This document shows positions 1 through 64,000 of a stretch of DNA of 64,000 nt, in pieces; within the stretch, counting starts at the first letter, position 1; every line of letters starts with the position of its first letter. The notes beneath the pieces were generated by a model. That model was not told the origin of the DNA. It did no database searches and saw only the letters and a program-made list of their open reading frames with translations. The position numbers and the translations under genes were made by a program. Source of the stretch: Mercurialis annua (taxonomy: Eukaryota > Streptophyta > Magnoliopsida > Malpighiales > Euphorbiaceae); assembly GCF_937616625.2 (NCBI RefSeq), contig NC_065571.1, forward strand, positions 43,678,651 through 43,742,650, written 5' to 3'.

Positions 1-205
1 ATTAAAGTTCGGTTAATTCGGTTTTTTGATCGGTTCGATTTTCAAAACATACAAACCAAACCGAACACCGAACATCAAACTTTATCTAAAATAGAAATCG
101 AACAAAACCGTTTTCACCGAAAACCGAACCAAACAACGAAGTTCAGTTCGGTTCGGTTTTTCAGTTTTTCGGTTTGGTTCGATTCTTGCTCATACCCAAT
201 GAGCA
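1..205. repeat. CGGTT-rich low-complexity repeat
   Basis: Repeated short words of the type TTCGGTTCGGTTT and their complements (AACCGAACC) fill this stretch, so both strands carry the motif and it can fold back on itself. Similar CCGAACC words recur around 50400-50520. It looks like the end of a dispersed plant repeat cut by the window edge. I cannot assign a family. Nothing else is seen up to 384. Confidence 0.5.
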
Positions 206-472
206 TTAACTGCTTAGAGAATAAAAAGATAAACATTTGAAAACTGGAAATATAAACATAAATGGGTTAGTCATTAAAACAAAAATAAAAAACCGTCTAT
301 ATAGGTGAAAACATATATGTTCATAAAATAGAGAGTATTTCCACTATCCTTTTAATATTGAGGTAAAATCTGTAAATATTTTAAAGCCTAATTACTTAAA
401 AAAAAACCACCTTGAACTTTTTTTTCGTTTATATCCTGACCTTATAAAAAAATCATTTGTACCCAATTTTGG

Positions 473-1406
473 AGTTAATAATCACCCATGGCCCCTGAAC
501 TTTGGAGGTACGGGCGCTAAACCCATTGATGTCTAAAAACGGACGGTAAACCCCCTGATGTCTAAAAACGGGCGCTAAACCCCCTGATCTTTGTAGGGGC
601 GCTCACCATGGCCCTTTTGGACGAAAATACCCCTAGCGTCGTCTTTTGTTTGGCGGCTGCCTTTTAAAACAGAAAAAAATTGACAGCACCAAGTGTCAGA
701 TGACATGTAATCAAAAGACAAAAAAATTAAAATACCCAAAACACCCCTAAATATGATATCTGATTAAATCAAAATACCCCTAAAATCCAACCCAAAAAAA
801 ACCCAACCTAACTCAAACCATTTGGTCAAGTCTCCACCACTGACCTGACCACAGCCACCGGAAAATTTTCCGGTCATCTTCTCCGATTCGAAGATGACCG
901 AAAAATTTTCTGGTCATCACTTGATCTGTTCCTCTGTGAGGAACAGATCGACGGGGTCTGTTCTTGGAACAGATCCGCGTCGAATCTGTTCCAAGAACAG
1001 ATCCTTGATTAGGGATGACCAGAAAATTTTCCGGCAGTGGTGGGGTGACGGCGGTGGTTGGGTGGGGGTGCTGGTTGGGTTGGTTGTTGTGGTTAATCAA
1101 AAAATTTAGATTAGATTGGATTGATTTGTTTTTTTTTTTGTCTTTTTCTAAATTAAAGTAGGGTTTGGGTGTTTGAAAATGTTAAGGTATATTTCTGACG
1201 TGTCAGACAATATGACAATGTCAGATTTTTTTTAAGACTGACAATTGACTGAAAAAACGGCGCCATGGGTATTTTTTGTCATATTTGAAGTTTAGGAGGT
1301 TTTGTGAGTGCCACCACAAAGATCAAGGGGTTTAGTGCCCGTTTTTAAATATCAGGGGGTTTAGCGCCCGTACCCCTTAAAGTCAGGGGCCATGGGTGAT
1401 TATTTG
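473..1406. mobile_element. Inverted-repeat element nested in the MITE
   Basis: The long inverted ends (about 473-640 and 1255-1406) share the words AATAATCACCCATGGCCCC and GGGCGCTAAACCC. The direct repeat CCCAATTTTGG flanks the element at 462-472 and 1407-1417. The related MITE at 22583-23194 shows this site once and uninterrupted, so an empty site is visible in the same window. The 9-11 bp target duplication suggests a Mutator-like element. The core is rich in palindromes. The two overlapping open frames here (813-1100 minus, 894-1109 plus) follow from that symmetry and do not look like genes. Confidence 0.75.
858..1003. repeat. Cluster of perfect palindromes inside the nested element
   Basis: CCGGAAAATTTTCCGG (858-873) is a perfect 16-bp palindrome. 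It is followed by a 10-bp stem (872-881 with 890-899), a 12-bp stem with a 3-nt loop (923-934 with 938-949), and two copies of the word TCTGTTC..GAACAGA (957-974 and 984-1002). The palindromes follow one another almost without spacers. Confidence 0.85.
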
Positions 1407-1714
1407 CCCAATTTTGGGTTTTTAGGTTTCATCTCTACCCAATATAAAAATATAATTGACAATTTAATGAATTAAAGGATGAAAAAATTAAAAACAATTA
1501 AATAAAAGGTTATATTATCCGTCTAATTAGTATATAAACATAAATTAACGGATTATTTTAATTTTAAAGAGGCAATTTTAATATTTTTGGGTAGAGATGA
1601 AACTTAAAAATCCAAAATTTAATATAAATGACTTTTTTTTACAAGGTCAGAGTATAAACGAAAAAAAAAATTTAAGATGGGTTTTTTTTAAGTAATTAAG
1701 CCATATTTTTAAAA

Positions 1715-2078
1715 GGCCTAATTATTTTTTTAAAAAAAAACCCATCTTGTAATATTTTTTCGTTTATATCATGACTTAGAAAAAAGTTCATTTGTACCCT
1801 ATTTTTAATTTTTTGTTTTCAACTGTATCCGAAATACTAATTGCTCTCTTTTCATATAAAAAAAGGCTAAACTAATCCTTTAAATTTAACTATTATTCTA
1901 ATAAGACATTAATCATATTAATTTTACAAAAATACCTTCTTTTCCAAAAAAAGTTTAAATTGATAATAAATATTTAATTCATATAATATACAATTATCTT
2001 AACCGTAATAAAAATTAAAATTTATGTACAAAAATTATCTTTTTTAAAAAAAATTCTGGGCTCCTCCTCGAAGGAGGA
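1715..2078. mobile_element. Left part of a third copy of the Mutator-like MITE
   Basis: From 1715 the sequence again begins GGCCTAATTATTT and runs through the same internal words (TTTCGTTTATATC, CATTTGTACCC). It ends in a GC-rich block (CTCCTCCTCGAAGGAGGA) at the exact point where the LTR retrotransposon begins. The continuation is at 11466 onward, so the retrotransposon landed inside this element. The matching terminal inverted end is not found on the right. Confidence 0.55.
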
Positions 2079-4563
2079 TGTCACGACCAAAATATTGAGC
2101 CGCAACCGGCGCTAGGGAACGGGAGTGGTAGTTCCGGAACCCGTAGCAAGCCTAAAATCACAATTAATTTTTCGCAAATAATAATTGAATACATTAAAAA
2201 TTAACCAACGGAAGCAACACATTTATATATATATCATATAATCAAACATATACACTAACTGTTTCAAAACCTCGCGGGCTCTAGTTACCGTACCATGTAC
2301 GAACTGGCCTCGCGGTACTATATACATCAGTTAGTGTCTCGAAGCATCTCATCGGCATCTGGGGCCGTGGATCATATACTAAACACGTAGCCTATCAAAA
2401 ATGCATATAAAACAATAACAGCAGTTAATATATACAATCAAAATGAACTGCTGTCTAGGCTACTATACTATCGACAAAGGACCACTACTGCAGCATTCAC
2501 AGAAGTCAAAAACTAACATATACAGCTAACTTCTGGACTTCAAAATTGGCCTCTAGCTAAGTCCACAAGCTAAGCACCTGAAAGATATCGAAGGTGAGGG
2601 ATCAGTATTTGGGGAAATACTGAGTGAGTTGACATTTACTAACAGTATTAATATAGAAATATAGCATCGCATCTCAAGAAAATATTAATATAAAATATAT
2701 AAACATGTATTTGATCCGTGTGAAACTAATATCTTAGCATGCGACACATTTCTCGAATAATCATTATCATTCAACCCAATCGTAAATATCAATCGCGAGT
2801 CCAACTCGCTGGTGGCCCAGCCACTAGATACGGGGACTCCAGACTACACCGTAGCCGAGTGCTCACTCGTATCAAAATCATAAACCCAATCATAAATTTC
2901 ATATTCATCATCAGCTCCCAACTGTGTCAAATCATTTCTCAATGAAAACATACTAGACTGACTCGATACTGGTGATCACACAGCCTATTGACACCCAATA
3001 GGTAGCTAGTTTCTTCGGATCGCATACTAGTACTCGTATATAGAAATTAAGTAAACATATAACATTCAATCAATTGTATATAATGCGATGCGTGAAAACA
3101 GTATATATATTTTCATAAAAAAAAATTAATATATATAATACATGAAAGTAAAAGTACAACTCACAGTGACTGCAATCCAAGAAATGATATGATCGATCTG
3201 ATAGTACGCTCTTGCTAGTCCTCTTCTACTGATTCCCCTACTCGCTGACACGTCTGATAAATCGTTAATAGTTAGACGTGATTCTCGCATTCTTATACGT
3301 ATAATACTTTTAAGTTTTAGGATTTAGTTTCATTTTATACTTATTTAGTCGTATAAACGACTTAGCGAATACTATTTCTCATAATTGAGAATCGCTTAAC
3401 GTCCTTGACGTTTTCCATTGTTATTAATTATCTAAAACGTCGAGCTAATCTCGAGATTAATGATTCTAAAAGTATGAAACCCTTCGTTTAGAGTCAAATT
3501 ACTCAAAACGTCACACATCTAGATCAATTATAGCTTGCATACGCGTGGAGGCAAGTCAAGGTGCACGGGCGTGCCCTTCGGTGGGTACACGATCGTGCAA
3601 TCAAGTACACGTTCGTGCACCATGAAAAGTGCACGTTCGTGTACTTCAGGTACACGATCGTGTACCTTGCTAGGTGCACGTTCGTGTACTTTCAGTACAC
3701 GTTCGTGCACCCGTGGTGCACGGTCGTGCACCACGTGCACAGCCCCGTAAATCAAGTTTTCCGGGGTTTCGCCACAACCCCGACGTGCTTCACACACCCA
3801 CACTCAATACCCATATCTCGGTTTTTTCAAAAACGCTATACTAACCTCGAAAACGTCAAATTCATGCTTAAATCATAATCTCATTAAAACAGCCAACTAA
3901 ATTCGATTTTTGCACCAATTTTCGAGATATTTACCTTGATTTGATTCCCAAGGATGATAGAGTTTTCAATTCTGAAGAAATCGCCGCTTGAATCGCTTGA
4001 ATCGGACGTCGAACGGAGAAACGGCGGCGAAACGATCGTGATCGACGATTTTAACTTCTGGAGCTTTCTTTTCTTCTTCTGGTTCATTCCTTCATTCAAA
4101 TGGTAATCTCTTATATTGAATGGCTAAAAGTCTGATTTAGTCCTTTCTTTCTTTCCTTGTTACAATTTATCTTTCAAACTTTTCTTTCTTACGATTTAGT
4201 CCATAGCTAAATCGATAAACTCTTAAATTACTACTTTTACGTATTATTTATATCCGATAAATAATATGAAACTCAATATTAACACTTCCCGTCAAATCCT
4301 ACAAAATTCCATTTTCGACACAAAGTGGCTAAATTACCACTTTGGTCCCTGCACTTTATTTTGGGCTTTTCTTAACATTCTTCTTTTCAATTCCAATTCC
4401 GTCTTTAGAATTGAAATATACTATTAAATTCTTCGTATATAATCCTTTCCAAAACCGACCTACCAAAACTTATTTATCGGAAAACTTTCCAATATCGCCA
4501 CTTCTGCGACTCAAAACTGGACACGTGGTCCAATTAGCTAATTAATTATTTTGGGGTATTACA
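2079..4563 (-). repeat. 3' LTR
   Basis: Read on the element strand the LTR starts TGTAATACCCC and ends GTCGTGACA, so it has canonical TG..CA ends. It carries the palindrome array at 3561-3740. The open frames seen here (for example 3528-3803 minus) are duplicated in the other LTR and come from that array. Confidence 0.95.
3561..3740. repeat. Phased array of 16-bp palindromes in the 3' LTR
   Basis: Eight copies of a near-palindrome of the form GTRCACGNTCGTGYAC start at about 3561, 3585, 3605, 3629, 3650, 3674, 3695 and 3716. The spacing is 20-24 bp, about two turns of DNA. A final CACGTGCAC contains a perfect G-box core (CACGTG). Confidence 0.9.
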
Positions 4564-4576
4564 TTCTTCCCCCCTT
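4564..4576 (-). other. Polypurine tract of the LTR element
   Basis: On the minus strand AAGGGGGGAAGAA lies directly against the TG of the 3' LTR. This is the expected primer site for plus-strand DNA synthesis and fixes the orientation of the element. Confidence 0.88.
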
Positions 4577-7363
4577 ATAAAAATTCGTCCTCGAATTTTC
4601 ATAAAACTTGCTGGGACCTTACAATTATTCTTATACCTTCCTTGACATTCATTACTACGCGTCAGTCATGTCTTTTTCTTTTACTTAGCTCTTAGCTCTT
4701 CACGTATAGCTGTGACTTCGTACTTATCATTAATCGATTATCTATCTTGCTTATAGTAGTCTCTTGTCGTAGCTTAGCTGAGAATCTTCTTACTGTTACC
4801 TTTGTCCTATTGGTCATCTTTCTAAAATAGTGTGGCTCGAGGCGTATCACCGATATCGTAATCCTGACGTCTTGTACAACTGGTTGTGATCTTTCTTTTG
4901 TCCTTATTAGCATCGATTAATCCTCACTCGGTATTATTCAAGTCTACTGTTTCATTCTTAATCATCATCGGGTCGCCACTTGTGAATAATCACGACGTAT
5001 CGGCTACCTCTTTAATGACATACTTACTTCATTCATACTTCTATGAGTATTTTCTCTTATAAGCACAATCTATGACTTTTAATCCTTGCTATCATCTAAC
5101 AATATCATCTTTCTTCCTTAACTGTTTATCGTCGTTTCTTACTCCTCTTTTAGTTATCTAATATTTCACTCTTGATTAGCTAATCTCTATCAACTTGTAC
5201 CTTGTTTATCATACTTGCTATTTCTCAACGTAGTTGAGATTGATACTTCCTTTGCTTCCTTCAACTTTTCCTTGCTTTGTTTAAGCTACTGTGAACTTTA
5301 TGTTATTCTGTTAGTCGTGATCCTTCGTACATTCCCCATTGCTATATGTACTTTTCTTTGTGTTGACTTTAACCGTATAGCTTATACGATCGTCTTCGTT
5401 GACCGATACTATCCGTATTTTTATCTTCTTGACTTTCTCTGATTAGTCCTTAAAGATCCCCTCGAGTCATTAATTGACTTGTCAGTCAAAAATGTCTCTC
5501 CTTTATGTCACAATTCCCTATTTATAATAACCTCATAAGGATCTCGCATGTTTCTTTTAAGTCTAACTATTTCGAGAATCCTTCTCGTTAACTAACCTTC
5601 ATTTAACTTCTTTCTTATTCTATCTCTCGTCTTCTTTTGAAGGGTTTTCCGATTGTTTCTAATATTTATATTCCATTTACTTTACAATTCCCAAAGTCAG
5701 GGAATAATTTCAATTCACTGTCGCCTATACGCTTTATGCTTCCTTAACATTTATATCTTGATTCTAATTGTCTTTAAATATCTTGATCTCTTTGTACTAG
5801 TATCGACTCTTGTCTTGTCTTTTACTTGTTATATTCGTTACGTCTTTCCTTCGTTTATAGCAGTTCTATTGCTACTGTTCTATTCTGACAATCCTTATGA
5901 CGTATTTCAAGAACTTTCACTTCTCTAATCACCTTACTAAATTTTGAGAGTATTTGAATTTTACCTTTACATTTTTCTTATATTATCCACCATTCTTACA
6001 TTTACTGACACGTATGTCTCTACGTGTGCCTTTGTCCTTTCTGTTAACGTAACTTACAATTCTAAATGCTGATATTAGTAACTTTACTTAATATCAATCA
6101 TATAACATCATCATCTCTCTTGATTTATCTAATTTAAACTTTCATATTTTGCAAAATCGTATGCTTCATCATTTCGTATCCTTTCTCTTTCTACTTTTGT
6201 GTCTTTAAACACTGATATTGATAACGCTATATTTACTTTGAATATCACTTGATGTTCGTCATTCGTGTTACCATCTTTTCGCCCTTTATATTTTTAATCT
6301 CTCTTCCTCAACTATGACTTTCGATTGCTACTTCGTTTATCTCAATCATAAGAATAATCATACATCATCCTTATGTATATGTTACGTTTCTTTCGCCTTG
6401 CACGACTCCCTGTCGTTCCACCCTTTATTCTTGCATAAAGATAATTGCTGTATCCTTAAATATTGCCAGTACATCGCAGCTTATCTGCGTATATTTCCCG
6501 ACGATAACTCTTTTAGCTTCATTAGCCTTGTGGCAATGGTTATTAACATGGTTCTATTCTATTATTGGAGTTTATTTTACAATTTTTATTCTTATTTAAT
6601 AAGATTCTTTTATTCTTCGTCGCAGGGCTTTATATCCGAGTTTACTTACTGACAAAACAAATTTAAAACTTCTTTTGGCTGCGCAGCTCTTTTTAAACCA
6701 CTTTTCATAAATCATTTAAAATCGTTAGTACAATTGTTGCTCAGAGTGATGACATCTCTCATCACCAAGGAGTTGCTCAAAATCGTAGTTTCTTTTTCCA
6801 TTACAAAGATATGATTCATGATCTAAAATTTTGAAAATCATTCTTTTATGCATTTCTATCGTAGTTATGCAATGTCACATGCGATGCCTGAGCACAATTG
6901 TACCTTGAAAAATCATAAAAACTTTCAAAATCTTCATAAAATCGTAAGTCTTACTCTAGATTATACGTTCTGCGACTATTAACGGTTTTCTTTATACTTA
7001 TTGAGTATATTTCAAATTTTTGTACTGCTGTCATATTTTTGTATTGTTGTCATTTTTCTGTCATTTACAGACTGTTCGTCTGTCACATCACTTCTTTCTC
7101 CATATTTCCGATAACTCAATTAAGTTCAAAATTCTCTATTGCTGTAATCATCATATCCACTTATGCAACATTCTATTCTACGTCATATACAGACGCAGAT
7201 ACCGATGTTTCACATCGACTTCCTGTAAGCAATCCATTTCTTTCTTCAAATTCTAAAACGTAATATAGGAATTACGTTTGCGATAATTATTTGTTGTGAT
7301 GTTTATTGTATTATTGTTTCTGTAAGTTATATTTATATATATTTTCTTTCATAAGGCACGTAT
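4577..7363 (-). other. Interior of the LTR element without pol
   Basis: About 2.8 kb that would hold protease, reverse transcriptase and integrase in a complete gypsy element. No frame longer than about 110 codons exists on either strand, and none shows RT (YXDD), integrase (HHCC, DDE) or protease (DTG/DSG) motifs. The minus strand is purine-rich and broken by many stops. It may be ancient decayed sequence or filler. Nothing else was recognised. Confidence 0.6.
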
Positions 7364-7654
7364 TTAATGACAGCGCTTCCTATAGGTTCTCACTTTCTGA
7401 GGTATTATCCTAGAGGCAAAACCTATTACTGACATTCTACCATGCAATGCAGCAATTATATAAACACAATAATGCAAACACATAAATACAATACTTAAAG
7501 CACGTAAACCACTAATACCTGGAGATGCCTGGTGCGGAACGTTAGGTTCCCTAATAACTACGCCAGTATGTCGGCCCCTAACCGTTCTACCAGAGTTCCT
7601 TCCACCTCTTTGCACAAAATAAGGATTGGTTGTAGTTCTGGAGGACGTACTGAC
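7364..7654 (-). pseudogene. In-frame extension of Gag after one stop codon
   Basis: Directly after the Gag stop (TAA at 7655-7657) the same frame stays open for about 96 more codons. The stretch is rich in Arg and Gly at first (words QRGGRNSGRTVRGRH), then hydrophobic, and ends at 7364. The basic part would suit an RNA-binding Gag tail. It is either a C-terminus cut off by a recent nonsense change or a tail reached by stop-codon readthrough. The sequence alone cannot decide. Confidence 0.5.
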
Positions 7655-8455
7655 TTAATCTGGGTGATACTCACGTCTAAAGTAATAGGATCGTACCAGA
7701 TCACCCGCCCACTCATGCTCTGTTTCAATCCTACGGGCCATTGTAGTAAGTGTGCTAAAATGTTCATCCACGTGCTCATACAGCTCATCAAACTGGGGTC
7801 CTAAACCCCTGACATATCTACGATTAATGGTTCTATTGCTTTCGTTCAGGTCAGGGACTCCCTCTGCCATCCGCGGAAAATCAGTAGAGTACGCTCCTAC
7901 AGTCAACATTCCTCTAGAAAAAGAACGCATCTGCCTTCTAACCTGATTTAGGGCTATTTGCGCCTGACCGTTAGCTATGTCTGCATCTTCCCTCAAATTG
8001 TGGTATCTCCGCACACTTGACCAGAAATAGTCACCTCTGTATTCTTCGACGTCTAACTCATCTAACTCTTCTTCTTCTTCATACTCTTCTTCCTGAGGAT
8101 TTTCCTCCTCTGCTTCTTCTTCTAATTCTTCTTCTGGATCCTCTTCAGGATCTTCCTCAGGATCTTCTTCTGGATCCTCTTCCGGATCTTCCTCCGGTTC
8201 CTCTTCCTCTTCTTCGCTGTATTCAATCTCCGGCGAATGCACTCTAATCCTGTTTCCCGAAGAACTACCTATCTCCGACACAGACATAAAACCATTTTGA
8301 TATATTTCTGGCGATGCTCCAGTATTTGCATGGAATCCATTCTGATGGACCCCAGATGGTTCGCCTACTTCATTATGAAACCCGTTTTGAAATATAGGAG
8401 GCGCTTCCTCCCGTTCTTCCTCAGCATACGACTGAGCTCCGTTTTGCCCAGACAT
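7655..8455 (-). CDS. Gag-like protein of the LTR retrotransposon
   Basis: A frame of about 267 residues on the element strand, taken from the ATG at 8455 (MSGQNGAQ). The frame itself is open back to 8545, so an earlier ATG is possible. It begins about 0.5 kb inside the element after the primer binding site, where gag belongs. Residues about 15-75 hold three spaced copies of the word QNGF. They are followed by a strongly acidic tract in which EDPE is repeated about five times, then a more ordinary helical region with many Arg and Leu residues (words VRRQMRSFSRGM and ARRIETEHEWA). No CCHC zinc knuckle is present before the stop. The role as particle-forming Gag is inferred from position and composition, not from a conserved motif. 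The same frame continues past the stop to 7364. Confidence 0.65.
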   Translation of the reverse strand: MSGQNGAQSYAEEEREEAPPIFQNGFHNEVGEPSGVHQNGFHANTGASPEIYQNGFMSVSEIGSSSGNRIRVHSPEIEYSEEEEEEPEEDPEEDPEEDPEEDPEEDPEEELEEEAEEENPQEEEYEEEEELDELDVEEYRGDYFWSSVRRYHNLREDADIANGQAQIALNQVRRQMRSFSRGMLTVGAYSTDFPRMAEGVPDLNESNRTINRRYVRGLGPQFDELYEHVDEHFSTLTTMARRIETEHEWAGDLVRSYYFRREYHPD

Positions 8456-8892
8456 GCTGAAAAGAAACAATTTCAAATGTAAGCGACCATCTGAGCCCAT
8501 TTCACACGCAATCCCAATCATCAATGTATAGCATGCTGTAAACATCTACCATTTAATCCCGTCACACATAATTCGCAAGCATAAATCCACTTAATAACCT
8601 CAGCGCAAGAAATAAACACTTACTTACCTCAATCGTTTGAAATTTGTAAACATATAACCACTTTCTATTTCTTAGTGCAAGCAACAAATACTTAGTTGCC
8701 TTAGTCGTCCATATAAACAATTACTATTCACTTACTAACTTAATAGTCCTGGTTCGCGCGCGTAATGCCACATACTACTAATGCACAGATCAAACGAATG
8801 CAGACAACTAAGGTCCGACTCTATGCTGCACTAGTTCCTAGGTTTACTTACTGACAGATTACTGCCAGTCAAACAGATAATCAGACAAATCT

Positions 8893-8982
8893 AGCAGTGG
8901 TAACTGGACCAAACTGCTCTGAAACAAACATTGAAACAAACTTGCAGTGGTAACTGGACCAACTGCTCTGATACCAACATTG
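8893..8982 (-). repeat. Tandem duplication over the primer binding site
   Basis: Two copies of an approximately 40-bp block (GCAGTGGTAACTGGACC..CTGCTCTGA..ACATTG) lie at 8893-8932 and 8943-8982. Only the second copy has the intact TGATACCA of the primer binding site; the first reads TGAAACAA. Confidence 0.85.
8965..8976 (-). other. Primer binding site (initiator Met tRNA type)
   Basis: On the minus strand TGGTATCAGAGC is the standard plant PBS complementary to the 3' end of initiator methionine tRNA. It lies four bases inside the 5' LTR. Confidence 0.92.
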
Positions 8983-11465
8983 TCACGGCCCAAAATATTG
9001 AGCCGCAACCGGCGCTAGGGAACGGGAGTGGTAGTTCCGGAACCCGTAGCAAGCCTAAAATCACAATTAATTTTTCGCAAATAATAATTGAATACATTAA
9101 AAATTAACCAACGGAAGCAACACATTTATATATATATCATATAATCAAACATATACACTAACTGTTTCAAAACCTCGCGGGCTCTAGTTACCGTACCATG
9201 TACGAACTGGCCTCGCGGTACTATATACATCAGTTAGTGTCTCGAAGCATCTCATCGGCATCTGGGGCCGTGGATCATATACTAAACACGTAGCCTATCA
9301 AAAATGCATATAAAACAATAACAGCAGTTAATATATACAATCAAAATGAACTGCTGTCTAGGCTACTATACTATCGACAAAGGACCACTACTGCAGCATT
9401 CACAGAAGTCAAAAACTAACATATACAGCTAATTTCTGGACTTCAAAATTGGCCTCTAGCTAAGTCCACAAGCTAAGCACCTGAAAGATATCGAAGGTGA
9501 GGGATCAGTATTTGGGGAAATACTGAGTGAGTTGACATTTACTAACAGTATCAATATAGAAATATAGCATCGCATCTCAAGAAAATATTAATATAAAACA
9601 TATAAATATGTATTTGATCCGTGTGAAACTAATATCCTAGCATGCGACACATTTCTCAAATAATCATTATCATTCAACCCAATCGTAAATATCAATCGCG
9701 AGTCCAACTCGCTGGTGGCCCAGTCACTAGATACGGGGACTCCAGACTACACCGTAGCCGAGTGCTCACTCGTATCAAAATCATAAACCCAATCATAAAT
9801 TTCATATTCATCATCAGCTCCCAACTGTGTCAAATCATTTCTCAATGCAAACAAACTAGACTGACTCGATACTGGTGATCACACAGCCTATTGACACCCA
9901 ATAGGTAGCTAGTTTCTTCGGATCGCATACTAGTACTCGTATATAGAAATTAAGTAAACATATAACATTCAATCAATTGTATATAATGCGATGCGTGAAA
10001 ACAGTATATATATTTTCATAAAAAAAATTAATATATATAATACATGAAAGTAAAAGTACAACTCACAGTGACTGCAATCCAAGAAATGATATGATCGATC
10101 TGATAGTACGCTCTTGCTAGTCCGCTTCTACTGATTCCCCTACTCTCTGACACGTCTGATAAATCGTTAATAGTTAGACGTGATTCTCGCATTCTTATAC
10201 GTATAATACTTTTAAGTTTTAGGATTTAGTTTCATTTTATACTTATTTAGTCGTATAAACGACTTAGCGAATACTATTTCTCATAATTGAGAATCGCTTA
10301 ACGTCCTTGACGTTTTCCATTGTTATTAATTATCTAAAACGTCGAGCTAATCTCGAGATTAATGATTCTCAAAGTCCGAAACCCTTCGATTAGAGTCAAA
10401 TTACTCAAAACGTCACACATCTAGATCAATTATAGCTTGCATACGCGTGGAGGCAAGTCAAGGTGCACGGGCGTGCCCTTCGGTGGGTACACGATCGTGC
10501 AATCAAGTACACGTTCGTGCACCATGAAAAGTGCACGTTCGTGTACTTCAGGTACACGATCGTGTACCTTGCTAGGTGCACGTTCGTGTACTTTCAGTAC
10601 ACGTTCGTGCACCCGTGGTGCACGGTCGTGCACCACGTGCACAGCCCCGGAAATCAAGTTTTCCGGGGTTTCGCCACAACCCCGACGTGCTTCACACACC
10701 CACACTCAATACCCATATCTCGGTTTCTTCAAAAACGCTATACTAACCTCGAAAACGTCAAATTCATGCTTAAATCATAATCTCATTAAAACAGCCAACT
10801 AAATTCGATTTTTGCACCAATTTTCGAGATATTTACCTTGATTTGATTCCCAAGGATGATAGAGTTTTCAATTCTGAAGAAATCGCCGCTTGAATCGCTT
10901 GAATCGGACGTCGAACGGAGAAACGGCGGCGAAACGATCGTGATCGACGATTTTAACTTCTGGAGCTTTCTTTTCTTCCTCTGGTTCATTCCTTCATTCA
11001 AATGGTAATCTCTTATATTGAATGGCTAAAAGTCCGATTTAGTCCTTTCTTTCTTTCCTTGTTACAATTTATCTTTCAAACTTTTCTTTCTTACGATTTA
11101 GTCCATAGCTAAATCGATAAATTCTTAAATTACTACTTTTACGTATTATTTATATCCGATAAATAATATGAAACTCAATATTAACACTTCCCGTCAAATC
11201 CTACAAAATTCCATTTTCGACACAAAGTGGCTAAATTACCACTTTGGTCCCTGCACTTTATTTTGGGCTTTTCTTAACATTCTTCTTTTCAATTCCAATT
11301 CCGTCTTTAGAATTGAAATATACTATTAAATTCTTCGCATATAATCCTTTCCAAAACCGACCTACCAAAACTTATTTATCGGAAAACTTTCCAATATCGC
11401 CACTTCTGCGACTCAAAACTGGACACGTGGTCCAATTAGCTAATTAATTATTTTGGGGTATTACA
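8981..11465 (-). repeat. 5' LTR
   Basis: Near-identical to 2079-4563 and the same length. Differences include small indels near the CGTGACA end and in an A run. As the 5' LTR it should carry the promoter of the element. The palindrome array is at 10463-10642. Confidence 0.95.
10463..10642. repeat. Phased palindrome array in the 5' LTR
   Basis: The array matches that of the other LTR; every repeat unit and spacer is retained. Counted from the U3 end (11465) it lies about 820-1000 bp into the LTR. Confidence 0.9.
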
Positions 11466-11894
11466 GAGGAGCAGCTCAGCTCCTCCTCCCATGGGAAGAA
11501 GGAGCTGCTCTTCCTGCCTCCCATGGAGGAAGGAGAGCTCCTCCGGGAGGAGGAGCATCAAAACGACAAAATGAAATTAAAAACATTTAGCGGGTTCTAT
11601 AAATTGGAGGAGTACGATGGTACGCCGAAAATATTTTTTTAAATAATTTAATTTATAATTAAAGTATTTAAAAATAATAAATTAGAAGATTTATTTGAAC
11701 ATTTTGAAAGTTGGAGGACTTATTTGTATTTTTTAAAATAAGAAAAAATATGATGGAATCTTTCTATTTAGTTGTTATTAACATTTTTCTAAAAAAAAAT
11801 CATTTTTATCCTTAAAAATTTTATATAGTCAACTGTACCCTTTTTGGGTAGAGATGAAAAAAAATAATTAAAAAAGGGTACAATTGACGTTTTT
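11466..11894. mobile_element. Right part of the MITE interrupted by the LTR element
   Basis: It begins with the GAGGA duplication, then a GC-rich self-complementary block up to about 11567 (words GAGGAGCAGCTCAGCTCCTC and CCATGGGAAG..CTCCCATGG). AT-rich sequence follows, then GGGTAGAGATGAAA and GGGTACAATTGA, the family words seen near the right end of the copy at 22583-23194. The last part of the terminal repeat is missing. Confidence 0.5.
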
Positions 11895-11969
11895 AGGCTT
11901 GCTACGGGTTTCGGAGCAATCACTCCCATTTCCTAGCGCCGGTCTCGGCCTTGAGATTGGGTCGTGACA
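11895..11969 (+). repeat. Fragment of a related LTR, opposite orientation
   Basis: From AGGCTTGCTACGGG to GGTCGTGACA this 75-bp stretch is the complement of the outer end of the neighbouring LTRs, with many substitutions. It is therefore the 3' end of an older, related LTR that reads on the plus strand. No primer binding site follows it. Confidence 0.75.
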
Positions 11970-12927
11970 TCCCACCCATTACTTAGACATCGTATGACTG
12001 CCATGAAATGAGTAGTAACAGTTGTATAGATTATTTAAGATCACCTAATAAAATCAATGTCACTTAGATATCCGGTTTTAGGCTTTTTTGCATGTAATCA
12101 ATCCAGACCAGTCAGACTTTACTACTTGTTGGAAACCTTTAAGATTAGATGTATGCTTAGAAGTACCTATTACCTGCTTTGCATGTCCAGTCGTGATCGA
12201 GTCATATGCGCGTCCAACGTGTTTATCGCTTTTATAGCTGTTTATTTTCAGCTTTCATATCATATGAACTGCATATATTGTTGAAATAAGATGAAAACAA
12301 ATATGTCTAGTAAATAAAGACGGTAACAGATAAGTCAAGCAAATGAGTCTCAGGGAGGTCCACGAACCCTAATTTTTGGTCCGATACACGATATTCTTAC
12401 GCATAAGTGCGTAAGGTTATCTAGTCGGTTAAAATGCATATTCTAGTTAAACTAGATGACGACTCCATTTTGCAAACATATTTTCAGATCGAGAAGTCAG
12501 CCATAAGCCTTGTGGCGAGCGGCTCCCGAACCCTGCTCCGCTCATAGACCTGCATCACGAGGGGGTCATTCATTGTAGCATTGGGGGCACCTGCTGACGC
12601 ACGTTGACGTCGGTGTATGTGTTGATGAAAAAAATTTGAAAGTAAATGTACCGCATGAAAAGATATTCAAAAAAAAGTAGCGCATAAAATATAGGGGCTT
12701 TTTTGGCCTTTTTCAGTAATTTTCTCATAAATATATTATGTTTTTTTTAAACAAAATATACCCCGTATGATATAAATGTAAAAAAAGTAAACTCCGTGAT
12801 GATGGTCTAAGAAGAGGCTTCTTCACCTACTACCCACTCCTTGGCTTCACCTACCCAACCCCCAAACTTACAAAAATGAAAAATCTCTCCATTATGTTAA
12901 TTCTATTGTTTGTGAGCCACTATTACA
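11970..12927. other. Intergenic; possible old coding fragment at 12489-12620
   Basis: Mostly unassigned. The minus strand of about 12489-12620 is GC-richer than its surroundings. It reads without a stop for over 35 codons (words APNATMNDPLVMQVYERS and EPLATRLMADF), ending in TGA. This looks like the tail of a decayed transposon or host gene; I do not recognise the family. 12640-12830 is poly-A and T-rich. The promoter of the next gene should lie at 12650-12927. Confidence 0.35.
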
Positions 12928-15900
12928 ATGAACAACGTCATCACCTGCAAAGGTAACTAACTCTTCTTGCTCATCTCAATTCTTTATTTTTGTCTTTGTG
13001 TAAGTTTGAGTAGTCAGTTTGTGGGTTTTGAAGCTGCGGTGGCATGGGGTCCCGGAGAGGCGCTGGTGATGGAGGAAGTGGAAGTGAGTCCGCCTCTTCC
13101 TTTGGAGATTCGCATCAAAGTTGTTTCCACTTCTCTCTGCCGCAGTGACATCACTGCTTGGGAGTCTCAGGTTTTTCTTTAACCCTTTTCAAATCTTGGT
13201 CTTCTGTTGATGAAGTTTAATGTTACAATACCAGCATAGTATTATTTAATTCTTGCACTTCTCCAACCAAAAAAGAAAAGAAAAGAAAAACAAGCATCTA
13301 GACTTTTAATTCTCTTCGTTCTTTCTAGTAATACTGTCATAAAAAGGAGCTCGTGTGCTTTTATAATCCGCAGTCCTCTCTTCGAGTGGATGAATATTTG
13401 TTGGCTTCTTTGTGCAGGCTCTTTTTCCTAGGATATTTGGCCATGAAGCATCAGGGTTAGTTCTCCTCTTTTCCTTTGTGATATAGTTAATTGTTGCTCC
13501 ACATTATTCATAATTAGAATGTTTTGTGCAAACCAAAGTGGCCCATTAAGTAACTGTGAACACAATGCCGAATAGTATAGATCTGAAGTTAGGTATATTT
13601 GTGTAGTTTCCATACTTTAAAGAAATCAGCAAACTACGGTGTCCAGATTTTAAATATTTGCTTTAATTATCTCGGTGGTTTTAGCTTTTTTTCTTCTACC
13701 TGCATACATATGGAGAATTTATGAATCTGGACTACCACTGGCCTGATTATATCATGTCCCCTCTAGCATTTAAATAGGCGGTATCGTTTTAATATGCCAA
13801 AATATCAGTCATTACCCACAGAGACACCAAAAATCTGATACTAACAGGGTTAAGATTGAAATATGCTTTGGTAAGTATTATTTAATAAGGATATTATGTG
13901 ATATGTAGTAAGCATGATAATCGTTTAGTATCAAACTTGCAGAATTGTTGAGAGCATTGGTGAGCGAGTGACTGAATTTGTTGAGGGGGATCATGTGCTC
14001 ACGGTCTTCACGGGAGAATGTCAGACTTGCAGACAATGTACATCAGGAAAAAGTAACATGTGCCAAGTACTGGGTCTCGAAAGGAGAGGTGTTATGCACA
14101 GTGATCAGAAAACTCGCTTCTCAATCAAAGGGAAGCACATTTATCATTATTGTGCAGTTTCAAGTTTCAGTGAATATACCATAGTGCACTCCGGTTGTGC
14201 AGTCAAAATTAGCTCAGCTGCACCTTTGGAGAAAATATGCCTCCTGAGTTGTGGAGTTGCTGCAGGTATGATAATCAGATTTTCGTTCTTTATATTTTAA
14301 AAGTTTATTTTGAATATCCACTCACACCCAGACAGATAAAAACAATGTCATGAGTTGGTCATTATTAGAGATATGCAATGGTCTGGTAACTATTGATAAT
14401 TTCAACCGTAGGACTATTAGTCCTTCATAAACAAGACCAACTTCCATAAATATGTGCAACACACTTTGTTTAGATTAACAACAACTGAGCCCAATCTTAG
14501 GTCTGTGTGGTGGTGCAGCTTGGAATGTTGCCAATGTTTCCAAATTTCAAACATAGGACTATTAGTCCTTCATAGACAGGAGCAGTCATTTCCATTAATA
14601 TGTGCAACACTTTGTTTAGACTAACAACAACTGGTCCCAATTTTAGGTCTGGGTGCAGCTTGGAATGTTGCTAATATTTCTGAAGGATCATCAGTAGTGA
14701 TATTTGGCCTTGGAACTGTAGGCCTATCTGTAAGTATCAAACAAATTTCAATTTTCCATGTCTTCCCAAAAGTAATGGTTTTGACCTCCATTTTTACTAT
14801 CTTGACTTGTTTGTGATACTATGACATTAGGTTTCACATGGAGCTAAAATCAGAGGAGCATCTCATATAATTGGCATTGACACGAACCCTGAGAAGCAGG
14901 AAAAAGGTACGATAACATTTGCTTTCAGATTTATGGATTTTTGTAGTAAGATAAAACAGGTCTCTCAGTCTCAATGGACTTTGGTATTTCTTGTGGTTAC
15001 AGCAAAAGCTTTTGGCGTAACACAGTTTATCAACCCGAAAGACTGCAATGAACCCATTCAACAGGTATCATTCAACTAAAGATTCCAATACATTTTAATT
15101 AATCTTAGATTGATATTAGGCAAATGTCAATGGTATCAGATGTGAGAAAGGGAAAGCAAACACTAAGGCTGCTAGAAGAAGCCTTAGGTTTTCTGAGATA
15201 TATAACTATTTTGGCAAATATAGACATGATTCCTCTGGCCTAAACAATTGAAAATATGTTTCCCCCTCTGGTTTAGTCTTAGATCCCGAAGCTCTCATGT
15301 CTAATAGATTTCAACCAAAACTAGCCTACTGGTAATAGTTTATTCTCTTAGTAAAAAATAAATCAGGATTTTGCTAAACCATAGAGTATGCTTAGAATTT
15401 TTTTATATTAATATTCCAATAATATGATGCTTAACGGATGGATAATAACTGTGAATATGTCCTTTCCTCTAAGAGGGTTTATATCTAGAAGACTTTTGCA
15501 TAGCCTGTATCTTAATGGAGGTATATTTTGGGTCATCTTATTGTTTTGCCTGACTTGAATTCTTTTTCTCCTGTGATATTGAATTATTCAGCTTATTAAT
15601 CGTATTACCGATGGAGGGGCAGATTACTCGTTTGAATGTACTGGTGACACTGAAATGATAACTACAGCGTTACAATGTTGCTGCAATGTAATTAATTTCT
15701 GTCCAATACTTATGATATTTTTATTTATAGTGGTGTTCGGTTTTTTGACTTGTTTTGCGCCTTGTTTTGGTGTCATTAGGGGTGGGGATTGACGGTTACT
15801 CTTGGTGTACCCAAAGTGAAACCTGAAATATCTGCTCATTATGGGTTGTTTCTTAGTGGAAGAACATTGAAGGGATCTCTATTTGGAGGATGGAAACCTA

Positions 15901-17369
15901 AATCAGATCTTCCTTCGCTAGTAGACATGTATATGAAGAAAGTAAGTACGGTTTTACAAGTAAACATGCCTTATTTGTATTTTACTTCCTTGCTTTAAAT
16001 AATTGACTGATTTTGGCATATATGACCATTTCTCCACTCATTTTCTGCCTCTTTTTTATTCTAATTTAGCTGAATTTTTTTATTATACACTTTTACACTC
16101 ATAATGTTGTAGAAAAACAAAGAAGGAAATACAATTGAAAATGCATAAAGTTCTAAATTTTCATTTTACTTTTTACTATCTAGATGGCAACTTCAGTGAA
16201 CAACTAAGTTACTAAAGCAATTTCTTTGCAAAAAAGTTGTTGAAGCAATAACTACTACCTGGAGAATAATCATAGAGTAAGAAACTAATGAACCAAAATA
16301 AAATTGAAGGAAATGACTCTTTGTTGGAATAGTACTCTAACTTTAAATTGTCTTCAACAATAGTACAATATTGAAGTTCAAATCAGAAAGTGTATAAGGA
16401 AACATACATTTAAATTAAGAATTAAATCAACCTTCATCTCTTCTATCTTAACTGCATCACATGCCCTAGATCATATAGGCTTCTCCTTGGAGTTTTCAGG
16501 TTGCAGCGAGAGCAATTTTAGCTGCCAATGTAACATTGGCTCGTTCAACTCCTAATTGTGACTTCTGGGGACTCACAAAGACTATATCTAACCTAGGTGA
16601 ATGAGTTTAAGTTCCGTGGTATCATGTCACAACACAATCTATGACATTTTCGTGTACTTTATTATTAGTAATAACATCGGTCATTCAAAATCTATGAAAT
16701 GGAGTTTTTTAATTTCCCTGGAAAGAATAATGATAAACATTTGTGCTATATCATGGATTTTATTAACTATATCTTGTCCCAAAACCATCTAATGGTATTG
16801 TATTGTATGCTAGATTTGTCTTTTTAGTTGTCAAAATTGAACTGCTTTCTTCTTTTTTCACACGCATAGTAATGATTTATTTCAAATTATGAGCATTTCT
16901 TGTTGCATCAATATTTACAATACCATTATTTGATCATATATAGCGTCTTATTAAGGATATTGTTTATCCTTTTTCCTTTTTTCCTTTTTTCCTTTTTGAA
17001 CCAATTTCGTATGCTATTTTCTGAATTAATTTGCTAGATTCATGATTGGTTACTTGTATCCTCTATTTGGCTAAGGTATTATAGACATAAGTACTTTGTT
17101 CTCAGTGCCATATCATTATTGAATGAGGATTGATAAGCTCCAAGTAGTTACAAAAAGTAGTCAAATATGCGAGCTTAACGAATTTTCTATTATTTGTGGT
17201 TTCAAATATAAGGCATTTTGACGCGCTAATTATTTTCTTTCCATGCGCACAGGAAATACAGATTGATGAATTCATCACACACAATCTGCCATTCGAAGAT
17301 ATTAACGAAGCCTTCAATCTCATGAAAGAAGGGAAATGTATACGTTCCGTGATTCACATGTCAAGATAG
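12928..17369 (+). CDS. Zinc alcohol dehydrogenase-like protein (ADH-like 6 type)
   Basis: Ten exons: 12928-12952, 13034-13170, 13418-13455, 13943-14265, 14647-14729, 14831-14906, 15003-15064, 15592-15687, 15780-15941, 17253-17369. Together they give 372 residues in one frame, a normal length for the medium-chain zinc ADH family. Catalytic zinc ligands are visible in TSLCRSD and FGHEASG. The structural zinc lobe is GECQTCRQC..SNMC. The NAD-binding glycine turn is FGLGTVGLS, followed by an acidic GID. The sequence is close to my memory of the plant ADH-like 6 group rather than classical ADH1. The family oxidises alcohols or reduces aldehydes with NAD in the cytosol; the substrate cannot be read. 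The start MNNVITCKA sits in a 25-bp first exon. Intron 4 carries a tandem duplication with a decoy acceptor at 14501. The last intron is 1.3 kb. Confidence 0.9.
14398..14685 (+). repeat. Tandem duplication of an intron end plus exon 5 start
   Basis: Two units (14398-14542 and 14543-14685) share AGGACTATTAGTCC, CTTTGTTTAGA..AACAACAACTG and TGCAGCTTGGAATGTTG. Each contains a polypyrimidine-AG acceptor and the first bases of exon 5. The second acceptor (exon from 14647) keeps the reading frame. The first (exon from 14501) would run into TAG at 14554-14556. Confidence 0.9.
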
Positions 17370-18007
17370 TTCTCTCTTGCTCTTATTTGAACTTCAACAC
17401 TTGTTTAGTGCGGGTGAAAAATGACATAGAATTATGAATTATACATTGATAGTGTGAACTAAGTTCATCACGTAAATTTTCATTCAATTACGATACATGC
17501 CACACTATCAATGAAGAATTGATAATTCTATATGATAAAGTAGGTCCAAGGATTTTTCAAAAACAAGAAAGTTGCTGGTGCACATGTATTTTATTCTTCT
17601 TTTGTTGCTTGCTATGCCAAGCATCACGAAACTTTGGAAATTTTCTTCCATTTTTATGTTTGTTTATGATTGATTAATACGTTTGTTTAATCTTATGCTT
17701 GATTAAGAAATGCTGTGGTTCCATAATTTTTTAAAAGGTTAGCATATTTTATTTTGGCTGCATGTACATATTGTATCCTCGCGTTTGGTTCGATTTTGAA
17801 TTTGGACTTAATGAACTTTTTTTCCGATAGAGGTATTTAACGTTATAAAAAAAAAATTCACATGGGACCTTTCGAACCAAAGTATGCAACATGTAATTGG
17901 CCAATGTAAACCATCAAATCTAATATGGTAGTGTACCTAATAGGATAATGCGATAGTGCACCTAATACGTTTGTGTTGAGTTGGAGAATGATCCTTTGTT
18001 TGAGGAG
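17370..18007. other. 3' flank of the ADH-like gene
   Basis: AT-rich. A short inverted repeat (TTATGAATTATACATTGATAGT at 17433 onward and a related complement near 17495-17530) could mark the transcript end. No gene is seen. Confidence 0.4.
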
Positions 18008-18013
18008 TGATAA

Positions 18014-18158
18014 TTTTTTTTTGTGGTAAGCCTATTCGATTTTCAAAACTTCGCCCTGGTGGGTGAGTTTGCCAGTGGAAATTTTCTGCATTCACAAAAA
18101 TTCGAACCCAAGACCTTATTTAAGCGATAATAAGCCGCTTACCACTTGAACCAACTCA
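18014..18158 (-). mobile_element. tRNA-derived SINE
   Basis: Read on the minus strand it starts ATGAGTTGGTTCAAGTGG (box A-like), has GGGTTCGAATTT (box B-like) about 45 bases later, and ends in an A-rich tail (plus-strand T run at 18014-18022). TGATAA repeats flank it at 18008-18013 and 18159-18164. The 145-bp length and layout fit plant SINEs. Confidence 0.75.
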
Positions 18159-18279
18159 TGATAAATTTTCTAATTGTTGTTATAACCTAATTCATAGTGT
18201 TAAAACACCTATTTATTGAGCCCTAAAATCATTTTTTTATTAATGAATTAATTCAGCTTATGTTGGAAATTAAATTAAA

Positions 18280-18651
18280 GGCTTAATCATAAAAAAAAAA
18301 CCCACCTTTTAGCCCCTTTTCAAATGCACCCTGACGTTGCAATTTTGTCAGTTGCACCCTAATTCGCACCTTTGGTTTTTAATTCCACCCTCAAGTACTA
18401 AATTGATTTCTTTTTCATTTGAAAAAAATTAAAATAAGTCATCCATTTTTAACTTTTTATGTGAAAAAGAGTTCAAACGAGTACTTTATAAGGGTTTTTA
18501 TGAAATTTTTCCGAATAAAAAAAGTCCAATTTGATTTTGAGGGTGGAATTGAAATCCAAAGGTGCGAACTAGGGTGCAACTGACAAAATTGCAACGTCAG
18601 AGTGCAACTGAAAACGGGCTAAAAGGTGAGGGTTTTTTTGGTGATTAAGTT
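18280..18651. mobile_element. Mutator-like MITE with exact 9-bp duplication
   Basis: TAAATTAAA at 18271-18279 and 18652-18660 is an exact 9-bp target duplication. The long inverted ends (about 130 bp each) share GGCTTAATCA, CACCTTTTAGCCC, TGCAACGTCAG-type words and GAGGGTGGAATT. The terminal bases GGCTTAAT match the family at 385, 1715 and 22583. It lies directly upstream of the methyltransferase gene, about 80 bp from its ATG. Confidence 0.88.
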
Positions 18652-18730
18652 TAAATTAAATAACCGGTTTGGTTTCTAAAAGACCGTCCTACACCTACTC
18701 CAGGAAACAGAGAGTGAAAATTGAATTGTA

Positions 18731-21702
18731 ATGGCGAATAGCAGTGACGTTGGCGGTGACAGTGGGTCGGAAATGGTAGTAATGATGCAAATAGGATCAT
18801 ACGGAGAAAAAGTTAGGATATTGAGAGACGATGAAGACGAATCTCTCTCCGGCGCTTCCGAGGAAATAATGTTACTGTGGGGAATACAGCAGCCCACACA
18901 TTCCATTCCAAACTCATTCGTCGCTCAATCCTCTCTTCAACTTTCCATTGATGCTTGTGGTCACTCTCTCTCCATTCTTCAGTCCCCTTCTTCTTTGGTT
19001 CGTATCCCATTTCATTATTAGCTCTTTTTTTTAACATTACTTGTTCAGTGCTTATATCATTTATGCTACAACTTGTTGATGAACTTCAGATATCATCTCT
19101 CTTTGTTGTACATGTTGTTGGCTTTGTAATTTAAGTGCTTTTTTGAATTTTCTACAATTACAGGGTAAACCTGGAGTGACTGGTTCAGTGATGTGGGATA
19201 GCGGGGTCGTATTGGGGAAGTTCTTGGAGCATGCTGTGGACTCCAAGATGCTTATGTTTCAAGGGAAGAAGGTTGTTGAATTGGGTGCTGGATGTGGATT
19301 GGTAGGGTAAAGATGACTCCTTTCTCGATTTCGAACAAAGGGTCAACCCGGACCTTCAACTTTTGTCTCCGGGTCAAATAAGTTAACTTTTTTAGTCAAT
19401 TAGATACTCAAACTTGTATTTCAGAGTCACATAGATCACTTTAGTTGATCAGGTCCTCAAACTTGTGTCTCGGGTCTCGAGGTCAAAAGCTTGTGTCTCG
19501 GGGTCAAAAGTCCGCATTTGAGGTATATAGATTCGGGGTTATTGACCTAAATTAAGAGAATTTGAGTATCTTATTGACTTATTTAATCTGAGACACAAGT
19601 TCGAGGTCCGGCCCTTTGTTCTGTCTTTTGCTGCTGTATTACACTATTTAAGTTAGATTGATCCTTCGTTAGTTAGTTAGCTTGTTTACAGTTGCTTAAC
19701 ATGAATGCTATGTCATTACCATTCTTGTTCCAATTCATGTTGTTAGCTTGGTGAAGAAGAATGTAAAGTTCTTTTTGCTCACTTTAACATGCTCTTTCAA
19801 ATTTATGGTTTTCAGCTGCATTGCAGCGCTTTTGGGTGCTCAAGTTACACTTACCGATCTGCCTGATAGACTGAGGCTACTGAAAAAGAACATCGAAACC
19901 AATCTGAGACATGGAGATGTTCGGGGATCAGCAATTGTGAAAGAGCTCATATGGGGAGATGAACCTGACTTGGATTTGGTTGAACCTTTTCCGGATTACA
20001 GTAAGCTTCCGGTTTTCTTTTTCTAATACTTAGCTAGCAGCTTAAATGATAGAATGTGTGGATGTGCTCTTAACTGAGCAAATTAGTCTGTTTAGTTGAT
20101 GAGCTAGGTGAATGCTCCTATAGGTTTTGTATTCAGTAGGCAAATAAAACCGAATTGAATAAGCAAACACATGAACAGAAGTCGGTTTCTTTAGAATATG
20201 GTTATTGATTTGTTTTCTTAATGCTTTTTTTTTTCATGCTGCACATCTGAAGTTGTGGGTAATTAGTTTTTGAAATATCAAATTTGTTTATAGAAACAGA
20301 TTCTGAGAACTAAGGCTTAAGTTATATTATGTGATGAGATCCTCATAATGGTCTGTAAATAGTAAATCACTATTATGTCCTTAAATGGTCTTTTCACAGC
20401 TGAGGGCATATATTTTATAGCATCTAATCTATGAGGAGCAACAGTTGTGACTTAGATCTTAATCGACTTCTGTTTCCTTTAGCACAAATAAGGTTAGGTG
20501 GTAGGGAGAATGTCGATAAACTATGACTAGCTGTAATTTTTTTATCTGTCTTTTTTTCTTCTGCTAACCGCCTTGTGGTAGAATATTTATTCATCTAAAG
20601 TTATTTCAGCTGTGAAAATGAGTTTTAACCCTTCTAGCATCTAAATGACGAAAACAAATGTAGTTTTAGGTCGGTAAAGAAAGTCTACCCACTCATTGTT
20701 GAAGGTTGCTGTGTATTCATTTGCTTTTGGAAGAAGTTTAACAAAGTTATGTGAGGCAATGGATTCAAAGCACAGATCAATCGTTGAACTCCCTATTTAT
20801 CCAATATGAAATGGTACAAAACAAGTCTAAAGGTGTAGCAACTGAATAGCGGTATCTTTCCTCAAAAAAATAAAATAATAGGCCTACTGGAAAATTGCTT
20901 TTCTTGTCATACTTAATAGAGCCTTTTATCATTATAATGTATGTCTACCAAGTTCATTGTGTATTCATTTTCCTGTAATTTTAAATTGCACCAAATAGCT
21001 TTTATAATCTATTAGAATTAGCAAATGCGAGATTTGGAAGGAAAGCTAACTAAAGATAGAAGGTATTTCATGGTTCTTTCTAAAGAGTCCAGCTTTTATT
21101 TATGCAAAATTACGACTTTCTGGGGCAAGGCGTCCATAGAAGAGTTGCATTTGTGCTAAGGCAAAGTAATTGTTCTCGAAGAATTGTCAAACAGTGGATG
21201 TGTATATTAATTCTAAAAGTAAAGTCTATTTTTTAAAATGCATTATTTGATAATGTTCTCTGTTTTTCCAGTTGTTGGGTCAGATGTGGTCTACAGTGAA
21301 GGAGCTGTGGCGGATTTGTTGGACACATTAATGCATTTAAGTGGATCCCAAACAACAATATTCTTGGCCGGAGAGCTTCGAAATGGTGAGACTCAAACTC
21401 TTAAGCCTTGCCCTCCCGTTTTGCACTTCAGAATTTGTTTTCATCTTACTGGGCAGATACATTGCACATTTTGATTCTTGTTAGCTTAGAATAGAATCTG
21501 AATAGAATTTTACGCTCTCTCTGTCTCTTTCTGTTTTTGCGGATAGCAATTAAGATGTGAAAGGCTTTGTGCAGATTCTATCCTTGAGTATTTCTTAGAG
21601 GCTGCGATGAAGGATTTTGTGATTGGCCGAGTAGAGCAGTCGCAATGGCATCCTGATTATTGCAGCAACCGAGTAGTGTTGTATGTTTTGATAAAGAAGT
21701 GA
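18731..21702 (+). CDS. METTL21-type (Methyltransf_16) protein methyltransferase
   Basis: Five exons: 18731-18997, 19164-19306, 19816-20000, 21272-21385 and 21575-21702, giving 278 residues in frame. Residues about 90-140 hold the family landmarks: the MWDSGVVL motif before motif I, then the SAM-binding VVELGAGCGLVG. Motif II appears as VTLTDLPD, with Asp expected to contact the SAM ribose. GSDVVYSE is the (D/N)xxY-type motif typical of this lysine-methyltransferase family. The N-terminal 85 residues are rich in Ser and acidic residues and less conserved. Family members methylate lysines of proteins such as chaperones or elongation factors; the target here is unknown. The second intron carries a MITE (19333-19621) and the third is 1.27 kb with nothing recognisable. 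Confidence 0.9.
19333..19621. mobile_element. MITE-like inverted repeat in an intron
   Basis: The ends GAACAAAGGGTC and GGCCCTTTGTTC are inverted, and the match extends inward about 50 bp (GACACAAG-type words). The end sequence matches the elements at 24012-24884 and 61964-62188. No clear target duplication is seen. Confidence 0.6.
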
Positions 21703-22384
21703 TTTTACAGTGTAATGAAAGTCCCCAGTCTAAGGATTAGTCCGGATGTGAAAGGTTTAAAAGTGTCGTCGGACACCTCTTGTATGCCGTATTCAAAAAA
21801 TTCAGTCCAGAACTTGTTAATGTACATTTCAACGATAAATCCGTTGGATAAGAATTTTAGTAGCTGCATGCTAGTAAGAGGTTCATAAATTTCTCAATCC
21901 ACAATATCCGCAAATAAACCGGAGTTTTTTTTTCATTTGTTATTTGATTAGAGCGGTTTCATTTTATCAGAAACCATAACTTTTGATAGAAATAAATGTT
22001 ATTTATATCAATTTTTTTTTAAAAAAAAAACCACCCCTTATTTTTATTAACCTACTCTAATTGTTAGCGGGGGTTAGCGGAAGTTAATTATTAATGTTAG
22101 AACCACCCCCTATGAAATGCCCTTTTCATATTTTATTCTTGGCTACTATCAAACGTAAAAAAAGTTAATTATAATCATCTTTACTATTGATGGTAGCCCG
22201 CTTCTGAACTAATTTAATTTAATTTAACTATCATGCGAATTAATAAACTATATTATTGATCCTTCATTTATGTATACATGATTTTTTACATTAAGATTTA
22301 TGTATATATGAATTTTCTTTTTTAAACAATTTAAGTAACTAAATAAAATTTAAAATTTCATTTAAAAAAATTATGAACTTTAGT
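21703..22384. other. 3' flank of the methyltransferase gene
   Basis: The transcript end and polyadenylation region, then AT-rich DNA with T and A runs at 22010-22030. No other gene or element could be assigned. Confidence 0.4.
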
Positions 22385-22392
22385 GTGTTTAG

Positions 22393-22569
22393 CTAGGTAG
22401 CACGGATTCGGACACGGATACGGAAAAACGGGACACTTGGACACGGCGAAACGGTATAATTTTAAAGTATCCTATGTAAAAAAATGAAGTTTCGTGTTTG
22501 AAATGTTGAGTGTCTGAAACGTTTCCGAAACGGAAAACGTTGATTGAATGAAATGTCCATACTACCTAG
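22393..22569. mobile_element. hAT-type MITE with 8-bp duplication
   Basis: The inverted ends CTAGGTAGCACGGA and TCCATACTACCTAG are flanked by exact 8-bp repeats GTGTTTAG (22385-22392 and 22570-22577). The interior has repeated GGACACGG words. A second copy in the opposite orientation is at 25504-25703. Confidence 0.85.
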
Positions 22570-22582
22570 GTGTTTAGTAATA

Positions 22583-23194
22583 GGCCTAATTCCTTAAAAA
22601 AACCCCACCTTGCACTTTTTTTTCGTTTATACCCTGACCTTGTAAAAACACCATTTGTACCCAATTTTGGGTTTTTATGTTTCATCCCTACCCAAAAGCA
22701 TTAAATTGTACTCTTTTCATTTGGAAAAGAGTTTAAAACATACTTTTTTCTATTTTAAAATATACAAATAAATCCTTAAACTTAAAAAATAATCAAATAC
22801 ATCCAAATAATTAAATTTTTTTCTAATTTTATAAAATAATAAAAAAATTAAAAAAATTATTATTATTTTTAGTTTTTTTGTCGTAAATATTTTTTTAAAA
22901 ATTAAAAAAATTCGGAAATATTTTTTTAAAAAATTAAAAAAAATTATTATTATTTTTAATTTTTTGAAAAAGATGGTATTTTTGTTCTATTAATAACATT
23001 AATATCTAATTAATATATAAATTAAAAATGAAGGATTGTTTTAAACTCTTTTTCAAATGAAAAGAGTACAATTTAATGCTTTTGGGTAGAGATGAAACAT
23101 AAAAACTTAAAATTGGGTACAAATGGTGTTTTTATAAGGTCAGGGTATAAACGAAAAAAAAGTACAAGGTGAGGGTTTTTTAAGGAATTAAGCC
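22583..23194. mobile_element. Mutator-like MITE, best-preserved copy
   Basis: TTAGTAATA at 22574-22582 and 23195-23203 is an exact 9-bp duplication. The inverted ends are about 170 bp and start GGCCTAATTCCTTAAAAAA and GGCTTAATTCCTTAAAAAA. It shows the uninterrupted CCCAATTTTGG site into which the nested element at 473-1406 inserted in a sister copy. Confidence 0.92.
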
Positions 23195-23293
23195 TTAGTA
23201 ATATTAACAAAAACTTTTCTTTTTAGCAATTCATTACATGGATTTTTTTTTTCAAAATTCGAAACAACGAATAATTTTCCATTAAAAAGACAT

Positions 23294-23788
23294 GACCTAA
23301 TAGTAAAATAAATTCAAACCTTTTTGGATTGTTACAATTTTATCCAAAACTTTTGATTTATGTAATAATAGTCTAATTTCAACATTTTGTTACAATTTTA
23401 GCCAATATTTCCCAATCAATTTAATTATTCAAATTTTTAGTTGAATTTATAAAATGACTTTATAATTAGCAAAACCCATTTTTCATAATTTCAAAATTTA
23501 ATTTTTAATAAAAAAAATCAAAAATGATGTTAAAATCTAATTATAAATTCTCTAACTTTTTCGGAGATTGAAGAAAAAAATAATATTTGAAGGTAAAAGT
23601 GACCGGAAAAATCAAATGAAACTAATAGGTATTGTATTGAGGTGAAAAATTGAAAAAATTAAATCGATTGAAAAAATAGGCTAAGATTGCAACGAAATGT
23701 TAAAATTAGGCTATTATTATAAAAATTAAAAGTTTTCGATAAAATTGCAATAACCCACAAAAGTTTGAATTTAATTTATTATTAGGCC
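23294..23788. mobile_element. Inverted-repeat (MITE-like) element
   Basis: Over 100 bp at each end are inverted copies (TAATA..AAATTCAAAC, TTACAATTTTA..AAAACTTTT, then TTAGCC). The terminal bases are G(A/G)CCTAATA. The target duplication is unclear. Confidence 0.7.
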
Positions 23789-24011
23789 AAAAAATATTGA
23801 CGCGGACAACAAAATATACACTATCCCGACATATACATCCACTTGTTTAATTAAACATTACTCGGTGTTTTCAAATTGTAAAAAATCAAAAGTAGGTGTT
23901 GGATTTTGTTAAATTTTTAAAAATTCGTGTTAAAATTGCAACACACGCAAAAATTTATGGGTTTTTAGCGATAAAGCCAAAATTAATTAAAAAGATACTC
24001 TATTTCATTTA

Positions 24012-24884
24012 GAACAAAGGATCACTTTACCCCCTAAATTTGGCATGAAGTATCAAAAACGTCTAAATTGGCAAAAAGTGATCACTTTATCCTGAACTTG
24101 GTAAAATCGGGTAAAAAAAAAAACCCTCCCCACTCTCGCACAAAAGAGTGAAATACACTTTCTAATTTTCAAGGTGGTTTTTTTTTTCTCCAAGGTGGTT
24201 TTTAATAGTATAAGGTTTAAAATGATCCCTTTTTTATATTTTAAATTAATACCTAATAATTAAAAAAACAATTTAATCCCTTTAATTTAAAACTTTATAT
24301 AACAAATTAACCCTCAAATCTTATATACATAACAAATTAACCCCTAAAATTTATATTTTTAACAAAAAAGAATTCTTAGAATTTTTCCTGCCACCATTTT
24401 TTATGGCAACCCCACGGCTGTTCCTCACGGATTCGTAAGATTTGTTCTTCACGATTCGTGAAGAACATCTCCATGTTCTTGAAGAAGAACATTTCTTCGT
24501 TAAAAACAGCTTCTCAAGCGAGGTGCGTGAGGAGCAAATTTGCTCAGAGGGAACTGTTGCTCCTCGCCTCCGAGGAGCAACAACCTCTTTTTCCGCGAGG
24601 AGTCCTCCTCGCTAGAATTTTTTTTAAAATTGAACTTTTTTGGAAAAGATTCAAAAAAAAAGCTCATGATTAATTAAAGTGTAATTATGGTTAATTAGTG
24701 TTTAAATATAATTAGTTAGAGTAAATTATAAGTAATTAGAAATCCACTCTCCAATTAAGATGCCACGTCAGCATAAGAATGTTTTTGAGCCGGTTTTGTT
24801 AAATTTAGGGTAAATCCGGTTTTTTCAATTTGGACGTTTTTGATATTTTGTACCAAGTTGAGGGGGTAAAGTGATCCTTTGTTC
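24012..24884. mobile_element. Inverted-repeat element with GAACAAAGGATC ends
   Basis: The ends GAACAAAGGATCACTTTACC and its complement near 24884 match for about 60 bp (CAAAAACGTC..AATTG). The flanks ATTTCATTTA and ATTTCTTTA resemble a target duplication with one base lost. The core (24440-24620) is GC-richer and partly palindromic (GAGGAGCAA and TTGCTCCTC words). The 71-residue frame at 24458-24673 comes from this core and is not considered a gene. Confidence 0.72.
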
Positions 24885-25079
24885 ATTTCTTTATGATTGG
24901 GGAGGAGGACCATGCTAAAAATATACAAGTGTAGGAACCTAAAAATATATTTTGCCTAAATCTTCTCTGGTAACAGTATCCTAAAACCCTAATCGAAACT
25001 CCATAGTTTCAGACAATAAGCACAGCCTCATGTTGAACACAACCCAACACGATCGTCCGAAGTAGTTTTGTATTAAGAA

Positions 25080-25216
25080 AAGACAGAAGGAATACCGCCG
25101 CTATAGTGTGAGGTCTGTTTCCGCAATTTAGTTTGTGGCGGTTTCAAGTTCTTCGGACGAACCGTACGAGCAATCTCACGTACGGTTCCGGAAACCCTAC
25201 CGGCGATTTCTGTCTT
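25080..25216 (+). promoter_or_regulatory. Structured RNA with a group II intron domain V-like hairpin in the probable DHODH leader
   Basis: The core (25159-25188) is a hairpin: 9 bp (GAACCGTAC with GTACGGTTC), a 2-nt AC bulge on the 3' side, 3 bp (GAG with CTC) and a CAAT loop. The 3' half CTCACGTACGGTTC has the form usual in group II intron domain V, and the AC bulge is in the right place. The AGC catalytic triad reads AAC, and the upper stem is shorter than the usual 5 bp with a GNRA loop. Nested helices enclose the core: GGTTTC/GAAACC (25140-25145 with 25191-25196), CGCCG/CGGCG (25096-25100 with 25201-25205) and AAGACAGAA/TTCTGTCTT (25080-25088 with 25208-25216). It lies upstream of the DHODH ATG, on the same strand. 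Being transcribed as 5' UTR is inferred. Confidence 0.6.
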
Positions 25217-25371
25217 CCGGAGAGCCAGAAATCAGTCTCTAAAACTCTAAAAAGTCTATCTTTGTTAGTTTTGTTTATGAAAAGGGTTAATATCTCAGAT
25301 GAAATAGTTGCCAAATTGTTTGATTTACGTTTTTAAATATACATTTTTCTTCAATTTAATTGGCTTCCTAC

Positions 25372-25432
25372 GAGGTTCGAATTTCATACTTAACAGTCTT
25401 AAATAAAGACCATTGTAGTACCAATTGAGCTG
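25372..25432 (-). mobile_element. tRNA-like SINE fragment
   Basis: On the minus strand CAGCTCAATTGGTA (box A-like) is followed after about 40 bases by AATTCGAACCTC (box B-like). It does not fold into a full tRNA and lacks a clear tail, so a SINE or tRNA relic is the best reading. Confidence 0.45.
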
Positions 25433-25503
25433 CAGGCATCAGTGGGATAAGAATTTGGCGGTGTGCTATTGTTTGATATAAGGGAAGAAACAAAAATGTC
25501 GGT

Positions 25504-25703
25504 CTATGTAGCAAAGACCCTTCATTTATTCAATGTTTCCCGTTTCGGAAATGTGTCGGACACTAGATGTTTCGGACACAAAACCTCACTTTTTACGTAG
25601 AAAACCTTAAAATAACACCGTTTTTCCGTCTCTATGTCCAAGTGTCCCGTTTCTCCATGTCGTGTCCTGTTTTGTTTATCCGTGTCGTGTCCATCCTACC
25701 TAG
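25504..25703. mobile_element. Second copy of the hAT-type MITE, inverted
   Basis: Related to 22393-22569 on the other strand. It has the GGACAC and CCGTTTC words, ends in TCCATCCTACCTAG on the right and starts with a degenerate CTATGTAGCA on the left. The flanks ATGTCGG and ATGTCAG are similar. It would lie in the 5' region (possibly a leader intron) of the DHODH gene. Confidence 0.68.
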
Positions 25704-25966
25704 ATGTCAGATTTTGAATTGAGAGAGAAAGACGGTAGCTTTATTATTTTGTATTTTTTGAGAGGTTTTCTTTTGCCCCCATGTTTGGCAGTTCATTCAT
25801 TTTAAATATAACTATTTGATCATGTTATTTAGATTATGTTTTTCATTATGTTTGTTCTCTATGTATATTTTTTGATTTCTAGTACTTTTTTTTAGATATT
25901 AAACCTGTTTATTCTCTTTTCTGATCTTCATTTGTCTCTCTTGGCTGTGTGATAGATTGTAATTAA

Positions 25967-28900
25967 ATGATGGCTGCTCGGGCTTCAAGGAGGTTATTGA
26001 GAGACTTTTTGTATAAAAAAGGGACTGTTTCGGGTTATGTTGTTGGTGGGAGATGCTTCTCTTCTGTCCCAGAACGTCTTCCTAAAATACCTCACTTCTC
26101 TAGAAAAGTATTTTCTTCTTCTCTACCTATGTATACATTTGTATTTCTTAATTAGTTGGTCTAACTCTCAAGGTGAAATTTCTGTTTAATTTAAATTGTA
26201 GGGTAGGCTGCTGTCGGGAGCCACCATTGGACTTATTATTGCTGGAGGAGCCTATGTCAGTACCATGGATGAAGCATCTTTCTGGTATATCATTAAAATC
26301 CCTGATTAGTATGTAAAGGCTCCTTTTGTGTAGCTTGATGATGTTTCCGGTTTTGCTTATGCAAGTGATAGAAATAATACATAAGGCAAAAAACATTAGC
26401 AAGTTAACCAAATAGAGGCTTGCTCTGTTAACCTTCTAGCGTGTTGATTTCAGTCACTTTTTTCTAGTTCGAGTCGTAGTTCATGTGTTTTGTAGTGTTA
26501 TCTGAAGCTTATCCTAGATTACATGGTAATTCTGATACCTCGACATAAACTTATTCTGCATCAGCTATTAATTGCAGCGGCTGGCTATTCAATGCAACAA
26601 AACTTGTGAACCCTTTTTTTGCCCTCCTAGATGCTGAGGATGCTCATAAACTTGCTGTATCAGCTGCTGCTCGCGGTTGGGTTCCAAGGGAGAAGAGGCC
26701 AGACCCATCAATTTTAGAATTAGAGGTGTGGGGAAGGAAGTTCTCCAACCCTTTAGGTCTTGCTGCTGGATTTGATAAAAATGCTGAAGCTGTTGAAGGC
26801 TTGCTTGGTATGGGTTTTGGCTTTGTAGAGGTTGGTTCTGTCACTCCTGTTCCACAAGAGGGTAATCCAAAGCCACGCATTTTCAGATTGCGTGAGCAAA
26901 GGTGAGATTCATTCAGCCTCTTGTTTTTCTTGTGCCTAATTGCTAAGAATATTTGTAATTTTTGAATATTTGGTATGTAGAATGCTAGAGTGATGTTTAC
27001 CATTTGAAATCTCTAGAAGTGTTATAGCACTTATTTATACGATTTTCTGATCCTTTATGCCAGTGCAATTATCAACCAATTTTCTGATCCTTTTTGCCAG
27101 TGCAATTATCAACCGATGTGGCTTTAATAGCGAAGGCATTGTTGCTGTTGCAAAGCGTTTGGGTACTCAACATGGAAAGAGAAAGTTAGCCGAAACTTCA
27201 AGCACTTCAACTTCTCCAAGCGAAGACATCAAACATGGAGGTAAAGCTGGTCCTGGCATTCTTGGGGTAAATCTTGGAAAGAACAAGACAAGTGAGGATG
27301 CTGCGGCAGATTATGTTCAAGGGGTTCATACATTATCTCAGTATGCTGACTACCTGGTAATTGCTTTCTTTTTCTTATGTCCTTTTAAGCATTTTTTGAG
27401 CAGTGTCCACTTTTTTCTTTTCCTTTTCTTCATTCTATGAAACTTTCTTCACGCTTGTGAGTGCTATTTTCAATAATTTCTGTAGGGGATCTGGAACCCT
27501 ACCTGCAACTGCAGCCACTTAACTCAACTTCTCTCGGAAGACACTTCAATTTTCATAAAAATATATCTAAAGCAAGAAGTTATACATATACCACGAGTTG
27601 TATAGCCTATTTATGTGCCCAAAGTTGATGATTGACTCAATTTTTTGTCTTTGAAATGTAATTCATAAATCTCAGCATGTGCATATTGTTTTGATTACAA
27701 AAGATCCTACACGAGGCAAATTTTTATTTTTGAAGTCCATAATAATGGAAAGAAGTTCTGATCTTGAAACAATTGATCATTGATAATTTTATTTAGGTAG
27801 GATGTTCATGAAAGATACTTTATTTTGTGATTAGAGCTAGGTCTGATATATAAATTTCATGAAACTAGGCTCACATATGCATCCCTTGTTTATTTTCATA
27901 TGTGTACTGGTAATCAGGCAGATAAAAAACATTCTTCTACTAGCCTTGTGTGCTAGTAGGACCTAGTGCTATCAAGAAAACCATGCATAAGACTAGGCTT
28001 GTAGTTAGCATTGCTTCATACAAAGATGAAGATTCCAAATTATAGTTGCTACATTGCTATAATTCTAATAAGAGTGAAAAATTGAATAAAGCACTTGAAT
28101 TTTCTTGTTTCCTGGAATGCTATTAAATACAGTATTCAGATGCTCGAAGAAAAAAACATTCTTTTATTTGACTTGTGTACTAATTAGGGTTTCAACAAGA
28201 AAAAGGAACTCAATTTTAAGGCCTAAAATGGTAGTCCAACAGTTTAATTCCTGGAATCTGACACCTGCAGCTGTTTGAATTAAATAGCTTCAAATCCAAA
28301 AAAGGTGACAATAAGGTGCAAAGCCTCAACCTGTCTAGGACCATTTTTATTTACTTCATTTTTCATCCTTCTTTCCTGAAGCTTCTTGTTGATTGCATAG
28401 AATTCTCAATCCATCATAGCTAGGTCAAATTACAGATGAATTTGTAAGCTTTTAGTGCCATTTGGATATCTCTGACTGTCTCAAGATGCATTGAACTTCT
28501 TTCTTTGTTGGATATGTGATTGTAGCTATCATCTTCTATTGTGTCTTTTTATTTACCAGTGTTCCGAGACCTAGTTCTTTCCAATATTTTGTTCTGCGTG
28601 CGCTTACTTGAATTATGTTTTGTTTGTACTATGCTGACATTGTATACTTTCCTCCTCTTATAGGTTATTAATGTTTCATCGCCCAATACTCCTGGGTTGC
28701 GAATGCTTCAGGGGAGAAAACAATTAAAGGATCTTGTGAAAAAGGTATGAAGAAATAAGATATAGGGTGAACTTTTTGTTTTTATATAATTTCTTTTATG
28801 GTCTGATGCTGATTTAAGACTTTTGCTTGCATTTAGGTGGTAAACTTATTATTTTCTTTATGATTATTTTATGGTCTGGTGCTGAATCAAGTTCTTGGCC

Positions 28901-31900
28901 TTTTCTTTTCGTTTAGGTTCAAGCTGCTCGTGATGAAATGCAGTGGGGTGAGGAGGGCCCACCTCCTATGCTTGTAAAGATTGCTCCTGACTTGTCAAAG
29001 GAAGACCTTGAAGACATTGCAGCGGTATGTAAATGCTCTTAATTTTTATATGTCATCATATACTTTCACATATTGATTTCTTATACATGCTCCTTCTGAT
29101 TATAGGTTGCCCTTGCTTTGCGATTGGATGGACTGGTAGGTTTTCTTCTCATTGAAAAACCAGACATGTTTTGTCTAGCTTTAAATATTGACATTCCAAA
29201 CTTGAGAATTTTGGTTGTTTCTTAAATCTGATAATATATTCTGGTTAGTATTTCTAGATTATTTATGCTGCATGCTGATATTATTAATGTTAATAGATAA
29301 TTCTCTAATACATTTCATATTTACTCTGATTAGTTGCTTCATCTGTTGAAATATTTTATTCCTTTAACTGGACATCTCCTACTGTTTCAGATGAAATGGA
29401 TGTAAATTTTCCCTTACTTTAGCGTAACTGTCTAATGTAGTCAATGAGAAGAAGGGCTTTAGTGCCAATGTGGATATTAATTGTTGGCACTGACATTCTA
29501 CTTTGGTATTATCATTGGATTCACTTTAATAAATTTAAGCTGTCTGGGGATGTGTTAAATTGCTGGTTCCACCCAATTGTGAACATAGAAGCACCGATAT
29601 GTTATTCCAAGTAAGATTTATGTCATGTCAGCACCTTTGAGATATCTGAACTTCACTCTAGGTCTGAGCATGAGACTTGGAGATCCTGAGTCATATTGAA
29701 ATCTTGAGCCAAAAATCTCCATTGAATAGAGATTGTTTTTTGATTTGGTTCATGATCTCATGTGTTATCCAAACCAAGAACCGCACCAAACCAAAACTAG
29801 AATCAATTTTCATTGATTTTAAGTTTAATTTTATATAACATAATATGTGTATCATTATTTGCATATCACTTATTGAATTTATAATGAAATCAACAGTCAA
29901 CTGATATTTTTAATTAAATACAAATCACTATTTAAAATTTAGAAGAATTTATTTACTTAAGTATGTATATATAATATATTTACATAAGTATATATTACAA
30001 AGTATTATTATACAAGTGTATATTACATCTAATTAATCATTATTCTAATGAATATAATTGAATATGTATTTATACTTATGTAAAAACACAAACACAAACA
30101 CACACATATAATTTTTCATAAATTTATGTGAAGTTCACTTTATGCTGAAAAAGAAATTGCATCTGATTATGTCAATAGTGTATTTTCTATTGATGAACTC
30201 AAAATGCTGGTGTTTTGTATAATTTCACTATGTCATATAGGTTTAGTAATTGCAAATTAAGGACTATTGGATTGAATTTTTTCTAAGTAATTTTGATTTG
30301 CTTGGTCTTGGATAGATTATATCAAATACAACTATATCAAGGCCGGATTCTGTAAGCAAGTGCCCTGCGGCCAAGGAAACTGGCGGTTTAAGTGGCAAAC
30401 CTCTATTCAACCTGTCTACAGACATCTTGAAAGAGATGTATATTCTGACAAGGGTATATGTCATTTTTTTGTACATTTTTTTGTTTCTTTATTTAGTCAA
30501 TCTCTTATGCATCAAGCATTGGTAATTTGCAATGATCACCATTTTGGGATCCAAATGGGGATTTTTCTTAGGAGGCGTCACCAAGAAATCGGAATGTTAT
30601 AGTCAAAAAATTGTTGTCTGTAATGCTCTGATATTTTATGCTTAGAGTCGCTAGAGCCTGTCTATAGTGCACCATGGGGAAGTACATTATTTCTGTGATG
30701 TTATGGGTTATATCTTTTCAAATGTCAAAATTGTTGTCTGATTCCTACTGTTATGGAGGGGTCAAAGAATCTTCCTCGCTATTTTCTCTTCTTATGAACT
30801 ACTATCTACACTTACTGCACAATGCTTAATGTTATTAAATAGTCAAAGGATCCCTGTCACTTCTATATAGATACTCCAAGATTTTGTTTACAAACATGCA
30901 GAAACATATAGGCACTCGCACATTCATTCATCTAGAAATGGATGCCTTGACACACAATATTTTCCATCCAATTGTCCGTTTGATCCCTCTTTCTCTGCTG
31001 TGATTGCTGAACCGTAAACATATGAAGTAGTAGGTGGCACACTCAATTTTGTAGAATTGTTTTGTAAATTTATGTACTATGGATTTGGACAGACGCGAAG
31101 AGAAAAAGAAAAGATCTTAGAAAAGAAACAAATTGAACTCAGTCATTGCCAATGAATTTCATACTTCATTCTGTACATCAATAGTTGAGTGTGCCATGCT
31201 ACTTCTAATTTTAAAGCCTTTGAGAGATTTGCTTTTTGTTTTATGTGAAAGATGATGCATTGTCTTATCAATAGAATATTTTTTGAACATTGTCAATAGA
31301 ATGTTTGGGCACTTCTGTTTTTTCTTGGAATGCATGGATTGTTTGTATACGGTTTTTCCCTCTTTATGTATAGTTTTTCTTTAATATTGAGTAATTCCTG
31401 ATAGCTTGAATGTTTCTTATCAGGGAAAGATTCCTTTAATAGCTTGTGGGGGTGTAAGCAGGTATGACCTTTATAGTGTACATCTCTTCCAGTGTCACCT
31501 GGCTGTGAACATGGATTGGTATAAGCTTTGTGTTTTCATTTGTCAATCTTATTTATTTCCATTAATACAGCGGCGCTGATGCATACACGAAAATTCGAGC
31601 TGGAGCTACTCTTGTTCAGATTTATACTGCATTTGCCTATGGAGGGCCTGCCCTAATTCCTCAAATAAAGGTAGTATACTATCATGCTTTTATAAAATTG
31701 GGCCAAAAGGAATTTTGCGAGAAAAAAAATGAGAATTTAAGGGTGACATGAAATTCTAACTATCTTCTAGCTGAAAGTGCATTTGCATTTACTACTATTT
31801 AAATTGTTGTGTCGTGGCTCAGGCCAATAGCCATGATTTGTGGACGGAGGAGTTTATGTTGAGAAAAAAAGAAATGGAAATCTATTACATGTTCGACTTC

Positions 31901-32159
31901 TCACCATTCAAAGTTGAGATCAATTCCGGTTGATGACATACATTGTCGACCGTATTCTCCAAAATTAGGATTTCTAGTCCTTGACCCAAAATGTTATAGA
32001 CATAATTGTTGATTAGGTATGAAAATCGATAAAAGGGAAAAGGAAAACGAAGTAGTTGTGTTTAATTTTGTGAATGTGATGCAGGCCGACTTGGCGGAAT
32101 GCTTAGAAAGAGACGGCTTCAAGTCCGTTAAAGAAGCAGTTGGTGCAGATTATAGATAA
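25967..32159 (+). CDS. PYRD: Dihydroorotate dehydrogenase (quinone), mitochondrial
   Basis: Eleven exons: 25967-26107, 26202-26284, 26578-26901, 27101-27356, 28664-28744, 28917-29024, 29106-29135 (only 30 bp), 30316-30453, 31424-31461, 31571-31670 and 32085-32159. They give 457 residues, the size expected for plant DHODH. The start [11 protein letters not shown] is Arg/Ser-rich like a mitochondrial presequence. A hydrophobic segment ([15 protein letters not shown]) at about residues 50-65 would anchor it in the inner membrane. FMN and substrate motifs follow: [17 protein letters not shown], the catalytic-serine region [19 protein letters not shown] and ACGGVSSG. The enzyme oxidises dihydroorotate to orotate with ubiquinone in pyrimidine synthesis. 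Residues after HGKRKLAE contain the Ser/Thr-rich insert I remember from plant homologues. The exon 4 acceptor is tandemly duplicated (27043-27116). Confidence 0.96.
27043..27116 (+). repeat. 37-bp tandem duplication across a splice acceptor
   Basis: Units 27043-27079 and 27080-27116 differ at about two bases and each reads TTTTCTGATCCTTT.TGCCAG followed by TGCAATTATCAACC. The second AG (27099-27100) gives the conserved protein. The first (27062-27063) would add 37 bases and shift the frame. Confidence 0.92.
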
Positions 32160-33233
32160 AATCACGTTCGTATCTATGCCTTCAGAAAATAAGAGAAGAT
32201 AAACATCTATGCACAGGGAATTCACCACACCAAAAAGGTTCCGGAGATGTCTTAATTTTATTATTAAAGCAATACATGTTGCTTGGTTACAACAAATTTG
32301 CTGTTGATATCTTTTTACAGTTGATCTGCTTTTGGCCAAAGTGGAGAACATTTTTGAAACGGTCAGTTAGAAAATTGATAGCAAATTAGCAATGCAATGC
32401 CTAATTTATTTTTTAGGTGTCGGTCTAAAAATGGGTGAAGTTGAAAGTAGTGATGGATAGGGCTTTTATATCAATTACATTCAATTTTCTTTCAGTAAGA
32501 TCTTGGTTAGTATAATTTCAGTTTATTTAGTTTATTTTCGGTATTTTAAATTTTTAGTATATCATTTAGTTAAATTTAAGTTTATAAATAGTTTATTTTA
32601 GGTTTACAATAATTTATTTACGTTTACATTTAGTTTACTTTCAATAAAATCTTAGCTAGTTTACTATCAAATTGATTTTCACTTTCTAAGTTTATTTTTG
32701 GTATTGTATTTAATAAATTATTTTAGTAAGACCAAGTTTATTTTAGATTAATAATAGCTTTACTAATTATCGGATAATTATACAACGTAACGGTTGCGTC
32801 TTATCATTTGTGCAACCAACCAATGAGGCATTAGCCATATGCAAATATTTAATGGTAAAAAAATAAATAATAATTAAAGATAATCTATCGCAAATGCTCA
32901 TTGACTTGTCATAAAAATGACGTGCTACAACTGTTGCATGAGATAAACACTCCTAATTATCATAAAAAATAATCGCTTTACTGAGTATTTTATGTTAGTT
33001 TATTTTAAATTAACAATTATTCTATTTTTGATTTACATTCAGTTTACTTTTACTTTATATTTAGCTTCTTTTTATAATTATACTTAAATTCAATTTCATA
33101 AACTTACAAATCTTATACACATTTATATACACTACTGAAGCGTGCATATATATTATATATAACAAAAATAAATAAGAACAAACAGTTGATTGGTAGAAGA
33201 ACACATGATACTACAAGATCACAAGTTTGAAAC
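32160..33233. other. 3' flank of DHODH and AT-rich repeats
   Basis: About 32505-33090 is made of loosely repeated TTTAGTTTA and TTTACTTT words. No gene was found. Parts of 32770-32960 contain weakly inverted AACGGTTGC/CAACTGTTG words that may be a decayed element. Confidence 0.4.
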
Positions 33234-33247
33234 CTATTAGAAGCAAA

Positions 33248-33991
33248 CCTATTTATTTTTCAGAGTCATTAATTCTAAAAATTCTCTCTCTAGAAAAATC
33301 CTCTCCCTTCTCTCTAAAACACCCAAATAAAAAACCATAGTTTTGAGGAGGTGGTTTTGGCCTTTGGCCGGAAAACCACCTCCTCCATCCGTTTGCTTTC
33401 TCTTTTTAGTGATTTTTAGTGATTTTTAGTGATTGTTGAATAAAGAAGATCCTTTTATTATAGATGGATGAAGAACCATAGTTTGAAGGTGGTTTTGGTG
33501 GTCGGAAAACCACCTTCTCATTTTAACTAGTGGTTTTATTCAAAAATCTATTAATGAAACTTTTCTTCTCTTTTTCTTTAGTCGATTTTGACGGATCTTT
33601 ACTCGAATCATAAAAGTTTAAAACTTTTTTGATCGGATCTTAATCCTCAACTTGAAAAATAAAGTCTTTATGGTTGCTTCTTTCTAATATTTTTTTAGTG
33701 TTGTGTTTGTGTTTTATTATATCTAATTTGTGGATTCATGTTGAAGATAAGGCTTGAAGTTTCACGGATAGAGCGACCTCAAGATCGTATTTTTAACGTT
33801 GGAACCATAAATGTATTGGGTGACCCATTTGGTGGTTTGAAAAGCCCTAATCGATGACTGTATTTACAGCTGTATTTACAGCACTCATCATTATTGTAGA
33901 ATAGTTCTTTCAATCTGTTGAAGAACCGTTCATTTATTGTATTTTCATTATTATTAATGGAAATTTAGCCTATGACATAAAAAAAAAAAAA
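33248..33991 (+). mobile_element. Retroposed insert with poly(A) tail and 14-bp duplication
   Basis: The exact direct repeat CTATTAGAAGCAAA at 33234-33247 and 33992-34005 flanks a 744-bp insert that ends in 13 As (33979-33991). This is the mark of L1-type reverse transcription. The insert has no long open frame. It has pyrimidine-rich sequence early, two similar GG(A)GGTGGTTTTGG blocks facing inverted CCACCTCC or CCACCTTCTC, and three TAGTGATTTT repeats. It may be a 5'-truncated LINE of another family or a processed non-coding transcript. Confidence 0.82.
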
Positions 33992-34196
33992 CTATTAGAA
34001 GCAAAACAATATTTCAATAAATTATTTTAAAGTCCGACCACCAGGGGGCTGAAAATCAAATTGTAATATTACTGGCTTGACTTGTGTGTTTGGGAGCATA
34101 AGAGTTTTAGGTGATTTTGATATATCAATTGTTGTTCCTAGCTCAAGTCATATGGGTTTAGGAATGTTCCCTATTATTAACAACCAAATCATTTAA

Positions 34197-34648
34197 TTAA
34201 AAGCAAATTATTTTAAAATCTTTCACATTTGTCATAATTTACAGTTTAGTACTTTGATATAGTATCTCAATTTTAATTTTGTAAATTATAAGACTCTTCT
34301 ATTAGTTCTGTTAATAATTTGAAATTTACTTTTAAACGATTTGATACCTCAGTTTCAATTATATAAACGATTTGGTACCTTAATTTCAATTATGTAAGTG
34401 ATTTGGTACCTCATTTTTAAACGATTTGGTACCTCAGTTTCAATTATGTAAGCGATTTGATACCTCATTTTTAAACGATTTGGTACTTCACATTTTATTT
34501 CGTTAACGATTTACTACCTATATTTAACAGAAGGGTCTTATAGTTTACAAAATTAAAATTGTGGTACCAAATCGTTTGATTTTCAAATAAGAAGTATCAA
34601 ACTGTGAATTATGACAAACATGAGGAGGCTTATTGTAATTTGCTCTTT
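34197..34648. mobile_element. MITE-like inverted repeat with internal tandem repeats
   Basis: The ends AAAGCAAATTA and TAATTTGCTCTTT are inverted, and the match extends through TTTGTCATAATTTACAGTTT and TTTTGTAAA(T/C)TATAAGA. The middle (34336-34490) holds three to four copies of a repeat with CGATTTGGTACCTCA. Confidence 0.65.
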
Positions 34649-34721
34649 AATTCACCATTAAATTGATTGTCAAGTGCTGATTGGTTGATTTAACAGCTTG
34701 TGTCTAAAGTCAGCAAAGAGA

Positions 34722-34910
34722 TTTTTTTTATCTAATCTCTTTATTAGAGATAGATCTATTTTATGTTAATTGTTAGTGAAAACTAGCAGAAATTGATTAA
34801 TATTATTATGCATTTTTTTAAACGGAAGAACTACAACCTAAGAGAATCGAGTCGAACCTTCGACCTCATGCAACAAGGAAGGATTTAGCTAATAGGCCAA
34901 GCTTTCAAGT
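34722..34910 (-). mobile_element. tRNA-derived SINE
   Basis: On the minus strand TTGGCCTATTAGCTAA (box A-like) precedes AAGGTTCGACTCG (box B-like). The tail appears as a T run at 34722-34729. The flanks GTCAGCAAAGAGA (34709-34721) and GCCAGCAAAGGGA (34911-34923) match at 11 of 13 positions. Confidence 0.68.
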
Positions 34911-34923
34911 GCCAGCAAAGGGA

Positions 34924-36240
34924 CTTGATAATTCCGGTTTTTACATAGATCTTTAGGCGAGTAGCTGCACAAGAAACAGAATAAGCTCAAAGGGTTTCAG
35001 GTTTGGTTTGCCTAAAACTGCCCTGATGCTTAAGTCAGATATCGATCAACATCTAGTAATTTAAGTATTATGATAAGAAAAGATACACCTTATTTCCTTT
35101 ATCTTTGGGTTCTATATAGACATGGTAGTCCCTCCTAAATAATAGGCTAACTTCTTAGGCAATGAAAAATGACTCCTTATATGTATGTAGGCTTAGTTGA
35201 CGAGTTAATGGAGATCTTATTAACTTCCGATCTCTATTAACTCGCTTAAGGTAGAAGATTTATTAAATCGGTAATAGTACTAACCGTGCGTAGTTCATTT
35301 AATTTGGTCTTTTGTGACATTCAACTTTTATAGTTGTACAATCGACCATAATCTCTAAAGTCTATGGATTAGTTTGATTTTTAGATTTTTACCTGCAATT
35401 TGTTTTATCTTTTATGAATTATTTGCAGTTATTACAATTTAATCTACAGGTTTTGTCATAAATTTTCATCTAATTCCTGAAATTATTCAAATGATCTAAC
35501 TAGCCCGTCTATTTTCAAAAAAAAAGAAAAAAAACTAGCTCGTCATCGGATTATATTTTTTTTTGAAAATCAGATCTTAATAGCATATATACACTCAAAA
35601 AATCATATATACACTCAAAAAATGTATCTGCAATTTTATACATACAATTATTTATACTTATTTTATGGATAAAATATATATTTGGATTCTTATGTTATGA
35701 TGTCTTTTTTCTTTTTTGTCACCATTAAATACGCAAACTTTTAATTTCGTAGACATTAAGTTCTTATATTACACAAATAAAATGTACGTATTTGCAAATG
35801 TGATAAAAAATTGTTTATTTTATTATTTTAATTTTCATAAATTAGATCTATGTACTTTTATTTTTGAATGAAGTAAATCTCTCGATGCATTTTTTTCTAT
35901 CTTTATTTTATTTTTGTCTATTTAATTGACTTTTATAGTATTTTTAGGGCTAATTTTTTTAGTACCAAATTTTTACAGATTTTGTCAGTTATATACAAAT
36001 CTTTTAAAATTGGTAGGATTAGTCTATTTTGAGATATTAAGAATCTTTTCTATCCATTTTTTGAATCGAACCCTAAGTTATTACATGCAAAATTACTCCA
36101 AATGGCTAATAAAAGGTTTCGAATAATTCAAAATAGTTATTTTTTTTTTATTTTGAAAGACTTGACTATAACTCCGTGAACATGTGGTATGAAAAAAAAT
36201 TAGCCTTCTTTTTTATGATTTACAGACCTATTGCTACAAA
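34924..36240. other. Gene-free AT-rich spacer
   Basis: No gene or recognisable element, apart from the 16-bp stem at 35201-35244. The frame at 35926-36126 has no supporting features. Confidence 0.45.
35201..35244. repeat. Long hairpin
   Basis: CGAGTTAATGGAGATC (35201-35216) pairs with 35229-35244 at 15 of 16 positions around a 12-nt loop. Confidence 0.8.
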
Positions 36241-36417
36241 ATTAGAAGGAGAAAATTGCACAAAACACTCCCTTTTCTAATTTATTTGCAATGAATACCT
36301 CAATTTTAAAAGTTTATTTTTTTACCTCATTTTTCTATTGTTTTTAGTTGTACTCCCAACTAAATTTAATTTATTTGTATCTTTACTCTCCTTTCTATAC
36401 ACACATGCACACCTCAT

Positions 36418-36505
36418 TTTTCTTTTCTTTTTCTCTCTCTTTCTTTTCTCTCTCTTTCTTTTCTCTTTCCTCTTCCTCCTCCTTCTCCTTCATCTTCGTC
36501 TTTTT
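36418..36505. repeat. Pyrimidine-rich (CT/CTT) tract
   Basis: Nearly pure C and T, with TCTCTCTTTCTTTTC repeated. The overlapping Phe/Leu/Ser-rich frames here (36338-36586) are products of the composition. Confidence 0.85.
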
Positions 36506-36785
36506 CTTCTGCTCTTCTTCTGCAACTTTTTCTTTTCATTTTCTTCCATTGAATTTCTTAGCAAATTCTATTTAAATTTCCTATAATTTATTTAATATAT
36601 TCGATTTATAACACAAACAATCAGAGATCTGAAACAAATAAGAAATCAAAGATGAAAAAATCAATCGTGTTCGTCTCAGAGAATTTGAAGTAACGGAATA
36701 TTACGCCATCGTCAACGTCATATCCTCTTATTCTGGATCTTCTTCTTCCTCTTTCTATTTTTTTAGGTATTAATTTTTTGTTCAT

Positions 36786-37378
36786 ACGTTTGAAACTATT
36801 GTAAACTGTTTGAAACTGTTTTTAAGAAATCGTTTTAAATTATTTGTTTGAAACCTTTATAAACTGTTGAAAACTGTTTTATAACTAATTTAATTTTTTT
36901 TTATGCAATGTTTGAAACTGTTTTAAAAATCCGTTTGAATCTGGTTGAAACCTTTGTAAACTGTTTAAAACTTTTGTAAACTGTTTTTGAAATTTTTGTA
37001 AGCTATTAGAAAATGTTCTATTTTTAACTGTTTGAAACCTTTATAAATTGTTTAAACATTTTTAAACTATTTTAAACTGTATTTAGATCAAAGTTGCAAA
37101 TTTTATTTTATGAAACTGTTTGAAACACTTGTAAACTGTTTGAAATTTTTGTAAACTGTTTGAAACTGTTTTTTTTAAACTGTTTGAAACGCTTGTAAAC
37201 TGTTTGAGACCTTTGTAAACTGTTTGAAGCTGTTTTTTAAAACTGTTTGAAACGCTTGTAAACTATTTTGAAACCATTGTATAAACGTTTTTTTAAATGA
37301 TAATAAAACTGAGCTTTAGAATTTTTTTGAAACCGTTTGAAAATGCATTTGAAACTGTTTGAAACCGTTTTTAATAGA
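36786..37378. repeat. Degenerate minisatellite
   Basis: About 600 bp built from variants of GTAAACTGTTTGAAAC and CTGTTTTT; I estimate well over fifteen imperfect units. Around it are purine-rich (37630-37680) and pyrimidine-rich (36418-36505) tracts that could pair. The whole 36250-37800 region may be one decayed element. No gene was found. Confidence 0.82.
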
Positions 37379-38007
37379 TTTTTAATGTGACTAAATAAAT
37401 TAATAATTTACAGTTTTTTGTTTTTGGATAAATTTATGATCGTTGGATTTGAATTCGATGTGAAATTTGAATCGATTTCATTACGAATTAAAAATTCGAG
37501 CGGATCGAAAACTAAAGTTGAAACTCATAAAAAAGTGATGTTAGAATTAGAAAATCAATCTATTTAATTGATATGAATTGAAAAATTTGATTTATTTATT
37601 GAATTATTAGCTGTTTTGTTTGGATGAACTGAAACAATAAGAAGAAAAAGAAAAGAAGAAGAAGAAGAAGAAATCCAAAGCGGCAGAGTATAAAAATAAT
37701 AGAGGAGAGTAAAAAAATAAAGATGAAACACGCTGGAGTACAAAAAGAAAGTTGAGAAATTATGGTTAAGAAATACTAATATTTTTCTTTTTTAGGTATT
37801 CTCCTAATTAACCCAATTAGAAGTGTATTGATTTATTGTATATAAATTTTAGTGGATGGATCCAAAAAAATGATGTTATAAAGACATAAATGTGTGTTTT
37901 GTTATTTTATAAATAAATCTTAAATTGACATAATTACTAATAAAAATAAAAAAATTAATGAAAAAGTTATTTTTAATATAAATTCTATAAATTATATATG
38001 TTTTTTT

Positions 38008-38217
38008 AATTTAACCGCGAATTTTAAAATATCTCAATTGTATGCAGTAAGTTGTATTTTTTTCTCAATTCGATACACAAGGTCATAATATGTTGACGTG
38101 ACTATCAAAAACGACTTCAACCTCAGTAAAATTACATACATGAATGAGTGTCACGTCAGTATATATATCGAATTGAGAAAAAAACATTGACACGTTTTAA
38201 AATTCGCTATTAAATTG
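38008..38217. mobile_element. Small MITE-like inverted repeat
   Basis: About 60 bp at each end are inverted (TTTAA..GCGAATTTTAAAA and TTTTTTCTCAATTCGATA with complements), around a short core with GACGTGAC and GTCACGTC. No certain target duplication. Confidence 0.6.
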
Positions 38218-38580
38218 AAAAAAAATATGATGTTATTTTTTAAAAAATCAATTATGTTAAAATATTTACGGAATCTCAATAGATAAATATTATTTAATAT
38301 TTCTAATTAACAATCAATCTAAAATTTATTATTTAATATTAAAAATTAATTAATATAATACATTAATTTCGAGAGAGTACTGAAAAAAGAGTGTGTGTGT
38401 GTGACTACTGGATTCTGGAAACATCCAGAGAAAAAGGGAGAAATCTATTAACTTCCTTCTTCTTCTTCATAAACACCAAATTTGATAAATAAAAACTACA
38501 ATTCTAATTAATTTCCCCTCCCTCAATCGAAAATTTATTCTTCTCCGTTTGAACTTCAAAAATCAAGAAATTATTTGTAA

Positions 38581-40071
38581 ATGGCAGCTGCGGCATTTAA
38601 CAACTCGGGTTTTCCGATGACTAGTAGAATGAAGAGAAAAGAATTAACAGACGATGATTTCTGCGATTTCTCTCTGTCTTCTCCTGCTCGCAAGATTCGC
38701 CGACTGGTAAATTATCTAATCCCTAATTTCTTTGTTCTTTTCAATTTTGTATCAAATCCTGTTGGTTCTACTTTGAATTCTTGTTTTATTAATATGTTCT
38801 GTTATAGGATATGGTGGATTTACCTCCGATAATAGAAGAAGTAGAAGAGGCTGCTGCTGCTACAACCAGCGGCGGCTCTGGCTCCGGTGGCTCAGGGTGG
38901 AATAGTGATGAAGAGAGAGCATTAGTAGTGTATAAGCCTGCTGTTAATACCCAACAAATGTTGCTCCATCGCTCTCCTGCTTCTAATTATTATATTGGCT
39001 CTGATTTCATATCTGGATTTAAGAGTAAGTTGCTATTTCTATCTTTTTCGAACTTCTCATTTTATTCTATAGATTTTTTTTTCGTTATTTAATTTATTAT
39101 AGTTTGTAATTAAGCTTCAATGATCCTTGCTTGTTTTATACTTGTAGGAATTCGTCTGTTATAACTAATTGATCAGTTGTAATTTATTTATTTTTAATAT
39201 AGGGAAAAAAACCTAGTAAGGACATATTTTCGAGTTCTAGTTTAGCCGTTGCTAAGAGTTAAATTCGAGGAAAGAGCTGATTATTTGGTAAATACTTCAA
39301 GAAGAAGTGCAGGGGCATCCGATATTACCTAATAGAGCACCTGTTAGGCTGTGCTTTTTCTGTTTACTTGTCTAATAATTTCACCTGTATATATAAATAT
39401 CGTAGTGTGAGGAACCGGAACTAGTGAACATGCCTATAGACGATACCTAGAACTTGCTATCCGTTGAGGGGATTCTGGAAATGCATTTGAAACTCTAAAA
39501 TTCTATAATAATGTAAAAAACTTGTAAAATTTATTTAGTCTGCTGGGCGTTTCTTATTTCGGATTTTAGTTTCTTGCTACATAGAGCATCATCATTTATG
39601 ATATGATTTTTATGAACATGAGAGTTTAGTCTATAGAAATGTGATAGTAACAAGTAACTGGATATGCATCTCAATAATTTATGCTGGTAAGTTGATGTGT
39701 ATTATAGTTGTGATTCTGTGAATGGTATCTAAATGCATTGTTTTATCTGGGCAGATCATTTTATGAGGCCGAGTGGCAGCAGTGTTACGATAAAATCACT
39801 CGAGGAGGAGGAAGAAGAAGAATCAACAAGTAATGCAAGAAGCAACATGGCGGTTGTTCCATGGGTTCCTTCTAAGGTTAATGTTGCGGATGCCGCTGAA
39901 GCAGATGCGATGGAGTCCGAAGAGGACGGAGTAGCAACAATGGACATTGAAGAGAACCAAGGTGGAGAGGGATATGATTTCGGCAAAGGATTCCCACAAT
40001 GGCAGCAACAACATTGCTTCGTACCAAATCTGCCTTACAACACTTCCACTCCTATTTCATGGTTCCAATGA
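38581..40071 (+). CDS. Plant protein of unknown function (acidic, low complexity)
   Basis: Three exons: 38581-38706, 38808-39024 and 39755-40071, giving 219 residues with clean GT-AG joins and preserved frame. I do not recognise a named domain. The N-terminus has a basic block (RMKRKELTDDDFCDF then SSPARKIRRL) that could be a nuclear signal and looks conserved. Exon 2 encodes an acidic and Ala-rich start (PPIIEEVEEAAAA), a Gly/Ser linker and the word ERALVVYKP. Exon 3 has a run of seven Glu, an acidic stretch rich in Met, Glu and Asp, and a C-terminus rich in Gln, Pro and aromatic residues ending in SWFQ. It looks like a small, mostly disordered nuclear protein. The reading as a real gene rests on splice sites, codon quality and the non-random N-terminus. 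Confidence 0.75.
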
Positions 40072-40959
40072 TGTATATTGATGATAAGTAGTCGTAGTTC
40101 AGTAGATAGTTGTGAGAAGCAATGTGCATTTTCTTGTTTGGTTTTTATGGGGTTTTTCTTCAGAGCTTGTGCTGTTTGCTCTTGGATTCCTCCGTCCATG
40201 TTGTTGTGGATATTGTAAGGCATCTTATAATTCAAGTCGCTTTAGTTTTTTGCACTCTGTATTCGGGAATTTTCATCCCAATAGTGATACTCTTTATAAT
40301 AGAGAGTATTTTTTTGCAAGAATATAATTTTTAGTTTTAGTCTAATAGACTCTTCAATTCATAATTTTTTATTTTATTTTATTTTTATATATATTAAATA
40401 ATGTTGATTTATTAATTAATTTATTTTATTATTTTAAATCTGGGAAATAAGATAGAATTATATTTTTAAAAGTAAAAATCATCAAAATTATTTTAGAGTT
40501 TAATTTTTTTTTTTGATAAGATTTGAAGTAGAGTGAATTTGACTCACAAGAGTTAAATCCACTTTTTCTCTAAATTTTAAATATAGAAAATCTATTGGAA
40601 TTTATATTTTGCATTAAATTTTTTAAATTAATTTTTTTATATTTTTAAAGAATGTATTGGAGATGCTCTAAGAGAATATAAATTTACCTTATAAAATAAA
40701 TTGATGCCATCCAATTCTACATATTACTTGTTTGGAGAGATTTTTGGGTATACTTAATCTATTACGTCATTTGTGAACTAGTCAATTACATTATGTCATG
40801 TCATTAAAATAGTGGCGCTATCGTAATTTTATTTACTATTCATTTATACTTTTAAATAATAATATTATAATTGTGCTATTAATTTTAATGACGTGTCATA
40901 AATGATAGGTTTAGTTCACGAATGATGTGATGTAGTGAATCTACCTAAAAATTTATCTT
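40072..40959. other. 3' flank and AT-rich spacer
   Basis: Contains the transcript end of the unknown gene to about 40320. The open frames at 40112-40334 lie in the probable 3' UTR. AT-rich DNA follows with nothing recognisable. Confidence 0.4.
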
Positions 40960-41577
40960 CGTTTGGTTGGAGGTAAGGGAGTAAGGAAAGTTTATAACTT
41001 TCCGGAAAGTAGTAAGTTTTCTTACTTGTTTCAACTTATACGTGTTGCTTTTCGAAAAGTTAGCAATTTGACTACGGAAGTGACTTCCCTACTCAAACCT
41101 AAATAAGTAGAACTTTTCTACTCCCTCCGGTCCATAATATTTGTCGCATTTGAAGATTTTTTTGCGTCCATAATATTTGTTATAATATTAAGAGAGCATT
41201 TATTACTATTTTTTCATGTTTGCCCCCCATTAATTTATTGAAAAAATAAAATAAACAAATGAAAATAGTAGTCATAAATGTAAACAAATTTCAATGTAGG
41301 ATTAACTTAGTAAAAGTGTTTACAAATTAATTCTTGTGCCAAAGTATTATGGACCAGAGGGAGTAGTTAACTTGACAGAAAATACAACTATATCGCTACA
41401 TTTAATTAGCCTAATTAGTTATTAAGAATAACGGTTTTTTTACATTTTAATTAATTAAAATCAAAATACAACTTCTCGGGAAGTTAGTAAGTAGATCAAG
41501 TAAAACAATTATCAATTTTCTTTCTACTAACTTCCCCGGAAATATATTTTTCGAGAAATATACATTTACGAACCAAG
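40960..41577. mobile_element. Possible older MITE surrounding the Stowaway element
   Basis: Inverted words on both sides of the Stowaway copy (TTTCCGGAAAGTAGTAAG against CTACTAACTTCCCCGG; TTGGTT near both ends) suggest an older inverted-repeat element that received the Stowaway insertion. The borders are uncertain. Confidence 0.4.
41121..41363. mobile_element. Stowaway-type MITE (Tc1/mariner)
   Basis: The ends CTCCCTCCGGTCCATAATA and TATTATGGACCAGAGGGAG are the classic Stowaway inverted repeat, flanked by TA on both sides (41119-41120 and 41364-41365). 243 bp, no coding capacity. Confidence 0.93.
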
Positions 41578-41579
41578 TG

Positions 41580-43720
41580 AAGTCTCAGATTAATTGATAT
41601 AATTATATTCTATAATAAAAGAATATATCCAAATGTTATAATTTTTGAACTATTAGGTATTTTAGTTACGATCAATCCTTTAATATTTTTTTTGACTATT
41701 AGAATAATCTTTCATTAATATCTAGTTGCAAGTATAAAAATTTAAAAAGAATATAACTGTTTCTAATAACATGACATATAACACGAATTAAAGCCTTATT
41801 TATAGATCGTCTTATAAAATAAAAATAAAAATTACATAATTGTTCTACTATCATAAGAATCCATTTTTTTCGTTTTCTAATAGAAGATTCACCAAAACTT
41901 CATAAAAAAGTGTTTACATCGGCCCAGAAAATTATGGGTCAGAGTATCATATGGGCTTATTAAGGGAATGGAGCCTAACTAAAAATCTTTTCAGATTAGC
42001 TTTTAATTTTTCATAAGAATTTTCAACTCATTAGGAGTATTCCTTTTTAAAAATATCAGTTAGAGTTAGATTAAGAAACTTGATTTTTGTAGCGCTATAA
42101 ATAACTCAGACCTTTATTATTTTTATATCAATAAATCAATCAATCAAAAACCAAGCCCAGTGCTTTTATCCCGCAATCTCCAGATTTTTTTAATTTAAGA
42201 GTAGTTTCGATATTAATCTCGCCTGAGTTCCTTAACTCCCAGATTAATATTATTTAAATTACGTAGTTGAGTATTTTTAACCAAGAAAGCCCTGTGAATA
42301 TCTTCACGAGTTTGTTAAAGCATCAAACCTCAAACCGATTCCAATTATAAATTCAAAAACTCGAGTCCGGATAATTTCCAGGCGAACAAAAAGCAACTAA
42401 CAAACCTTTCGATATAAAAAAAAAACGAACCTATTAATATAGAAAGGACAACAAACTTTTAAAAAAAAAAGACAATCACCATGATAAAAAGTATCAAAAT
42501 AAAAAAAGCAAAAAAAAAAACTAATATAATCTCTAAATAATTTCATCTTTCAGTCTTAAAAAGGTCTTGATTTATCTCTGATCTTTAATTCGATATATAT
42601 TGATATGATGCGTCTCATCGATAATCTTACCAATAAAACAAAAAAGATGAAAAAGAAGTTGGTTATTTATTTTAGTCTATGTAAATAAAGCAATAAAAAA
42701 AGGAATGGCTACCGCCAACGGCAAGAATACACCATTACCGGCAGTCGAAGCGAAAAAAAAAACTCTTCATATTCAGCAAATTAATAATTTTAATAATCAA
42801 TAAATTTTCAAAAAACCAACTTTAATATTAGGTCTTATGTATACAATAAATTAATAATTTTAACAATTAATAAATTTCTAATTTATTATATATATTAATT
42901 TTTAGAGAATCGACTGTATTATATATTTTTTTATATATGACATAATAAAATTTGATAATGAATTAATGAATAAAAATGTGCATATATATCAAATTAATGA
43001 CGCCAATTATCAAAAACGATAATATTATGATAAATAAACAAACGATAATATTTTAATATTATAAATAATAATAATTTGAATTAGGCAAATAGTAAATAAA
43101 TATTGGTCGATTATAACAATGTGTGCTCTAGGTGGAGAAGACTGTTCCCATGTGGTATGTTTCGATGTCAACATAAGCAGCTTGAATTCTAAAATTCAAC
43201 TATTGTTTCGAATTATAAAAATATAAAAGTTAATGTTTAACATTATAAAAATTAAAATTTCAAATTAAATATTAAAATTATCCTAAAGTTTGTGATTTTT
43301 TGCACAATTAAACCTTAAATATATCATCAATTTTTCATTGATTAAATTATTTTTATCATATTTTCATTTATTAAATTTGACTATATTATTTTTAATTTAT
43401 TATACTTAAACACGCCATTTTATTTTTTATTTATAACATCTAATTACATGATTTTTAATTTAATAATCATTATTTATTAAAAATTTAAAACCATTTTCTC
43501 TCTCTCATATAGAACAAATTATTCTTATACTCTCAAACATTAATCAATTATAATTAAAATTTTATTTAAATATTCAATCATATCTCTTATAAAATTCATA
43601 TTTAATATTTTTAATTTAAATAATTTATAAATATTAAAATTAAAAATCCGAACTAATAGTTGAAGTTGGTTGACAAATGAAAGATAGAGGGTTTATTTGA
43701 GCCTTTTCCCATAAATTAAA
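41580..43720. other. AT-rich spacer; possible LTR remnant at about 41930-42400
   Basis: The stretch with a TATAAATA box (about 42104), AATAAATCAATC repeats and a GC-richer segment after it resembles a decayed copia-type LTR, but I could not find its ends. The rest is A/T-rich with no gene. Confidence 0.3.
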
Positions 43721-44374
43721 TGAATAGATTTAGTTGGGTTGGCTTCTGCTATCTAACGTATCTTCTTACCTCGGCAATCGCCCTTTGTTTTTCTTTTTCT
43801 CTCTCCAAGGTACAAAATTAAATTAAATAAGCGAATCACACACTGCCATTTGTGAAACCCGACTCTATTCCGGTTACGATCCGACGAGGCACGCTCCATT
43901 TTCAGCTCTTCTTCTATTAACTGTACATCTCTCTTTAACATTTTTCCATCCATTTTTCTATTAATTTCTAATTATTTTATCACTTTTGCATGTTTTTTTC
44001 AAAAAAATAGTTTTGGTTGCTTAGAGATTGGTGTTTTTATGTTTAATCTGATTTTTTGGAAGTATTTATGCAGTTTAATGATGTTTTTATGTTGTTTTAA
44101 ATTAATTTAATGTTTTAAATGCTGAATATACTCTTCTGTTTTTGTTTCTAAAATAATCAGGAAAATCTTAGATCTTAATGTCTAGAATCTTAATATTTTC
44201 TTTTAAGGTTTTTGCACTTTTCCTTATGGAAAATTAGTTAATCAACTGTTTGTTTCAAAGATCATATAAGAGTTTTAATTAAGGGAAATATTGCGATTAA
44301 TGCATTGCTGATGATTGCTTTCACTAATTTTGATAATATTAGAGTTTTTAGCTGTTTTTTTTTGTGATGATCAG

Positions 44375-44450
44375 GTTATGAGGCCGTTAATGAGAATATA
44401 GACCACCTCCTTTACACTCTCAAGTCAAAGCAGATTTAATTTAATTCTGG
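44375..44450 (+). other. Probable non-coding exon with a short uORF (CW-MBD gene)
   Basis: Bounded by an acceptor (GATCAG before 44375) and a donor (GTAAGT at 44451). It holds a complete 7-codon uORF (44378-44401, ATG to TAG). A further leader exon probably lies in the CT-rich 43740-43980 region. This suggests some translational control of the downstream gene; transcript data are needed to confirm the exon. Confidence 0.5.
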
Positions 44451-44919
44451 GTAAGTGTGACTCTCTTTTTCTTTCTTTGTTTTGCCCTTGTCAAATTATG
44501 TGTCCCTTTTATTATTTTTTGTAAAATTTGGTGTCATCTTCATTTTCAATGCGGGTTTTGGTTATGCTTTTAAGCTTCTAATAACATGCTTTTGCTGAAT
44601 TTACTTTGGTTTTGATTTATATTGTTAAGTGTATGCAATTTACATGTTGATTCAGCTGAATGCTTCTCTCTATTCTTAGCCGCGCATTGCTTAAATTCTT
44701 GGTATTAGCAGATTTCATGCATGTAATACTTAGGTATCGTCCTATTGCTTCTTTTGTTTTTATCGTCTGGAACTGCATTTGTTTCGACAGCTTATTGAAA
44801 CCGGATGCTATATTTTGTTTTATTGACAATAAGTGTTGCAATTTTTTTTCTTTTCAAAGAAAATTTTCATTTTCATGACAGTTGGTTGTTATGTTATTAG
44901 GCTGTTGAGATCTATCGAA

Positions 44920-47900
44920 ATGCAGTCACATGCTGAAGGTGCTTCTTTTACTGTGAAAAAGGAAGTAAATGATTATACCGGTTCTAGTTTTTCTTATCAA
45001 GATAGCTCTCTTCAGAACCCTATTGAAGTTTCTTCTTCATCTGAGGAAGATGATTTGCATGACACAGAGGATATAAATGAGCAGTCTGTTGAAAATGCTT
45101 CAAAGCAGATCGTACTCTATGACCCTCTAGCCAATGGCAATGGTGACCTTGGAATAGTTCCTCAACCAATTCAGTACCAGCCTCGTTCATCTGTAAGGCG
45201 TCCAGGATTTCTCATGCCTTCCAGAGTCTTGCCATCTGTAGGGGCTTTTACTGTCCAGTGTGCCAGCTGTTTTAAATGGAGGCTTATCCCAACAAAGAAT
45301 AAATATGAAGAAATACGTGAACATATTTTGGAGCAGCCATTTTATTGTGAAACAGCTCGAGAATGGCAACCTAATATATCATGTAATGATCCAGCAGACA
45401 TTTCTCAAGATGGAAGCAGGCTATGGGCAATAGATAAGCCTAATATTGCACAGCCCCCTCGTGGGTGGCAACGACTGCTACGGATTAGAGGTCAAGGAAG
45501 TAGCAAATTTGCAGACGTGTATGTTGTATATTCCAATTTTTTTCTTTTGCATTTCTGATACTCAGGGTTATATTCTTTTTTTCATCTGCTTTCTCATGCA
45601 TTGTAGTTTTTCACCATGAATAGTTCGATTTTATCATCTAATATATGCATGATCTAAACAGGGACAGATTTAGTGCTCCTTTAGTTGACTAGGATCATTA
45701 AACCCCTTTAGTGAGAGGCCTTTGTGTGCATGTTGTAGAGTATGCCTGTTGGATTGCAATGTGGTGAAAAATAGAGTTAAGAACCTCCCTCTTTTGGGGA
45801 TTATTTACAAAGACCTGCTGCTGACATACTAGTGTTTTTTAAATGTTGATTAAGAAATTTTCCTTTTTGGAGATCTCAATGTTGATTTTCTAACAATGTT
45901 CTATATCGTTCTTATTCTGCTTCTTAAAAGTCCTGGAAGATCCCGTTTTGTGTTGTTGATTTTTCTAATGACTCGTTCTTGATAGGTAAGTGAATTTTTT
46001 GCTGTAAAGTCAGCACACATTTCCTTACATGATAATCTCCTCTCCCCTCTAACCTATTATGGGAGCATTATACTAAATCATGTTGTTCTTCTTGCGCCCT
46101 TCATAATAGTTCGTGTTTGATTTGCATAATTTCATAAGTATCAATTAGAAAAATAAATCTCTACTGCTATTATTCAATATGGATTATGGCTTCCATCTTG
46201 AGGAGGATTTTAGTAGGTAATGGACAAAGTTACTGTAGCATTGCACTAATAAGGTTAAACTTTTTCATGGAACCTCCTTTGCATATATGTAAACACGGGA
46301 AACCTTGTAGGAAGAATGTTGGGAAAGATTTTTTGGTCTACTACTTCATATTTTGCTATAAATTTTGCATTTTTTTCAGTTCCAATTCTCATCTTTGTTA
46401 ATTAGTTCATTCAAAGTCGTTTTAATTGGTTTATTCAAAGTTCACTAAGTTGGAATTTTAACCTCTGTCTATGAAATGTTGGAACTATCATTACTATCAT
46501 TAATAGGATATGAGAACCAATTCAGGAATCAGGGCTCTCCTTTATGTGGAAAAGGGAGGTAGAATTTCGTTTGCTATATGCATCCAGCAAAAGACGATGT
46601 TAAGGAAAAAATAATACAACAAAGGAGCTGATATCTAAATCTAACAAACATTGTAATTTCCTTTGTAAATTTTTTTCTTTTTTCCGGTTGCTCTAATTTT
46701 ATTTAAATTTCCTTATATTGTCCTTATTACTCTTGCAATTTTTTTGGTCACTCAAGTATCTCTTTATGACTTACTCAGAGCTTTCATGTGAGGCTGTATC
46801 ATGTTTTACATTTCTTTTCACTTGATCTTATTCTTGCTAGTCCATTGTAATGATGTTCTCATCATGCCATCTTCAATTTCCATGCATGTTTTAAAAAATT
46901 TCAGGTATTATCAAGCACCATCAGGCAAGAGATTTCGTTCGATGGTAGAGATCAGAAAGTACGCTACAATTATCAGTCATTCATTTTGATGTGTTTTCTT
47001 CATCACATTTTCTTGCCTGCATTTTCAGATGTTCTGTTGGTGATCTTCAAAATTTCTGATTTTGTAGGTTCTTGGATGATAATCCTGAATATGAGCGAGA
47101 TGGTGTAACTCTCTCACAGTTTTCATTCCGAACCCCAAGGCCTTTGCAGGAAAATTATCTAAGAAAGCGTCCTCGTCCAACAGCTTCATGTGATAAAACA
47201 AGACCTTTTGAGCCCTGTGAAGGTATGTAAAATAATTCAACTGGATTGCTGACACAGTACAGACTATAGAGAATTAATTTATGTACCAATTGAAATCTGT
47301 TTTCAGCAGATTTTTCTATCTGTAGTAGCCCCAAAATATATTGTGATTTAGTAAGTAAAAAGGGGTTCAATATGTTTGGAAAATGGAATTTATAATAACT
47401 ATCTATTTCTGTTTAAGCCTTATTGTCTTGTAGGCTTTTGTTTAAGCTTTAAGCTGTTTACCATTATGGGAAATGAGCTCCTAGAGTGGTCAAAATGTGG
47501 AAGGCCTAATATGTGTAACTCTATTCCTAGCATGGCTCAACCACATAACTAAACTTAGTACTTTGTGTATGACCTGTGGTTTAGACAACTTTTATCAAAG
47601 AAACTGGCCATTGTTTGATTATTAATGCTACACGTATTTGAATGTATGATATGACTGCATCTTGCTTGTTATATTTTCTGTGATCCTTTAACTGCATCTG
47701 AAGTCGTTGAAATGTGCCGTGAGATATTTCTTTTATTCCTTTTTTAAAGTTATTGGATTCAGGTGTTTCTTCTTAAGAGTGCTGACCTAGACATTAATTT
47801 TGGGTTTTGGTGTCAGAAGCCATCTATAAATAATTTTTTAATTGCTTTAGATATGAGCATTCATTTCTAGTTATTTGATCAGTGCATAATCATGTTTATT

Positions 47901-48638
47901 TATCTGTTTCCAGTTATGTTTATGAATTTTAAATTTGAGTTGTACTTTTAACAACAGCTGAGTTAAGGTCTTTGAATTTTTATCATTTCATATAGTCCAA
48001 AACTTTTGTCTCTTAGGGTAATCTGCATAATTCCTGAAGCTCTATTTCCGTTCAGTTAGTGGTACTTTTTTTATTCATTGAAGCCTCTTCACTAGGATTA
48101 TCACATAATTAAGATGATTGATCTAACTTGCTTTAGCATACTGAAAAATTAGGCCATACATTGAGGGAAAAAAAAGTTAGACAGGCAGTTGTGATTCACT
48201 CAAGTAGTGGGTTTGTGTTTTTTTTTAACTTTAGATTATAAAACTACGTGTGTAATTTTTGAATTTTTTTTATTATGTGAAGTTTTTGCGTCTCGAAGCG
48301 CCTTTGCCTTTAATAACTATGCGTCTATGCCTATGAAGCAGTCCTGTATAGGAATTCTGATGGATTTGCATTCATACCATGCCCGTACACTCTATGTGAT
48401 GATTAAGTCGGGATGAAATTTGCTAGCAGATTGGCTTGTTTTACTTAATGCGGCACAAAACTAACTGAAATCTGGCTATTTGGCTGCAGCAAATCCCATT
48501 GCATGGGTTGCTCCTGATGATTTTACAGATCTACAGCTTGGTAGACCCGCAGCATTCTCGCCTCCAACATCATTTCGGCCCCCTATTTTTGATCCGATTG
48601 ATCTGCCAGCGAAGCAAGCAAGAAGGACACCTTGGTAA
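44920..48638 (+). CDS. CW zinc-finger and methyl-CpG-binding-domain protein (MBD2-like)
   Basis: Coding exons 44920-45518, 46905-46958, 47068-47222 and 48490-48638 give 318 residues. The first coding exon starts after an acceptor at 44899-44900; ATG at 44920 is the first Met of MQSHAEGASF. Residues about 20-80 are acidic and Ser-rich. The CW-type zinc finger follows: FTVQCASCFKWR, then FYCETAREWQPNISC, giving four zinc-binding Cys and the aromatic residues used to read methylated histone H3K4 in this family. An MBD comes next (RGWQRLLRIRGQG..ADVYYQAPSGKRFRS..EIRKFL). The pairing CW+MBD is the plant MBD1/2/4-type arrangement, so a nuclear chromatin reader is likely. Whether it binds methyl-CpG is not decided by sequence, since many plant MBDs do not. 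The stop TAA overlaps a good donor (TG/GTAAGC at 48636), so a longer isoform is possible. Confidence 0.9.
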
Positions 48639-49567
48639 GCAGACATTTTGCAATATAATCAGTACAAATAGCAGTTAAAAGTGAGATTCTTTTTGGCCAA
48701 AATTTGTATTTTGTACGCATATTATGAATGCTTTATTATATACATTTTTGAACAAAGGCTTCTCATCAGCCTTTGTATAGAAGGGGCAACTTTATGTTGG
48801 AGGAATGTTTAGGCAACCCATATTTTTTGCTCATGTAGAATGTGAACTAATTATTTTCAATGAAATATAGTTATATATGTTTATTCCAGATTCCATTTTG
48901 CAATCTTAGCTTTTTGGTAATTACATTTTTATCGGCTGATCATGTTTAAAAATGTACTTACTGTCTTGTCTTTCTTTGATCATTAATTGTAACTTCTCTT
49001 ATTGCAAATTATGAAATCATATATACCAGTCACCTGGTGATAAAGTGAGAAATATAAAACACCCAAATCAAAGGTCATTTGGTACCAAAAATTAATATCA
49101 TAGGTTATTTGCTACCAAAATTTATATTATCGGTGATCATCTGATTCTAATTGAATTGAATTGAACTAAAATTTTAAATTAATTTAAAACAAAATTGATT
49201 TGATAATTCAAATCAATTCGACCATATCCACCCCCTACGTGAAGGTTTTCTTTCATAAAACTCAATATGAAAATTCAAATCAATTCAACCGTATCCACCC
49301 CCTACGTGAAGGGTTTCTTTCATCAGCTCAAATCCTTGTTTGTTCGATTTTCTTATTTGTTGGGTGTTTAACCGAACAAATTAGTTTCGAGTTTTTAATG
49401 TTTGATGTGAATTAAAAATGAACTGAAAAAACAAATTGAATCAAACAACCATACTTTTATATAATATTAAAATTGATGCATACCAAACTTGGCAAATTTG
49501 ATTTGATTATTCAATTTGGTTTCATTTTCAAAAACGACATTAATTTAGTGCTAGTTGTTATGTGTAG
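48639..49567. other. 3' flank of the CW-MBD gene with a 67-bp duplication
   Basis: Probable transcript end, then AT-rich DNA. 49204-49256 and 49271-49322 are near-identical (TATCCACCCCCTACGTGAAGG, split as ATCCACCCCC and CTACGTGAAGG). No gene was found. Confidence 0.5.
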
Positions 49568-50187
49568 TGTTGGAATATGCCTAAAATTCTAATTCCTATA
49601 TGTATTAGGACTCTATTAATGAAGTGTTTGGGAGAAGGATAACTTTGTTATCATTGGCTAACTAGGAAGTATAAATTCAATTAGGATTAATATTCCTAAT
49701 GCCATATAGACTATTTATTCACTATATATACACTACCTTATTCACCTTTTAGAAGACACCAAACCGAACACACAATGTAGACATTGATGTGAATAAGGGG
49801 AAAAGGGGGTGTGTGTGATGTGAGGAATATAAGTTAATTCTTACCCTTTTGGGTACTTCTTGTAGAGAGAGAAACACTTTGTGGGTTTTTCTTCTAAGGG
49901 CATATTTACTAGAGATATTCTCTATTTGGTGATTCTCCACCAATTTTGTACTCCTTTTGATGATTAGTGGATGGCTCGAATCTTTCGCCCGTGGATGTAC
50001 GCTTCAATGCAGAACCACGTAAATCTCTTGTGTTATTTATTATTTTGCTATATTATTGTTTGTTAATCAAATCCATTATTAAATACCTACCGAATGGTTT
50101 CGATTCCGCTGCGCATACCAATCCGGTCAAGAACCGGTCACGACAATTGGTACCAAAGATTCAAGAATCGGTATCAATGTTACAACA
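49568..50187 (+). mobile_element. Copia-type solo LTR or truncated LTR element
   Basis: It begins TGTTGGAATATGCC, like many plant copia LTRs, and ends ..TTACAACA. TGTAG flanks it on both sides (49563-49567 and 50188-50192). Near the end, ..GTCACGACA followed by TTGGTACCAAAGA resembles an LTR end plus a damaged Met-tRNA primer site, so the true LTR may stop at about 50142. The frame at 49967-50209 is not supported as a gene. Confidence 0.6.
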
Positions 50188-50192
50188 TGTAG

Positions 50193-50677
50193 AAAATGTG
50201 CAACTGTGACTGTGATTCTCAATGTATAGGTATTATACAGCTACAATTTTGATATGTTACACTGAAGGAAAAAAAAAACAATTATCACTGCATCTCAACT
50301 CATCGGCCTTTGCCTATGGACTAAACCCTCTAATTCCCCAAATCACCTACTTCAGGTCTGCAATGCATTAGCCACTATAGATGCACAAAAGCCGAACCAA
50401 GCTAAATAACTAGAATAAACCGACAAATTTGATTCGGTTCGGTTTTGAAAATAAAATAATTTAGCTCACTTTTGATACAAACCAAGCCGAAAGACTGAAC
50501 CGAACCGGTGGGTTTGAAAATCTTAAATCCTTTGTAAAAAAATCAGTTTGGCTCAATTTTTTTAAAATCAAATTATGTTCGGTTTGATGTAAATCGAATG
50601 CACATCCTATTTGGCATATGATGCACCCTTGTATCTGCATCAAGTCAAAAATGAAGTGCATTTATGTGTGCCTTGGA
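50193..50677. other. Spacer with CCGAACC repeats
   Basis: Between the LTR and the 3' end of the decarboxylase-family gene. It has CGGTTCGGTTTTG and CCGAACCGG words like those at 1-205. It probably includes the 3' UTR of the minus-strand gene. Confidence 0.4.
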
Positions 50678-52896
50678 TCATGTACTGCAGACGACAATGG
50701 AAGAGAGTAGAGGATCAGAAGCCCCGGTAATGATTGCGCCCTTCCTCTGAACATCAAGTAAATAACTCAAAGCACTTCCTGTAATAACCTCACCGGGAAT
50801 CATTACAGGGATCCCCGGTGGATATGGACATATAAGCTCACCGCAGACCTCCCCGACGCTTTCTCTGATATTCACTCTCTTTTTAGTTGCGAAAAATGCA
50901 TCTCTCGGATTCAACCTCATGCTAATATCAGCAAATGGTAGATACCCTCTGTTGATTGATCCGCCTTTCGTATTTTTGCCTTGTAAGGATGATGATAAGT
51001 CTTTTAATCCTGAAACTAGCCTCTCAACATGCTCTTTGCTAGTTCCAAGATTAATTGCAAATGTAATAGATTGAGTTCCAACAAGCTCGGATATTACTTG
51101 ATGATTCCTACATAAATAATCATCTGCATTGTAACCAGATAAACCGAGCTGCCAAAAACCAACGGTAAGCCGCAAAGGATCCATGCTGCTCGGATGCTCT
51201 AGCAAACTAATACCTGGTACTTGTTTGATTAAAATTTTCGCTTCAATCGCCAACTCCATTGCTTTCTCAAAAACAGTTTCAGGGTTTTCAGCAATTTGAG
51301 CTCTAGCTGCATCTAATGATGCTAAAAGTAGATAACTAGGACTTGTGCTTTGAAGCATCTGAAGGCACCGACAAATTCGTTCCCTATCCACAAGTTTTCC
51401 TGACATGTGTAACATTGATGACTGAGTGAGAGAACATAGAACTTTGTGTGTGGATTGTACAACAAGATCAGTGTCCTGCTTCAGCGCTGAAGGAGGCATC
51501 TGCGCGTGAAATCCCAAATGTGCTCCGTGAGCCTCATCAACAATCAAAGCAACTCCATAAGAATGACAAATCTGAGAAATCTCACTCAGGTTGCTACATA
51601 TACCATGGTAAGTTGGGGAAGTCACAAAAACTGCTGCTGCCTTGTGACCCTCCATCTCCAATTCTCTAATTGATTTTTTCACCTGAGTAACACCCGATTA
51701 ACGAATTGATATCATAAATGAAATAAATTAATCTAAAAAATCAAGCATTTAATGTTACCTGAGATGGAGTAACCTCACCAGCAATATCCCATTTATGATC
51801 ATACTCAGGCATCATGTACTTCGGAATAGCTCCAGACAATACCATAGCTGATACGGCTGATAAATGGGAATTGCGAGGGAGGATTAGATATTCCCCAGGA
51901 GAACAAGTCGCCATTATCGCTGCTTGTATCCCACATGTCGTACCTCCAACAAGGAACCATGTTTCCCGCGATCCAAACAATTCTGAAGCTAGTATTTGTG
52001 CCTCTAATATCGGTCCCTCGGGTGAAAAAAGGTTGTCTAGCTCTGGAAGCTCAGGCAAATCATGAATGAATGGTCTTAAACCTATGAGCTGCGCTAGTGA
52101 AGACGGTGCAGCACGCCCTCGGTTATGGCCAGGAAAATGAAAGCTTGCTGCATTTTCTGCTGCTGAAGCTTTCAATGCCTTAACCAATGGAGGCAACTTA
52201 TCCGCCTCACTTATTGGAGATTTTGAAATAAACGATTCTTCTAATATGTCTGATTTGGCTTTCCCTACATTGCTACTTCTCTGCTGTTTCTCTTCCGTGG
52301 TCGTCTGCTGCACGACTCTCCGAGAATAAACTAAAGAATTGAATTCTAGGAGCTTGACTTTCAATATTATAAGAATTCAGTTGAGCTGAATTCGTGCATT
52401 TTTAGACTTTTAAAACATTATGTAACAGAATGAACATGCATATGCAGAAACTTATCATAACCTATGAAATAATCTATGCAATAACATCAATATAACAAAT
52501 TTGGAGCCACCATTTACGGCTAATAATATGAATTTAAGATTAGAACACAAAAATAATGTGCAATTGTAAGCAGTCCATCACAATTAAGAAGAGTGTTTAT
52601 TTTCTTATACTGCACAAAAACAAAAATGACAAAAATGGGTTTAAATTTATAACAAACTACTGTAGATTGTATTTGGTCTCCTTAAACACATTCTAAATAA
52701 GTTACCTGAGAAGTAAAAATGCAATTCCCTTGTCTTGTTCTGGTTCTTCTGAAAGTGCAGCTGCTGGTACTGAAAATTCTGCAAAACTAAATGAAAATAA
52801 TATGAATTTGCATTAAAACATTATGTTATATGCAAGAAGAAAAGTAGAGAGAGAGAGAGAGAGAGTTACAAGAGAGGGTGACGAGACGCAATCCAT
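50678..52896 (-). CDS. Orn/Lys/Arg decarboxylase family protein (PLP fold I), probably plastid-targeted
   Basis: Four exons on the minus strand: 52896-52870, 52778-52706, 52357-51759 and 51682-50678, giving 567 residues in one frame. Exons 1 and 2 encode a Gln/Asn/Ser-rich leader (MDCVSSPSL..) that may be a transit peptide. The OKR_DC_1 domain starts at about residue 85 (FHFPGHNRG). PLP-site motifs include VGGTTCGIQAAIM, the Asp of VDEAHGAHLGFH, and the Schiff-base lysine in STHKVLCSLTQSS. A C-terminal domain with PYPPGIPVMIPGE completes the match. The family belongs to bacterial-type decarboxylases that make cadaverine, putrescine or agmatine, different from the usual plant Ala-racemase-fold enzymes. 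The substrate cannot be read. There is no N-terminal receiver-like wing domain. Exons 1 and 2 are inferred from phase and splice sites only. Confidence 0.88.
52846..52865. repeat. (GA)n microsatellite next to a splice donor
   Basis: About ten GA repeats on the plus strand. In the decarboxylase transcript they form a (TC)n run directly after the exon 1 donor GTAAC. Confidence 0.85.
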
Positions 52897-53864
52897 TACA
52901 GCTCTGTTATCCAGTGAGTGAGAAAGAAGCACCAGAAGAACAGGTTCCAATATTTGAAAGCTCGGTGGGTTGGGTTAATGGCAACCCAGTCTTTAGCCAT
53001 TTTTCACAAAAATATCAAAAGAAAAATAAAAATAGGCAAAACATATTTTTGGATCCATGCACTTTATACTTTTTCGAATTAGGCCCCTCTACTTTTATTT
53101 ATCAGCATTGAGTCTCTGATTTTTAATTTTATAGATATTAGATAATATCCATTACGAAAATAAAGTGTGTTCTTGTAACAATTGTTGTTTGGTATGTCGG
53201 AATCCGAAGAGGCTGAGTCACGGATTAAGTCGCTTTCTTTTAGACGTTTCGCAGCACAGCTCGAAGGTGCAAAGCTGACTGACAACCGCGGCGTCCTTAG
53301 AATAAAAACAGCCGGAAAAATGTTGTTATTACTACGGTGTGATAACAATTCTATAAAATACTTTCTTTGACATTGTTCTGTTTTTTCTGTATCTTTGCAA
53401 ATGAAGAAAAAACCCAATATTTATAGGTTTTAGAAAGTAGAGCTGTTAGAAATGCAACTAATATTGAATTTTTTTTTGATAATAAATAAAATTCACAACA
53501 GTCAAAACGTAGTAGTAAAACCAAAAGATGTGTTTTATTTGAAAGTAAAATTGTTACGTAAGAATTAAATCCAAAAAATAAAGTGCTAGCCGAACCAAAC
53601 CACCCAGACCAGGCCGGCCAACCGGACGGCACGCGTGTGGTAAATATCACAAGATGTAACTTCTAACACATTTACAAAACTGGGTATCCCTAGAGGTCCA
53701 AACACCGGACGTCGCGCGTGTGGTAAATACAGAAAGATGTAACTCCTATCCCGTTCACAAAAGTGGATACCTATTTGATTGCTCTGCCTCTGTTTTAGTA
53801 GCCGCCAAACAGTTTGTCCATCTTTTTTTTCACGTTTTTGGTCAATCAATACAATTCAGAAAAC
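52897..53864. other. Promoter side of the decarboxylase gene and spacer
   Basis: The promoter and 5' leader of the minus-strand gene should lie near 52897-53150. A short plus-strand frame at 53194-53370 (MSESEEAESRIKSLSFRR..) looks somewhat protein-like but has no family match I can name and no splice support. A diverged 83-bp tandem duplication is at 53623-53772. Confidence 0.35.
53623..53772. repeat. Diverged tandem duplication (83-bp period)
   Basis: Units from 53623 and 53706 share CGCGTGTGGTAAATA and AAGATGTAACT, and end in similar GGTATCC or GGATACC words. The copies differ by many substitutions. Confidence 0.75.
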
Positions 53865-53937
53865 GGTTATTATTTTTTTACTTTTTTTTTTGATCAAAAG
53901 GATATTGGTATTAAGAAAATAAACTTACAACCTAAAA

Positions 53938-56900
53938 CTAGAAACTATCCCTATGAAACTGCTGTAAATAAATTTTCTTACAGCCTTGAGCAACATTATG
54001 AGCCCGCATATTAAAACATCTAGGGATATATAAGAACTTTGATTCTTGAAATGAAGATCAGAGATGCAAAATATCCAAACAAACACCCCAAACATCAGAT
54101 TTGCATGAAGACTGTAAGTTAAGAGTCTGAGATATTTGCAAGGCATCCCCTTCAAAAATCACTTGTTTCCAGTCATTTGAAATTGCCCATAGCATAGCCT
54201 GTCTGAGTGCTAAAAATTCTAATGTCTCAGGATCCCAGATATGTCGAAAAAAAGCTGAGAATTTGTCTCTAATAACACCTAAGTGATCAATAGCCACCAC
54301 CCCCATCGTTCCAAATTTAAACTTGATATTTAAAGCTGCATCATAATTAAGTTTCAAAGTACCTGGAAGTGGAAGCTGAAATCTATGATGTATTAAAGCA
54401 GGAATACCCTTTGGAGGACCTGTGTATAAAGGAATATGATAAGTGATGAATTCTTGACAAACTTGCCCTGCCTGAATAGTTGTTTCTAATGGATGAATTT
54501 GAAGATGCTCAAAAATTGCTTGATTTCTTGATTTCCAGATTTGCCATAACAGGAAACAAAATAATTGCATACTTTGACCTGAAGCATCCAATTGCTGAAG
54601 TTGATGAACAATAGTTAACCAGATCTGAGAGAATTGAACCTGTGGTAAATCTGCCACTCTCAATGAAAGAGGACTTAGATACCAAACTTGAATAGTCTGC
54701 GGGCATTGAAAGAAAATATGTTCCACAGTTTCCTCATGTCCACAATAGCTGCACACACAGTCAATTTGCAACCTATGTTGCATAGCTGTTCCACAAGGTA
54801 GCCCTTTTTTGATTGCTCGCCAAATGAAAATCTTTATCTTATTAGGAACATTTAAATTCCACAAAAATTTCCAATGAGCAGCAGTAAAGTGAGGAATAGG
54901 AAAATGCTGTGAAGAACAAGTAGTTTGTAAGGCTAAGTGATAACCTGATTTCACAGTGAATTCTCCATTGGCAGTATACTTCCAAATCAACCTATCAGGT
55001 ACTTGAAATAAAGATAGTGGCATGGAAACTATGAGATCAACATCCTGTTGTTGAACTAGAGTATATACTTTTCTTACATCCCAGATTGAAGTTTGGTGAT
55101 AGAAAAGATCTGATACTTTGACAGAGTTGTCAATAATAAAATTTGAATTTCTTAATTGAGGAAGAAAAGGATAAGTCGTAGGTACCCAAGGATCTGTAAA
55201 ACACTGAACTTGCTTTCCTGAATTAATCTGCCAAAGTAAACCTTGTTGCAATAATCTTAATCCATGTATCATGCTTCTCCATCCCCAAGATGGTGCTTTA
55301 CCAATTGTAGCATGTAATATATCAGTTTTTGGAAAATACCTGGCCTTAAGAACCTGAAATAAGAGAGATTGTTGAGATTGAACCAATCTCCAAACTTGTT
55401 TTGCCAATAAACTTTGATTACAATAATTCAAATCCTTAAAGCCTAATCCCCCCTGCCATTTCCCTTGACAAAATGCAGACCAAGCAATCCAATGGATTTT
55501 ATGTTCATCTCCCTGTTGTCCCCACCAATATACAGCCACTAATTGATTTATTTTAGCACACAAAGACTTAGGCAATTTAAAACACATCATTGTGTATATT
55601 GGAATAGCAGTAATTATTGCCTTAATTAGAACTTCTTTACCTCCTATTGACAGATACTTTTCTTTCCAACCATGAAGTTTGTGCTGAATCTTATGAACTA
55701 TATGATTGAAAGTTTGAGTTTTAGAAGCTCCAATAAATGTAGGTGTACCTAAATACATATGATGGGAATTCTGATGTTGTATGTTGAAAAGCTGTGAAAT
55801 CTGATTTCTCCTTTCAATTGTCACATTTGCACTAAAAAATAATGCTGACTTGCCAAAGTTTATCTGTTGACCACTGGCTAGAGCATATCTTTATAAAAGC
55901 TATTGTATCTCTGTCACACTGTGAACATCTGCCTTTGAGAAGATAATTGAATCATCAGCAAATAATAAGTGTGAAAGCACTGGACCTTGTTTAGTCAGCT
56001 GAATACCAGAAATCTGTTTGTACAGAACAGCTTGTTCTATCATATGAGAAAATCCTTGAGCACAAAGAACAAATAACAGCGGAGATAAAGGGTCTCCTTG
56101 CCTAATACCCCTGGTAGGATGAAAAGAATCCTTGAATCTGACCATTGATTTGAATGGAAAATGTAACTGTACTTACACATTCCATAATCCATTGGATAAA
56201 GATCTCAGAAAAACCCCATTTCAGAAGGATAATATAAAAAAACTGCCATTCAAGTCTGTCATAGGCTTTACTAATGTCAAGTTTTAAAGCCAATTTGTTG
56301 ATTGTATTTGCTCTTCTGATGTTTAAAAGAATGAAAAACTTCATGAACCAACAAAATATTTTCTGATATAACTCTTGACTTAACAAAAGCATTCCGAGAA
56401 GGACTGATGATCTGAGGCAGAATATTTTGCAGTCGACTAGTTAAGATTTTTGAAATGATCTTGTATACCACATTGCATAGACTGATTGGTCTAAAGTCAG
56501 CTACCTCCTGAGGCCATTTTTTCTTTGGGATCAATGCTATAAGAGTATGATTAATACTCTTTAACATTCTGCCTTTAATAAAGAAAGATTGTACTACTTG
56601 AATAATCTGATTTCCTATCACAGGCCAATAAACTTGAAAAAAATGGGATGTGAATCCATCAATACTTGGGGATTTCCAAGAGTTTATAGAAAAAACTGCT
56701 CTCTGTATTTCAGCTTCTGTTATTGGACATATAAAAGATTTATTCATATCTGTTGTAATTGCTTCTGGGAAATTCTGTAAACAGGATTCAATACCTGTAG
56801 GATTACTGGTCTGATATAATTGTTGAAAATGCTGCACTATAAGAGCTTTAAGTTCTTCTGGATCAGAACTCCAAATACCATGTCCATTAATCAAACCAGT

Positions 56901-58019
56901 AATGGTATTTCTCCTATTCCTGTCTTTACATTTCGCATGGAAATATTTAGTGTTGTTATCACCACATTTCAACCATTGTTGTTTTGATTTCTGTGCCCAA
57001 AACAATTCTTCTTGCTTAATAGTCTGACTCAACTCATATTCTAATTGTCTGATAATGAACCAGTCAATTGTTGTTGAAGATTGTTGTTTAAGGAAACAAA
57101 TTTTATCCTTCAAAACGGACTGAGTCAGATTTGAATTTCTTTGAGTTGTTAAATGCCACTGTCTCAGCTGATGTCTAGATGCTTTCAATTTAGTGAATAC
57201 TTGAAATAGAGGTGAACCAGATACATGTTTTTGCCAAACCCTGTTAATGATTTCATATACTTCAGAATTTCCCACCCATCTCCTATCAAATCTAAATAAA
57301 TTTGATCTTCTGGGAATGTGTTGTTGAGTATTAATTAGCAAAGGGCTATGATCAGACCCTAAATCGTGTAAATGAAGAACTGTAGCCTGTGGAAACATGT
57401 GTAACTAACTCTCTGAAGCAAGAAGTCTATCTAATCGAAGTCTGATTAAATCTGGATAAGCCCTTCTATTTGTCCATGTAAAATGGCAACCTGTATATCC
57501 AACATCAAGTAGAGATAAATGGTGAATCAGCTGTAGAAAATGAAAATGGGACACAGGAGCATAAGGAAGACCTCCTTCTTTTTCAGAGGGATACATTATG
57601 TCATTGAAGTCTCCACATATTACATAATTATGAAACAACTTATTGTGCAAAGCAGCTAAGACTTGAAACTGAGTACATCTGACAGTAGCTAAACTATGAA
57701 GATGGCAAAAGATAATATCAAACACCGCATCATTTGGTAGTTGAACTGAAGCCACAACAAAAAAAGAGGAAGTCATTTGGATATGTACAATGACTTCTTC
57801 ATTCCATAGCAAAAGTAATCCACCAGCAGTACCTTGTGGATTCACTACACACTGATTTTTAAACCCCAACATATGTACATACTTCATTGCTAGCTTGCTT
57901 TGATTCTTTGTTCCAGACAAAAAGACTAAAGATGGGGAATACTTATCACACAAACCATATAAATGGTTTCTTGTCAGAGGAGTCCCCAACCCCTGACAAT
58001 TTCACACCAACAGTCTCAT
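53938..58019 (-). pseudogene. LINE ORF2 (endonuclease, reverse transcriptase, zf-RVT, RNase H), broken
   Basis: It starts at ATG 58019, sharing ATGA with the end of ORF1. The APE-type endonuclease (about 57405-57990) has GDFND and, after a stop, GSDHSPLL. The expected FLSETK reads FLSGTK, losing the catalytic Glu. The conserved Trp of the opening WNCQGLG is TGA, and a second Trp codon is TAG (57402-57404). The reverse transcriptase follows with IPKKKWPQEVADFRPISLCN, LKLDISKAYDRLEW (after a frameshift near 56280), GIRQGDPLSPLLF (after another near 56140) and the FADD catalytic motif. A zinc-binding zf-RVT region (CSYCGHEETVEHIFFQCP) and an RNase H domain (LNYDAA.., FEGDA) end the protein. A further shift near 54070 separates the final AH motif. 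Confidence 0.88.
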
Positions 58020-59914
58020 TTAGAATTGGGAGACTCTGAAAGGTGAGTCTCCTTAACCTCATCAGCCGAGATATCATCAATGTTACCTCTTAAAGGACTG
58101 GTATGTGGTACCCTTGGAATTCCAGCATACCCCCATATGTGATTCACCCCCTCTGTAACAGTTGTGAGTGGTGCATATTGATCCTTAAGAAAAGAAGTAA
58201 GATAATTTGTAACTGGAGGATTAATAGAAGCAAGCCACAATTTTCCAACTTCAGCCTCTGATTCTTGCATAATTCCTTTACCTTTCAATGCTTTGTAATC
58301 TGCAAATTATAAACCAGAATCAATATTCAATTTCCTTTTATGAGTACCTTGTACCTCTTGTGGTTCTTTGATAACCAAACCTGGTCGAAATGACTGTGTT
58401 CTGGCTTTCTTTTTCCAAGTTGGCCCTTTTGTAGTAATTGTATTTGGCTGACAGAAAGGCTGAGAAGGAATCTGAGTTGCAGTTGGTTTAATAGAAAAAG
58501 ATTGATTGCATTGCACCTCTGAATCACTAATTTCCTGTTACAAAACAGAAATCTCACTTCTATCTAACTCAGTACATTCTACTGCAGTTGTAGATGTCAG
58601 GACCTGAGTTGGATATAGAAAGTCTACATCAATCTCTATCTTTTGCTCCAAAGTAAGAATATCCTCTCTATCAATATAACCATATTTTTCTTGCATATGA
58701 GGATTAAGAAACGGCAACAATCTAGGAGGATTATGGTTAATAGGATAAGGGCCATGTATTGGAGTAGTTAGCATAGGATTAGTAGTAACATCCTGAATAT
58801 TACCCTGAGTAGCAATTATAGTAGAATACACTGGCTCAGACACAAACAAATAAAAAGGATAATGAGATGATGGTGAAGTCATATTTTCTATAAGTGCATC
58901 AATCATTTTACCCTTACCCTTAGAGCAGTGAGAAGAACCAGGTGCCATGGTACCATGTGTACCACAATCTCTAGTTTGTAAAAGAGGTGACATACTAGTA
59001 TTATTGTGTGTCCTAATCATTGGGGACTCCCGTCGAAAATATCTAGAAGCAGACTGTATATTTGGAGTTGGAGAACTGGGACCAACTTCAGATGGAGTAG
59101 CATGATGTAGAGCCAGAGTAAGTTGTGAAGAGTGCAAAAGATGTGGGGCCTTCATCCAAAAACCATACTCAAACATCTCATCAGTATATAAACCAACCTC
59201 TTCTTGTTCTTGCTTCATTTGGCACTCCCAATTCATATGGCCAAGAAAACCACAAAAGAAGCAAAAATCAGACAACTTTTCATATTTAAAGGAAACCCAT
59301 GTTTTAGCTGGAAACCTCGTATGGTTAAAGAAACCTTTTAACAAAGGCTGCACTATATTAACTCCCACTTTAAAATGAAGAAACCTCTTTCTCCATGCAG
59401 GCACATCCGCAGAAATATCAACTTCAAAGAACTCAGAAAATAAAGAACCAATATTAACAGCGTTTTGCATAGTAATCTGATTAGGAGGTAAGTTTGTTGC
59501 ATGCACCCAAAAGATAGTTGTTGAAAAATCAATTTGCTGGATAGTCAGATGTGGAGGCCATTCCTTCATAATAATGTGTTGATTAAGTATGTTCCATGGT
59601 CTTTCAGCTAACACAAAATTATAATCTTCTTGAGAGACAAATTCAAAAGTAAGCAAACCATCCTCAACTCTATTAATTTGAACAACCTCTTGAAGATGCC
59701 AAGTCTCCGCAACCTTGTTACGTATGGTTTTCAGACTGAATTTTTTTTTTGTTATTAATTTCCCAACCAGAACATACCTTGGTTGCATAGGAGGCTCTTC
59801 AATCGCCTCCTCTAAAACCAGTATTGGTTCAGCCATCACCAGTTGGTTTGTGCGCTGGACTATCTCAGTCATTTCTTGGGAGTGATTAGAATCAACATGC
59901 AAAGGTGGATCCAT
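58016..59914 (-). pseudogene. LINE ORF1 (DUF4283 plus zinc knuckle), interrupted
   Basis: The frame begins MDPPLHVDSNHSQEM at 59914 and is open for 458 codons. It then continues in the same frame past stops near 58538 and 58307 to a final TGA at 58016-58018. Residues about 45-200 form the DUF4283 RNA-binding region of plant LINEs (words RYVLVGKLITKKKFS and ERPWNILNQHIIMKEW). A CCHC-type knuckle follows (FCFFCGFLGHMNWEC). The rest is a long Ser/Pro/Thr-rich tail. ORF1 binds LINE RNA in active relatives. Confidence 0.85.
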
Positions 59915-59988
59915 ACTTATCAGAAGCTTGGGATTAAGAAACAGTATAAAAGAGCAAGAACATAATATATGAGTAATGGGTTATTGTT

Positions 59989-61963
59989 GATCCAATTCCT
60001 CACTTAGTTGTTGCAAATGTTGGTTGATGATGAGTTTAATTCCAAAATTTGATTAATTGTTGGTGTTTTTTATTTATTTATATTAACAGTTATTTATATT
60101 TTTATGCCATTGAAAATTGATGTCAAACTTTCTTGAAATTTGTTTCAAACAAATTTGATTTGATTCTAAACTTTTTTTGAAATAATTTGTTTCTAAACTT
60201 AAAACTTCCATATCATATAAATCTATTTCATCCGCAGTTCCTCTTTATGGGTGTATTAAATCAGTCTAAATATTACAAAAAATATTAATTTATAATTGCA
60301 ATTGCTAATATTTTATTTGTTTGTGTTTTTGTTTTCTAAATATATACTTAACATATATTTTGAGTTTATAATCAATTTTGTTCTAAATCTGTCTTTTCCT
60401 TTTTATCAATTTGTCCCATTTTTAGAGCTGATTCAGCTCATGTAGTTCACCTCCAATAATGTGTGAGTACATTTCTTTAAATATCTATCTGCTCCTTAGT
60501 TTTGTACGTTGCGATCAATTAACACTAAATGAGGGGCCTCCCAAGCATACCTTATTCTCTCCGTCGTCAATTGGTGGAACTTCTCTACTATCAAGTAAGA
60601 GTAAATTCGATTTTTTTTATTTTTTAATCTAAATGACCAGGTACGAGTTGGTGTATCTTGTTCTGAATAATCATGACACCTCAATTCTGCGTTCTACAAA
60701 ATCAAGGTAATATTTATATTAGTTTAATCGCTATCAACGGTAAGTAATTTCTATTTTTATGTTTTATTTTTATATATTGTTACCGTTCGTTTAGCAAATT
60801 ATTATGGTATTTTAATTTGTTAAATGAATGTGTATTTGGATGGTTCAATGAGTAGCCGCTAAGTCCATTTTTACTTTTTAGACTAGTTCATCATCTTGAT
60901 GAGATGATTTTTTTTTTATAGTTATATATTTTTATTTTTGGCCAAAAACAAATTCAATAAAATGAATTCTCCTAAGCAATATGAAAAAATCACAAAATTC
61001 TTCATATTCTCAATTTTAATCATAAAGCACTTTTTCTTTTATTTTTCAAATCCAACAAAAAAATCCAACATGTGTGCACTCCATGCATCCTTAATTTGAT
61101 TAAGATAAAAAAAAGTTATACATCTTTTTGATATTAACTTTTTAAAATTCTGCATTTCTTTTAAAAGTAAGTCTAGTTATCGATTTTTTTCGGTCTCACT
61201 TAACAGTGATAATACTTTTTATGACAAAAAATCTAATGTCTACAAAATAAAATTATACGGATATATGAAATTGAACATTTATATAAAGTCCGCAAACAAT
61301 ATCAACATGCTTAAATATAGAAGGTTAAAATTACTTCTAAACGTCTTATTATTTGTTCTTTATCTGCATATTGAAGGAAATATACAGATAAAACAACCAT
61401 CAAAACATTTATAATAATATAAGATCTACCAAATTTAAGGTTAGATCCATCGTCGGAATTCGACGACCGTCAAATTTATCTAATTTTTGAATTATGATAT
61501 AATATGAATACAAGACTATTAAATTAACCAAAATTTACGTCAGATCCATTATTTAATTGTGACAATCAGTCATTGAAATCTGGTGGCCAGATATCGAAAT
61601 TCAAAGTTAGGTCGATCATCTGATAAAAAATAAAAGAATATATATTATACTTTTTTTCAATTTTGGTAATTTGATCTCACATGAATACAATAATATAAGA
61701 TCCACCAAACTCAAAGTTAGGTCGATCATCTGAATTTCTCGATAATTAAATTTATCTAAATTTTAAATTGTGATATAATATGAACACAATGGTATTAAAT
61801 CAACCAAAAGTCACGTTAGTTCCACTAGTTGACTCTGATGATCAGTCATTAGAATTTGATAGTGGGACACTGGAATCCAACGGTCGACGTTGATTATCGC
61901 GTGGTATGGCGACCAGCGACAATTAGGCGGTGATAGTGGTGGTAGTCTTAGATAAAAATAAAT
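59989..61963. other. Gene-free spacer with a diverged direct repeat
   Basis: 61416-61620 and 61692-61885 are about 200-bp direct copies (GATATAATATGAA, GATCAGTCATT or CAATCAGTCATT, ATCCAACGG-type words), well diverged. The rest is AT-rich and no gene was found. Confidence 0.5.
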
Positions 61964-62188
61964 GAACGAAGGATCAAAACATTCTTAAACTTGACACGAA
62001 AGATTAAATACGTCCAGAGTTATGAAATCGAATCAAAAACCCGCGCCTATGGCAAATCGGGTCAAACACACTCTTCACGCACCCTTGGCCATTTTCACAC
62101 CGTGTGTGAAACTATTTGACTTTTCGTGCAATTTTAAAAGTATTTGACTTTTCGTGCCAAGTTAAGGGATTTTTTTAATCCTTTATTC
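61964..62188. mobile_element. MITE with 10-bp duplication, GAACRAAGG family
   Basis: The ends GAACGAAGGATCAAAA and its near complement at 62188 are inverted over about 40 bp (including CTTGACACGAAAG). AAAAATAAAT directly flanks it on both sides (61954-61963 and 62189-62198). The ends match the elements at 19333 and 24012. Confidence 0.82.
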
Positions 62189-63007
62189 AAAAATAAATTG
62201 AGTATGTTTAGAGTCTTTTCTATTTTTAAGATAATTTTAAATTAAGCTTTCCTTTGTTGTATTTTTGGAAATTTTAAAAGTAGAAGATATAGATAGAATT
62301 TCCAATATAAAAATAAAATAAACATAGAAGGCATTTATAATTTATAGTATTGTTTTTATTTTTTCAAGCATCGGGAATTTAAATTACATATTTTTTTTTG
62401 TGATATAGATATTTTTGTTTATTGAAATGTTTGGTTTTGCTCATTTATGTTGATTCATCTATTAAATGTCAAAATATCAATTAATTACTATTTTTTAATT
62501 CCATCAGGTGTCATGAACGAATTTCAACTGTAAAATAACATTTTTAAATTTTCACATTCAAACTAATCCTCATTTGAGCTGGATAAATTCCTTACAAATG
62601 TCAAAATATCAATTAAATTTTTTGTGCCAATTTCATTAGGTGTCCTGAACGAATTCTAACTATAAAATAACATCTTTAAAGTATCAATTAGACTTCTTTT
62701 ATCACAAATTTTGGTATTCAATTCATAATTGATGCTATTAGTAATATTTTTGATGAAAGAAGAGTAAGGAAAACCAAACAATGCCTTAAATAATTCCTTA
62801 AAAGGAAAGCAATCAGACAAAATAAATCAGAGAAATCCGCACAAATTGGGTTGGTCCTTTTTTCTAGACGTAACATTAACTCACCTTTTTTTTTATTATA
62901 ACACCACACAGTTACATTTATACGTAACCTTTTTGTTCAGAAAAACAAAAAGACAGCGAAGATAGATCATATCATACAATACACAATCAAAATCTTGCAA
63001 AACTAAG
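62189..63007. other. Upstream region of the cytidylyltransferase gene
   Basis: Contains a 131-bp-offset direct duplication (62469-62553 and 62600-62682, shared CAAAATATCAATTAA and GAACGAATT). The promoter and first leader exon of the next gene probably lie at about 62700-63007. Confidence 0.45.
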
Positions 63008-63243
63008 GTAAAACTCTAAATCATTTGGATCTACGCTTCCATTTTCTTTTCATTTCTTTCATTTCGATTCTCATTTCTTTTACTTTTCTTTAATTTCTTA
63101 TATCTGTTTGTAATTGCTAGATTTGGCAAGTAATTCTTGTGAATTTCATTACAAATTAATTGATTGTTTTTGTGAATTTCCAATTTCAGATGGGGAATTA
63201 GGGTTTTTGAATATTAATTGACAGAATTGATTGATTCTTGCAG
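63008..63243 (+). other. Probable 5' UTR intron of the cytidylyltransferase gene
   Basis: Donor AAG/GTAAAA at 63008 and acceptor TTCTTGCAG ending 63243, with a pyrimidine-rich interior. A leader intron is inferred; the CDS starts 119 bp after it. Confidence 0.55.
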
Positions 63244-63320
63244 GTTTAATTAATTTTTGCAGCTTGTTGAATTTGTAGATATAAAATCTCACTCTCTTCT
63301 GATTTTAAAGAAGAGAGTGA

Positions 63321-63779
<459 letters not shown>

Positions 63780-64000
63780 TAGATGCTTGAAAATTTATGA
63801 TCTTTGTTTTTAGTTGTTTTTCTGCATTCTATAGTTTAAGGGTGCTTGTTCCCTTCGTCGTTTAGTAATTGTGAACTTTAATGCATTGGTTCTCTAGTGA
63901 ATTCATCCTTTCCTGCTATGCTCAGGAATCTATGTTTTTGTTCATTCACTTGGCAGCTTTTGTATTTCAGATTAAATATTTGCTTGGTGCCAAAGAACCG

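Follow-up and report, generated by a model that had tools for sequence, protein, structure and literature searches.

The DHODH Locus and Its Upstream Region

The window, that is, the whole 64-kb stretch of DNA analyzed here, corresponds to C2:43678651-43742650 of the Mercurialis annua genome (451 Mb in 55 contigs). The gene for DHODH (mitochondrial, quinone) was located in it by tblastn of two proteins, P0001 and P0072, with PF01180 detected on homologues. P0072 is the Mercurialis annua DHODH isoform X2. It is aligned at the locus in 10 tblastn pieces, 5 of which are 100% identical; the remaining pieces cross exon ends or enter introns. This isoform begins at 26037 and is silent on the leader. 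The start ATG is at 25970, and a second in-frame ATG is seen at 25967. DHODH is single copy: all 8 genome matches at E ≤ 1e-5 lie within its own locus, and at this threshold no second copy is available genome-wide for comparison. The elements around the gene start are as follows:

24012–24884, no strand: MITE-like element whose 65-nt terminal inverted repeats are 86% complementary, adjoining the DHODH promoter region upstream
25503–25667, no strand: dispersed repeat lying 3' of the hairpin and 5' of the DHODH start codon, with at least 41 further matches at 75–86% identity (40 of 895 candidates scored)
25970–32156, + strand: DHODH coding exons

The upstream neighbor is a + strand gene with a putative methyltransferase-like motif, read by eye, which probably ends before about 22,000. 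Several repeats are located between this gene and DHODH. A relative of the 25503–25667 repeat is found at 22410–22569 in the opposite orientation, and a long inverted repeat with 159-nt arms (94% complementary) occupies 22582–23195. The hairpin studied here lies in 24885–25500, between the MITE-like element and the dispersed repeat. Its surroundings, 25040–25260 (221 bases), match only themselves in the genome in a search that skips very common words, and a large or recent organelle insert was dismissed on this basis.

The original prediction placed the hairpin in nuclear DNA, in the sense orientation upstream of DHODH. Both the tblastn results and the strand of the best model match described below agree with this. 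The GC content is 0.54 and 0.48 across 25150–25249 and then falls sharply to 0.26. Judging from base composition, this block would fit a first leader exon, with the ATG at 25970 in a second exon. Splice donors were scored by donor-site frequencies, and none is strong (3.4 at 25113, 2.8 at 25461, and 2.6 at 25375). The best one is upstream of the hairpin, and thus the hairpin would be intronic if it were used. A position of the hairpin in the DHODH leader is plausible. Among the open-licence papers listed, titles and abstract beginnings contained nothing on point about a plant DHODH leader, nor any report of a nuclear leader element resembling domain V (D5) of group II introns.

Sequence and Fold of the Hairpin

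The hairpin letters and their position, as first described, were verified in the sequence:

25159–25188, + strand: D5-like hairpin with arms GAACCGTACG and CGTACGGTTC and the inner sequence GAG CAAT CTC, seen as an inverted repeat and scored 28.4 bits by a D5 model of the same genome and 27.1 bits by RF04357

In full, it reads GAACCGTACGAG-CAAT-CTCACGTACGGTTC. The two arms constitute a perfect 10-bp inverted repeat. The same arms separated by a loop of 2–10 nt were found in none of the viral contigs and none of the genome contigs searched. The fold first proposed consists of a 9-bp stem, an AC bulge, and a short upper stem. The letters for all of these are present, with the AC on the 3' side, but this is not the best fold. 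The evaluated energy is −13.5 kcal/mol for the D5 fold with its 3-bp upper stem, versus −13.9 kcal/mol for an alternative that lacks the bulge, with 10 bp in the stem and an open loop of 10 nt. In the ensemble, the upper-stem pairs have probabilities of 0.23–0.33.

Group II D5 has an AGC catalytic triad, of which variants are known, and a GNRA-like tetraloop atop a 5-bp upper stem. The hairpin has AAC at the triad, whereas 15 of 16 organelle D5 sequences of this genome have AGC and one has AGT. The loss of the catalytic triad, already recognized in the original prediction, is thus evident. The loop is CAAU on a 3-bp upper stem.

Two other identities were dismissed. ARAGORN detected no tRNA in the window, which leaves no tRNA-like element here. 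No ATG-started frame of at least 8 codons spans the hairpin, which speaks against a protein-coding sequence. A tblastn match of P0001 residues 24–43 at 25164–25223 (E 1.0) was judged to be chance.

Similarity to the Plastid ycf3 Intron 1 D5

By local alignment, the closest relative among the compared loci is the D5 of plastid ycf3 intron 1:

25155–25193, + strand: full extent of similarity to the plastid ycf3 intron 1 D5, 34 of 39 bases identical plus a 4-nt gap

The aligned sequence is GGACGAACCGTACGAG----CAATCTCACGTACGGTTCCGGAA, and the alignment against the plastid D5 ends at both sides. Copies of this D5 are found at five genomic loci (L006, L007, L008, L034, and L036). trnS-GGA is located near the D5 in L006 and L007. 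The exon 3' of the matching D5 in L007 reads GNYAEALQNYYEAMRLEI in a by-eye translation, which we take to be Ycf3. Based on the nearby trnS-GGA and this exon, the D5 was assigned to plastid ycf3 intron 1.

The hairpin and the ycf3 D5 have in common the 17-mer AATCTCACGTACGGTTC, the AC bulge sequence, and the GGA/GGAA flanks. They differ in the triad (AAC for AGC), in the base topping the lower stem (C for U), and in length, the hairpin being 4 bases shorter in the loop and upper stem. In addition, the hairpin is isolated in nuclear DNA, with the other intron domains unrecognized. Read from plastid to window, the alignment has five substitutions: G to C, G to A, T to C, A to C, and T to C. The two located in the stem each change a wobble pair (G-U or U-G) to a Watson–Crick pair.

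The similarity does not extend into the flanks. A near-identical organelle segment had been named beforehand as a finding that would speak for a random recent insert, and none was found for the flanks. When the hairpin is masked, the best score is 12.8 (two rows aligning N against N being discarded), no better than the 11.4–14.0 of shuffled queries, which covered fewer loci. No similarity of the flanks to the compared organelle intron copies was found, and inspection of the predicted fold by eye showed nothing like a D6 stem carrying a bulged A; by flank comparison and predicted fold, the context of D1–D4 and D6 appears to be missing. An intact group II intron or a larger intron fragment was rejected, as the flanks are unrelated and no match reaches an Rfam gathering score. 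As quoted in an excerpt of one NUPT survey, at least 100 bp and at least 90% identity are demanded (PMC3989485), whereas the present match covers 39 bases with 34 identical.

Significance of the D5 Likeness

The hairpin matches two Rfam models over their full length on the + strand, RF04357 (Plastid-ndhA-ndhB-2 group II-D5) and RF00029 (Intron_gpII), but scores below both gathering thresholds. The scores are 27.1 bits versus 53 for RF04357 (E 9.1e-4 over 701 bases, both strands, multiplied by 4227 families) and 19.1 bits versus 40 for RF00029 (E 0.32). The covariance-model search suggested at the outset yielded no match at the gathering score in the 64-kb window, while a clear sub-threshold match is present.

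Another model, R1, was built from 16 distinct organelle D5 sequences of the same genome, with the window hairpin excluded. The 16 versions come from 37 loci (L030–L066), which are 37 of the 46 RF00029 matches in the genome; near-duplicates and decayed copies were omitted, as were L042, L057, L059, and L062, where the simple matcher hit the wrong spot or strand. The background of 264 kb consists of the window and 20 hand-picked 10-kb stretches (L010 adjoins the window). R1 gives the hairpin 28.4 bits on the + strand, with E 9.9e-6 over the 264 kb, and 12.4 bits on the − strand, consistent with the sense orientation. The runner-up scores 15.7 bits. This second-best match in the window, at 50387–50450, is a weak hairpin with E 0.081 over 264 kb and is probably due to chance.

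In plain alignment, the ycf3 intron 1 D5 gives a score of 22, the best among the organelle D5 sequences, versus 11.4–14.0 for the 20 shuffled queries, which were aligned to L030–L066 only. With loose gap settings, shuffled queries mostly equaled or exceeded the real score. The 569 pair-preserving decoys peaked at 17.4 when aligned to the real 264 kb and at 17.6 when aligned to random DNA, and the maximum over 14,311 random 20-kb chunks was 19.0.

These results, together with the sub-threshold Rfam matches, bear out the D5 likeness first noticed by eye, which in sequence terms clearly exceeds chance for this window. Over 264 kb, a single D5 query has an expectation of about 1e-5, and 16 queries have one of about 2e-4. 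On the scale of the whole 451-Mb genome, where the expectation is about 0.02–0.6, the same likeness appears borderline. The fitted expectation for one D5 query over 902 Mb (both strands) is 0.035 from the random chunks and 0.023 from the decoys, rising to about 0.6 if the 16 D5 sequences are counted as independent. R1 scaled by length to the genome gives about 0.017, by a rough calibration. RF04357, at 27.0 bits in the whole-genome search, has E 0.153. For RF00029, about 49 matches at 19.1 bits would be expected by chance in 902 Mb by scaling, which is non-significant genome-wide. At E ≤ 10, RF04357 also has matches in 11 of 14 control genomes, 0 of which are over the cut-off.

Perfect hairpins are numerous in this genome, and one of them might simply happen to bear a D5-like 3' arm. 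If the hairpin is a perfect palindrome, its 5' arm becomes D5-like automatically, with Watson–Crick pairs where D5 has wobbles. Such hairpins are abundant: 73 overlapping starts of hairpins with at least 10 bp, a short loop, and an arm GC of at least half are present in the 264 kb of real sequence, against only 1 start in 2,640 kb of shuffled sequence. The unrelated flanks, the Rfam scores far under gathering, and a genome-wide expectation that is not negligible (0.153 for RF04357; 0.023–0.035 per D5 for the alignments) point in the same direction. They are countered by the small expectations over 264 kb (R1 and plain alignment alike) and by the decoy scores, the tail of which is no heavier on real than on random DNA. 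Chance is kept as an explanation because the candidate was picked after a reader had noticed something. It is unlikely, though it deserves more weight than the two alternatives discussed below.

A Candidate Pair of SBP/SPL Sites

A motif scan reveals two short sites within the hairpin arms:

25162–25168, + strand: CCGTACG, fitting the SBP/SPL consensus NNGTACR
25179–25185, − strand: second CCGTACG, inverted

The SBP consensus is given as NNGTACR in an excerpt of a published study (PMC3520712), and both sites fit it. This inverted pair could bind SBP/SPL factors as DNA in the DHODH promoter, with the RNA fold being incidental. These two are the only CCGTACG in the 64-kb window, and the 200-kb genome sample contains 2. 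The core GTAC is, however, frequent, with 296 hits in the window counted by strand, and most D5 sequences here contain CCGTA/TACGG. For the latter reason, the CCGTACG pair may be a by-product. The paired SBP/SPL sites are candidates, and their sequence may simply be that of D5. As an explanation of the hairpin, binding at the DNA level is improbable, and its weight is about equal to that of the RNA exaptation considered next.

Folding of the Wider Candidate Leader Segment

The longer segments contain additional elements:

25030–25065, + strand: 11-codon upstream ORF MLNTTQHDRPK, if transcribed; its final codons reach into the 5' arm of the competing helix
25054–25062, + strand: 5' arm of a competing helix in the leader, pairing with 25151–25159, inside an inverted repeat
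25151–25159, + strand: 3' arm of the same helix, overlapping the D5-like stem by one base (the arm's last, the stem's first)
25205–25233, + strand: neighboring hairpin, an inverted repeat in the minimum free energy fold of 24985–25250, which takes the 3' arm of the proposed outer stem

The outer stem 25080–25088/25208–25216, proposed originally as an enclosure of the hairpin, does not hold up. Its pairs have probabilities of 0.55–1.0 when 25080–25216 is folded alone, but 0.0 in both 24985–25250 and 25040–25250. In these longer segments, the helix 25054–25062/25151–25159 is predicted at 0.93–1.0 and 0.89–1.0, respectively, and in the D5-like stem the probabilities of the outermost two pairs fall to 0.06–0.10 and 0.37–0.50. 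The stability of 25080–25216 has a z of −3.13 (1 of 200 dinucleotide shuffles is as stable), and that of 25040–25250 has a z of −2.44 (3 of 200). By these models, the putative leader seems to be more stable than expected by chance to a modest degree.

It can be speculated that a former D5 has been kept by selection as a stem-loop in the leader RNA that binds a protein or controls translation, with the helix 25054–25062/25151–25159 in competition. None of the analyses supports the exaptation, translational control, maturase binding, or switch originally proposed. The sense orientation, the stronger pairing at both changed stem positions, the stability above shuffles, and the GC-rich block followed by a drop, as at the end of a leader exon, are all consistent with such a role. 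Against selection for the D5 fold, the bulged form is the minority fold, neither the GNRA loop nor two of the upper-stem pairs survive, and the outer stem depends on which segment is folded. Besides, no strong donor follows the GC block, and the best donor would leave the hairpin in an intron. This is the most interesting of the rival explanations and the least likely one. A fuller version appears more doubtful still: a D5 captured from the plastid, catalytically dead and stabilized, would have been kept in the DHODH leader and would control the expression of a mitochondrial enzyme, for example via the competing helix or via a protein formerly engaged in splicing.

Organelle D5 Copies in the Nuclear Genome and the Origin of the Hairpin

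Nuclear copies of organelle D5 are common in this genome by model searches. RF00029 has at least 46 matches at E ≤ 1e-3, 40 of which are over the cut-off (57 of 21,910 candidates scored). RF04357 has at least 68 matches at E ≤ 10, including 45 at E ≤ 1e-3 and 20 over the cut-off, with 78 of 304,188 candidates scored; the window hairpin is absent among the matches listed. At L061 (C3:42495128-42495395), roughly 78 bases spanning the ycf3 D5 are seen by eye amid unrelated DNA. It follows from L061 that a plastid piece around this D5 has entered the nucleus at least once here. An identical RF04357 score of 55.2 is seen at L061 and at C3:21570968, 29208796, 30169093, 34149002, and 36058096. These six equal-scoring places on C3 suggest a dispersed repeat bearing a captured plastid intron domain.

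The best explanation of the hairpin is a very short remnant of organelle DNA that lies in the promoter or the first leader exon of DHODH and has lost its intron function. We put the probability of this at roughly 0.48, a little under one in two. The R1 match, the alignment score, and the shared 17-mer, as well as the common nuclear D5 copies and the example of L061, argue for it. Against it, no plastid similarity flanks the hairpin, the surrounding region is single copy, and the match falls on D5 instead of on an arbitrary plastid stretch. The likeness is also borderline genome-wide. C-to-T or G-to-A changes dominate the decay of organelle inserts according to an excerpt of a review (PMC7037861), and only 1 of the 5 substitutions here is of this kind.

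If the hairpin is such a relic, a fragment of organelle DNA of about 40 bases, closest to the ycf3 intron 1 D5, would have entered the nucleus and stayed at this site. In the excerpted part of the same review (PMC7037861), organelle DNA is described as a possible filler when breaks are repaired, and introns or untranslated regions are said to harbor most organelle inserts. Its losses would then comprise the AGC triad, two pairs of the upper stem, and the GNRA loop. The changes from wobble to Watson–Crick pairs in the stem may reflect hairpin-templated correction in DNA. Because of these losses and the unrecognized D1–D4 and D6, the hairpin is unable to act as an intron domain; a missing triad and missing domains rule out group II intron catalysis. 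A function under selection is presumably absent. The present role would be at most passive, a stable stem-loop (about −14 kcal/mol) in the leader if transcribed.

A comparable case is said to exist: going by its title, a work of Knoop and Brennicke from 1991 reportedly described an organelle intron sequence inserted in the 5' flank of a nuclear lectin gene. Both cases would place organelle intron sequence 5' of a plant nuclear gene. The present one differs in that it comprises about 40 bases and that its organelle derivation is one that we infer.

The hairpin is interesting if conserved and ordinary otherwise. As a stray copy, it would be a small example of organelle ribozyme pieces landing beside nuclear genes and so becoming available for recruitment there. 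If it proves to be conserved upstream of DHODH in relatives, the catalytic domain of an organelle intron would have been reused as an element of a nuclear mRNA.
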